From the NCBI GenBank assembly GCA_963575645.1, contig OY754464.1, forward strand, positions 5,456,001-5,520,000: a stretch of 64,000 nucleotides of DNA, given 5' to 3'. The translations under genes and the position numbers were made by a program. Positions 1 through 64,000 of this stretch are shown here, one piece after another (positions within the stretch are counted from its first letter, which is position 1; each line of letters opens with the position of its first letter). This stretch comes from Xanthostigma xanthostigma (taxonomy: Eukaryota > Arthropoda > Insecta > Raphidioptera > Raphidiidae). The notes under the pieces were generated by a model. It saw only the letters and a program-made list of their open reading frames with translations, made no database searches and was not told where the DNA came from.

Positions 1-39
1 GTTAGACAAAATAATAAATCTAATTTGTGTTATTGTAGC

Positions 40-293
40 TGTAAAGGCTCCACTACACACGTGGCCAGCACCGCCACTCAAATAAGTGCCTATCATCGCC
101 GCGATGATTGCCTAACCCTCCACACAATCGTGCGGGTCCGATTGTGTGTACGGGCGCACGATGCTGGCCACGCATTCCTTTGATGTACCGACAATCAATC
201 GATTACAGGCGATGATGTCCACGCACCGACGAATATGCCCTCTACACAATTGTAAGTGGCGGTGCTGGCCACATGTGTAGCGGAGGCTTTACA
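40..293. mobile_element. MITE with 39-bp terminal inverted repeats
   Basis: The left end (40-78, starting TGTAAAGGCTCCACTACACA) is the inverse of the right end (255-293) with about three mismatches. The interior is also rich in smaller inverted segments around GGCCAGCA and TGTGTG. There is no coding capacity, so this is a non-autonomous inverted-repeat element. I see no convincing target duplication, so the superfamily is undetermined. Confidence 0.7.
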
Positions 294-709
294 ATGCCAA
301 GTTTTATCAGTACTACTGTAATTTTTTATCTCCTTGAATTTTCTATTTTATGTAACTTTTTAGTTTTTACGTAATCAACTGACATTGCTACAATATTGTT
401 TCTTCCTCAAAAACAGTTCAGTCTCTGCCTTCAGCGGTATTATATCATTACCAAATAATATTTAATTAATTTTCAATCAAGATTTGTTTAAGATCCAGCT
501 ATCTTTATACCTACAAGAGACTTGATAAATAATAATTTCTAGACTAATAACAATTCGATCTAAATCGCGTAATAAAAGAGCAAGTTCTTGAAGTGTATTA
601 AAAATTGTTCACGACAAAACAAAAACACCTGATCATTTCATTACAAATAAAATTATTAAAAAGATAAAATATGCGTTTGGTGGGCTTTCAGACAGAATAT
701 AATAAAAAA

Positions 710-950
710 TTGGTTGTCTGTAAAGTCGGTTTACGGACGATAGTTTTACGTGATAACGCATTCCGCTCGAATATCATATTTAATAATACATAACCTAAAT
801 TTTAGTGGCTGTCAAACTTGGGCCGATCGTGATTCTCTATCGCTTATACTGCGCTCTCGCTTGCACGCACATGGTCAGGTGGAACGTTACACTTTTTCGT
901 GCGTGCAGCTGGTGTTTCATCAATTTATAAGACGTTATCACGTCAAAAAT
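710..950 (+). repeat. Dispersed 240-bp repeat, copy 1 (TTGGTTGTCTG...CGTCAAAAAT)
   Basis: This unit starts TTGGTTGTCTGTAAAGTCGG and ends GACGTTATCACGTCAAAAAT. Copies occur in the opposite orientation at 16506-16700 and 41503-41752. Internal inverted motifs GTGATAACG and CGTTATCAC frame the middle. The central part varies between copies while the ends are conserved, as expected for a short non-autonomous transposon. A 71-codon open frame inside it is not conserved between copies and is not treated as a gene. Confidence 0.7.
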
Positions 951-1981
951 GTATTTTTGAAGTAAAACTTCTTTTTTGTACAGTAGATTATAAACGCTAA
1001 ACAGCTGAGGTCATCAGCGTTTTGGTAGAATGAAACTATCTAATTCATGACATTGAAAATGTGAGAAGTATGTCGCAATGTCCCTATGGCCTATAGGATA
1101 AAAATCGGCTGTACTTGTAGTGCATTAACTAAGGTGGGGTGAGGTAGAACAGTTGGCTTGTACAGGTCGTATGTCGATCCTGGCGGTCGGTGGCCAGTAC
1201 CATTGTTATAATTTTTTCTACAATAATATACCTGTTACTTTTGGAGTGTGTAGTGTAAAATACACTATCCCTTTTTTTCCTCCTCTGTGGTAGTTAGAGC
1301 TGTGATCTAATTATTAGATCTTTGTTAATTATTACGTAGAAACAAATGTTATCAGAGTAGTCTTACTTACTAAAACGACTGATGTTATTTTTAAAGTCAC
1401 TTCGAGATTGTTATAGATTTTGAAATTAATTAAATTTTTTTGTTGTCATCACACAGCAAGCAACCAACTGTTAAACGTAACATTTTGTACAAAATGGGCA
1501 AAAATTCTAACAAAGTTTATGCTATAAGAAAAAATGCATTTAATATATTTATGTTCATAAAATGGTGAAGTACTACCAGGTATTAGGTAATTTTCTCAAA
1601 ATACCTATACGTTCTCAAGTAATTTTTTTTCTTTTTTTTCAATTACACGAGTCATGCACGGTCGTCAATAATTATTATACTCCTTTCATAAAATGTAAAC
1701 AAACAGTGTTTTTTCAATGGTCTTTTTAGTAACTTTCCTGAATTTTCCAGGTTTTTTATTGGTTAAAATAGGCATGCGCACGCATTTGTGATGTGATGCA
1801 GTGTGACGTTTATCTGTTCTTTCATATAATAATTGCATAATGGGAATGATAATTGCGATTGAAATATTGTGACCAACTTCACTTCTTCATCCGGCGTATT
1901 TTAATGGCAATACTAATTTATAAAGTGAACCGAAATTTCAGAAAAATTTTAATAAATTTGATTCAGTAATAAGATCACATC
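951..1981 (+). promoter_or_regulatory. LETM1 upstream region (no gene; tentative promoter)
   Basis: No coding signal is seen here. Within about 230 bp of the LETM1 start there is an inverted CCAAT-type motif (ATTGG near 1758) and a GC-rich GCATGCGCACGCA (1772-1784). The latter partly matches the NRF-1/erect-wing site (TGCGCAYGCGCA). NRF-1-type sites are common in promoters of nuclear genes for mitochondrial proteins, so a promoter role is plausible, but it is inference only. No TATA box or initiator was assigned. Confidence 0.25.
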
Positions 1982-4900
1982 ATGCATTCTTTTTTGCGGA
2001 ATTCAAATTCACTCATAATAAAAACAAGTAAGTTTATTGTAAAATGCAATTTTTTAATAGTCTTGAGTAAATATTTGTAATTTTTCTCTTATGCAACTTT
2101 AATTATTTATGAAATTAACAGTGCGTAATTGTCTATTTAACAATTATTTTTGTTATAGGGAGATGTGTGTGTCAAAAAAAAGTGCATCTTAGTGATACGT
2201 TGAAAAATAGGTTAGAAATTTATAAATTCCCATCCACGGTGACAGTTATTTCCGCACAGTATCAAACATTTTTAAGAAGTACATATAATGCAAGCACATA
2301 TTCAAATGACACATTACTTCAGTCGAAGATTATATCGAATAATTCATTGGTACCGATTCGAAGCTTTTCCTTATCGACAGTGCGGTTTGATAAAGAACCT
2401 TTAAAACCATCTTCAAAAGTTGAAGCTGCCGTTCAAGATATCAAAGATAAACAAAAAGAAAAAGAGGCACTGCCTGCAAAACCTCCTCCAAAAGCAGTGG
2501 CAAAGAAATCAATCAAACAAAAAATTGTCGATGAGTTAGTTCATTACTATCATGGATTCCGGTTACTGTTTATTGATATTAAGATTTCAACAATGTTATG
2601 TTGGAGAATGCTGATGGGTAAAACTTTGACCCGTCGAGAGCGTAGGTTACTCGTAAGAACAGTCGGTGATATGTTCAGATTAGTGCCGTTCTCTGTGTTT
2701 ATTATTGTGCCATTCATGGAGTTTACTTTACCGATTTTCATTAAATTTTTCCCCGGCATGTTACCTTCGACCTTCGAAACTACAATGGAAAAAGAAGATA
2801 AAATGAAACAGGGTTTGAAAGTCAAATTAGAAATGGCGAAATTTTTGCAACAGACGCTAGACGACATGTCATTGCAACATAAAGATCATCATTCCGATAA
2901 AGCGAAAGAATTTGCCGACTGGTTTAAAAAGGTGCGCACGTCAGGTGAAATTGTTTCCAACGACGAAATAATGAAATTTTCAAAACTGTTTCAAGACGAA
3001 ATCACTTTAGATTCGTTGACACGAGGTCAGCTAGTTGCGTTGTGTCGGATATTAGAAATTGGAACTATTGGAACTAGTTATTTTCTAAGGTTTCAGTTGC
3101 GAATGAAGCTCCGTAGCTTGGCGGCCGACGATAAAATGATACAGAAAGAGGGTGTTGAATCGTTAACACTTTCGGAACTTCAACAGGCTTGTAGAGCGCG
3201 CGGAATGCGGGCGTTCGGTCTATCTACAGAAAGGCTACGCGCGCAGTTAGATCAATGGCTTGATTTAAGCTTAAATAAAAAAGTTCCGCATTCGCTGCTT
3301 TTGTTATCGAGAGCTCTAACATTACCGGAAACGACACCGACCACCGATGTCTTGAAAGCTACTATATCGTCGCTTCCCGAAAATATTGTAAAACAAACTT
3401 CGGAAGCGATTGCGGACAGAGAGGGTAAAATTGATCCGAGAGTTAAAATCGAAGTGCTCAAAGACGAGGTCTGTAAAATTAAAGAAGAACGCAAAGAAAA
3501 ATACGAAGAAAAGAAAAGACAGGAACAAATCTGTCAAAGTGACATTTTGGTCGACAAGGCGCCTGTTTTGCGTGCGGATGCTACGCCACCTTTGCAAGAT
3601 GCCGCGAAGACCATACAGTCGGCCGGAGAGGTGCTAGACGAAGTGGCGAAGAAAAAGGAGACGGCATTTTCTACGGAGGATTGCGAGGCGCTGGAGTGTG
3701 CTTTGGATGCTTTGGGTAAAGAGAAGAAAAAAGTTATGGTTGAAAAAGAGGAAATACAAGACTTGAAAGAAGAAATGGCAGACTATCAAGAAGATTTGAA
3801 GGAGTTACAGGAGATTACACTTACGGACGCGACGTGTAAAGAAACGGTCAAGGAATCGAAAGCAGCTAAGAGATTGTTCAAGAAAGTGAACAGCATGATC
3901 GGTAAAATGGACTGCGTGCTACAGGAATTGGAAAAGGAGGAAGAACAATTGAAAAAAGATTTGAAAGAACAAAAGTCGCAAGTGAAAACCGACGAATTAG
4001 TTCGAATTGATGATCTTATGGAAGCGATTAAAAAAATTAAAAATGTTCCTGATGAATCGAGGTTCTCACACATAAAAACGATTTTGGCGAAAATTGATGA
4101 TGATCGAGATGGTTCGATTAAAGTTGAAGACGTTTTAAAGGTACGATTCGTTCAGAATTTAGATATTTCTAATTTCATTTTGAAATTTTTAGTGGCAGTG
4201 ATTAATTTTTGTCTGTCTCTTATACGCGCTGTGAATAAGACGCTACGAGTAGGTTGTTGGAAGTGTGAGAGAGAGCGCATATGGACTGAATTGAAGTGTG
4301 CTGTTGTGAGATATACGCTCTTTCTCTCTCACACACTTCAACCTACCCATAGCGTCTTACTCGCACTCATGTATAAGAGGCAGTTTTGAAACCGCCCGGC
4401 AGACAGTTAGACCCAACTAAATAATCTAACTCATTTATTTTTATTTTATTACTTAATTTGAAGGTATTAAAATTTTAAATCTCACGAAGACTTTTTTTGC
4501 AAATGAAAAATTTACGGCTTGACTAGGCCCCACTACCCTTCAGCCAGGTCCATCGATTTTGTGTTCAGATATCACGTTGCTGATCGTGTTTTCACGATTT
4601 GCTAAAGAAAATATGTGAGGTTTTAGGTTATGTCTTATTCACGGATGCAATAGCGAAGTGGGAAACTCAAGATAAATATCGATAGTAGTATGATAAAAGC
4701 ATTTATTCTTTTAAAAGTTTTCATTATTTGTTTGTTTTTTTCCCGTAGGTAATCGAAGTAATTGGGGAAGAAGATGTACATTTATCTCGAAAACAAGTAG
4801 ACGAATTGATTGAACTTCTTGATAAGGAAGAAATTTTAGAAGTCGAAGATAAAATTGAAAAGGCGCTGGAAAAGGAACGGGTAACAAAAGAGAAAGCAAC

Positions 4901-5069
4901 TAATGCCACGGAGGCGTGTTCGAAGACTGAAGTTTCTTCGTCTAAATGTGATAAATCGGGAAATGTGGAAAAAGATTCATGTTCAGGTCCGTCAAAGTTA
5001 GCACAATCGAGTAAAATGCCACCACCTCCACCGATTGGCGATAAAAATGATAAACCAAAGCATTTTTAA
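1982..5069 (+). CDS. LETM1: LETM1, mitochondrial inner-membrane cation/proton exchange protein
   Basis: Three coding exons give about 782 residues: 1982-2027, 2159-4140 and 4749-5069. Junctions are GTAAGT...ATAG and GTACGA...CGTAG. The start at 1982 is chosen because the 15-codon first exon (MHSFLRNSNSLIIKT) joins in frame to exon 2 and gives a basic, Ser/Leu-rich mitochondrial presequence; the in-frame GTG at 2167 lies after a splice acceptor. Diagnostic features: the LETM1 membrane segment (about residues 190-215, LVPFSVFIIVPFMEFTLPIF, then KFFPGMLPSTFE), the ribosome-binding-like LETM domain to about 400, long Lys/Glu coiled coils (about 440-640), and a complete EF-hand loop D662-x-D-x-D-G...D673. 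The EF-hand is split from its distal helix (VIEVIGEEDVHLS) by intron 2. In animals LETM1 supports mitochondrial K+/H+ or Ca2+/H+ exchange and cristae shape. Length is close to human LETM1 (739). The tail is Ser/Pro-rich. Confidence 0.96.
4213..4383. mobile_element. Foldback MITE in LETM1 intron 2
   Basis: The ends CTGTCTCTTATAC (4213-4225) and GTATAAGAGGCAG (4371-4383) are inverted repeats, and the arms continue inward as imperfect complements (TAAGACGCTAC...GTAGGTTG versus CAACCTACCC...AGCGTCTTA, then the GTGTGAGAGAG/CTCTCTCACAC tracts). The whole unit of about 171 bp would fold into one hairpin. It lies wholly in the intron, so the open frame continuing past exon 2 is intron read-through. 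Confidence 0.7.
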
Positions 5070-5525
5070 CTTGGAACCTTGTATTTATTTTCTAATGACA
5101 TTAATTTGATTAATGTTGTGAAAACAGACAATTGAACAATTGAATGTAATAACAATTAGAGTTCAAGGTAATATTTTTGTAATGAAAAATATGGTTTTGT
5201 TGATTTTATTATTATAAAATTAACGGTTTTCAATTTTTTTTTCAAGAGAAAAATTGATGTAATTTTCAGCATGCTATTTTATTGCATTGTTGATTTATTT
5301 GGCTGTTTTCGATGTAATTATTCCCTAATAATAACAAGCTTAGCGTACAAATACATTTTTTAACTTATTTTTGCAAATACTATTTTTGTTGTTTCGCCAT
5401 TTTTATATAAATATTTTACTGTTTTTGTTAATATCAACATCAAAACTAATTTTATAAAATCGTTTACGGTAATTTTGACAGTTTTTTATGTCCTTTATGA
5501 AGATAAAAACATTTATATCTCTACC

Positions 5526-5531
5526 AATAAA
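5526..5531 (+). promoter_or_regulatory. Candidate LETM1 polyadenylation signal
   Basis: This is the first canonical AATAAA I see downstream of the LETM1 stop, about 460 bases into the 3' region. It is followed by T-rich sequence. An earlier non-canonical signal cannot be excluded. Confidence 0.4.
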
Positions 5532-6476
5532 GCTAAACAATTATTTTTTACACAAAATTTTGCGTGGAAAGGGGCCGTCCTGCTAAATTAAAATGATCCA
5601 ATCATTCTCACTCTGCTAATGTACTGTTTGACAAGAATCAGGCAGAAAAAAATCAAAATTTTATGTGAAATTAAAACTACGCTTATTTCAAGCTGTAACT
5701 TTTGGTGTCCGACGTCCAGCCAATAGTGGTATATCGAACAACGTGCATCTAATCGTTTGTTTATTATTGACGACTTTAAAATAATATGTTTTCTCATAAA
5801 GTAACTCTTCGGTTTTTACATATTTCTTTTTTTATATAAGTTGTTGCTACCATTTACTACCCCGAGACATTTAATTTTATTTTTACTTTTTTTAGAAGAC
5901 TTAAACTGTTTGAACCACTAAACTCCACCCATTTCCAGAATGCCAGACACGTTAACACGCGCGAAAAAATTTGCACACATTTCAAAAATTCAATACGGTC
6001 GATATTTGCTTGATCCCGGGCTTCCCGGCTCGTTCTGTTACGGTCGGCAGGTTTCCTTTTCATTAAATTAAATGTCGAGCTTTTAGTAGAAACCTAACCT
6101 AACATCTTCATTTTTACGTGTTTGACGTAGGGCTGCAAGTCCCTTGCGCAGATTGTAATTGTTTACAAATCTGATCTTAACGAATCACATTCCAACTATG
6201 GGAGGAGTTCAGTGGCTTAACACTCATTTTCTGGTCGTATGGAAAAAAAATCTTTTTGTATGATGCTTTAAAACAAAAAACGCAGGGAGGTCCTTATTCT
6301 CGTTTTATCTTATTCAACTTTCATATAAATGGTGCTTTTAAATTGTATAAAAAATTAATTGAAGACAATAACGTGCTTTCTTAGACTCATTTTCTGTCAT
6401 CGGCGTAATCGTTCTTTATAGATAGAATTGTTTACAATGGGTAAATATTTAATTTTAAGATCACATACCGATTATA

Positions 6477-7250
6477 GTTGACCCGCGGTAATCCGACAAA
6501 CGTTTTTCAAGGCGGCGTCGGACAATCGAATTTGTCAGCGACCCCTTATAGTCCGAAACTTATTTTGAAAAGAGTACCTTGTAGTGATGTGCCGGATATC
6601 TGTATCTGTATCCGCGGATATCCGAGGGAGAAGAAAGATCCATATCCGTTAGTTTTTGGCGGATCTTTTACCTTATTAATTTTCAATTCATAGATGAAAT
6701 TTTATATATATAGGTGATTAGGTAATAATGAAAAACTGTTAAATTCCATTCAAATTATTTTTTATTTTTTTAAATCGTATTTGGCACCTTTATATTGCAG
6801 ACATTTATCGTAGTGAGTACCATACCAATAGTACATAACTCAAAGGCACTAAATCAACTATCTTTTTAATGAGATATTGCACATCGATCTTTGGAAAGAG
6901 TGCAATCTGTCAAAGAGGTCAATAACTTTTTCCCATAACAGATAGTCTCTTTCCAAAGGTCAATGTGCAATATTTACCGCCGCGTACTCTAAGAAAGTTA
7001 AGATCCGTATCCGCGGAACTTGAAACCAAATATCCGTATTCAGATCCGTATCCGCGGATATACATTTTTAACAATCCGGCACATCACTAGTACCTTGTAA
7101 TCAGACAAAGTACAAAAAAGTCATGGTGTCGCGAGCAAGTCACAACTTGTTTAAGCATGCATTAACGAAGATTTGTCGCAATAAATGCGTTTTGCATGCA
7201 CTGCTAAGGCATGTCGGTTTATTGGGGGGGCCGGATTACCGCGGGTCAAC
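6477..7250. mobile_element. Outer MITE with GTTGACCCGCGGTAATCCG ends (pogo/Tigger-like), interrupted
   Basis: The left end 6477-6495 and right end 7232-7250 are near-perfect inverted repeats of GTTGACCCGCGGTAATCCG. The sequence recalls the CAGTTGACCC ends of pogo/Tigger elements, but the leading CA and a TA duplication are not clear, so the family is tentative. Another element (6582-7089) has inserted into it; removing that leaves an outer element of about 260 bp. Confidence 0.6.
6582..7089. mobile_element. hAT-type MITE nested in the outer element, exact 8-bp TSD
   Basis: The terminal inverted repeats are TAGTGATGTGCCGGAT and ATCCGGCACATCACTA. The element is flanked by the exact 8-bp duplication GTACCTTG at 6574-6581 and 7090-7097. 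An 8-bp duplication and TAGTG-type ends are hallmarks of hAT transposons. The subterminal regions are built from repeated ATCCGTATCCGCGGATA motifs, typical of transposase-binding subterminal repeats. The 508 bp have no coding capacity. Confidence 0.85.
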
Positions 7251-7440
7251 GGTAATAGAAAACACGCATGAATAATATTTTTTCATCAAATTCCAATAAA
7301 CATTTGTTTTTTTTTTTATTATGTGACAAGTCTTAAAAAAAATGAAACGATACTTGTCAGTCTTATGCAGGCAGTAAATTTTTACTTCGTAAATGTTCAT
7401 TACAGTATTTTGACAGATTACTTGATCAGATCCAATGAGA

Positions 7441-7616
7441 TGTAGATATGGAGTGCTAGTCTTAGTTTCACGAGCAAAATCGCGGTAATCATTCCGTCTT
7501 TGTTCAACTATGTATAAGACGGACCAGAAAGAGACATACATATACCGTGTTTTATCGCTTCCTCTTTCCTGCGCAGTTTTGTATGCGCAGTAGTACATTA
7601 TCGCTCCATATCTACA
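7441..7616. mobile_element. Short inverted-repeat element (TGTAGATATGGAGYG ends)
   Basis: TGTAGATATGGAGTG at 7441 is mirrored by CGCTCCATATCTACA ending at 7616. The unit of about 176 bp has no coding potential and looks like a small MITE. A minus-strand open frame across this stretch is not supported by any recognisable protein sequence. Confidence 0.5.
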
Positions 7617-8934
7617 GCTCAGTGGGTACTGGATCAACTTCAAAGAAAAAAATCCAATATTTTATTAATATCGATTGTTCATAATAGCCAATAGGTGTGT
7701 TTATTGGTCAAGTCTTCGACTATTGTTTTTCAATGAACTGATTAATTACAAAAATCAGCCTCGAGTATGCTCTGTGCGGTTGTCGAAGCGTTTTAAATAC
7801 ACATTTACTCACGATTATCAGCCTCGATAGTACTAACTCCCGGCCCGGAACTGCTTGAACTGAGTTCGAACATTCCGAGAATTAGACCAGTCCGAGAAGT
7901 GCCATCGCTTTGGAACTGACGGTACCAGTTCAGAACTGCACCGACAAACACGCATAAATATGAAAACTTAAATCGGTGTTCCGATGCAAAAGTCTTATTT
8001 TAGCTCTACTATTGACCGTGATGTTCGCTTCTGAGAAAATTCACTCATGGTGTATTTTGAATTCTTTTTATGCAATAATGAGGAAGTCGTTTTCTTTTAC
8101 TGTTTATAAATTATTGTTTCAAATAAGTTTTAATATAAAAAAAGATCATGCAAGTTGTCTATTACAAACATAATGCACACTGTAATAGTTTTTATGACGT
8201 GAATGTGGCACCGTATTACAAAAATGTTGATTAAAAGTTGGTACATTTATTAATTTTCTACTTTTTTACAGGTTCTCGTCACTTAAAAATGAATATTTGT
8301 GACAAAAGGTGTAGACTTTATGTTACGGTCAAGTTACTTAAAATGCGTTGCTTCGTGAAAAATTTAAAAATTTTGTATGTCGATTTTTTTTTCATAAAAA
8401 CTATCGTTTATTTATGCGCGTTAAGTTGCATGGACCAACTTACATTTTTTTAACTTTTTCAACGCCAATCGTTTGTTCTAAGTTTGTACCGAAAAAATAA
8501 AAAAGTTATTAAATAATAGATGGCCAGCCAACTTGACGTCAAGTTGTATGGACCACGTCCTAATAACCACTTTTTTCAACTTTTTCAACCCTAATCGTTT
8601 GTTCTATGTTTGTACCTGACGCCTACAAAATTTCAGCGTTTGTACCGAAAAAAAAATATAGTTCAAAAAAAAACTAAAAAACATGCTTTATATCGAACTA
8701 AAAAGTAAAAAATAATTTTTTTAAAATAAGCTTAAAAAGCGCTTTTTAAGCTTATTTTACTTTTTAGTTCGATATAAAGCGTGTTTTTTAGTTTTTTTTA
8801 AACTATATTTATTTTTCACTTTTTAGTTTGATATAAAGCGTGTTTTTTAGTTTTTTTTTTAAACTATATTTGTTTTCCACTTTTTAGTTCGATTTATTGT
8901 CAAAAATTTGCCGAAAAACAAACAATTTTTTTTT

Positions 8935-9030
8935 CGGCGTGGACGGGATTAGAACCCACGACTCGTGATGCCGAGAGTTGACGTCAGCGAAGACCCGTGC
9001 CTTAGACCGCACGGCTACCAGTGTGCTTAC
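8935..9030 (-). repeat. tRNA-derived SINE head or class II tRNA pseudogene
   Basis: On the minus strand the sequence has an A-box-like segment (TAGCCGTGCGGTCTAAGGC), a long variable region and a B-box-like GGGTTCTAATCCC followed by GTCCACGCCG. This resembles a class II (Leu/Ser) tRNA. The 5' strand does not pair with the 3' acceptor strand and the B box carries a change (TCTAA for TCGAN). It is therefore probably not a working tRNA but a SINE promoter region or tRNA relic. Confidence 0.5.
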
Positions 9031-9168
9031 TGTGCTGGCATATTATACCGCTATATAAACCACTTGCTGTAGTCCAAATGAAAGTTACAAACATACATAC
9101 AAACTTACAAGTGAAGTTAATATAAAGCGTGCAATAAAAAAAAGTTATTAGCAAGTCACTAATAAATG

Positions 9169-9246
9169 TACACTACTGGCCAAAAGTAAAGCGATTGAGT
9201 AATTTGAAAATTAAACTTAGTCACTTTACTTTTGCCCAGTAGTGTA
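9169..9246. mobile_element. Tc1-like mini-MITE
   Basis: TACACTACTGGCCAAAAGTA at the left and ACTTTTGCCCAGTAGTGTA at the right are inverted, in the style of Tc1/mariner termini with TA at the outer edge. The flanks (AGTCACTAATAAATG, GTTATTAGC) are inverted as well, so the palindrome is larger, roughly 9133-9284. Confidence 0.55.
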
Positions 9247-9798
9247 CATTTATTAGTGACTTTTGCTAATAACTTTTTTATTTTTTCGGTACAAACGCTG
9301 AAATTTTGTAGGCGTCAGGTACAAACATAGAACAAATGATTGGCGTTGAAAAAGTTGAAAAAATGTAAGTTGGTCCATGCAACTTAACGCGCATTGTTTA
9401 TTTTGCTTAAAAAACGTCTACTTATAATGTTTGGCTATCCATCGGAAAATATACAATTATCCGCACTGAATTAGATCAATTAGACCAAAAGCAAACATGC
9501 TAATTTTTCAAGTTTCCTCAGGGGCGATGCCTCGATTGTACAACCCCCGTTAGCAAAATTTTGCTAGTCCATGCCCGATTTCAATATAATATAAAAATAA
9601 CTATTCCCTGACAATTCTAAAAACGGGAAAAAGTATTTTTTTTTTTAATCTGAAACTAGCTAATTTTTGTGTACTGACGCAAAATAGATATTTATCAGAA
9701 ATTATCCTGCAGTAGGTTATTTCTTATTTAATTATATATTATTTATTTTTTTAATACATAGTTTAATAATCATTTTGTACGTTTTGACCGTCCCTAAG

Positions 9799-9907
9799 CA
9801 GTGACAAAAAACCAGAATATTTTTTTTTTGTCGGACAGATCATCTTCAGGCGTGAAAACGTCGCTCGTGAGTGATGGCAAACTGAGAAGGTTCTGGTTTC
9901 GTCACTG
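9799..9907. mobile_element. Small MITE (CAGTGACRAAACCAGAA ends)
   Basis: CAGTGACAAAAAACCAGAA at 9799 is matched by TTCTGGTTTCGTCACTG ending at 9907. The ends begin CAGTG as in hAT elements, but the flanking 8-mers do not match, so the assignment is weak. Confidence 0.45.
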
Positions 9908-10408
9908 ATCGTATCATATTATATCCTATGAATACCGAATTATTGGCCCGGTGCAGAGTATAGAGTGACGACTGAACCGATCGCAGCGTGAGCTGTGGAC
10001 TAAATAAATAAATTGTGCAACGGTTATAGAGTATGATTTGATGTGGCCATTAAATGTCGTTTTCGTCGCACTCCCTGCCATATCGTTTATTAATAGCAAA
10101 GCAGTTCAATCCCGCTCTGTTGCCCGCTAGTGGTCTTCGTGAAAGTAAACGTTGTCCTAATTATATATTATACTCAGTATATTTTTTTCAGTGCAACAAC
10201 ATAAACACTATATCTCCCTGGGTATAGAAATTTCAATAATTGAAGGTTTTGTTTATTTATTATTACAGTTGTTTGCTCATTTGACACATGTCATAAGAGC
10301 ATTAAAAATTGCGAACGGTAGGCAGTGCTGCCGTCACGCACCCAGCGAATACGTGGAGGTTCAAAATTGCGGAGCCGATAGAACATGTAAAAAAAAGTTT
10401 TTATTATA

Positions 10409-10644
10409 TAGTGGATGACGTACTAAAAACTAGAAAATAATTTTGGTCAGCAATATGGGGTTTTAATAAGATTAAAACAAAATTGCGGAGGACATTTTTG
10501 TTGGAAATAGGAAATCATGTCTGGCTTTCGACTGTTGTATTCTTCGATCTTATAAATGCGCCCTACGATTTTATTTTTGTCTTATTAAAGCTCCAGATTG
10601 CTGACCCATATTATTTACTAACTTTTAGTTCGTCATTGACTGTA
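10409..10644. mobile_element. MITE with TA-flanked inverted ends
   Basis: The left end TAGTGGATGACGTACTAAAA and the right end CTTTTAGTTCGTCATTGACT mirror each other. A second inverted pair lies inside (GTCAGCAATATGGGG...TTTTAATAAG versus CTTATTAAAGC...GATTGCTGAC). TATA sequences flank both sides, consistent with a TA-targeting element. Confidence 0.55.
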
Positions 10645-11239
10645 TAATAAAACCGTTTAACTTGAAAAAAGTTTTATTTTACTTAGTTAAAAACGTTTTT
10701 GAAACTTTCAGAACAGGTTTGAAAATTTACTTTAATAGTTTAAAATGAGTCTTTACTGTTCTGTAACAGTCTGATATATTATGGTGGCCTTTCATTTTTA
10801 GTCACGCATGCTGAAAAAATTATTGTAAGGCCGTCAGTCAATAATATTCCGTAATAATTTAGACATTTCTAATACAAAAAAAAAGTATTTGTATAGTATT
10901 GAATTTAGTTATATTTCATTCTATTGTAAATTTAAAAATGTAAAAAACGTGTAAAATATATATAAAATTTAGCTGCATTTTACGAAAACTGGGGTTTTAT
11001 TAAGAATAAAGATGCATGACGCAACGTTTTGAGAACTTATCCACAATCCATCCATTTGATAGAGATCAGTGTGTAGACCTATATTTTTTGTTGTGACGTA
11101 GATGAATTCTACGAAGGTAGCGTTTGACATGCGTACTTCGATGCCTTTATTGCGTGTGAATCAGTAGAATAGAAGCACGAAATGTTTTTTGATTCGATTC
11201 ATTTTTTTAGGTAAAGAAGCATTTTTTTGGGCCTTATCA

Positions 11240-12100
11240 TTTTTAGGCGCGAATAGCGTAAGCTAAAGCGCCTATATGTACTCGCTTTGTCTGTGAATCT
11301 GTGAGTCACGCTTTTTGTATCCAGCGTACAGCCCAAACGACTTAACCGATTTTAAAAAACTTTTTTTTGTTAGATTTGTCTCCGGGTAACTTAAATCCTA
11401 ACGTCGCCCGATTTTTGAATTTTTGCTCCAGAGGGGAGCAATTTAGAAAAAACGAAGTTTTTCGCTTATAACTCGCTCAATTTAAATCAGATCGGTTCGA
11501 AACCTGTCTTAAACGAAAGAGGAGAAAATTTTACATAAATTTCGTACAACAGAATTCGCCCAATCACTTTTCTTATACACATTTATATAGAAATAAATTC
11601 AATCTGATATAACCGATAGCAAACATCTTTCGGTTATCTCTCTCTGTTGCACGGTATAACATGGTAATTTAATTATTGCGTATGTTCTGTCTTAAAATAA
11701 AATTGGTCGATAATTTTATTTATGACAATAATAAAACAAAGGAGATAGCATTTGTTCAAAAACGGATGCCATTTGAAATATTTATGAAAAGCAACGCCTT
11801 CTAAGTTAACAATTTGAATAACTAATTATTAGAACTTAATACTTTGACAGCTGATGCAAACGTCACTTTTGACATTTCTTATCATTCCGACATCAAGGAA
11901 GAGCGGATTGAAACCAAATTTTGGGAGGATGTTTGATATGCAAATATGAAGTGGCCTATTGTTTTTGGGGAACATCGGCGCATGCGTAAAAGAATATATC
12001 TCTTATAATGTTGTTTTATATAATAATAATATAGATTTTAAAACGGTTTTTACTCTATCTATTTTTACTAGAAGTTTTTGTAAATTTTTTGGGGAAAATC
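11240..12100. repeat. Non-coding repeat flank leading into the satellite
   Basis: This segment has no gene. It begins with a motif (GCGCGAATAGCGTAAGC, about 11249) followed by low-complexity mobile-element-like sequence. From about 11895 it matches, in reverse orientation, the 48100-48250 segment of the FEM1C intron (GAAACCAAATTTTGGGAGGA; CGGCGCATGCG). The last 100 bases are a unit of the 250-bp family seen again at 16.7-17.4 kb, so the same family flanks the 120-bp array on both sides. Confidence 0.5.
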
Positions 12101-15100
12101 GGTGACGTCACTATAAATCCAATATGGCGGACATCTAAAGATGGCGGACTAATTTTATTATGTTTTCCTACAATATGGGTATCAAATGAAAGGGCTTGCT
12201 GAGAATAACTCGAAAAATAAAGTGACGTCACTCTACATCCAATATGGCGGACTTCTAAAGATGGCGGACTAATTTTATTATGTTTTCCTACAATATGGGT
12301 ATCAAATGAAAGGGCTTGCTGAGAATAACTCGAAAAATGAAGTGACATTACTCTAAATCCAATATGGCGGACTTCTAAAGATGGCGGACTAATTTTATTA
12401 TGCTTTCCAACAATATGGGTATCAAATGAAAGGGCTTGCTGAGAATAACTCGAAAAATAAAGTGACGTCACTCTAAATCCAATATGGCGGACTTCTAAAG
12501 ATGGCGGACTAATTTTATTATGCTTTCCTACAATATGGGTATCAAATGAAAGGGCTTGCTGAGAATAACTCGAAAAATAAAGTGACGTCACTCTAATCCA
12601 ATATGGCGGACTTCTAAAGATGGCGGACTAATTTTATTATGCTTTCCTACAATATGGATATCAAATGAAAGGGCTTGCTGAGAATAACTCGAAAAATAAA
12701 GTGACGTCACTCTACATCCAATATGGCGGACTTCTAAAGATGGCGGACTAATTTTATTATGTTTTCCTACAATATGGGTATCAAATGAAAGGGCTTGCTG
12801 AGAATAACTCGAAAAATAAAGTGACATTACTCTAAATCCAATATGGCGGACTTCTAAAGATGGCGGACTAATTTTATTATGCTTTCTAACAATATGGGTA
12901 TCAAATGAAAGAGCTTGCTGAGAATAACTCGAAAAATAAAGTGATATTACGCTAAATCCAATATGGCGGAATTCTAAAGATGGCGGACTAATTTTATTAT
13001 GCTTTCCTACAATATGGGTATCAAATGAAAGGGCTTGCTAAGAATAACTCGAAAAATAAAGTGACGTCACTCTACATCCAATATGGCGGACTTTTAAAGA
13101 TGGCGGACTAATTTTATTATGTTTTCCTACAATATGGGTATCAAATGAAAGGGCTTGCTGAGAATAACTCGAAAAATAAAGTGACATTACTCTAAATCCA
13201 ATATGGCGGACTTCTAAATATGGCGGACTTCTAAAGATGCCGGACTAACTTTATTATGCTTTCTAACAATATGGGTATCAAATGAAAGGGCTTGCTGAGA
13301 ATAACTCGAAAAATAAAGTGACATTACTCTAAATCCAATATGGCGGACTTCTAAAGATGGCGAACTAATTTTATTATGTTTTCCTACAATATGGGTATCA
13401 CATGAAAGGGCTTGCTGAGAATAACTCGAAAAATAAAGTGACATTACTCTAAATCCAATATGGCGGACTTCTAAAGATGGTGGACTAATTTTATTATGCT
13501 TTCCAACAATATGGGTATCAAATGAAAGGGCTTGCTGAGAATAACTCGAAAAATAAAGTGACGTCACTCTAAATTCAATATGGCGGACTTCTAAAGATGG
13601 CGGACTTCTAAAGATGGCGGACTAATTTTATTAAGCTTTCCTACAATATGGGTATCAAATGAAAGGGCTTGCTGAGAATAACTCGAAAAATAAAGTGACG
13701 TGACTCTACATCCAATATGGCGGACTTCTAAAGATGGCGGACTAATTTAATTATGTTTTCCTACAACATGGGTATCAAATGAAAGGGCTTGCTGAGAATA
13801 ACTCGAAAAATAAAGTGACATTACTCTAAATCCAATATGGCGGACTTCTAAAGATGGCGGACTGATTTTATTATGCTTTACTACAATATGGGTATCAAAT
13901 GAAAGGGCTTGCTGAAAGTAACTCGAAACATAAAGTGACGTCACTCTAAATCCAATATAGCGGACTTCTAAAGATGGCGGACTAATTTTATTATGCTTTC
14001 ATACAATATGGGTATCAAATGAAAGGGCTTGCTGAGAATAACTCGAAAAATAAAGTGACATTACTCTAAATCCAATATGGCGGACTTCTAAAGATGGCGG
14101 ACTAATTTTTTTATGTTTTCCTACAATATGGGTATCAAATGAAAGGGCTTGCTGAGAATAACTCGAAAAATAAAGTGACATTACTCTAAATCCAATATGG
14201 CGGACTTCTAAAGATGGCGGACTAATTTTATTATGTTTTCCTACAATATGGGTATCAAATGAAAGGGCTTGCTGAGAATAACTCGAAAAATAAAGTGACA
14301 TTACTCTAAATCCAATATGGCGGACTTCTAAAGATGGCGGACTAATTTTATTATGCTTTCCAACAATATGGGTATCAAATGAAAGGGCTTGCTGAAAATA
14401 ACTCGAAAAATAAAGTGACGTCACTCTAAATCCAATATGGCGGACTTCTAAAGATGGCGGACTAATTTTATTATGCTTTCCTACAATATGGGTATCAAAT
14501 GAAAGGGCTTGCTGAGAATAACTCGAAAAATAAAGTGACGTCACTCTACATCCAATATGGCGGACTTCTAAAGATGGCGGACTAATTTTATTATGTTTTC
14601 CTACAATATGGGTATCAAATGAAAGGGCTTGCTGAGGTTAACTCGAAAAATAAAGTGACATAACTCTAAATGCAATATGGCGGACTTCTAAAGATGGCGG
14701 ACTAATTTTATTATGCTTTCCTAAAATATGGGTATCAAATGAAAGGGCTTGCTGAGAGTAACTCGAAACATAAAGTGACGTCACTCTAAATCCAATATGG
14801 CGGACTTCTAAAGATGGCGGACTAATTTTATTATGCTTTCCTACAATATGGGTATCAAATGAAAGGGCTTGCTGAGAATAACTCGAAACATAAAGTTACG
14901 TCACTCTAAATCCAATTATGCGGACTTCTAAAGATGGCGGACTAATTTTATTATGCTTTCCAACAATATGGGTATCAAATGAAAGGGCTTGCTGAGAATA
15001 ACTCTAAAAATAAAGTGACATTACGCTAAATCCAATATGGCGGACTTCTAAAGATGGCGGACTAATTTTATTATGCTTTCCTACAATATGGGTATCAAAT

Positions 15101-16496
15101 GAAAGGGCTTTCTGAGAATAACTCGAAAAATAAAGTGACGTCACTCTACATCCAATATGGCGGACTTCTAAAGATGGCGGACTAATTTTATTATGTTTTC
15201 CTACAATATGGGTATCAAATGAAAGGGCTTGCTGAGAATAACTCGAAAAATAAAGTGACGTCACTCTAAATCCAATATGGCGGACTTCTAAAGATGGCGG
15301 ACTAATTTTATTATGCTTTCCTACAATATGGGTATCAAATGAAAGGGCTTGCTGAGAATAACTCGAAAAATAAAGTGACGTCACTCTACATCCAATATGG
15401 CGGACTTCTAAAGATGGCGGACTAATTTTATTATGCTTTCCTACAATATGGGTATCAAATGAAAGGGCTTTCTGAGAATAACTCGAAAAATAAAGTGACA
15501 TTACTCTAAATCCAATATGGCGGACTTCTAAAGATGGCGGACTAATTTTATTATGTTTTCCTACAATATGGGTATCAAATGAAAGGGCTTGCTGAGAATA
15601 ACTCGAAAAATAAAGTGACATTACTCTAAATCCAATATGGCGGACTTCTAAAGATGGCGGACTAATTTTATTATGCTTTCCAACAATATGGGTATCAAAT
15701 GAAAGGGCTTGCTGAGAATAATTCGAAAAATAAAGTGACGTCACTCTAAATCCAATATGGCGGACTTCTAAAGATGGCGGACTAATTTTATTATGCTTTC
15801 CTACAATATGGGTATCAAATGAAAGGGCTTGCTGAGAATAACTCGAAAAATAAAGTGACGTCACTCTACATCCAATATGGCGGACTTCTAAAGATGGCGG
15901 ACTAATTTTATTATGTTTTCCTACAATATGGGTATCAAATGAAAGGGCTTGCTGAGAATAACTCGAAAAATAAAGTGACATTACTCTAAATCCAATATGG
16001 CGGACTTCTAAAGATGGCGGACTAATTTTATTATGCTTTCCTACAATATGGGTATCAAATGAAAGGGCTTGCTGAGAGTAACTCGAAACATAAAGTGACG
16101 TCACTCTAAATCCAATATGGCGGACTTCTAAAGATGGCGGACTAATTTTATTATGCTTTCCTACAATATGGGTATCAAATGAAAGGGCTTGCTGAGAATA
16201 ACTCGAAACATAAAGTTACGTCACTCTAAATCCAATATGGCGGACTTCTAAAGATGGCGGACTAATTTTATTATGCTTTCCTACAATATGGGTATCAAAT
16301 GAAAGGGCTTGCTGAAAATAACTCGAAACATAAAGTGACGTCACTCTAAATCCAATATGGCGGAGTTCTAAAGATGGCGGACTAATTTTACTATGCTTTC
16401 TTACAATATGGGTATCAAATGAAAGGGCTTGCTGAGAATAACTCGAAAAATAAAGTGACGTCACTCTAAATCCAATATGGCGGACTTCTAAAGATG
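12101..16496. repeat. 120-bp satellite array, about 37 monomers
   Basis: The monomer is 120 bp and very regular. Each contains AATATGGCGGACTTCT, AAGATGGCGGACTAATTT, ACAATATGGGTATCAAATGA, GGGCTTGCTGAGAATAACTC and an AAAGTGACGTCACTCTA or AAAGTGACATTACTCTA joint. Counting the AATATGGCGG anchor gives 37 copies. Phase breaks are few: a 1-bp loss near 12595 and about 19-bp local duplications near 13218 and 13600. Because 120 is divisible by three, the minus strand stays open across many monomers (up to 366 codons), but the repeated 40-residue product is an arithmetic by-product, not evidence for a protein. Confidence 0.95.
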
Positions 16497-16505
16497 GTGA
16501 CTAAG

Positions 16506-16700
16506 TTTTTGACGTGATACGTCTTATAAATTGATGAAACACCAGCTGCACGCACGAAAAAGTGTAACGTTCCATAACGTTCCGCCTGACCCTGTGCGTG
16601 TAAGCGAGAGCGCAGTAATGTATTATTAAATATGATATTCGAGCGGAATACGTTATCACGTAAAACTATCGTCCGTAAACCGACTTTACAGACAACCAAT
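16506..16700 (-). repeat. Dispersed 240-bp repeat, copy 2, abutting the satellite
   Basis: This is the same unit as at 710-950 but reversed: it runs from TTTTTGACGTGATACGTC to GACTTTACAGACAACCAATT. The satellite ends within about 10 bp of its edge. It marks the sharp right boundary of the array. Confidence 0.75.
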
Positions 16701-16706
16701 TTTTTT

Positions 16707-17380
16707 ATATAATAATGGTGTACTTTTATAATGTTTAATTATTCTACTTTACAAGAAAGTTTTCTAAAATGTTTTTTGAGGGAAAGTCGGCGCATGCGCA
16801 GAAGAGGTATAAGTTATAAAGTTGTTTGTATATAACAACGGTATACTTTTCATAACAGTTTATTATTCGATTTATTTTTACAAGAGTTTTGTATAATTTT
16901 TGGGAAAAATCGGCGCATGCGCAAAAGAGATACAAGCCATAGTTGTTTTTTATATAATAATGGTGTACTTTTTATAATGTTTTATTATTCTACTTTACAA
17001 GAAAGTTTTGTAAAATGTTTTTGAGGGAAAGTCGGCGCATGCGCAGAAGAGGTATAAGTTATAAATTTGTTTGTATATAACAATGGTATACTTCTCATAA
17101 CAGTTTATTATTCGATCTATTTTTACAAGAGTTTTGTATAATTTTTGGGAAAAATCGGCGCATGCGCAAAAGAGATACATGCCATCGTTGTTTTTTATAT
17201 AATAATGGTGTACTTTTTATAATGTTTTATTATTCTATTTTAAAGAAAGTTTTGTAAAAAATTCTTTGAGCTAAAGTCGGCACATATATGTTATAAAGTT
17301 GTTTTTATATAATAATTGGGTACTTTTCATAACGGTTTATTTTTCTATCTGTTTTTACAAGAAAGTTATGATTTTTTTTT
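16707..17380. repeat. Tandem array of about 250-bp dimeric units
   Basis: ATAATGGTGTACTTTT recurs near 16712, 16960 and 17205, giving a period of about 250 bp. Each unit is two diverged halves of about 125 bp, both carrying a CGGCGCATGCGC core: one followed by AGAAGAGGTATAAG, the other by AAAAGAGATACA. Single related units lie before the 120-bp array (about 11970-12100) and, inverted, in the FEM1C intron (about 48040-48130). Confidence 0.8.
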
Positions 17381-19840
17381 TCTAAACTCATAATTTCAGA
17401 AATATTTTGAAAACAAATCTGTTATTCTTTTGTTCTGAAGATGTTAGTTATGTTTAATTTTTGCATGACACAATAACATATTACATAGAGAACCATGAAT
17501 TTATTAAAATTATATTTTCCTTTCTGTGTTTCATTATTTTCAACTGTTATTTTTACTTAGAATAAGTAAATTAAGTTATACTATATTATTCTCCAAGTGT
17601 CGTTAAATATATACACCGATTTTCAAGCAAAACACCGGGGTATATGACGTAAAATTTCGCGCCTTGTAATTCTTGAATTACTTGGGTATATACTCCCACT
17701 GGTTTAAATTATTTTCGTTATAAAACCTTACTGAATGATATAAAAAGAAGCTCTCTCAATAAATGCATATTGTATAAGTTATGTAAAATATTGCATGATG
17801 CAATTCTTTGATATTATTTTGAGACAGAAGTCTAATCGTTTTGCGTCAAATTTGCACATTCAACAATCTTGGTATCAATAATTAATTTCTAAAAGGGGAC
17901 TGGATTAATATTTTAAACATTTTTTTTGCGATTTCTCCAGGCTAATTTTACTGCAATATTTAGAAAATAAAACAATTTATTTTACTCAGAATTTAAAAAA
18001 AAACTACATTATGTAATGATTTACAACATAATTACCTTCCGTAAGTATGTATAACAATAATGATACCATACCTATTATCTGAAATTAATGAAAAATAGAA
18101 AAGATGTTCTCTTTGGAGAAAGCGTTTGGATACAATCAAGCAAGTATGTTGCTAATATAATTTTATAATAATTTATTATATAAGAAGGATAAAAAACTTC
18201 GTGTCTACTACAAGCTGGCAACAATCAATACATAAATATATATTTTTAATATTATGGTTCGTTTTGAACGGTTCAGTCGCGAACGATTCAATAATAATAT
18301 GCATTACGAAACGTGAAGCTGTAGTTTACGCTCTACGCAAGCTGCCATGTTTAATGTTCTGCGGGGTGTGTAGGGCAACAAAACGGGGTGAAACATCCCA
18401 TTAAACAAACTGGTAGGTTATGTGTTGATTATTTATTATTACGCTAAACCATTGTTAAAAACACGATGCTTGTTTTGTAATGACATATGCAGTGGTTGTC
18501 CTAAAAGCGATGTGTGTATTTCATCATTTTTGTTTTATTGCGTCAAACCATGATATTGAGTTTCGGGTGACTCAGTGTTTGCAACTTAAGTACAAGGTTA
18601 CAACACTTCTGCAATTTTCTTTGTTCAATTTTCTTTACAGTTTTCGTGAGTTATTTAATTTGAACATTTGTTTTGGATGAAAATGTTTGGCTATGTTGTT
18701 TTGCGCAGCCAAATTTCTGGCACACTTTTTAAGCTACACCTAAGTACATTAAATAGGCGCCAAAGGCTATTTCTGCTAATGTACTGCGCGTAATTTTCTC
18801 TTTTTATTGTCAGGTACAATTTTTAAATACTCTAATATTCGTATAAAATTTATTACTCGTATTCGTATCAAAGCCCAATTAAAATTTGGCTGATTTTTTT
18901 CATTTCATGGTTTTTCCTTTTCAATAACTAATTTTGTGGTCAATGAGTGCTCATTTCAAGTGTTTATTTATATTCTTTTACTAATGTTTATTTTTGTTTA
19001 TTTCAGTTTACATGGGGTGGATGCATCTGCAAAAATATGCAGCGCAGTAAAATCAAAAGCAACTCGCAGAAATGAATCTTAATAACTTGTAACCATCAAA
19101 CTTATCTTCATAACCTAAAAAATACGCCTGTTTAAATCATAATATCGCAATTTTTGTTCGGAAATACTGTCTAATTACGTCTATTTTTGATTTTTATTTA
19201 AGTAATAATTTTTCGAGGCATCTACAGATATGAAGTATGATGTTTGATTCTTCGAATAAATCGTTGGATATTGTCTTTTTTTCTTATCCGCTTTTATTTT
19301 TTGCTGTTCGTGTCGTGAATAATAACCAGCCCTTCATGAAGATAAAATTTAAAAAGCTGCACTAAGGTATGTTTTCATTTTATAATAATTTATTTGATAT
19401 ATTTTGACGTTTTTCCAATGACATTTAACAGCTGATAAAAATATAGTTAAGAATAAAACTACATTGGCTTTAATTTTTATTCCTAGAACAATTTTGAAAT
19501 TATTTGACTGATTGACTCCGAAATCTAATCAATAATCCCTTTGAATGCCACAAACCCAATCTCGGTTGGTTTGCTCTTAATAAATACGGACGTCCGTCCA
19601 AAAATATGAAAACTCGATTTTCGGAAATCAGATTGAAACCAGTACATTTCCTTTTTTTAATTCGCATTCGCAAAATTCATGCGAATATTAATATAAGAAA
19701 AGAATCATATTAAAAAAAAATGTATAAATAGTATAAAATAACAAAAATATAAATTTCTTAGAATTTTTATTAGAAAAGTTTTTTCTTACTTTTTTTTTTT
19801 AAATAACAAGTTTTCTCGCTAAGGTAACCTTGCAATTATA
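17381..19840. other. Intergenic, no feature recognised
   Basis: This is AT-rich sequence with scattered homopolymers. The open frames here (for example near 18201 and 18480) are short, lack flanking splice signals and match no protein I recognise. Confidence 0.5.
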
Positions 19841-20245
19841 CGCTGCACACGAGGCTAGAAACGCTGCTAGGAGTTCTGCTAGCCTGGAAATGGCGTCACT
19901 GCGGGCTGCCTTGCTAGCTCAGGAGATAGGTTTTAAAATTAGAATAGGGGCTATTTTCCCTGCTAGATTTGTCGCTAGGTATGAGCAAAACCAATCAGGA
20001 AGCAGTATCTTTACGTGGGCACTTGAACAAACGCTCACATGGCGTCATTCTGTCAGACAACAGACACGTTTTGCTCTGTGTTTATATTCGAACTGTCAAT
20101 GCGCGCGCACCAGATCTATCCACAAAACACGCTTGAGAAATAGTCTCATGTGAAGTGAGCACTTATCAGCAATCAAGAAAACCAGCGCTAGAAAACTAGT
20201 AGGCAAATCTAGCAGCGTTTCTAGCCTCGTGTGCAGCGGCCTTTA
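19841..20245. mobile_element. MITE family 'GCTGCACACGAGGCTAG', copy A
   Basis: The left end (CGCTGCACACGAGGCTAGAA) is mirrored at 20205-20245, which ends CTCGTGTGCAGCGGCCTTTA. The 400-bp body is rich in GCTAG words and is homologous, in reverse orientation, to 40005-40312 and more distantly to 35281-35765. A 107-codon frame through it is not preserved in the other copies. Confidence 0.75.
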
Positions 20246-20522
20246 GACTTAGTATTAATAATCAGCCTGGTACCCAGAACCACTACAAATTTGCAACTTG
20301 CGCGACCAATCAGCTGCCAAATTTTAACCTTGGACAAATGACGCCAGATGTGAGGACTGAATATTCGCATTCACATTCGCGAATATCGACGAAAAATATT
20401 CGCATCTACATTACGCGAATGTCTAAAAATTGGCATTCGTTAATCACTAATATCTTTATCTATGCTGCTTCTTTGAAACAATTCTAATCTTTGATTAACG
20501 TCTGAATAGAAATGTTTAAATA

Positions 20523-20793
20523 AATAAAATTGTCGACCAATTTTTCTCAGACCAATATATTGACAAAAAATAAAAAAATTACAAATCAATATAACACAAG
20601 ATGACGTTTCGATCCGGATTTGGATCTTCTTCAGAAATATCTAAAAATATAAAGATTGAAAGTATGAATGATTCAAAAAATTTGTGAAAAATTAATCCGG
20701 ATTGAAACGTCATCTTGTGTTATATTGATTTGTAATTTTATTATTTTTTGTCAATATATTGGTCTGAGAGAAATTGGTCGACAATTTTATTTT
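20523..20793. mobile_element. Foldback element just upstream of the KIAA0232-like first coding exon
   Basis: The outer arms, each nearly 100 bp, are inverted: AAATTGTCGACCAATTTTTC...CAAGATGACGTTTCGATCCGG on the left and CCGGATTGAAACGTCATCTTG...GGTCGACAATTTTATTT on the right. The loop is about 75 bp. The element ends only about 45 bp before the splice acceptor at 20838. Confidence 0.75.
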
Positions 20794-20849
20794 CTTTGAA
20801 ACAATGTTGATGTGTTTTTGTTTTGATTCGATGTTTAGGTGCAAATAGC

Positions 20850-23800
20850 ATGAAGTATCCACAACTGGTGTCAATGCCCACAGCGGTGTCCGATTGGTTA
20901 GAGGAGCAGCTAGAAGCGCGAGGCATTGATGCTATAGTTTATACTCGTTACGTTCTCAGTCTTCTCCACCGCGATCCTTGCGATTTCGTTCAACCCGATT
21001 CAGATTTCAGTGAACTGGAACACTTAAAGGTAAGTTTTACGGCGCAATAGTTAACGCTGCATGTCGTGTATTCTTACTTCATAATTGTCACAAAATTAAA
21101 AAAAGTAAAATATCCATCAGAAGTTTTATTCGTTTTCTCGGTATTATTCGAAATAGGGGTGTTGCCAACGATTAATTAATTATTATTAATTATTATTATT
21201 TCCACACCCGCATTTGCAGATGTGAACGTCAAAAAATCCGCTGAAGGGCTCATGGAGGCTGATCTATGTTTTTACAGAGCCTAAGGCTTATTGAAGTTCA
21301 ATGGTGCTTCATTTTTTGTTGGATTATAAATCCAAAAAAATTTCAAAATTCATCAAAAAAATTGTCATAATTCGTTCAAAAAGTTGGCAAAATTCACCCA
21401 AAAAATTGTCAAAATTCATCGAAAAAATCGTCAAAATTCATCGAAAAAATCGTCAAAATTCATCGAAAAAATTCAAAATTCTTCCAAAAAATAAAAGTAT
21501 GTGATCCATAGTTAATGAAAAGTATTAACATGCAATTTATGATAATAATTCGATTTTTGTAAGCCCTACTAGTCTCTATGTAGATCCGCCTCTCAATTCA
21601 GATGTCGACCAACAAAAATATTAAGAATCATCCGTATAATTTTCGTCAAAGCTCTAACCGTGTTCGCTTATGCATGAGACGTGTGTGTGTTGTTTAGGGT
21701 GGTGTGAATCGCAGCGGGCGTCGCGGTGTACAAGGAGGGGGACGTAAGGGACTACGGTCGAGCCATGAGCTGCCACCACAACAGGTGTATCAGTTGCAGC
21801 GATCCGCTGCCGTTGAATGTCTCAAATCTGCTTCTGAACAGGTGCGTTCATATCAACATGCTGCAGTTTTGCTTGCTTTCGAGTTAAACTTCAAATCAAT
21901 ACTAATCTATACAGGGTGGTGACCTCGCGTGTCGATCACAGAATTTTAACATTTATTTTAGTCAAAAAACCAATAAACTAAATTATTCAGGGGCGTTAGT
22001 TGGACTTAGGTATCGTTTCGAGCATATATATGTATATTAATAGCTAGCGGATGCCTATCCTTGAGCATTGTGCGGAATGGTTCCAATTAGAAGCTATATG
22101 GAAGCCATTTTGTACGTGGAAAACTCCGTAAAAAGCGCGCGGGATTCAAAAAGATTAAATATTCTATAATATGATGTTAATGGAAAAACAATAAAACTCG
22201 CAGTAAACCGTGATATTTCGCTCCAAAACCTATTTTTATATTGAAACGTTTCAAAAATTACAAAACTGAGCATAAATATAATATAAAAGCTTAGAACATT
22301 TTACAGTCAGATTGACATCAATGCTTGTCAACCTTATGCCAAATTGACAATGTAAAATGTTCTAAGCTTTTACATTATATTTATGCTCAATTTGGTAATT
22401 TTTAAAACGTTTCATTATAAAAATAGGTTTTGGAGCGAAATATCACTGTTTACTGTGAGTTTTGTCGTTTTTCTCAATAAAATCATATTATAATTAATTA
22501 ATATTTTTGAATCTCGCGCGCTTTTTACGGCGTTTTCCACGTACAAAATGGCTTCTAAAAGTTACAGGAGGCGCTAGTGTATCCGCAATCTGTTAAATAT
22601 ATATATATATATTATATATATCTATGGTTTCGAGGCAGATGTAGAGCGTATTTTGATGGAGCATTTTCTTTTCAGAAATGTGGTATCGAGTCATTGGTTG
22701 ACGAACTTTGTGCAAAACTGAAGCAAGCGGAAAACGAAACGGATTGCACCTCAACGACAGTACAAACAGAGAGAACAACAAAAAATACGACAGAAAACAA
22801 GTACAGTAGTAAAATATCACAGGAAGATTTAGCTCGCCAATACTATGCCGCCTTTCCTCCGTTAAGTAATAACGAAACAAACGACGATCAACAATCTCAG
22901 TCTATTTCAATTATACCCCAGTCGGTTTCGTTTTGGAATAACATTACAGCAAAAAATAAAAACATTTCCAAAAGTCTAAACAAATCAGACTACAGTAGCA
23001 AACCCAAAGGTAACGCCATGAAGACAAAATGTACGAACGGTAAACGATACACAAATTATTTCGCACGGAACACTAAGAAGGATTCGACTAATTTCGGTTT
23101 TGCGATGGCCAAATCTAGAGGCATGGATTTTTGGGACGAACACGTGCGCTGGTACAATCAGCAGAATAATCTAGACGCCGTTTCCGCCAACGACGAAGGA
23201 TATGCCACTTCAGACACTATAAGAATCGACGACGAAACGTCCGATAAGAAAAACGAAACTTCGGACGATTTGGAGCAACTCGTCGCGAAATTCGATCGTA
23301 GCATCGAATCGCTGTGGAGTCCCGAACCTCATTCGAGCAACGACAATTTATTACCGGATAAAGAAGACGATTTTCAAAATTTGCCCGTTGATTTTCACGA
23401 ACTTTTATCGTCTCCTGTTGAACAGCAACCGCCGTCGGCCGAATTGTTTGGAATTGTAAACAAAGTTAACGTAACCGAACAACCGTTTATACAGAACGGC
23501 ACGAATATTACTAGCTCTATATGGTCGAGGAGGGATAATGAGATCGAAATGGATTGCTCGTACACGGATAATAGTTTCTATGACAGTTTGTTGAATGAGA
23601 ATCTTACTTTCAAAAATTCATCCGGTAATCAAATTTGGTCAAATGCCAAAACCGCCGAACGAAGCAAAGCGAATTCTTATTATGAGAATTTGACTAACAA
23701 TAACATCTTTGATGTGTCGTCATTCTCGAAGGAAAAAGATAAAGTTAGTACGGAGGAATCTCCGCTCGCGTGGGAAATCGGCTTTTCGAAATGGTCTGAA

Positions 23801-24748
23801 AATGAAAATGACAATTATGATGCGGCGGATCTTTTCCAAACGACCAAGTCGAACGATTTGAGAGCAAGTCTGTTGAAATTGAACCATGACGAGAGCAACA
23901 GCTCGTTCATCGAAGTTGTACCCGGACAGATGTCCGGAATGAAATCTCTGGATTCCGATCGTGCGATCAAAGAAACTGAAACCGCCGCCCAACAGCCGGA
24001 CGTTGCCAGTAGTGACAGTGAGGACGATTTGCTGACGTCTTTACGGACGCATTTTTGTCCGATACGTTTGGAGAACATTTATAATCAACATAATTTGCCT
24101 GACGGTTCGACCTTCGATATTCGTGCAAGTCCTGAACATATCAATTTCAGGCGTACCGAAAGCGGTAATTTATTTCTGGATTCGGATCTTGAATCGCCAA
24201 AACAATATATGGAATATAAAATCGCAGGTTATGAAGAGGTACCGGACGCTTTAAAAGATAAAGAATTTACTTTAAAATTTCATGTACGATCGAACGAAAA
24301 ATGTTGTCAAACGGATCCTGAAACCGAAGTTACGGATTCAGGAAATGATTCTGTGCCCGTCAAGTTGCGCTTAATGATGTATACCCCATCCCTGGCACAG
24401 TTCGAAGAAGCGCATAGTGAGAGTCGCCGCGCAGAACAAAACGAAGACGAGACGAACGCATGGCCGGACGTGTGGAAGTCGTGGCAGCAGATTTGGAGCT
24501 CGCGCGAAGAGCTGTGCGTCGACGCGGCGCCTGCAGCTCCGGTGAGTCTTCGTGCCGAGTTACAGCGAGAGGGCGAGCAGCTGTTGTCGGATATAAGTTC
24601 GCTGCAGCCTCTCTTCTGCTGTGAACAGCAGATAGACGAAAGGCCGGTCAGCGCTCGCGAAGAACGCAAGCGCAGACATTCGGCCAGTTTGTTGTCGCGC
24701 AACACTTGTCGGCCGGCGCCCAAAGCTTTGCGCTCGCTTACGTTTTGA
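20850..24748 (+). CDS. KIAA0232: KIAA0232 homologue, conserved protein of unknown function
   Basis: Three coding exons, 20850-21029, 21698-21841 and 22676-24748, all in phase 0 (AAAG|GTAAGT, TTTAG|GG, CAG|GTGCG, TTTTCAG|AAA), give about 798 residues. The ATG at 20850 follows an acceptor at 20838, so a non-coding 5' exon should lie upstream. From memory the match to vertebrate KIAA0232 is clear in three blocks: WLEEQLEARGIDAIVYTRY (residues 16-34), AVECLKSASEQ plus KCGIESLVDELCAKLKQ across the exon 2/3 joint (98-125), and YYAAFPPLS (about 164-172). Weaker blocks are SSDSEDD...RTHFCPI (about 553-570) and EKCCQTDPETE (about 650). The rest is acidic, Ser/Asn-rich and probably disordered. It is shorter than the human protein (about 1,395 residues). 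No enzymatic domain is seen and the function is unknown. Confidence 0.9.
21330..21495 (+). repeat. 22-bp minisatellite in KIAA0232-like intron 1
   Basis: Units of TCAAAATTCATCGAAAAAAT plus two bases repeat with a 22-bp spacing (for example 21409, 21431, 21453) for about seven copies, decaying at both ends. The open frame over it (Lys/Ser-rich) is a consequence of the repeat. Confidence 0.8.
22028..22575. mobile_element. Long foldback element in KIAA0232-like intron 2, copy 1
   Basis: Arms of about 220 bp (AGAAGC...CCATTTTGTACGTGGAAAAC near 22090 and its inverse near 22545) enclose a short loop around 22310. Unequal outer tails (GGATGCCTATCCTTGAGC on the left, AGGAGGCGCTAGTGTATCCG on the right) lie next to AT-dinucleotide runs on both sides. 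A second copy, split by an insertion, lies at 43210-44605. The element fills about half of the intron. Confidence 0.85.
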
Positions 24749-24862
24749 CTGTAAGCTCATCTACACAGTTGCTTTTGTTTATTTTCTCCTTATGTTTGCT
24801 GATGTGGATGTATTATTTATTTCCAATCCACCTTAATAGAATATATTATTACTATATAAATT

Positions 24863-24868
24863 AATAAA
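24863..24868 (+). promoter_or_regulatory. Candidate polyadenylation signal of the KIAA0232-like gene
   Basis: AATAAATAAATTAC lies about 115 bases after the stop, in AT-rich sequence. It is the first canonical signal. Later sites are possible and a longer 3' UTR cannot be excluded. Confidence 0.45.
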
Positions 24869-25553
24869 TAAATTACATACGAGGTTATATTCTCTACATT
24901 CGCAACCGCAATTGAATATTATGTAACCTCGGTCGTTCTAATAACGAATGAAATATATATATAATATGTATTAATGCTGATCGATTTGCTACCAGGTGTT
25001 TAGTGTATTGTGGCGAATTAATTTTTCTCGATAACCGTAAATTAATATTGGTATGAAAGTGAAGCCCTAACTTTTGTTTTTATTTGTTTTTTAAATTTGT
25101 TAGGTACTTACACATCGATCGTGTTTACACTTTTCAACTTAGCGTTATTAATTAAATTAACTGTGGCACGTTCACGTAATAAGATTAAGTTAGGTTATAG
25201 GACGTGCCGTGCGCGCGTTGTAAAGTAAACATGACGTATATCTTTCATGTCGTGACGTGCAATATTTGTATAGAATGTGTTTTCTTGAAGATGAAAAATG
25301 TAATTTTCCGCTTTACATTAACGCACCCCGTTATACATAAATATATATTGACAGCCGTTTTCAATGAGAGCTTTTAAAGGCCAGTAAATAACGTTTCAGT
25401 GTGCTTATGGAATGAATGTTAATATGAAATAATATTTATTATTAGTATTGCATTATTTACAACAACAAAACCAAATGTAAAAAAAAAATGATTCAGTGTT
25501 ACAATTTTCACGTTAGGAATGTTGCATTTCTGAAATAGGCTATGCTTCTAGAT

Positions 25554-25785
25554 CGGTGGTCTCCAATTGTTTTCCCGGTGGGCTCGTTTCAAAGCGTTGT
25601 TGAAAAACTTAAGACACAATCGATACTGAGAAATGAAATGTATAAAATATCGAATCGAGTTTTTTGTTATAATATTTAGTGTCTGATCTCTGAGTATTTT
25701 CTGAGAATACGCAATTTCATAAGGGTTTGTGAAAACTTGCCTGCGGTCCTGATACGGATCGCGGTACGCCTTTTGGTGACCGCTG
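25554..25785. mobile_element. Probable hAT-like MITE (CGGTGGTCTCCAA ends)
   Basis: The left end CGGTGGTCTCCAATTGTTTT and the right end CTTTTGGTGACCGCTG are inverted. TCTAGAT-type words flank both sides but not as a clean 8-bp duplication. The overall form resembles the CAGTGGTCYCCAA hAT elements found in many animals. Confidence 0.5.
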
Positions 25786-25789
25786 TAAT

Positions 25790-25904
25790 CTAGATCGTTT
25801 GATTATGGATAACTGATCGGATTGTTCCGTCACGTTCAATCTCAATTTTCATATCGATGTACGCGTTGATCCATTGCCACACGTGTAAATATTTTTTTTG
25901 CACT
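25790..25904 (-). CDS. Possible orphan terminal exon (low confidence)
   Basis: A minus-strand frame ending VQKKYLHVWQWINAYIDMK...HNQTI-stop follows a T-rich tract and TAGTAG acceptor-like bases (25905-25909). Third positions are less AT-rich than the surroundings. I recognise no protein family and see no companion exon. It could equally be chance. Confidence 0.15.
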
Positions 25905-27885
25905 CTACTACAAAAACAAAAATTCACCCTCCTGGGGCAGCCGGGTAAAAATGGACGCATCGATAGTATTCTCATTATCGGTGTGCTTCTTTTCGAGAAT
26001 ACAGTATATAAATCAAAATTGCATATTTTATAGGAACTGTGAGTTTCATGATTATTCAGCTTGAATGTTTTGTTTTGTGAGAATAATAATATTAAATAAA
26101 CCAGGTTGGTCTTCGGAGCAGGAGCGAAGTAAGAAATTATTGGAAGTGCGCACGCGCACATTGATTTCTACTGTATTGCGGTTGTTCCATGAACTAAACT
26201 TATAATTAATATGGTATAACATTTTAAATAATAAAGAAGAATGTTAGTGTGTTACAGATGAAAAAGATAGCGTTATTTCAGTTTTGTGACAAAAATTTTA
26301 TAAAAATAGTATTGTATGCCTTATTTATATTTGAAAATTACAAATTAAAAAATATGTATCACGTGAATCTAACCTCAAAATAGAAATAATATGACATAAA
26401 ATAATGCTGGCTGATGTTACGCTCGTTAAATTAAAAAATAGTTAAAACAAAAATGCAAGTATTTTTGCGAAATCTAATAACCAATTTAAGATCTAAAGGT
26501 TTATTTTTCAAGTAAAAAGACAAATTGAAACGGGAGAGAAGTCGGAGGGAATTTTTTTTCAGCAATTACAAAATTTGTAGATGCACAAAATAATGTAGAT
26601 ATTTACTTAGTGTGGAATTGTATCATACAGAATTTATTTTAACAATACGTTTTGTTGAGGTATGACAATGAGAAATACAGAACTGTAAATTGGTTATTGG
26701 TCTAGTGTTATGGGCAATGATCCGCCATGATTAGCTAGATTTTTATTACAAACAAGGTGAGCCCGACGAAAAGTAATAAAATAAATATAGCTGACATTTT
26801 ATTATTGTGTAAGTAGTTTTTCTGTTTAGTTAAATTGAGATTATTGTTTATTATTAAATATTATATTGTACTCATTTTATTCATCAGAAATTTGATTTTT
26901 TTTTTTTTTTGTAAATTGTTTTCGCTCATATTTTTATGTTTGTTATTTTTTCTGTTTTAACTGGGAGACGTTTATTTTGATTCCAATTTCACTTTTGAAG
27001 TTGCTTTCCATAGAGCGGATGACAAACACCGTAAGGATTGAAAATTGATAGGTTGCTTTTGATTTCCGTTGGATTGGTTCTAGAATAGTGTACAGATTAC
27101 TTTAAGAACGGTTTTTCTAGAACGCAATTTATCAGTCTTACGTATTTGGAGAAAGTAAGAATTGTTTTTGTAACGTATTCGCGCAAAGTAAAACACTCGA
27201 CTGTTTAGCGTCTATAATCTCTTTCTCCAATGAATTTACACTCGAAGCTTTTTTACGTGATTTCGGAACGTGCATAGAACGGTATTGTACATGCACTACA
27301 GTAAATATTTTTAGGCGCATGCGCATAGAACTTTGCGTAACAAAAACAAAACAGTTTATTTTAAGCGCTAAGCACATTCCGAAATAATTATCAAATCAAA
27401 ATGAACCTATTAATTTATTAATATTGGAGCTGTAGTTGTTTTTTTTTTTTTTTTTTTTTATACGAATAAGTTTTTTTTTTTTAAACAAAATATGGTTTTT
27501 TATCGGACTTGTTTTTACTTGTGGAAAGCATTACAATAATTTATATGTATTGGTTTTTTTTTAATTCGTATTTTAAATTGAATCGCGTCATAATTTTTTT
27601 TTTTTTTTTTTGTTAAAAATACCTACTTAAAATAATAGTTGTTCGTGTCATTGAATTTATGATTACACAACATACTTTATTGTACCTTTTGTACATTCGT
27701 TTCATTTGCAATTCATGTTATTTTAAGTAAATCGCTTTCTTCAAAATCAAATTTTCATCATATAAATAAAAAAATAACCATAACATGTGTTGTACTCGTG
27801 TACAGTATGTTAGTAGAATGTTTTCTTAAAAATGTGTACAATATCGCTTTCTCTGTATATTTTTTTTTTATCTTTTTGATTTCAG

Positions 27886-28046
27886 GAGAAAGTATCGGTT
27901 ATATAATTCAAATCATTTGCGCCGACTACTCATTACTCGATACTGGCCGAGTCACTCTACTCGCTACCGATCTGTTACGGGAATCTGTTTACGATTACTT
28001 CGTGCGGCGATATAAACACTCGATATTAACTATTCGTCACCGTTGA
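27886..28046 (+). CDS. Possible orphan terminal exon (unidentified)
   Basis: A strong polypyrimidine tract and CAG acceptor end at 27885, followed by 53 codons to a TGA. The product includes GYIIQIICADYSLLDTGRVT, then LLATDLLRESVYDYFVRRYK. Codon third positions are mixed, in contrast to the AT-rich surroundings, and the predicted helix-rich sequence looks protein-like. I do not recognise it, and no upstream exon was found between the KIAA0232-like stop and this point. It could be the last exon of an unannotated gene, an alternative 3' exon of the upstream gene, or a chance frame. Confidence 0.3.
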
Positions 28047-30980
28047 CGTTAAAAAGTTTACCGCCTGCGGACAGCAAATAGAAGTGGCGTGCCGAGTTGC
28101 ACTCGCATCGCGTAATGAGTAACCGGCCTCAGAGATGAAATAATAATATGTTACAGTAAAACCGGCATATTATTGTAAATAGGCGTTATACGGCTACTGC
28201 TGTTTGAAAGAAGTAACTAAGTTACTTAATTCATTTGAACCGACGAATGAATGATTCAACATCTCGATTGTTTTTGAACTCGCCAGTAAGCTGTCATAAC
28301 CTAAATGTGTTGTTTATGAAAATTATTTAGTTGTTTCTCTGTGATTTGTAGCAAATAATTGGGTCTTTTTATTGATTTATTTGAAAACGAAACTTTATTC
28401 TTAACGTTCGCTAAAAAATCACGGATAAAGTTAGTTTTCAGCAATTGTATTAAATGGAAACAGTTATTTGGTTGCAAAAAGTTTTGTGGTTTTCTAGAGA
28501 ATTATTTTGTAAAATAACTATCATTTTTATTATTGTCGACGCGTGGATTTTATCTCAAATGTAATTTGAAAACATTTGTGGGGCCATCGAGTTAAGTTTT
28601 AACGAAATAAATAGCAACAGCCTTTTTAGTATGGTTTTCAAATCTTGTTTTCAGTTTTTTCGCAGTTTTGGTAGAGCAGCGTGTAATAAAACAAACACAC
28701 ATTACAATGCAGTCAATGCTCATTTATAATTTTTTTTTAATTCGCGAATAGTGAAAACGCAAATAACGAAACCGTTATTAAGGAACTTTGACTTCGAAAT
28801 AGAGCAAGACATATTTTTTTAATCATCTGAAACCTACAAAATAATATTACGAAAAAACATTTTTGTTTGTTTCACTACCAAGTTAAAATGGCGTGTTAAA
28901 ACAGCGATAAATTTGATAGTTTTGATTTTATGCAGTTTTGTGCTGTCGAATGTATAAAAATCTTTTTTTTTTTCTTTTTTTTTTTGAGAGAGTAATTGAT
29001 ATAAAACCTAAAATTATGTTTGGGTGAAAAGAGTTGAAAAATGCATATTTTAGGTAATCTGATTAAAAAATAAAATATATAAGAATAAACTTATTTTACA
29101 ACCTTTATTACCGACTGATTATTCAGTTATGACAACTAAATCGTACATTTTAAATAATTGAAGTCATTTCATTAATATGTTATTATTAGCAAGAAAAAAT
29201 TGTATATATTTTTGCTTCTTGACACGAAGATATATTGAAAACTAAATATAAATAATTGCAATCGTCAAAACAAAATTTGTTACCGACTGTCAACTCTTTA
29301 ATTTAAAAATTATAGTAAACAGATGAAAAATTTTTACACTTAAATTGAGAAATAAAATTGATGAATGACTTGAAACAATTTAATTTGTAGCAATTTATAG
29401 ATTCTTATATGTAATAACGGTGTAAAATAAGATATTTTAAAATAGTGATAGATTTAATACCTACGTAATTATAATAATAATTAACAACACAAAAAGTTGT
29501 GTAAAATTTTGTGTAATGAAACACTTAAAACAATATACATAAATAACGTGTTTCAACGAAAAAAATAAAAAAAAAACATATACAAAAAAAAAATAATAAA
29601 TACATATATTGTAATATTAGATACAGTATAGAAGGCAACGTGGCAAAATATTGATATAAAAATTTTTGCCAACTCCCCTTCGTTTTCACTGAATAGTTTA
29701 TTCTACAATATAAAATTTTCTTATGTACGCATATATTTATATCTGTCGATATTAATTTTTTTTACTGTGTGTGCCTATAACTTTGAATCAATCGATATTG
29801 ATGGGAAATTTAAAAAACTGACTAAAACTAAGTTTATTTATGGAAAAATACACGACACAATTTTTATATCGTAACAGTTGAAATGTTTCGTTTGAACTAA
29901 ACATTTAAAATGTCTGAAGAAAAAATGGAAGGAACAAAATTATTATACAAAACAAAAGACAACAGTTTGCAATTTCTGTTTAAAAAAAAATATACCGGTC
30001 ACTTCACGAACTGTGGAAATTTCCCAAAAATAAATATTTAGGAATGTTAGTTATAGCATACTGTATGCTTATGGATTTTAGAACAGAAGTGTTTAATTTT
30101 TATGTGCTTCTCCGACGAATCTCATCATTGTGTTAAAAATCACGTTTTTAATAATTCATTACTTGAAACGTAGACTTTTAAAACTGTTGTTTTGTAAATA
30201 ATCACCTATCCATTGATTGTGTCGTTTGGGCCTAACAATGATTATTGTTTAACCCTTATTTAATTGAAATGGACAGCTAGCTGCACCTCCTTTTCCCATA
30301 GTAGCAATATAAAATGATCGTTGGCAACATTTTGTTACATTGGACGACGTTCCAAAGAAGCAGGAGCTATAAAGTTGTATAGTCCGTTTTTTCTGTGTGA
30401 GATACATCTGGTTATTTTGGTTACTGTTTTGTTGTAATTGAGTATTTTTCGAAAATCAAATTTTAAGATTTATGTGGGTTGCAAGTTAAACTTTTGTGAT
30501 TTTAAAAATTGCATGTATCAAAAATGACAATAACTTGACGTTTAAAAAATTTGACATATTCTCTTACATTAGAAAAAAATAATTACCAAATCCCTGTTTA
30601 TATGGCGTTCCCATAAGCAGCGCCATTATGTTTAAAAGTTTTAGTTCTTAGCTTGGCCGCCACTGGAAAATGGTGTCGCTACAGGTCTTGACAACAAGTG
30701 TGAAGCTAGCGTTGCTGGTCCATTTCTGTATTAAATAGTCAAAGGTTTTATCAGTTTTACGATCAAAGAACTTGAATGTTCGCATTCAATTGTTAAATCT
30801 GATCCTGAATATTGATTGATTCAAAACTATCCTTTGTGAACTATTTGTAGTTTAAATAAGTACATTAAATTTATAAGTATGCTGTAATAGAGATATAGCA
30901 CGTTTACATAGATTCGACTGTTTTTTCTTTTTTAATATCTATCAAAGAAGAAAGAAATATCGTGCTTATATTATATGAAA
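28047..30980. other. Intergenic AT-rich stretch, nothing recognised
   Basis: Many poly-A and poly-T runs. No splice-bounded open frame, RNA gene or clear inverted-repeat element was identified. Confidence 0.5.
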
Positions 30981-30983
30981 TAG

Positions 30984-31157
30984 TTATGCTACTTTTGTAT
31001 CTTCTGTAACCGATGTGTCGAGTTTGTGTATGCAGTAGGTATATGTTTTGTCTGCGTTTGCCGATTTTATCACCGTGCGAGGCGAATGTCCGAAATCACA
31101 ATGAAATGATCGTCGGAACTCGGCGTTCAGAGACGGACTTATAAATGTGCCAACTAC
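30984..31157 (-). CDS. Possible orphan exon (low confidence)
   Basis: On the minus strand, after GAGTGTAG, a frame runs through GTFISPSLNAEFRRSFHCDF and ends TSVTEDTKVA-stop. SLNAEFRRSF is reminiscent of the helix-8 segment after TM7 of class A receptors, but no NPxxY motif is visible and no other receptor exon was found. Mixed third-position bases are the only other support. Confidence 0.15.
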   Translation of the reverse strand, partial: VVGTFISPSLNAEFRRSFHCDFGHSPRTVIKSANADKTYTYCIHKLDTSVTEDTKVA

Positions 31158-32538
31158 ACTCAGAGAAAACTTTGGCAATTTCAAACAAATATATTTTTCG
31201 TAGAAAAGTATTAATATATGAATGTTTAAAATATCTTTTGAATCAACAATTCGTTTAATCATTACAAATGTAAAATTAGCAAACTAGATGTACTTACGAG
31301 TCCGATCTCAAATATTCAATTAAATAATTGGCCTGTAGTAGGCACTATTTATATTAAGTCAAAAACGTGACTCGGGAAAAAATACTCTTAAAAAGTTTTA
31401 TCCCAAAAATAACCCTTGGGGCTTAAGGAAGTGGATATCTTTGTAAAGGATACGCTGTATCTCTGATATTGCTTAAGCTAAAAAGGCGAGACTCGGTAAA
31501 AAATACTCTTCTTAGAAAATAAAGAAATACGTGTTCGACGATCTTGTGAACACACTACCCGTACAAAGTGGGGTTAGATTTTATATAAAAAAATTTAATT
31601 GGATACGACGCTGGCAAAGTCGCGGACAAACCGCTAGTTATGTATATAATTCCTATTGACATTTGGTTAATTTTTCTATGTATCATTCGCGTATGAACAG
31701 ATTCGCAAAAATGAACACGCATTGTAATAGAAGAATTTCGGTTGTGGATTATAGATTGTAGATATGAACATTTTGGAACACTTTGTATTCTAGTAGTGTG
31801 GATATGTTCCGATGTAACATGTTTTTTTTTTTTATACAAAAAAAATTTCCTAATTCAGTCCCTCATGCGGTGATAAATATCTGTAAGTTGACGCATTTTT
31901 TGTGCGCGTGTGAAAGTTTTGTGAATGGATGAATGTTTTTTAAATATAAGACAGTTTATTCAAGTAAATTAATTTGTATATCGATTCGTTTTTTTCCCCA
32001 AATATTTTTGATTTAAGGACAGCCGCTTGATTATTTTGAGTGATTCCAAATAGTCTACACCGATAATATGAACCTTTTTCTATGTTTCAATATCAATTTG
32101 TTGAAAAATTATTATTTTTGAAAAGATTGGTGAACACTTTATTCAACAGAATTCCCGTCGAAAATTTAAATATTTTCCGATTGAATCGAATACAAATTAA
32201 TTTATTAAATATTAAAAAAAAAATATTTTTTAAGTTCTTTACCACTTAGCAAATAAATAATTATTTGTCTTTTTTTCGTATCATCTTGTTCTTTAATGGA
32301 CTGGAGCTCGAAAAAAATGATTTGGTATCATTTATTTTTGAAAAAAGAACTACGATCTTTGAAATTTGAAGAGCTTCGAAGTATTTTTTTTATGTTCACA
32401 GTTATAACGTCTTTGAGTGTATATGCGGTGAAGTTAGCCGAGCAAAGTTGTTTTTTTTTTTGGGAGTACGTATCTTCGTGCTGCGTAGTCTCCTTTGAAC
32501 GATACCGTTCGGTGTTAATAAATGAAGCGCAGCTAAAG

Positions 32539-32655
32539 ACACGCGCGCATCCATGTGTGCGCAGCCATGCGCAACGTATGTGCGCAGACATGCGCAACAT
32601 AATATGTGCGCAGACACGCGCATCCATGAGTGCGCCCTCACCGCATGTGCGCTCA
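32539..32655. repeat. CpG-rich alternating purine-pyrimidine minisatellite
   Basis: Degenerate units of about 23-26 bp (ATGCGCAAC..ATGTGCGCAGAC) repeat about five times. The region is a CG-rich island in AT-rich DNA, dominated by alternating GC/AC/GT steps. Open frames through it on both strands are explained by the repeat. Confidence 0.65.
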
Positions 32656-33495
32656 AGTTTGTGCCCGTCTAAAGAAGGCATTTATGTCCACCGTTATTAT
32701 TTGCAACAGTGTTTGCCAACTGATAACTCGCAGGTTGCATTTTACTCAAATTGATAAATGCACTGTGTTATTGTAACGAAGCAGTTTTACCAATCTTAAT
32801 TTATCAACATGAAAAAAAGAAAACTACACTTGGAAGTTGTAGCCTGTAAATATACGTTCTAGTAACTTTTTGCGTTGACAAATACTGATTAAACGTTTCA
32901 GTTTGTATATTTGTTACGTTGGTGACCCGTGACATAAAAGATTTGATAACGAAACATATTTTTTTTATGTTACTGGCCACAATATTTTTTACACGTCACA
33001 AATTTTATGAATCCGTATTTTGTAAGTGTCATTTAACAAATTTGATCAAAAGTGGCTTTGAATGTCCCTACTATTTTTTAGATACATTCTGAAAATACTG
33101 TAAATGTAACTGAAAATAACGTTTAGGGTTTTTTCTTTTTGAATTGTTTTTTTTTTTTTTTAACAAACCTGCTAATTAATTTACATAATGAAGGTTTTTT
33201 ATTTCTAATTCGTCTATTTTTTCACTGGAAACAAATTTTTAATGCTTATACAAAACGTTTTTGTCTGGTGTGCTGATTTGTGATCCATATTATTTACGTT
33301 TAGTCCTTCAAAAAATAAAAAAATGAAAATTTTCATATAGTTCGTTTAATTGGTTGAAATCGCAAAATCTATAAATAATTATTTTACAGACGTAAAAATT
33401 TTTGTAGTGTTGGTACGTTGTTATATACATATATATATTTTTTTAATTGCTCACTTATCTCGTAATTGCTCAGCGCTTTTCGTTTATTATTAACT

Positions 33496-33570
33496 GTAAA
33501 ACCGAACATACCTTACGATGCCGATCCATCGGACATCGATCCGTTCCTGGCATTGGCAACGCAAACTTAA
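33496..33570 (+). CDS. Possible C-terminal exon fragment (low confidence)
   Basis: The frame VKPNIPYDADPSDIDPFLAL then ATQT-stop has balanced third positions and an acidic, protein-like composition. It is open upstream only to 33466. No clear acceptor or family match is visible. Confidence 0.15.
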   Translation, partial: VKPNIPYDADPSDIDPFLALATQT

Positions 33571-34684
33571 CCGATTATCCGTGTTACGCACCTTGGTTGA
33601 AATGTGTATAAATACTACTTTTATATTTTGTCATACACGAGATTTTACGATTTCACCAACGTCATCTGTAGTCATAGATAGTTTTGAACTTTTAATCTTT
33701 CATTAAAATACAGTGAGCTCGGTTGAAGTCGCAACAAAAGAAAAACAACCAGCTCGAAGTTCAAAACCCAATTCGCGCATAGACGCTGCGCAAGCGGCCG
33801 CCATATTCTTGGCAAGTACAGTGTTTCAAGCTATTGTATCTGGACAATTGATTGCGTAATTCTACTAAACTACGACTAAAATTGGAGTGCCGATGTCCAT
33901 CGATCCTGCTGGGTTTTCTGTGTACTGAGCTGACTGTAATTTAATTGAATTTTGAAAGAATGCCTTAATTGTAGAAAGTTTGTAAATTATCAGTTCACTA
34001 TCCTGAAAAATAAGAAACCTTTACGTAAGTGCTATTAATTTTTTGAGGAATTCGCTTAGAGAATTAATACATGAACCGTATTCCTTAAAGAATTAAATGC
34101 GACGAATATTATAATAAAACAGATTGTACTTTCAGATGATTGTTTTTCGAAGCCACGAAACGAAATTACTTGCGCTGTTATATCGATTAAACGAAAAGGA
34201 ACTGATGGATCGTTACTGAAACATCGATTATACAGATCTTGTATTAACCGGCCGTTTGTAATTGATACTTTGTTTTAAAACAATTATCTGAAAAATTATG
34301 AAAACAAATTGCTAGATGATAGTAATAATCAAATTTAATTATTAAATCTAAAAAGAATCAATATAATGTAAAAAAGAGAAGCAATAGTACTTCAAATGTA
34401 TTTATAAAAAAAAAATAACTGAAAGAAACAATAAAACACTCATTATTTTATGATTTTAATTTTATGTGATACAGAAAATTTACTTTCAAAAATTATTCGA
34501 CAAACTTGTCAGTTTTGTTATGAGAAAAATTGAATCAGGCTAATTACTATTGTTCAGAATTGTACAATTTTTACGATTTTTTCCATACTTTTTTTTTTCG
34601 TTTGTCCAGAGCAATAGTGGTTTTTCAAAAAATTTATGCAGTCAATTTTTATGCTTACGCCACAAAAAATACATAAAATTAAGT

Positions 34685-35003
34685 TATAGTACGCGCCACG
34701 AATCTAAAAAGCTCTGAAGTTAGCTGCGAATGCGGGCTTGAGCTTGTAATCTGTTGAAAAACTGCAAACTCGGAACTCAACAAAACTAACATAGCAATAA
34801 CAACTTGACAATAGTGTACTCGACTGTACTTTAAAGCAGGAAAGTGACAAAGGCAACGAGCGATCACGGCCAATTACGGACGAGCGCACGTTCCGTACAG
34901 GTAGCTGGGAGCTGGTGGGAGTATCAACGGCTCTAAAATGTACCTTTGCGACGCTGTTTGTGAACTAACTTCCGAACCTTTTAGATCCGTGGCGCGTACT
35001 ATA
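34685..35003. mobile_element. MITE with 25-bp TIRs (TATAGTACGCGCCACG), intact copy
   Basis: TATAGTACGCGCCACGAATC... at 34685-34709 and its inverse at 34979-35003 differ at one base over 25. The 319-bp element recurs at 36113-36415 at high similarity but without an intact right end. The flanking bases TATA suggest a TA-targeting transposon. Confidence 0.85.
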
Positions 35004-35280
35004 CACTAGAGACAATTACATTCACAATTCCGGCAGGCCGGAGTACTTTTTTTGTTTTTGCTACCAAATATTGCGCACACTACACCTGCACGAACCAGCA
35101 CATCGCGACTCTGTAACCTGCACGACTTCGCACACTTGTCCAACACGGACGAGCAACTTTTAGCGGAGATTCCGCGTGCGGCTGACATTTTGCAGTTTTC
35201 AAGTACTAGCGCATTACATCAGTCCAGCACGGCCAGACAGAAATTGCAGGTCAGAATTGTTTGTTCTGACGGTCGTTGCT

Positions 35281-35765
35281 GGTGACGGCACGTGCAGGTG
35301 CTGGTCTACTGTCCGCTACTCCGTTAAATAATGACTGCTGTACGCGAGGCTGGTTTTGCTGCTGGAATTTGTGCTGGCTGGCGCCTGGCTGCGAAGATAG
35401 AAATGACGTCAGTGCGGATCACAAGATGGATTTCAAAATTAGAACCGTGGCTGTTTTTCGTGCTTGGTTGTCTGCTGGCTTTTGAGCAAAAACCAATCGG
35501 GAAACAGTATCTTGTTACGTGGACGACATGGACAAACGCCCAAAACAAACGTGACGTCATAGTGTGTGTTCACAATAAATGTCCACTTTTTATTAACATT
35601 CGAACTGTCACTGCGCGCGCACCAAACCTTTCTACAAAAACCTAGCTTCAAAGCAAGCATCGTGTGAAGCGAAAACATAAAGGCCATCGCGATTCAAGCA
35701 TGAAGCCTAACAGCCAAATCTAGCAACGAATTTAGCGGTAAAACCAGCCTAGACGCTAACGTGTT
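35281..35765. mobile_element. MITE family 'GCTGCACACGAGGCTAG', diverged copy C
   Basis: The body matches copy A through blocks such as TTCAAAATTAGAAC, GAGCAAAAACCAATCGGGAA, ACAGTATCTT, TTCGAACTGTCACTGCGCGCG and GCCAAATCTAGCAACG. The terminal repeats are eroded. Short open frames across the unit are not conserved with the other copies. Confidence 0.65.
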
Positions 35766-36112
35766 CCCATACAGGATTTTCTGAACCGTGCTGTGCTGGT
35801 CTGTGCAGGTATACTGTGCGCGATCGTCAATACTGCGTATGTTATGTATAAAAAAAAATGACAAATACATGTGTCTTGTTTTAAGACGAATTTACGCATA
35901 ATAGTTGTCTAACCGAGTTGTATTTTGAGCACAATTTGCTTTCTGAGTTAAATTTATTTTTTTCTTTCTTTCGAATAGTGCGGTTTTTGTCATTCTTAAA
36001 CAAGCATTGTAAATCAACCAGTTAATTAATGTAATTTTAATTGCAAACAAAAATTTAAAAAGAGTCTATGCTTAGACGGCTTAGCGAAAAATTGACAGCT
36101 CTGCTAGTCACT

Positions 36113-36475
36113 TATAATACGCGCCACGAATCTAAAAGGCTCGGAAGTCAGATGCGAATGCGGGCTTGCGCTTGTACAGTCTGTTGAAAAACTACAAACT
36201 CGCAACTCAGCAAAACTAAAATAACAATAACAACTTGACAATAGCGTACTCGACTGTACTTTAAAGCAGGAAAGCGACAAGTGACAAAGGCAACGAGCGA
36301 TCACGACCGATCACTGACGAGCGCACGTTCCGTGCAGGTAGCCGGGAGATGGTGGGAATATCAACGGCTCTAAAATGTGCCTTTGCGACGCTATTTGTGA
36401 CTAACTTCCGAACCTCAGTAAACAGAGGTTGTAGACTTTCGACAACCGAACTCTTTAATTTAGATCCTCGCAACC
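36113..36475. mobile_element. Second copy of the TATAGTACGCGCCACG MITE, right end altered
   Basis: The left end is TATAATACGCGCCACGAATC. Similarity to 34685-34980 runs to CTAACTTCCGAACCT at 36415, then about 45 unrelated bases, then TTTAGATCCTCG, a remnant of the right repeat. The copy appears to carry a small insertion or rearrangement near its right end. Confidence 0.75.
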
Positions 36476-36570
36476 AATTAATACACTATTGGCTTGGTAT
36501 TTGCAACATAATAATTAGTCAACTAATTATGTGTAAATCTTGTCTTAGTTGGGTGATTTTTCTCCAAAAC

Positions 36571-37277
36571 CAGTGGCGGATTTACCAGCAGGCTGAGTAG
36601 GCTGAAGCCTAGGGCGGCAAATTTTAAGGGGCGGCAGATTTAGTTTATAAATTTTTTATTTCGATTTACAAAATTAAACAAAAAATTATTATCCACACAA
36701 AATACGAATTTCGAAAATTGGAGAGAAATCAAAATATTTAACAAAAATCGAAATATAGTCCTATATACAGTGCTAAATACTAAATATTTCAACATCTCTA
36801 CATGAACAATTGCTAAACGCTTTATAAAGTATCCTTTAATGATCATGAATTTTTAGAATATCGCAATAGCGATTTGATATTATAATCGAAATTTAGTTAT
36901 TTTTACATATTTTCTTCACTGATAATTTCTATAATTTTTTCTCCATGTACCTAATTATTATGAGATCTGCTTACACAATTCAATCTTGATATAATATCGA
37001 TGGTCTAATCATGATTGCTGCAGAAAATTGTCAAATTCAATTTCAGAAAATTATTTCTTTCTGGGTAAAAAATTCTGACTAAAATAATCAAGGATTTGAC
37101 ACGGTACCTTAGTTCGCAATGATACTAACCATACGAGAAAAGTTGGAACACAAATCATAAAGTTGGAATTTCATTGATAGAAAATGTAATTGATACGATT
37201 GTGGACTAAGGTATCAAAATTCAGAGGCGGCAAAAATTGAATAGCCTACAGGCGGCAAATCTGTAAATCCGCCACTG
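36571..37277. mobile_element. hAT-type MITE, exact 8-bp TSD
   Basis: The ends CAGTGGCGGATTTAC and GTAAATCCGCCACTG are perfect inverted repeats of 15 bp. They are flanked by the exact duplication TCCAAAAC at 36563-36570 and 37278-37285. Subterminal GGCGGCAAA motifs occur at both ends (AGGGCGGCAAATTTT and CAGGCGGCAAATCTG). The 707-bp body has no coding capacity. The clean duplication suggests a fairly recent insertion. Confidence 0.9.
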
Positions 37278-37543
37278 TCCAAAACATTTTGTTGAAAATA
37301 AACTACTTTATGCTGGTTATAAATTTGATCATTTGGATTGTTCTTGCTCTGGCAGAAAATATCAATAAAAACATTTCAATATAAAGTATTGTATTTCTCT
37401 TTTCTTTTCCAAATAATTACCTTAGATTAATAGGTCATAGATCAAAAACTTGACTCTTGAGTTTATTTCCAGGTGTAGTATGTCATTTTCTATAAGTTTT
37501 TCTTTTCCCTTAACCTTAGGTATTTAGAAATTAGACAATCTCT

Positions 37544-39160
37544 CGATCCGATTCAAATTCGGTAAGCTTAAGGAAAATGACACGTTGAAGTCAACAAGCC
37601 TATCGACTCCGTTGTACCACCTACGGTTTCAAAGATAGACTCGTTCGAAGTGCTCTTCCGAAAAGTCTGGAATACGCATCGGATACATTTCAAATTCGGT
37701 GTATTGATAGAAAACGACATTCTAAATTCAATGAGCGCACCCGGAGGTCTGTATCTAATACCGTTTCGAAAATAGAGACGTTCGAATGTGGTTTCAGTGT
37801 TCAAACAATTCAAATGACCGTCGAACCAAAAGTTGAGCGTATTTTTTGATTCGGAGTGTCATTTCCTGTTAGTATAAGCCGTCTGGACCTGAAAAGCGAG
37901 TTATTGGAAAATCTTGAAAATCGACTAAAAACGCGATTTTTCCCATAGTATAGCCTTAGTTTTTTTGTGATTTTTTTAAGACAATTTTGGACAATGTCTC
38001 CGATCCGATTCAAATTCGGTAGGCTTATGTAAAATGACACGCTGAAGTCACCGAGCCCCTCCGTTGCTTCGTATCACTTACCGTTTCGAAGATAGACCCG
38101 TTCGAAGTGCTTTTCTGGATTGTCTGGAATACGCATCGGATACATTTTAAATTGGGTGTACAGATAGAAAACGACACGCTGAATTCAACAAGCGCACCCG
38201 GAAGTCTGTATCTATAGCCGTTTCGGAGATAGAGGCGTTTGAACGTCGCTTCGGTGTTTAAAAACACTTTAAATGCCCACCGAACAAAAAGGTGAGCTTA
38301 TTTTTTGATTCGGAGTGTCATTTCCTGTTAGTATAAGCCGTCTGGACCTGAAAAGCGAGTTATTGGAAAATCTTGAAAATCGACTAAAAACGCGATTTTT
38401 CCCATAGTATAGCCTTAGTTTTTTTGTGATTTTTTTAAGACAATTTTGGACAATGTCTCCGATCCGATTCAAATTCGGTAGGCTTATGTAAAATGACACG
38501 CTGAAGTCACCGAGCCCCTCCGTTGCTTCGTATCACTTACCGTTTCGAAGATAGACCCGTTCGAAGTGCTTTTCTGGATTGTCTGGAATACGCATCGGAT
38601 ACATTTTAAATTGGGTGTACAGATAGAAAACGACACGCTGAATTCAACAAGCGCACCCGGAAGTCTGTATCTATAGCCGTTTCGGAGATAGAGGCGTTTG
38701 AACGTCGCTTCGGTGTTTAAAAACACTTTAAATGCCCACCGAACAAAAAGGTGAGCTTATTTTTTGATTCGGAGTGTCATTTCCTGTTAGTATAAGCCGT
38801 CTGGACCTGAAAAGCGAGTTATTGGAAAATCTTGAAAATCGACTAAAAACGCGATTTTTCCCATAGTATAGCCTTAGTTTTTTTGTGATTTTTTTAAGAC
38901 AATTTTGGACAATATCTCCGATCCGATTCAAATTCGGTAGGCTTATGTAAAATGACACGCTGAAGTCACCGAGCCCCTCCGTTGCTTCGTATCACTTACC
39001 GTTTCGAAGATAGACCCGTTCGAAGTGCTTTTCTGGATTGTCTGGAATACGCATCGGATACATTTTAAATTGGGTGTACAGATAGAAAACGACACGCTGA
39101 ATTCCACGAGCAAACCTGGAGATCTGTATCTAATACCGTTTCTAAAATAGAGGCGATCAA
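37544..39160. repeat. 459-bp higher-order tandem repeat
   Basis: CGATCCGATTCAAATTCGG recurs at 37544, 38001, 38460 and 38919, giving spacings of 457, 459 and 459. The middle two copies look identical; the first is clearly diverged and the fourth is partial. Within each unit, diverged subunits repeat about every 140-180 bp (GACACGCTGAAGTCA / GACACGCTGAATTCA / GAGTGTCATTTCC; CCGTTTCGAAGATAGACCCG / CCGTTTCGGAGATAGAGGCG), so it is a three-subunit higher-order repeat. Repeated minus-strand frames of 76-81 codons arise because 459 is divisible by three. Confidence 0.9.
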
Positions 39161-40004
39161 AAAAATTCTATACATTTTAAACAGCTTAATGGATCATAGA
39201 CTTAAAAATTGAGCTTCTATTCAGATATAGTGTATTATTTAGTATTAGTCTAAACTTTAAAGCAATTTAAGCCATTTGGAAAAAAACGAATTTATGAAGA
39301 AGAAAAAATCATGGGCCACCTTCGGCGCACGAGCATTGACTGGTTTTTATTTTTTTACTTGGACAGGATCAATAAAAATACGATTTTGGGTATTATATAA
39401 TAATATATTTTCCCAAACAACAACAGCCTTACAATGTGTATCACAAGATTTTCATAAATTCACATTTTTTCTACGTCATATTTATTTATTTTTTATTCAA
39501 ACCTTATATATTTTGATCTTACTGACTATGATAATATTGTAGTCATATTCATTTATTTTTTAACATAAATTTTATAAAATTACTACCTTTTTGATAATCA
39601 TTTAGGACACTGAAGCCTGCATGTAACGAATTTTTTTCATTTCCTACATATTTAGTGGTTCAAATAACTATAAATTTAGAGTTAAATTAGCATATTATCT
39701 TTTCAATAAAATATTTGAAAAGTTATCAAGTTCAAAAACAAACATAACTTCCTATTATTTTTTAGGCGTTGAGTCGTCACTACTAACCTTCATGAATAGA
39801 ATATGGCGCTCTTATTCTTTAAATCTATTTTAGTAACATACTCAATAATATGATACCGTGACGATTTGATATATATATGTACGGCTAGACGCCTATTAAA
39901 TTCTTGCGTACATAAATTACTTACAACTTTTTTTCAATTGAATAATTAACTATTTTTAGTATTTGTTGTTTAACATACACAGTATGAGAAATATTTTACA
40001 TAAC

Positions 40005-40312
40005 TAAAGGCCGCTGCACACGAGGCTAGAAACGCTGCTAGATTTGCCTACTAGTTTTCTTAATTGCTGTTAAGTGCTCGCTTCACACGAGACTATTTTT
40101 CAAGCTTGTTTTGTGGATAGATCTGGTGTCTGACGCCATGTGGGCGTTTGTGACAAGATACTGCTTCCTGATTGGTTCTTGCTCATACCTAGTAGCAAAT
40201 CTAGCAGGGCTGTTCTAATTTTAAAACCTATCTTCTGAGCTAGCAAGGTAGCTCGCAGTGACGTCATTTCCAGCTTCGTACCCAGCCTACCGGCTAGCAG
40301 AATTCCTAGCAG
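40005..40312. mobile_element. MITE family 'GCTGCACACGAGGCTAG', copy B
   Basis: The element starts TAAAGGCCGCTGCACACGAG and is homologous to 19841-20245 in the opposite orientation, with internal deletions. The far end (AATTCCTAGCAGATGATATA) is truncated relative to copy A. Confidence 0.75.
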
Positions 40313-40517
40313 ATGATATACTTGGCGACAAAATATGCCTAAAAAGCATGATTTTTATCGCTCTCCAAAGTGTTCATTTATGTAAAAAAAAACAACACTT
40401 TTTTTAAATATATTTATGCTCTGCTAGCAAAGTTCTTTCCAACGATATTTTTTCAAGTAGGATGGAAAATTTACAAAACTAAAACAAAACAAACGAGATT
40501 TGAGGTTAAGACATTGG

Positions 40518-40825
40518 GTGTGTTCCGAAATATAATCCAGTATGCTGGCCAGTGCTAATGACGTCATGAATCCACGCCATACTGTTGATTCGTTCCGAAA
40601 TATACTGGCCAGCGTGTTGACGTATTATTATTTCCCTCGTCCACCAAAAGTAATTCTTTACTTTGTTGAGCAGACATTATTGCAAATAACAAATAATAAA
40701 ATTCCAAAAAGTCTGATGCACACATGTCCTGTTAAATATTTATGCTACGTCACATCTGTCTCACCAGTACAATTATGGCGTCGGATTCATTACGTGATCA
40801 ACACTGGTTATATTTCGGAACATAC
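40518..40825. mobile_element. MITE with GTRTGTTCCGAAATATAA ends, copy 1
   Basis: GTGTGTTCCGAAATATAATC at 40518 is inverted at the right end, GGTTATATTTCGGAACATAC ending 40825. Subterminal CTGGCCAGTGCTAATGACGT motifs follow. Flanks ACATTGG and TCATTGA may be a degraded duplication. A 96-codon frame is not preserved in copy 2 and is rejected as a gene. Confidence 0.75.
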
Positions 40826-41502
40826 TCATTGACAGAGAGCCAATACAAATGCCTTTTAAGTTGGTACACCACAAACCACAGCTTTGTGTAGCAGCTTTTA
40901 TACGCGTTGAGCGGCGCTGCTTTCTATTTATGAACAGATTAAAAAGGTCGAATTTAGTTACTAAATTCGTAAGGTTTCAAATGAATCAGCTTGGAGTCCT
41001 AGGCAACTGCTTATTTTGCTTATGAGTCCTGTTTCTCTTCAATTTCGACTATTCTCGACACACAATTAGCTATTTTCTCATTGTTCCCTTTGTTATATTA
41101 ATATGCTCAATGAGCCAAATTTCAAGTTTTTCTTTTAGAGTTGTAACGAATATCAGGTCTTCACATTCGCAATATTATGCGAAACATTTGCATTCGGTTC
41201 CGTAAACCTTTATTGCGATTGTTTTCGCAACATGCTTGCGTCACCTGGCGTTTTGATTGGATTAGATTTTAGACAACAGATGTGTTCTGGTTGGGAATAA
41301 TAATAATAACCAAGAAATAAATAAATCACGCGCTTTATTTCTTCCAATAACCTCGGTGCTTGGTTAACTGAGATTCTATTCTGAAACGGCGAGTGATGGA
41401 ACGTTTGCAGCATATTGTTTCTTACGTGTCGGGTTTTATAAGACGTTTTATCTAGGTATTTATTTCATTTTAAAATTGTGCTTGCTATGACAGTAACTCA
41501 TA

Positions 41503-41752
41503 TTTTTGACGTGATAACGTCTTATAAATTGATGAAACACCAGCTGCACGCACGAAAAAAGTGTCACGTTCCGCCTGAGTCTGAGCGTGCAAGCGAGAGC
41601 GCGGTATAAGCGATAGAGGCACGATCGGCCCAAGCGTCGGCTTGTACGCATTTCTCTCTCTTCTCGCGTGACGTCAGAGAGTTCATCAATGTTTCTTTAT
41701 GACGTTATCACGTAAAACTATCGTCCGTAAACCGACTTTACAGACAACCAAT
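41503..41752 (-). repeat. Dispersed 240-bp repeat, copy 3
   Basis: Runs from TTTTTGACGTGATAACGTC to CTTTACAGACAACCAATTTT, the same family and orientation as 16506-16700. The middle differs by an extra segment around GTACGCATTTCTCTCTCTTC. Confidence 0.75.
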
Positions 41753-42993
41753 TTTTTTTTTTAAACAAAACTGTAAATGTATTAATTAGGTACGTCTATG
41801 GAAAAGCAATTAAATAAAATTTTTTACTTGGAACCAAAGTCATGAATCCATCGGTCGCCGCATAAAAGGCACCGCTTCCGAGTTATGCTTCCGGTTATTT
41901 ACTTACTCTTGTGATGACAATATAGCTTTTTGTAATTTTATTGATACAATAATCAATTTTGTGAAAATAATTAAAAAAATTAATGACTCTTTTTCCTTTC
42001 GTATCCATTACAACTCTAATTTGTGCATTTTTATTTATCTATGTCCCATGGGGATCTACAAGATATAAACTTTATCTCGGATTAAGTTTTTCTACAGCGA
42101 ATTTCCCAAACGATTTTTGACACACCTTTGGAAAATATCTCGATATATTTCTTTTCTAATTTTTTTTATCAATGGGAGCCCCTAACGCTTATTATGCTAT
42201 CTCCCAATCTCTTATATCACCCGATCCAGTATCCTCGTTCCTTGTACTAGCTTGTACTGTCCTTGGACTGGGTGGTTAAATTTATGTTGATGAATGCATA
42301 ACTGTAATTTTATTTTTATAATGGGCTCATATTATTTAGTTACATTTCTATTTTAAACATTTTCATTATAAAAACCATCAGCACATGAATCGATTGTTTT
42401 GCAATTTCAATTCAAACCGGTTCAGGATTGGACAGTTGCGCAAATGGTTTGAAATCGATTGAGGTTCTCTGTCCGCACACGAGCGCGACTAAAACTGAAT
42501 TGCTTCTACCTTACAGAAGAAGCGAGCAACTAAAAGTGTTTCTCGACCTGCACACAGTAGAACCATTCTCTAACTTGCGAAGGGTCGAGGGGCCTGTTTG
42601 AAACGCAAATCGCAAAACAGTTGGAGGAACTTAGATTTTAAAAACTATCAGAATAGTGGAAAAAGAATCAAAATACGAAAATATTTCAAAATTTTAACAG
42701 AAAGAAAATTATTTTATTATTTAGGTAGACAGAGATTTAAAATTTTCTATTTAATTAATAATACTTGGTTTACAATATCCATTAGCTAAGTTCAAGTAAC
42801 CTGCCATTTGTCTAAGTTTCATACTTTCAAAAAACAAGACAATTGAACTCTCGAACGAAACTGAACAAATTCTCTACATTGCGTTCACCGTAAGAACATG
42901 ACTTGCTGCACCGAAGAGGAAAATTGAACAAAATCGTTTATTCTCTGCCTTCGCCGCCATGCCAAGAATATTTTAAATCCAATTAGTGAATAT

Positions 42994-43131
42994 GTTACGG
43001 TTAATACAAGAAAGTAGTTTATTCGCGAATTAAGCGGCTAATACCCAAATTAACCTACGTCAAGGATTGATTAATTCGGGTAATTAGCCGATTAATTCGC
43101 GAATTAACTACTTTCTTGTATTAACCGTAAC
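42994..43131. mobile_element. Palindromic mini-element (138 bp)
   Basis: GTTACGGTTAATACAAGAAA at the left is exactly mirrored by TTTCTTGTATTAACCGTAAC at the right. Inner inverted pairs ATTCGCGAATTAA and GGCTAAT/ATTAGCC follow. Almost the entire unit would fold into a hairpin. Confidence 0.7.
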
Positions 43132-43758
43132 AAATATATATCACAGATATCTGTCCATTGATCAGTTTGATACCATAGATATATATATATATATATATAT
43201 ATTTAATAGATTGCAGATACACTAGCGCCTCCTGTACCTTTTAGAAGCCATTTTGTACGTGGAAAACGCCGTAAAAAGCGCGCGAGATTCAAAAATATTT
43301 ATTATTTTATAATATGATATTATTGAGAAAAACAACAAAACTCACAGTAAACAGTGATATTTCACTCCAAAACCTATTTTTATACTGAAACGTTTCAAAA
43401 ATTACAAAATTGAGCATAAATATAATGTAAAAGCTTAGAACATTTTACATTGTGAATTTGGCATCAAGGTTGACAAGCATTGATGCCAATCTGACAATGT
43501 AAAATGTTCTAAGCTTTTATTGCACATACCGCTAAACTAGCGGTATGTGCTTTATTATCGCTTTGTGCATCAGAGCTGACTTTCGTTCATATAAGAAGTT
43601 ATATCTAAGTTAATTTCACACGAAATCCATTCAAATTGAAGCTTTTTGAAAAGAGGAGATTCTAATCTATAAAATAGAACCATTTTCAAATCAATTCGAG
43701 TTCATAAATACTATTAAAATTGTAATTGAAAATCACAAACAGCAGTTGTCGGTTGGTC

Positions 43759-43802
43759 TGTACGTATGTACGTACGTACGTACGTATGTACGTACGTACG
43801 TC
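43759..43802. repeat. Self-complementary GTAC microsatellite
   Basis: Runs of GTAC/GTAT tetranucleotides over 44 bp. Every unit is its own reverse complement, so the tract is a dense palindrome. Confidence 0.9.
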
Positions 43803-44039
43803 ACGACTCTACAGATCGCAATTTTGGTCAGATTGCCTTGGGTTATATTTTAATCACTTTATTTACTATCAGACCAGAACCCTATTTAAATTCACTAAAA
43901 TGTGTTCAGTAGATTAATTTTTATAAACAGTTTTATTTTTATTATTTTTTGACAGTCAATAGTTTGAAAAAACAATATATAATAATTACTGTGTAAATGT
44001 CCATAAAACAAGTGCTACACTTGTATACCGTAATAACAG

Positions 44040-44125
44040 TAGAATGCTTAGCAAGTTTCGTAACGTAATGGGTATGTCATCAGACCCACAACAGTAAGGT
44101 CCTGGGTTCGATTCCTTCCGAAATA
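44040..44125 (+). repeat. Possible tRNA-derived SINE head
   Basis: CCTGGGTTCGATTCCTTCCG carries a good Pol III B box (GGTTCGATTCC). A weak A-box-like stretch (TTTCGTAACGTAATGGG) lies about 45 bases upstream. A T-rich run follows, which would act as a Pol III terminator. No complete cloverleaf can be drawn. Confidence 0.35.
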
Positions 44126-44839
44126 ATTGGATTTTATATTTTTTTTTCTATTCCATTTTATTCCACTTGATATTAATTATAATATATTATATTATGTATA
44201 CCTACATAGTTCTTATTTTTTTTTTTTCAAATTTAAAAAAATATTTTTTTAATTTTGAATTATTTATTTCTTTAAATGTTTTAAAAATATCTTTTCAATT
44301 TTGTTTTTTTTTTTATCATACCTACAGTGGAAAACTTGCGGGATGTGCACTTTTGGTTTTGCCAACTATATTATATTTATGCTCAGTTTTGTAATTTTTG
44401 AAACGTTTCAATATAAAAATAGTTTTGGAGCGAAATATCACTGTTTACTGCGAGTTTTGTTGTTTTTCTCAATAAAATCATATTATAAAATAATTAATAT
44501 TTTTGAATCTCGCGCGCTTTTTACGGCGTTTTCCACGTACAAAATGGCTTCTAATTGGAACCATTCCGCACAATGCTCAAGGATAGGCATCCACTATCTA
44601 TTAATATATATAATATGTTTGATACAGCAATTGTTTTTAAGGTTATACACCCACCACCGTATTGGTAGTATTTGCGTCTATATTTTGTCATAATAAAAAA
44701 ACATTAAATGCCTATAAATTATTATTTCTTATCGAAATATATCCTGTAGATCATAATTTAATTTATTAATATTTATAAAATTATTAACTAAACATTAGAC
44801 ATATTAGAATACTTTGACAAGCAGTATAATATTTAAAGG

Positions 44840-44895
44840 GTGCATTCCTAAATTCGCTACTGTAGCGAATTTCAGTAGCGAATTTAGGAATGCAC
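44840..44895. repeat. Perfect 23-bp-arm hairpin
   Basis: The left arm (GTGCATTCCTAAATTCGCTA plus CTG) and right arm (CAG plus TAGCGAATTTAGGAATGCAC) are exact inverted repeats separated by a 10-base loop, TAGCGAATTT. It looks like a MITE reduced to its terminal repeats. Confidence 0.8.
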
Positions 44896-45079
44896 ACTAA
44901 ATAATGTTCATTATGTACACGAAAAGTTTTATCGTATGTTTTGCTTTATCAGTTCAGATGGTCAGATGAAATCTATGTCAACTTATATCATGTTGTTAGC
45001 TGACTTATTTTAATATTGTATTCTTCAACATTTAGTTATTAGCAGTAAATTTATTTAATGAAAACAAAATATTTAGATA

Positions 45080-45751
45080 TGATCCAGTATACTGGCCAGT
45101 GCTAATGACGTCATGAATACTGTTGATTCGTTCCGAGCATTGATGTATTATAATTTTTCTCGTCCACCAAAAGTAATTGTTTACTTTGTTGAGAAGACAT
45201 TATAGTAAATAACAAATAATAAAATTCCACAAAGTCTGATGTACACGCACACCCGGTTAAATATTTATGCTACGTCACATCTGTCTCACCAGTACAATAT
45301 GGCACCAGTATAATTATGGCGTCAAATTAATGACGTCATTAGCACTGGTCAGTAGAGCTGTAATAAACCGTAAGTATTCGTTACTGAGTAACGGGTACAT
45401 CGTCTGACTCGAAGTACCGAATCGTTACTTACAAATTCATTTCGTTACTCGCATTTGTCGTATCCATGTCAGTTCGACTCGTTTGATGCGGTTATACGTT
45501 ATACGAACGAAGTCATACCGTATCATGATACGACGCGCCTCGATGGGATGGTACATGCTTGATGCCAGAGAACATACACTTCTTGATGCTGTTATACACG
45601 ATTGTATGCCGTATGAAAAGTAACGAGTAACGTAACGATACGAAAGTAACGGGTACTGGTTCTTTAAATAACGAATACATACGGGTACACAATTTCTTGT
45701 TACTTTTACAGCTCTACTGGCCAGTATACTGGGTTATATTTCGGAACATAC
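45080..45751. mobile_element. MITE GTRTGTTCCGAAATATAA family, copy 2, interrupted
   Basis: The body matches 40518-40825 through CTCGTCCACCAAAAGTAATT, ATTTATGCTACGTCACATCT and the CTGGCCAGTATACTGG end. The left end is eroded and the right end is intact (TTATATTTCGGAACATAC). A second MITE is inserted at 45353-45716. Confidence 0.8.
45353..45716. mobile_element. hAT-type MITE nested in copy 2, 8-bp TSD
   Basis: The ends TAGAGCTGTAA and TTACAGCTCTA are inverted. The flanking 8-mers are CTGGTCAG (45345-45352) and CTGGCCAG (45717-45724), one mismatch. Subterminal GTAACGRGTA-type words are repeated at both ends, as in hAT elements. 364 bp, non-coding. Confidence 0.85.
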
Positions 45752-45992
45752 CCTTAATTCAAACATGACTGACTGCGACTTTGACAGTTGTTTCGGGTGT
45801 ATAACCTCAGAGTGAACGCAGTACATGAACAAACAGAAAATTTAAATATTTCAATTTGATTATTGAAAATATAGTATGTATTTAAAATTGCCTATATAGT
45901 TTTTGAGATGTATTTCGTAAAAATATTTTCCTAATAAATTCTAATACTCGATAAATATAATGAATATGACTCGGTTGAAAGGGACATTGCTA

Positions 45993-45998
45993 TTTATT
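45993..45998 (-). promoter_or_regulatory. Candidate FEM1C polyadenylation signal
   Basis: TTTATT on the + strand is AATAAA on the gene's strand, about 90 bases after the FEM1C stop codon. It is a plausible cleavage signal position for a short 3' UTR. Confidence 0.45.
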
Positions 45999-46088
45999 AT
46001 TTATAATATAAATTACCTAAAGAGAATTGCAAATAATAATTAAAAAAACAGGCAACAATTACATCAATCGGAAATAGACAAATCAGAA

Positions 46089-51556
<5,468 letters not shown>

Positions 51557-51721
51557 CTGCAACACAAAAGAGAACAATAATTATTATCTATATTAATAAT
51601 GGTAAATATTTCTCATATTTCTGAAGCTAAATATATACAGTTGAAGATTTAGCTAAAGATGGCCGTTAGTATTTTTAAAAAAACACCCACTTGTGTTATA
51701 TTAGAAAAAATATTTTCAAAC

Positions 51722-51775
51722 ACTGTCATTGTCGGGATACGAACCCGAATCTTCCCAACAATAGAGTGTGTCTTA
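51722..51775 (-). repeat. Possible tRNA-derived B-box relic
   Basis: The minus strand reads TTGGGAAGATTCGGGTTCGT then ATCCCGACAATGACAG, with a B-box GGGTTCGTATCCC inside a T-arm-like stem (TCGGG...CCCGA). No convincing A box or acceptor pairing, so a SINE or tRNA fragment rather than a gene. Confidence 0.35.
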
Positions 51776-53569
51776 ACAATATTATTAAAAGCATTAGCTA
51801 GATCTGTAACTGAATATTATTATATTTCGACGATCCGACACAGTGCCGGATTAACAGAGACAAGGTATGCCTCGGAATCTCTAATTAAATACCTAAGTGA
51901 GGTGATTTTTTTACGGGTTTTAATTTTGGCAAATACCGTGCAGAAAGTTCACAAGATGTCCGCTAAGAGAACTATTCAAGATCAAACACTTTTTTTGCAA
52001 ATATCTCGCTTTGTATTGGTTGTACATTAATTTTGGTTATTAGAAAAATTGTTTGTCAGAAAATTTTCTACAAAAAAGGTTTTATTCAAATTTCACGTAC
52101 GGCTAATAGTTTTCGAGAAAACGAGGTCTAAACTTTTGGAGCAAGGCGCTGTGGACATTCTGCACGTTCTTTGTAATAGCAAAATAATAATAGCTACGTA
52201 CAAAAAAAAAATCACCTCAACAGTGTTTATTAAGACGATTAATCCTAAAAACATTACATTTAATAGGTACATACAACATAGCAATTATTGCAAAATACTT
52301 AATGCCCGGTTGTGTCTTTAAGTAATCTTCATTATGCGAAATATGAAAATATGGAGGTCATTATTACTTTATAAGTGTTTTGTTAGCAAACACCTAGTAG
52401 CTGGCAACACGAATGTCAATAGCAGCGATATCTACAGTTCGTTCCAAAAGTTATTATGCATTCCGTTTTTGGGATATCGTAACAAATCCAAAGTTACTTA
52501 TTACAGAGATTGCCTCGTTCCATCTGACCAATCGGCGTATAAGCACTGGAAAGACATCAGCTGGCGGTTCGTTCGTATTTTTGAAGTGAAACTTTTTTAG
52601 GCGCGCTAGGGAGGCAAATTGGCCTAGATCAGACGAATAGTGAAACGCTTCCCCTTCTCCAGCTTTAACCGGCAGTTGAGAGGAAAGAGTGAAAGAATCG
52701 TTTCTACTCTCTCTGTCAAAGCGTCATGCGCACTCTACAACATATTCTCTATCCACATAATCATTTCCTAATCTTGAAAGAATTAAATCGTCAGCAAATG
52801 CTAGTTTTTCTAAACTATTTCCCATAAAATGGCCTCCACATGCACTTAGAATATCAAAATTCCATAGAGGGGGATGACCCCATATTTATTTACGCTTCTT
52901 CATAATGCTTAATGTTTATTTATGCAAGGTAAGTATTGTATTTTTGTTTTTGTTTTCATTAAATGATATTGCATCGCATTATTACTCATGTTTTCTGTAT
53001 TTTTTCGAGTGCAACATGTCTTTAATGACTTCCGCTCTTATTTATTAGGTACTAGTTTTCCGGCCCGGCTTCATCCGAGCAGAATGTGGTTTCGCAACGC
53101 TCAACACATTTGTCACTTTACTGTATCTCTTACACAGTCGCTATACGGAAATGAACCTATATGGTCAGTCAATCGAAAAAAAGTTTCAGACAAAAGTTGC
53201 AGAGCATCAAGAAGGAAGGACATTGGTGTAGTTTTTTTTTCATTTGGTGTAGGCGTCTTCGAGATAACAAGCTTTCCTCCACTTTTTTAAATAGGAACCC
53301 GTATTTTTTATCTCGGATTACTATTCTTTGTGTCAAAGAAAATAACTTTTGTACCAAGCATTTTTCGATTTGATGTAATCCTGAACTGTTGTTTGGTTCT
53401 TGGAAAAAACCCGACTATATTGTCCGATGCAACTAGTTTTCGAGGATGCTGAACACACAAACAAAATGCAACAGCTCAGCCTATGCGAGGCAGAAACAGG
53501 AACCGCGGGATAAATTAAGAATCAGGATTGCATCAAATCGAAAAATCCGCCAAATCTATACTAATATAT

Positions 53570-53903
53570 AAAGCTGAAGAGTTTGTTTGTTTGTTTGGTT
53601 GAACGCGCTAATCTCAGGAACTACTGGTTCGAAATGAAAAAAAAAATTTTGTTGGATAGCCCATTTATCGAGGATGGCTATAGGCTATATAATATCACGC
53701 TACGACCAATAGGAGCGGAGCATCAATGAAAAATGTTGCAAAATGTAACTCAAAATTTGTCCGTCCAACGAAAACTTTTGAACGGTAACTCCGATCATCA
53801 TGAAATTTAAGCACAACATTCAACTCGGTAAACTAAGATGAGCGTGCGTACTCATGTCCCTCCCCCCATTCGTTCTCGGGTGAAACCGGGCGGGACCGCT
53901 AGT
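53570..53903 (+). mobile_element. Dispersed element with TC-TATACTAATATATAAAG start; Helitron-like ends
   Basis: It begins A|TCTATACTAATATATAAAGC with TTTG repeats and the phrase GGATAGCCCATTTATCGAGG, and ends GGGCGGGACCGCTAG|T. A 5' TC, a 3' CTAG and insertion between A and T fit a non-autonomous Helitron, although the 3' hairpin is weak. The first 140 bp recur at 59329. I recall this motif family from lepidopteran and other insect genomes, but did not check. Confidence 0.5.
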
Positions 53904-54344
53904 GAAAAATAACACTGCACCGATGTCCTGCCCTCTTGATTCCTGCAACTTTTGTCTGAAACTTTTTTTTTCGAAAACTTTACCCTACGAAATGGAAGGA
54001 TGTTCGGGTTTTAAAAAGTCACCTGTATACAGAATATGCCCGTATGATTTACAATACGGATAATAAAACTACTTGTAACAAACAGAGAATAATAAAACCA
54101 GATTCACTTGACTTGCCTTTATATGGCGCTAAAGGTACAAGGAACGACGTACGAGAAATGACAGCAGAGATAGATAACTATATACCTATCATTACGGCCA
54201 TTAGTTATAAAGGCGGATTCACACAACCGATGTACAGCATGATTTTCGATCGCCGGTCCAAGGTTGCGCGCCACTGTTCAAGGAGGTTAGAGATTCAATA
54301 ATATTTTTCCAAATCTTCTTGGCTTCCGGGCTTGTTGGCTTATG

Positions 54345-54501
54345 TCCTTCTAGAATGTTCGCAGGTAAGTGTGTCGACGACTGGTGTTCTCCCTTCTCAG
54401 CGTGTCAGTGATCTCTGGTCGGTCGTAGTTCGTTCTACGACCGATCAGAAGGGAGAACACTAGTCGTCGACGCACTTACCTGGGAGCATTCTAGAAGGAA
54501 C
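54345..54501. repeat. Foldback unit with TTCTAGAATG ends
   Basis: CCTTCTAGAATGTTCGCAGG then TAAGTGTGTCGACGACTGGT is mirrored at the right (ACTAGTCGTCGACGCACTTA, CCTGGGAGCATTCTAGAAGG). A central pair (CGGTCGTAG TTCGTT CTACGACCG) extends it. It folds almost completely. Confidence 0.7.
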
Positions 54502-54925
54502 ACATTGCCTTTGATAATGCCTACTGCAGTTGTAGACGAAACGTCAGGTAAAAATACCAATGGACTACGGCCCACAAGTCCCGAAACCGAGAATGTTTGG
54601 AACAACACCTGCCATGTCTACACGCAATAGTATTTTTGTTTGTTGTTTTATGTTATCATTTCAATACACGCTTATGACCTCACTTGCTGGGAATCGAAAA
54701 TGAATCACAATCAATCAATCGATAGAATATGTCGACCGATATATATATATTAGACTAACGTTGAACAATGACAAACTTTTTTTTTATTTTACAATAGCCT
54801 ATTTAAAAAAATTACAATAGCCTATTTCACGACACTCGAGTCAGTCCCGACTGCCGAGTGATTAATATAAACAGGCAGATAGGCAAAAATTCTGAAAACT
54901 CGTTTCGTGCAAAATACCTTATGCC

Positions 54926-55433
54926 GGCACTTCACATGGCTATTTGTATTTGTGTATTTGGCAAACAATTACCAAGTGCGGAGGGTCTATTTGACAAAGT
55001 GTTGGCCTTATTTGCCTATTTGACAAATAAGGCCAATACCAAATAAGTACGCGTTACCGTGCGCTTGTCGGTTTTTCGAGGCACATCAAAGGAGTCAAAT
55101 AGGCAAATACGGCAAATAAACCGTCCACACAATGGCTATATTCAGAAGCGCACGCGCCGTGAACCTGTACGGACGTGCAGTATTTTTGTGTCTGAGCTGT
55201 GAGCGAGAACTGGAACAATTACTATTGAAAATGAATTGGGACAATGAAACAGTGCTAAAATTCCTGGAATTTTGAACCTGCGTTCTGCTGTCAAATGTTC
55301 GTGTGTTTGCTATTTGACTGCCATGATTGGATGGTCGTATTTGCCTCTATTTGCATGTTTGTCTTGAACGTCATATATTTTGCCAAATACAACAAACACC
55401 CAATAGCGAACACAAATAGCCATGTGAAGTGCC
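54926..55433. mobile_element. MITE with GGCACTTCACATGGCTATTTG ends
   Basis: GGCACTTCACATGGCTATTT at 54926 is mirrored by AAATAGCCATGTGAAGTGCC ending 55433. The 508-bp body has further inverted words (TTTGGCAAAC, GCCAAATA) and no coding potential. It sits 10 bp from the next MITE. Confidence 0.75.
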
Positions 55434-55443
55434 ACCGTTAAAA

Positions 55444-55698
55444 CAGGGCTGCCCAACCTATTAGTAGGTGCGATCTACTTTTTTTTTAAATAGTGTCATC
55501 GCGATCTACCAATATGCGAAAAAAAAATAAAAATCGCTTTTATAACGTTGCAAATATAAAAAGTTTATTAAACATTTAAGTGGGAACAAAAATTATACAA
55601 TATCGAGTATAGTCATATAAAAAAATAAAGAAACAAAATTAGGAATATAGTGAAATAATTCGACCGGTAGATCGCGATCGACTGGTTGAGCACCCCTG
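55444..55698. mobile_element. Short hAT-type MITE, 8-bp TSD
   Basis: The left end CAGGGCTGCCCAACCTATTA and the right end GACTGGTTGAGCACCCCTG are inverted repeats of the widespread CAGGGGTGCYCAACC type. GATCTAC/GTAGATC subterminal words are also inverted. Flanking 8-mers are CGTTAAAA (55436-55443) and CCTTAAAA (55699-55706), one mismatch. Confidence 0.8.
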
Positions 55699-56753
55699 CC
55701 TTAAAACGTCATTGCTTTAAATTTTAAAACATATCTATAATATGAATATTTTTTGTGTGGATCCAGCTTTACTTTTATCATGATTACTGCCATTATAAAA
55801 GTATGCAGCTCACATGTATAGCTGTGTGAGACTTCCGTGTTATTTACTTTATTATAGAATCTTTTTTTTCTGATCAGCGATCACAGACTATCCCAATCTG
55901 AATTTTCAATTAGTAATATACAGCCGTATTACGTATTTTCAGCCGTATATTTTCAGCTGACTTTACTGACACGTATTTTCAAGTTTTTAATCCCTACTTC
56001 TTCAGCAAAGTGTCTTCATTTACAATGCTGATTTGAGTAAACATATATAATGATACGGAACGTCCGCAGCGTTCTCTCTCTGAACTTCAGACACTTTCAT
56101 TTATGGCAAGCATACCCCCTAGGCGCTAGTGTAGGTACTCTAGTTATTTATATCTCTATGGTTATACTTATGAAATGTCAACAATGAATCCAATCAACGA
56201 CGTCGTATATAACGATGTATATTTGATCGTTATTTCAGTGGACATATGACTATAAAAAAGATTTAAGCTAACGAAGGAAGTTAAGAAAGCGGCGGGTTAT
56301 ATAATATAAAAATTTAAAAATTCCTGATATTCTGAATAGACGTGGCCGTATCAAAAGCTTTCTGTTTGCAACTTTTATATATGTATTTCAGTCTCTTCTT
56401 AACAAAATTTCCGCTGATGCCCCTCCAAGCACTTCAGCTAGCTCGGGACCCACAAGTCGTCACATTTACAATATCATATTGCATTTTATGCTTTGTTTTC
56501 AATGAATAGTATCGTGAACTTTACAGTCCTATAACTGGTACACCTTGGAGAGGTTCAAAGTCGGCATGGAACTATAAATAACAAACAATAATAAATAAAA
56601 CATCTGCACCAGAGACAATCAACCAGCAATTGTTATTTGTTAATTTGCAAAACAAAGCAGTAAACTATTCTTTCAAAATTCCGTAATACTAGAGTACATG
56701 GTAAATTATTTCAATTTTCAATTGATTATTGATCGTTGAAAAACCCTCTTTAT

Positions 56754-57523
56754 ATACAGGGTGTCACATTAAGAATGGGACATAGAACAACCGCAGATTC
56801 TTCAATTCAAAATAAAACGATTAAGCGAAATATGCTTAGATAAAATGTTACTCGCTCTACCAGTGGCGTACGGCAGGAGTAAGTAATGCTTGTACGCCTT
56901 CTAAATGTTACGCCGCTGTCTAAATTTTAATTTTGACTATAATTTTAATTTTTTTGATATTTTCTAAGTCAATAATGTACACTTGCTAGTTTGTTGTAAA
57001 GTCATTGGTTTTCGAGATATTCGCAGTTTTTTTAAGACAAAATTGTAAAAATGAATATTATTAATAATAATACAAATAAAAAGTACATGTCTATCTATCT
57101 TTAACTGCGAATATCTCGAAAACCAATGACTTTACAACAAACTAACAAGTGTACATTATTGACTTAGAAAATATCAAAAAAATTAAAATTATAGTCAAAA
57201 TTTAAATTTAGACAGCGGCGTAACATTTAGAAGGGGTACAAGCATTACTTACTCCTGCCGTACACCACTGGTAGAGCGTACTGAACTAATTTTTTTATTG
57301 TTAGGTGCATTTTATGATATTTAACAAGTGTGCCGATTTGAGTAAAATTATACGGTGTATTAAAAAAAATTATGGACATTAATAATTTTTCAGTTTTCAA
57401 CTTCAACACCCCGTATTTCGGAAACGAGTAACATTTTATCTAAGCATATTTCGCTTAATCGTTTTATTTTGAATTGGAGAATCTGCGGTTGTTCTATGTC
57501 CCATTCTTAATGGGACACCCAGT
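56754..57523. mobile_element. Foldback element with nested foldback insertion
   Basis: The outer ends (ATACAGGGTGTCACATTAAG...TTACTCG) are inverted at 57420-57523. Inside, a second unit starting CAGTGGCGTACGGCAGGAGT (about 56872) and ending CTCCTGCCGTACACCACTG (about 57271) has arms of about 200 bp and a loop around 57030-57100. The inner ends are hAT-like (CAGTGGCG), but their flanks CGCTCTAC/GTAGAGCG are inverted, not direct, so the inner unit may simply be part of the same foldback. Confidence 0.75.
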
Positions 57524-58221
57524 ATTTTACTAGCTGTTCTATCCATCTCTAGTGATTCGTTTATTCTAATTGATACAGTGCGGTCCAAAATAATTGGCAG
57601 TAAATAAAAATTCGTTATCCGCGTCTGGTCGCTTATAGTTCTTCTAAACTAATAGCATGCGAGCCGCCGTAGAACGCCTGGCAGATGTGAAACATAAAAA
57701 CCGAAATTCTAGTAACTAAACGGCCTGTCATATCTAACGAAATTCTAATAACTAAATTAAACATATCACCAAACGCCACGTTAGCCACTCCGACACACAC
57801 ACTAACACGCAGCTGTCCAACGCATACACACAGCAAGCGCAAATGAAACGTAACACGTCCCGTGAACAGCGTCGCGCCAATTGCATTTTAACTCCCAACC
57901 AAACGCGCCATTAGATGTTCCACATCAAAAATCTACTCCCTCCCCATTTGGGTAGTTTTTCTAAGCGTCGGACACGCAGTGTTATTTCTTTTATAAGAAT
58001 TTTTCACACTTCTTTTAGAGACACGTGTACCGTTTAAAAAAGTTTACACTCTTCATAGGACACTTATCTTTTCGATTTTGATTAAGAACACTCAAATGGC
58101 TTGTTTCTAACACATAATCGTTTTGGAAAAATCTTTTCACCCCTTTAGGAGTTAACGTTCTTAGTGGTCGTCTATACGAGTCAGTCAGTCAGTGTGGACG
58201 CACTTATTTTATAACACATAC

Positions 58222-59126
58222 ACAGGGTGTTTGGCACATGAACCGACACAATTTTTTGGGGGGTTCTCGTGGTCATTGTGATCATTTTAACCCCAATGAC
58301 TTTTGCCCTAAGTGTCATGGTTATCGAGATACGATTTTTTTTAGTTATTTTCGAAAATCGGTCTAAAAATTGCCTTCAAAAAATCGTAACCTGTTTGTTT
58401 TTGGTACTAGAGACACGAAAATACATTTATTGAGTTCGCGAATGACTCCTTGTTCTAAATGAATCATAATTTTATGCAAATAGTATCAGGAAAAAGACCC
58501 TATGGACTTTTAAAGTGCCTGTATTAATAAAAATCAGTAGAAAAAAATAATTTAAAAATCATTTTAAAAAAAAATTAACGGGTATTTAGAAATTAGTTTT
58601 GTTTAGAAAAATACTCCACTTGATATTTTTTGGCGCACGAGTTGACTCTTGCAAACTGGTAATGTTTAATTTGGCTACATTCTGAATGATAAATATGACA
58701 TGTGGCATATCGTTGAAAAGAGGATAAAGTGGAGTATTTTTCTAAACAAAACTAATTTCTAAATACCCGTTAATTTTTTTTTAAAATGATTTTTAAATTA
58801 TTTTTTTCTACTGATTTTTATTAATACAGGCACTTTAAAAGTCCATAGGGTCTTTTTCCTGATACTATTTGCATAAAATTATGATTCATTTAGAACAAGG
58901 AGTCATTCGCGAACTCAATAAATGTATTTTCGTGTCTCTAGTACCAAAAACAAACAGGTTACGATTTTTTGAAGGCAATTTTTAGACCGATTTTCGAAAA
59001 TAACTAAAAAAAATCGTATCTCGATAACCATGACACTTAGGGCAAAAGTCATTGGGGTTAAAATGATCACAATGACCACGAGAACCCCCCAAAAAATTGT
59101 GTCGGTTCATGTGCCAAACACCCTGT
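58222..59126. repeat. Apparently perfect 400-bp inverted repeat with 105-bp loop
   Basis: The left arm 58222-58621 and right arm 58727-59126 read as exact reverse complements by eye, without gaps. The tip is ACAGGGTGTTTGGCACATGA / TCATGTGCCAAACACCCTGT. The loop 58622-58726 is unrelated to the arms. ACAGGGTG tips match the neighbouring foldback at 56754. No coding capacity. Confidence 0.9.
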
Positions 59127-59328
59127 ATATAGAGATTGATGCAAGGTTTCTCATAAATACGTAAGCATACAAATTGTTAATTAATAATTATTTAAATTAA
59201 ATACTCACTCAAACAATGTCTAATAAATAATAATATTATATCACACTGAAATATTGATTGGCAGGGTAAAGGCACCCATGGACGACCACTTAATATGTAT
59301 AGAATAGATTATACGAATATAAATCAAT

Positions 59329-59796
59329 CTATACCTACTAATATATAAAGCTGAAGAGTTTGTTTGTTTGTTTGGTTGAACGCGCTAATCTCAGGAACTA
59401 CTGGTTCGAATTGAAAAAATTTTTTTTTGCTGGATAGCCCATTTATCGAGGAAGGCTATAGGCTATAAATTATAAATTCCTATCTAGATAACTTAATAGC
59501 TCTGTTCCAAGTTGTCTGAGAGCGGTAAAGGAACCGCCACAGTTTTGCGCAGTAGCTCAAAAACCGATACAAACAGTTTCGTTTTTGCTATTGCGCAACA
59601 CGTCGATGGTTCGGTTAGCGTACTCAGGCAGCGTTGCAAAATTGGTCTCCGCGAAAAGCGCTTTTATTTTAACGCATTAGTCCATCCTGAAGGCCCATTC
59701 TAAATATTGGTGAAAAAACTTTTCAAATCGGATGAGTAGTTTCGGAGTTTATCTTCTACATTCAAACTTTACCTCTTCGTAATATTAGTACCTAAT
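59329..59796 (+). mobile_element. Second copy of the TC-TATAC..TACTAATATATAAAG element
   Basis: The start (ACTAATATATAAAGCTGAAG, GGATAGCCCATTTATCGAGG) matches 53570. The body then differs and ends CCTCTTCGTAATATTAGTA, a rough inverse of the start (TACTAATAT...GAAGAG). The two copies therefore share a 5' end but not a 3' end. Confidence 0.55.
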
Positions 59797-61017
59797 AGAA
59801 CGTAGGTAAATGTTGTCTTCATCACCTATAACCCACAGATAAGTGGTCGGGAGTTGGTGGCTTTACCCTATAAATCTAAATTGAATTGAATTGCTGAAAT
59901 ATTTTCATTTTATTACACACTGATTTAAATTATATTTATTTCATTTTTTATTGGGTCAGATTTAGATGTTATTTACTAATTTACACTTTCTCTATTGTTT
60001 CAATTTTTACAATAAATGCGGCAATTTCATACATGTTACAATCTAAAGCATTTAATTGAATAATTCAATACGGTAACACATTAGACATTGAAAAATGAAA
60101 TCAATGAACTAAACATGGACGTTTCAATACCAATATCTTCTACACTTATATATAAAATTCCCGCGTTACAATTTTGGCCGCATTAATCTCACAGACCACT
60201 GAACCGATTTTTATGAAATATTATAAATGTGTCTTGGTGTAACTTACGCTATAGGATAGTTTTTATTAAATATTTTGTACAAAAATACGGTGTTGTGAAA
60301 AAAACTGTTTTAGTAACATTAACGACATCTGATAGAATTCGCTCAAAGCTTTTAGCGCAAATCTGTTAGAATTTGCCGTTGATACACCCAAATAATTTCA
60401 AGTTCAACTTTGAATACCACTTTGGTATAGAATTTTAAAAATAACAAAACAAGGTATGTCTTACAATTTATACGATTAATATAAATATATCAAAATCAAC
60501 CGAGTGTATCGCCACTAATGTATTATATAGATTGGATTTCTGCATTTCGAGCTATTGATGCTGGGTTGCAGAAGGCATTCTCAAAAAATTTGATTTGACA
60601 ACGATCACATAATTGCAGTGTTCATATATGCAGGAGCAGACTAACACTGTGAAACTCCCTGTCATGTAGAACATTAGATTGTACTCGCACAAAAACAAAT
60701 TATTTTTTATTACTCATGCGGGAAAAGTGGTATGTTTACGCACGCTGTTACGGTTGAAAAGTAGCTATTTTCATTTGCGTGCGGAAACTTTATTTGTCGC
60801 ACTGAAATTATTGTTTGCCGCACGCAAATTCAGAGTTACAATAGTTACCAATACAATAACAATTTTAGCTGAATTGTCAACTTTTTAATGACTTAATTTT
60901 AATTTTTATTACTTCTAATTTCTTTTTTTAATTCGTAATAAAATTTTAATTCAATTTAATTCGTAATAAAAAATAGTATGTGCAACCCGTGCGGCATTGT
61001 CGCACTAGTTGCACAAT

Positions 61018-61022
61018 ATACT

Positions 61023-61059
<37 letters not shown>

Positions 61060-62930
61060 TATTTTTCGTTACAATTGACAAAAAGTTTGTAACAAGTCAT
61101 TTAAAATTGTTTACACTATAAAATCACTTAGTTTGTAAAATTCTTTGTTTACCAGTTCATTCCCTAGAACTTCCTTGAAACGAGGCAGCGACTCAATGTT
61201 CTTTATTTTAGTTGGAAGAGTGTTGTATAACTTTAAACAGTTGTAAAGTGCACCTCCCTCAAAGGAAGTTAAGGAATGAGCTGGCAAACGAAAATCATTT
61301 GCTCCCCTAGTGTTGAGATTATGGTTCAATTTGTAATTTTCAAAAACTGACGGATTTTTCCTGACAAACATAAGACATTCATAAATATACACACAGGGAA
61401 GCGTCATAAGACCATGTCTCCTAAATATCCCTCTGCATGTATCTCGTGCTCTTAAACCGGCTAATGTCCTTACGGCATATTTTTGCAATTTAAAAATTAT
61501 GTCAGTATTTGCAGCTCCCCAAAAAATGATGCCATATCTAATCCTGGCTAGAAAGCTTCCAAAATACATTATCCTTAATGTGTTAGTGTCTACTGAACGT
61601 GACATATGCCTCAGAGAGTAGCAAATTTTGCTCAATTGCCTAGCCAAGTCATTAAGATGCGATGACCATTTGATATGCTGATTTATTGTTAAGCCTAAGA
61701 ATTTAGTATCTGCAGACAGTTCGAAGTTACAAGTTCCTAAAGTAATATTTTTTGAAATTTGGGCTGTCCCTTGTGACGTTTGAAAAACCATTATGGTAGT
61801 TTTACTTTTATTTAAAGATAATTTATTACTTTCAAACCAGTTTGTAGCATTTGTCAAGACTTTGGAGGCTGTTTGAGACAGTTCATGCAAATTTCTTCCC
61901 GTAATTAACAAATTTGTATCATCAGCATAGCAAATGGTCCTCGCATCAACAACTTGGCTAGGCAAGTCATTTATGTATAAAATAAAGAGCAATGGTCCTA
62001 AAACACTGCCCTGAGGCACACCCATAGTAATTGTATTCAAATCTGAATTGACGTTACCATTATCGCTCATTAAGCTTACGTATTGTTGCCTATTAGTGAG
62101 ATAGGACCTAGTCCACTCCAGAACCTGTCCTCTGATTCCATATCTGGATAATTTACAAATTAATATATCGTGATCAACGCAATCAAAGGCTTTCGATAGA
62201 TCAAGGAAGATCCCCATAGAGATCTCGCGTTTCTCAAAAGTTTTTAATGCATGCGTCATAAAATCAAAGATCGCAGTATTAGTGGAACGTGCTTTCATAA
62301 AGCCATGTTGACTATTTGATATAGTGTTATTTTTATTTAAAAATGATTCTATACGATTATACATAATGTATTCAAAAATTTTTGAGAAAGCTGATAGCAA
62401 GCTTATCGGCCGGTAATTTGTAACATTGGTGCTATCTCCCTTTTTAAAAACAGGTATTACTACCGCTAATTTTAATTTTTGTGGGAAGGTACCTTCTAGA
62501 AGAGAAGTGTTTATAATATTTTCCAGAGGCTCTAAAATAGCTTGATGTATGCATTTTAATAAAGAATTAGAAATTTCATCATAGCCAGATGACTTTTTGT
62601 TTTTAAGTTTATTAATGATATTGGTGATCTCATCTTTGGTGCACGGGAAAGCAAACATTGATTCTAATATAGATGGTTTAATTGCACTCGTATATTGGAA
62701 ATTTCCTGAATTATTTCTAATTTGTTTGGAGCTATTTATAAAGAAATCATTGAAAATATTTGCAATTTTTACTGGAGAATCTACTAATACATCGTTATAG
62801 CTAATTATCGCAGATTTTTGTTTTAAGGCACCATTTTTACTATTTTCATTTATTATTTGCCATGCGGTTTTACTAATATTATCACTTTTCATAATGTGAT
62901 CTTTTTGCTAACTCTATTACGTGTATTGCT
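61018..62930 (-). mobile_element. 5'-truncated non-LTR retrotransposon (LINE) copy
   Basis: On the minus strand the reverse transcriptase frame is followed by about 50 bases of 3' UTR and a TTA-triplet tail (61023-61060). Upstream of the reading frame the sequence RNRVSKKIT is recognisable in another frame just before the ATG, so a small frameshift lies near 62890. The endonuclease and ORF1 parts are absent. This is the usual product of incomplete reverse transcription. Confidence 0.85.
61111..62892 (-). CDS. Reverse transcriptase domain of a jockey/CR1-like LINE
   Basis: 593 codons without a stop. The core RT motifs are in order: VVIPVFKKGD...NYRPISLLSAFSKIFE (about 144-169), SQHGFMKARSTNTAIFDF, FLDLSKAFDCVDH (catalytic Asp region), GVPQGSVLGPLLFILYINDL and CYADDTN (YADD active site), then NKSKT and the thumb region. 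The C-terminal part (FWGAANTDIIFKLQKYAVRT) is typical of jockey/CR1-group insect LINEs. There is no APE endonuclease, so it is a truncated copy even though the RT reads through intact. It could still be translated if transcribed from a neighbour, but nothing here suggests that. Confidence 0.9.
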   Translation of the reverse strand: MKSDNISKTAWQIINENSKNGALKQKSAIISYNDVLVDSPVKIANIFNDFFINSSKQIRNNSGNFQYTSAIKPSILESMFAFPCTKDEITNIINKLKNKKSSGYDEISNSLLKCIHQAILEPLENIINTSLLEGTFPQKLKLAVVIPVFKKGDSTNVTNYRPISLLSAFSKIFEYIMYNRIESFLNKNNTISNSQHGFMKARSTNTAIFDFMTHALKTFEKREISMGIFLDLSKAFDCVDHDILICKLSRYGIRGQVLEWTRSYLTNRQQYVSLMSDNGNVNSDLNTITMGVPQGSVLGPLLFILYINDLPSQVVDARTICYADDTNLLITGRNLHELSQTASKVLTNATNWFESNKLSLNKSKTTIMVFQTSQGTAQISKNITLGTCNFELSADTKFLGLTINQHIKWSSHLNDLARQLSKICYSLRHMSRSVDTNTLRIMYFGSFLARIRYGIIFWGAANTDIIFKLQKYAVRTLAGLRARDTCRGIFRRHGLMTLPCVYIYECLMFVRKNPSVFENYKLNHNLNTRGANDFRLPAHSLTSFEGGALYNCLKLYNTLPTKIKNIESLPRFKEVLGNELVNKEFYKLSDFIV

Positions 62931-63758
62931 GGTCGCAGTTGCGTCTGCCGTACGCACTGAAAAACTGATTCAACTGCAAGATCACAGGTGGACGTCCGGC
63001 AGTGCAACGTCGACACTGAGGTATTTGTGCATTGCCGCAGCGACACCGTGCGTTTCGAAAACGCACGTCTGCAAATGTATAGATAAACTGATATATTTGG
63101 AGGTTATGTTATGAATCATGAGCACTTGAAAATGTGTCTCGCATATTAACACTTAGCACGTAGTAATTCACATTGATATACAAAATTATATACCTATTAG
63201 AATAATCCTTATATATTTGTGTTCAAAATGAAAATGTCTTTCCATTCAAAAACAATTGCGATTGATTATGTGAATAATGTTAATTCAATGTTTATTGAGC
63301 ACGTCATTTATTATTTGCAAACAAAGTGTAAAAATAATTTATTCGACATGACTCAAAAAAATAGAACATAAATAAGAAGAAACTGAATAGAGAAAACCAT
63401 GACGCGCATTTAAAAGCTTGTTTATTGGCCTGAAGACATTTTCAGACCTGTTTCAAACAAATAACAGTTGACGCAATCTTGAGGTATGAACCGTAAGACT
63501 ATTGTAACGAAAAAAATAAGTCAGTATTTTTATGAATTAAAGGGCATAATATTATTATTAATATCTATCAGGAACAACATTCTATTTTTGCAGTAGTTTG
63601 AATTTGTTCATGCAAAAAAAAAACTTGTATTAGGTAGTTCACTTTAATCCAACACTATAAAGATGCCGTTTGTTCGTGTGTTTTTCAACCAGAGTCGAAT
63701 TCTTTCACTGTATAATAGTCAACTTCTTCCCGAGTGATGTCGGCAAAATATTATTGTC

Positions 63759-64000
63759 AGGGTAGGATTTAGGGGAGGGCAACCGGGGCTACAGCCCCGG
63801 GGCCTCCACAATAGAGACTTCGAAAAAAAAAATTTAAAATTCAGACTAGTAAACACTAGTAGACAACTTATCCTTTGATATTTTTTTTTCAATAAACAGC
63901 TGATTTAATCAATCGCTTTTATGATTTAGTCAAAAATTATTATCTTTGTTTTGTATGTTTTTTTTATGTGAAAAATCTAATGGCGCGTTTAATAGGGAGT
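63759..64000 (+). mobile_element. Left part of a hAT-like element running off the window
   Basis: CAGGGTAGGATTTAGGGGAG then GGCAACCGGGGCTACAGCCC and GGGGCCTCC resembles the CAGGGGCGGATTTAGG ends of hAT elements. The right end is outside the window, so length and duplication cannot be tested. Confidence 0.45.

Follow-up and report, generated by a model that had tools for sequence, protein, structure and literature searches.

A 120-bp tandem array with paired ATGGCGG words and CREs is best explained as the central repeat of a young non-autonomous Helentron

The 120-bp tandem array in the 64-kb window (the whole stretch of DNA that was analysed) is the central repeat of a rolling-circle transposon and does not have the status of a free satellite. 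Most probably (about 0.83), this transposon is a young, abundant non-autonomous Helentron (HINE-type), and the paired ATGGCGG words and CREs of the array hitchhike with it. We directly observed the element ends, the structural signatures, insertion into T-runs with empty sites, dispersal, length variation and the copying of multi-monomer blocks. What had looked like a satellite with factor sites is best explained as the genome-spread central repeat of a young Helentron family. The features are as follows.

11240..17702, plus strand: whole non-autonomous Helentron (HINE-type), 6,463 bp; similarity between copies stops abruptly at both ends
11240..11253, plus strand: 5' end, with a T-run (11240-11244) and the 5' subTIR AGGCGCGAA (11245-11253), from copy comparison and genome word matches
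11268..11274, plus strand: internal inverted repeat GCGCCTA, complement of TAGGCGC at 11244-11250
11290..11307, plus strand: microsatellite with the 8-bp unit TGTGAATC, 1 unit here
12102..16510, plus strand: central tandem repeat 1, made of 120-bp monomers, 36 of them full and one a 56-bp partial
16506..16711, plus strand: module 3' of array 1, found in the right arm of compared copies and interrupted in copy L028
16701..17380, plus strand: central tandem repeat 2, units of about 123 bp, four with GCGCATGCGC
17656..17664, plus strand: 3' subTIR TTCGCGCCT, complement of the 5' subTIR
17666..17681, plus strand: 3' palindrome GTAATTCTTGAATTAC, between the 3' subTIR and the 3' end

Both ends were present in 18 of the 21 examined copies (the window copy and L015-L034), and the DNA outside them was unrelated. 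The subTIRs match perfectly over 9 bp and lie 5 nt (5' subTIR) and 38 nt (3' subTIR) from the respective element ends. The TAGGCGC and GCGCCTA arms, separated by 17 bp, are close to the 5' subTIR. Among the 20 copies with a reading of the microsatellite, its unit number varied from 1 to 8. Array 1 held 9 to 56 monomers across the 18 complete copies, and at up to 56 monomers it is longer than arrays known from DINE-1. TT directly followed the 3' end in all 19 copies that show this position, and the empty sites for L020, L022 and L028 were runs of 5-6 T, with a net gain of two T. We found no open frame of at least 100 aa in the element outside the array and no Rfam family at gathering score in the window. 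The post-array module also stands alone in the window at 698-950 (minus strand) and 41502-41763 (plus strand). A LETM1-like gene lies about 7 kb from the element. The array's position inside a transposon was absent from the original prediction.

These features are shared with the HINE/DINE-1 Helentrons, which are described (PMC4067079) as having subTIRs, an inverted repeat near the 5' subTIR, a microsatellite, central repeats, insertion at TT, a 3' stem-loop, end T-runs of variable length and a lack of coding capacity. The perfect subTIR of just 9 bp is shorter than the reported 11-15 bp. In Pacific oyster, satDNA-like arrays are likewise the central repeats of dispersed elements (Cg_HINE), some of which hold two unrelated arrays in succession, as here the 120-bp array is followed by that of about 123 bp; the commonest Cg_HINE monomers are 140-180 bp, and the likeness is one of architecture (PMC7492417). 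A common origin of our 120-bp and 123-bp units found no support, since their alignment scores were within the shuffle range (for the 120-bp and right-flank units on the plus strand, the score was reached by 10.5% of 200 shuffles). The best reading is that the family is an additional HINE-type Helentron and that the array itself is hitchhiking sequence. Titles and abstract openings, covering the literature in part, mentioned neither this monomer nor YY1 or CRE motifs within the central repeats of Helentrons, which does not prove that they are new to print.

The element family is young, abundant and recently amplified. A 29-base word of the 5' end had 1,182 exact copies in the genome and its reversed control had 0. 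The 24-mer containing the motif pair had 10,108 exact copies, between the 11,914 and 8,177 of two motif-free control words of the same length from the monomer. Mean likeness among the 18 complete copies was 99.5% in the left arm and 99.1% in the right arm. Copies are scattered over many chromosomes and arrays were found on at least 11 contigs. We sampled 16 further 5'-end loci from the positions listed on contig C1 and read 3 kb at each; within that stretch, 13 had the 120-bp array and 3 lacked it. Copies whose arms differ considerably had the same monomer consensus, or almost the same.

The search for transposition machinery gave 89 matches to Helitron_like_N (PF14214) in the genome, many within open frames of 1,500-2,500 aa, and none in 14 control genomes. 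In the 3 of 89 matches that were read upstream, we did not find the 5' end of the element. For the eight matches on C1 below 39.07 Mb, a comparison of positions by eye gave none with a listed exact 5' end up to 10 kb upstream. Among the loci compared, we identified no autonomous element whose ends match. The copies would have been mobilised by Rep/helicase proteins of autonomous relatives.

Next, we looked at the architecture of the array. Its full monomers are 120 bp long in 33 cases, 119 bp in one and 137 bp in two. Monomers 18-24 and 29-35 differ by 2.0 bases per monomer, the second lowest value of 276 non-overlapping pairs of 7-monomer blocks (median 5.2); the lowest belongs to a neighbouring pair with the blocks an equal distance apart. 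The array probably grew and shrank through slippage or unequal exchange, either while rolling-circle copying was under way or afterwards. A 17-bp duplication with 1 to 4 units per monomer makes up the ATGGCGG pair, and all 15 odd-length monomers (103, 137 and 154 bp) hold 1, 3 or 4 words of the 17-bp unit.

The original prediction put about 70 ATGGCGG words and 19 CREs among 37 monomers, and we counted the same: 70 ATGGCGG, 68 ATGGCGGAC and 19 intact CREs (TGACGTCA), the last in 18 of the 36 full monomers and in the partial one. The pairs that it described exist, but both words are not intact in every monomer: of 76 ATGGCGG positions (37 pairs and a third 17-bp unit in two monomers), 6 are broken and 70 intact. 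The spacing, given as about 20 bp, is exactly 17 bp from start to start. The proposed phasing of sites every 11 or so helical turns did not survive either: at 10.5 bp per turn, 120 bp makes 11.43 turns and 17 bp makes 1.62, and because neither is a whole number, both pairs and monomers are out of helical phase. The chief alternative to the CRE, TGACATTA, occupies 13 of the 36 window monomers and differs at two bases that change together. Given this linked alternative, the loss of the CRE in the window array is non-random decay.

When one monomer was dinucleotide-shuffled 20,000 times, 1.5% of the products had ATGGCGG at least once, counting both strands, 0.03% had it twice and 0.05% had TGACGTCA. 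Before any correction for the number of motifs that might have caught a reader's eye, each word is unlikely in a single pre-named test; the words were chosen only after the sequence had been read. CpG observed/expected was 1.32 over the whole window, therefore words containing CpG are not depleted here. The second ATGGCGG word is a tandem duplicate of the first, and the array is a single draw copied 37 times, not 70 independent sites. This means that impressive motif counts (70 per array and more than 10,000 pairs per genome) can stem from copying one monomer and not from selection of sites. The pair is probably a 17-bp minisatellite unit that was duplicated within the founding monomer, in which the CRE formed a palindrome; both were presumably amplified along with the array.

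To follow variation column by column, we used 814 monomers from 34 copies, with 131 rare variants. ATGGCGG columns held 16 of these against 15.3 expected and CRE columns 9 against 8.7, so the motifs are not conserved above the rest of the monomer, and the original suggestion that they may be just inherited sequence is supported. The original prediction had named equal mutation of motif and other positions across arrays as the sequence-level part of its refutation, and this outcome goes against selection on the motifs. The words resemble passengers, since they accumulate changes at about the pace of the other monomer positions. The CRE was intact in 359 of 659 young monomers and lost in 300, mostly via one linked variant. 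Of 123 rare variants in the 21 young copies, 4 lay in CRE columns, where 8.2 were expected (p 0.08); the close similarity of the young copies limits the power of this variation test. In 13 copies of other subfamilies there was a weak hint that the words are conserved: ATGGCGG columns were off consensus in 1.6% and other columns in 3.1% (one-sided p 0.11), and both words were intact in 91%, where the median for 7-mers was 83.5%. Taken together, the variation data give no clear sign of selection on the pair or the CRE. In the same 13 copies, monomer columns 71-90 were the least variable 20-bp stretch of 120 placements (permutation p 0.002); across all 34 copies they held 25 rare variants against 21.8 expected, which is no depletion, and we therefore do not claim constraint there.

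We wondered about the broader idea that the dense arrays of this family, with over ten thousand exact YY1/Pho-like pairs in the genome and the CRE palindromes besides, act in vivo as mobile regulatory platforms for element or host, with their consensus kept uniform across subfamilies by conversion or array exchange, as is reported for the ISX helitron of Drosophila miranda. This is unlikely. ISX, too, moves by rolling-circle transposition and disperses binding sites of a chromatin complex; its sites are bound and selected (PMC4384637), unlike the situation here, where selection leaves no clear sign.

That the motifs serve the element itself is unlikely. They would form tandem promoter or enhancer monomers as in mouse L1 Tf; their task could be, for instance, to make chromatin accessible to rolling-circle copying or to drive transcripts across the element. 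The Tf 5'UTR monomers are also tandem, in a mobile element and each with a YY1 site of GCCAT core, and these sites switch on L1 (PMC11602158); that system is a retrotransposon promoter with demonstrated YY1 binding and activity, whereas ours offers candidate sites. The uniform monomer consensus in copies with differing arms and the array at 13 of 16 sampled loci are as one would expect of a useful module. However, the array is absent from the other three within the 3 kb read, motif columns have no clear advantage over other columns, and since the element has no frame of at least 100 aa outside the array, it needs no transcript of its own.

A role in the host, whether as boundary, as Polycomb-type platform or as sink for factors, with Pho/YY1 pairs and CREs under selection, is more improbable still. 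The complement of site 2 has CGCCATCTTT in common with a published Peg3 YY1 site (PMC11602158), Helitrons gave their hosts MSL sites (PMC4384637) and PHE1 sites (PMC6914339), and ATGGCGG columns vary weakly less in the other-subfamily copies. In the D4Z4 macrosatellite every unit has YY1/PRE-like sites, and YY1 and Polycomb proteins bind this tandem array; its units are 3.3 kb, GC-rich and at fixed loci, unlike the dispersed array here, and its Polycomb binding is demonstrated (PMC3465993). Against a host role speak the motif conservation without overall excess, the CRE lost from nearly half of the young monomers, the absent helical phasing, the wide spread in array length among complete copies and the dispersal of the element across many chromosomes. 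Under the Helentron reading, host factors may still bind these candidate sites by accident, which is plausible because both words match published YY1 sites well. If they are bound, the family would provide a natural experiment, showing how a genome handles a surplus of YY1/Pho sites that runs into thousands.

An ordinary heterochromatic or centromeric satellite block, which the head-to-tail monomers and copied blocks would resemble, is hardly credible, as the arrays are short, sit within a mobile element with fixed ends at scattered sites, have the LETM1-like gene nearby and are already contradicted as such a block by the ends common to copies.

One minus-strand monomer frame is open and gives a 366-aa frame (15004-16104). 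Across the window's 120-bp monomers we counted 43 different substitution variants: 10 silent, 27 replacing and 6 stop changes, against 10.5, 30.5 and 2.0 expected. On these counts, and because the 119-, 103- and 137-bp monomers shift the frame, we rejected a coding role; the frame's weak Pfam hits (DUF4984, YnhH-like) were taken as chance. Five IMG/VR contigs contain GGGTATCAAATGAAAGG and have only 17-18 unbroken bases around the word in common with the monomer; from a rough estimate of the collection size, they were also taken as chance. The phage sequences searched had no match. The motif-pair pattern had 0 matches in IMG/VR and one in genome_contigs (L006).

The 120-bp tandem repeat lies inside a mobile element with fixed ends, many recent copies and arrays of variable length, in which blocks of monomers were copied together. 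The element in the window and its parts are as follows.

11240-17702 (+), whole element, a non-autonomous Helentron
12102-16510, 120-bp array, 36 full monomers and a 56-bp partial one
16506-16711 (+), repeated module of ~200-260 bp, here in the Helentron
698-950 (-), the same module, alone
41502-41763 (+), the same module, alone
16701-17380, second tandem array of ~123-bp units, four with the palindrome GCGCATGCGC

The 5' end consists of TTTTT, the subTIR AGGCGCGAA and the inverted repeat GCGCCTA, with a microsatellite of 8-bp units nearby (1 unit in the window, between 1 and 8 in the copies). Then come, in this order, the left arm, the 120-bp array, the ~200-bp module, the ~123-bp units and the right arm, which leads to the 3' subTIR TTCGCGCCT, the palindrome GTAATTCTTGAATTAC and the end ...CACTGG, then TT. 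The palindrome in the ~123-bp units is close to the NRF1 site. Outside the array, all open frames of the element are shorter than 100 aa. DINE-1/HINE Helentrons, as excerpts of PMC4067079 and PMC7492417 describe them, have subTIRs, an inverted repeat, a microsatellite, central repeats, a 3' stem-loop, TT insertion and variable T-runs. All of these structural features are present in the window element; however, its perfect subTIR is 9 bp long, compared with the 11-15 bp reported. The object is a HINE with satellite-like central repeats, a member of a known element kind.

A genome search placed the window at G000:C1:5456001-5520000 of the 623-Mb source assembly and found array matches at many places on contigs C1-C10 and C24, many of them beginning at the first base of the query. 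We fetched 20 copies of 10 kb each (L015-L034) by a plus-strand match to the left junction, which is common to them by choice, while the sequence shared past the array on both sides was not selected. This similarity stopped at sharp ends. Among 21 copies, window included, the 5' end was found in 20, the 3' end in 19 and both in 18; the stretches examined contained no 3' end in L016 and L021 and no 5' end in L026. The 18 complete young copies had a mean identity of 99.5% on the left and 99.1% on the right, and between 9 and 56 monomers were counted in them (median 29.5). The array was interrupted by 0.9-1.8 kb in L022, L031 and L034. In L017, a second 120-bp array lies past the 3' end of the first element (~8900-9980 of the same 10 kb). 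A 29-base 5'-end word had 1,182 exact matches in the genome and its reversed control 0. From 100 listed 5'-end matches, all on C1, we took 16 further loci (L035-L050); the array was within the 3 kb read in 13 of them and absent from that stretch in L038, L042 and L046.

TT followed the 3' end in all 19 copies that have one. Empty sites were obtained for at least four copies. For L020, L022 and L028, the joined flanks matched other fetched DNA at empty sites that carry five or six consecutive T, and insertion brought a net gain of two T; the empty site of L024, within the window itself, was poorer. An autonomous relative would supply the Rep/helicase that copies the element. Helitron_like_N (PF14214) had 0 matches in 14 control genomes and 89 in this genome (for example C4:22521072-22521611 and C10:6816221-6816814), and the open frames around many of the 89 measure 1,500-2,500 aa. 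Since many matches were equal in score, with frames of ~1,550 aa and some above 2,400 aa, rolling-circle elements may still be active in this genome. No autonomous partner sharing these ends came to light in the DNA read upstream of three of the 89 matches, and none of eight matches on C1 below 39.07 Mb had a 5' end within 10 kb upstream among the matches listed, a comparison made by eye.

Next to this element structure, the motif counts of the original prediction, about 70 ATGGCGG and 19 CRE words, held up: ATGGCGG occupied 70 of 76 possible positions and the CRE TGACGTCA 19 of 37 monomer starts, and ATGGCGGAC occurred 68 times. The full monomers measured 120 bp (33), 119 bp (1) and 137 bp (2). 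The paired words do have a fixed spacing, but it is exactly 17 bp from start to start and not ~20 bp. The sites had also been said to recur in phase about every 11 helical turns; taking 10.5 bp as one turn, the 17-bp spacing comes to 1.62 turns and the 120-bp monomer to 11.43, so that neither the two words of a pair nor successive monomers keep in phase with each other. When one monomer was shuffled 20,000 times with dinucleotides preserved, at least one ATGGCGG arose in 1.5% of shuffles, two in 0.03% and TGACGTCA in 0.05%, percentages that need caution as the words were picked post hoc, the monomers are of single descent and the second word duplicates the first. A minus-strand 366-aa open frame of 40-aa repeats (15004-16104) spans the array; its substitutions show no visible coding constraint and a coding role was rejected.

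The ATGGCGG pair is a minisatellite. A 17-bp unit, ATGGCGGACTTCTAAAG, is present in two copies per monomer, the second partial. The window and the 20 fetched copies together have 659 monomers; those of 103 bp (3), 137 bp (9) and 154 bp (3) carried 1, 3 and 4 words, respectively, in 15 of 15 cases, which means that the fixed spacing is the spacing of a slippage-prone repeat. One additional 103-bp monomer occurred among 155 monomers of the 13 array-bearing copies of other subfamilies. On a larger scale, window monomers 18-24 and 29-35 differed by 2.0 bases per monomer, a value undercut among the 276 block pairs (median 5.2) only by the overlapping pair 17-23 and 28-34. The array would have grown by unequal exchange or slippage, multiplying the words as its passengers. 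Array growth inside Helitrons/Helentrons is described in the excerpt of PMC12628747.

The monomer consensus was identical to the young one at 120/120 positions in nine of the 13 other-subfamily copies and one or two positions off in four, although the left arms (first ~420 bp) were 87-99.8% identical to the window's; L036, L041, L048 and L050 combined arms of 87-88% with an identical consensus. This contrast is overstated, because the arms are in part chimeric and a per-copy consensus masks private changes. Still, identical or near-identical consensuses with arms up to 13% apart suggest that subfamilies have exchanged the array module or that it has been homogenised among them.

If the words were maintained, their columns should vary less than the rest, and we observed no clear excess of constraint in the sequences compared. 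Private changes in the window array fell on the 14 ATGGCGG columns in 5 of 34 cases (4.0 expected) and on the eight CRE columns in 3 (2.3 expected). Rare variants, present in at most two copies, were counted over 814 monomers of 34 copies, excluding segments beyond length or identity limits (18 in the young set, 17 in the other); in L017, 9 of 44 counted monomers came from the second array past its element. ATGGCGG columns held 16 of 131 (15.3 expected) and CRE columns 9 (8.7 expected), with power restricted by the youth of the family. The 21 young copies gave 14 of 123 (14.3 expected) and 4 (8.2 expected, one-sided p 0.08), and the 13 others 12 of 112 (13.1 expected) and 8 (7.5 expected). Mean consensus departure in the other subfamilies, 1.6% in ATGGCGG columns versus 3.1% elsewhere (p 0.11), counts against a neutral reading. 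By intactness among 7-mer windows, the two words ranked joint 26th of 114 in other subfamilies; in the young set they stood at ranks 53 and 43. In sampled monomers, the 24-mer spanning the pair came 23rd of 97; it had 10,108 exact matches genome-wide, against 11,914 and 8,177 for two control 24-mers. The least variable 20-bp stretch of the monomer in other subfamilies, columns 71-90 (AATATGGGTATCAAATGAAA), varies less than the YY1-like words.

Few columns of the monomer vary as much as the eight of the CRE, which show 34 departures in the window array, a number that 6 of the 120 possible 8-base stretches reach. The common alternative form, TGACATTA, with two linked base differences, occurs in 13 of 36 window monomers and 197 of 659 young-copy monomers. 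Because TGACGTCA is intact in 113 of 155 other-subfamily monomers compared with 359 of 659 young ones, it is probably the older form, and it is now rarer in the recent expansion.

Host factors may bind the motif words. CREB/ATF factors recognise TGACGTCA and NRF1 recognises GCGCATGCGC. CGCCATCTTT, part of the complement of site 2, is also present in a Peg3 YY1 site quoted in PMC11602158. Functional precedents are mouse L1 Tf monomers with YY1 (PMC11602158), D4Z4 (PMC3465993), ISX (PMC4384637) and Helitron-spread PHE1 sites (PMC6914339); they are no evidence for function of this array. A role as transcription-factor sink, boundary or Polycomb-recruiting array, raised earlier, is not supported by the sequence evidence.

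Outside the array, TGACGTCA occurs at nine window sites (8534, 8979, 35404, 35552, 40259, 40559, 41669, 45106 and 45331), with ~1 expected if the four bases were equally frequent; two copies of a repeat contain 40559 and 45106, and another repeated element contains 41669. The window also contains a tandem repeat of a 459-bp unit (37534-39155, 3.5 copies, 94% matches), and stretches of ~430-910 bp at 58218-59130, 56853-57278 and 22101-22555 are self-complementary at 88-94% and fold-back-like.
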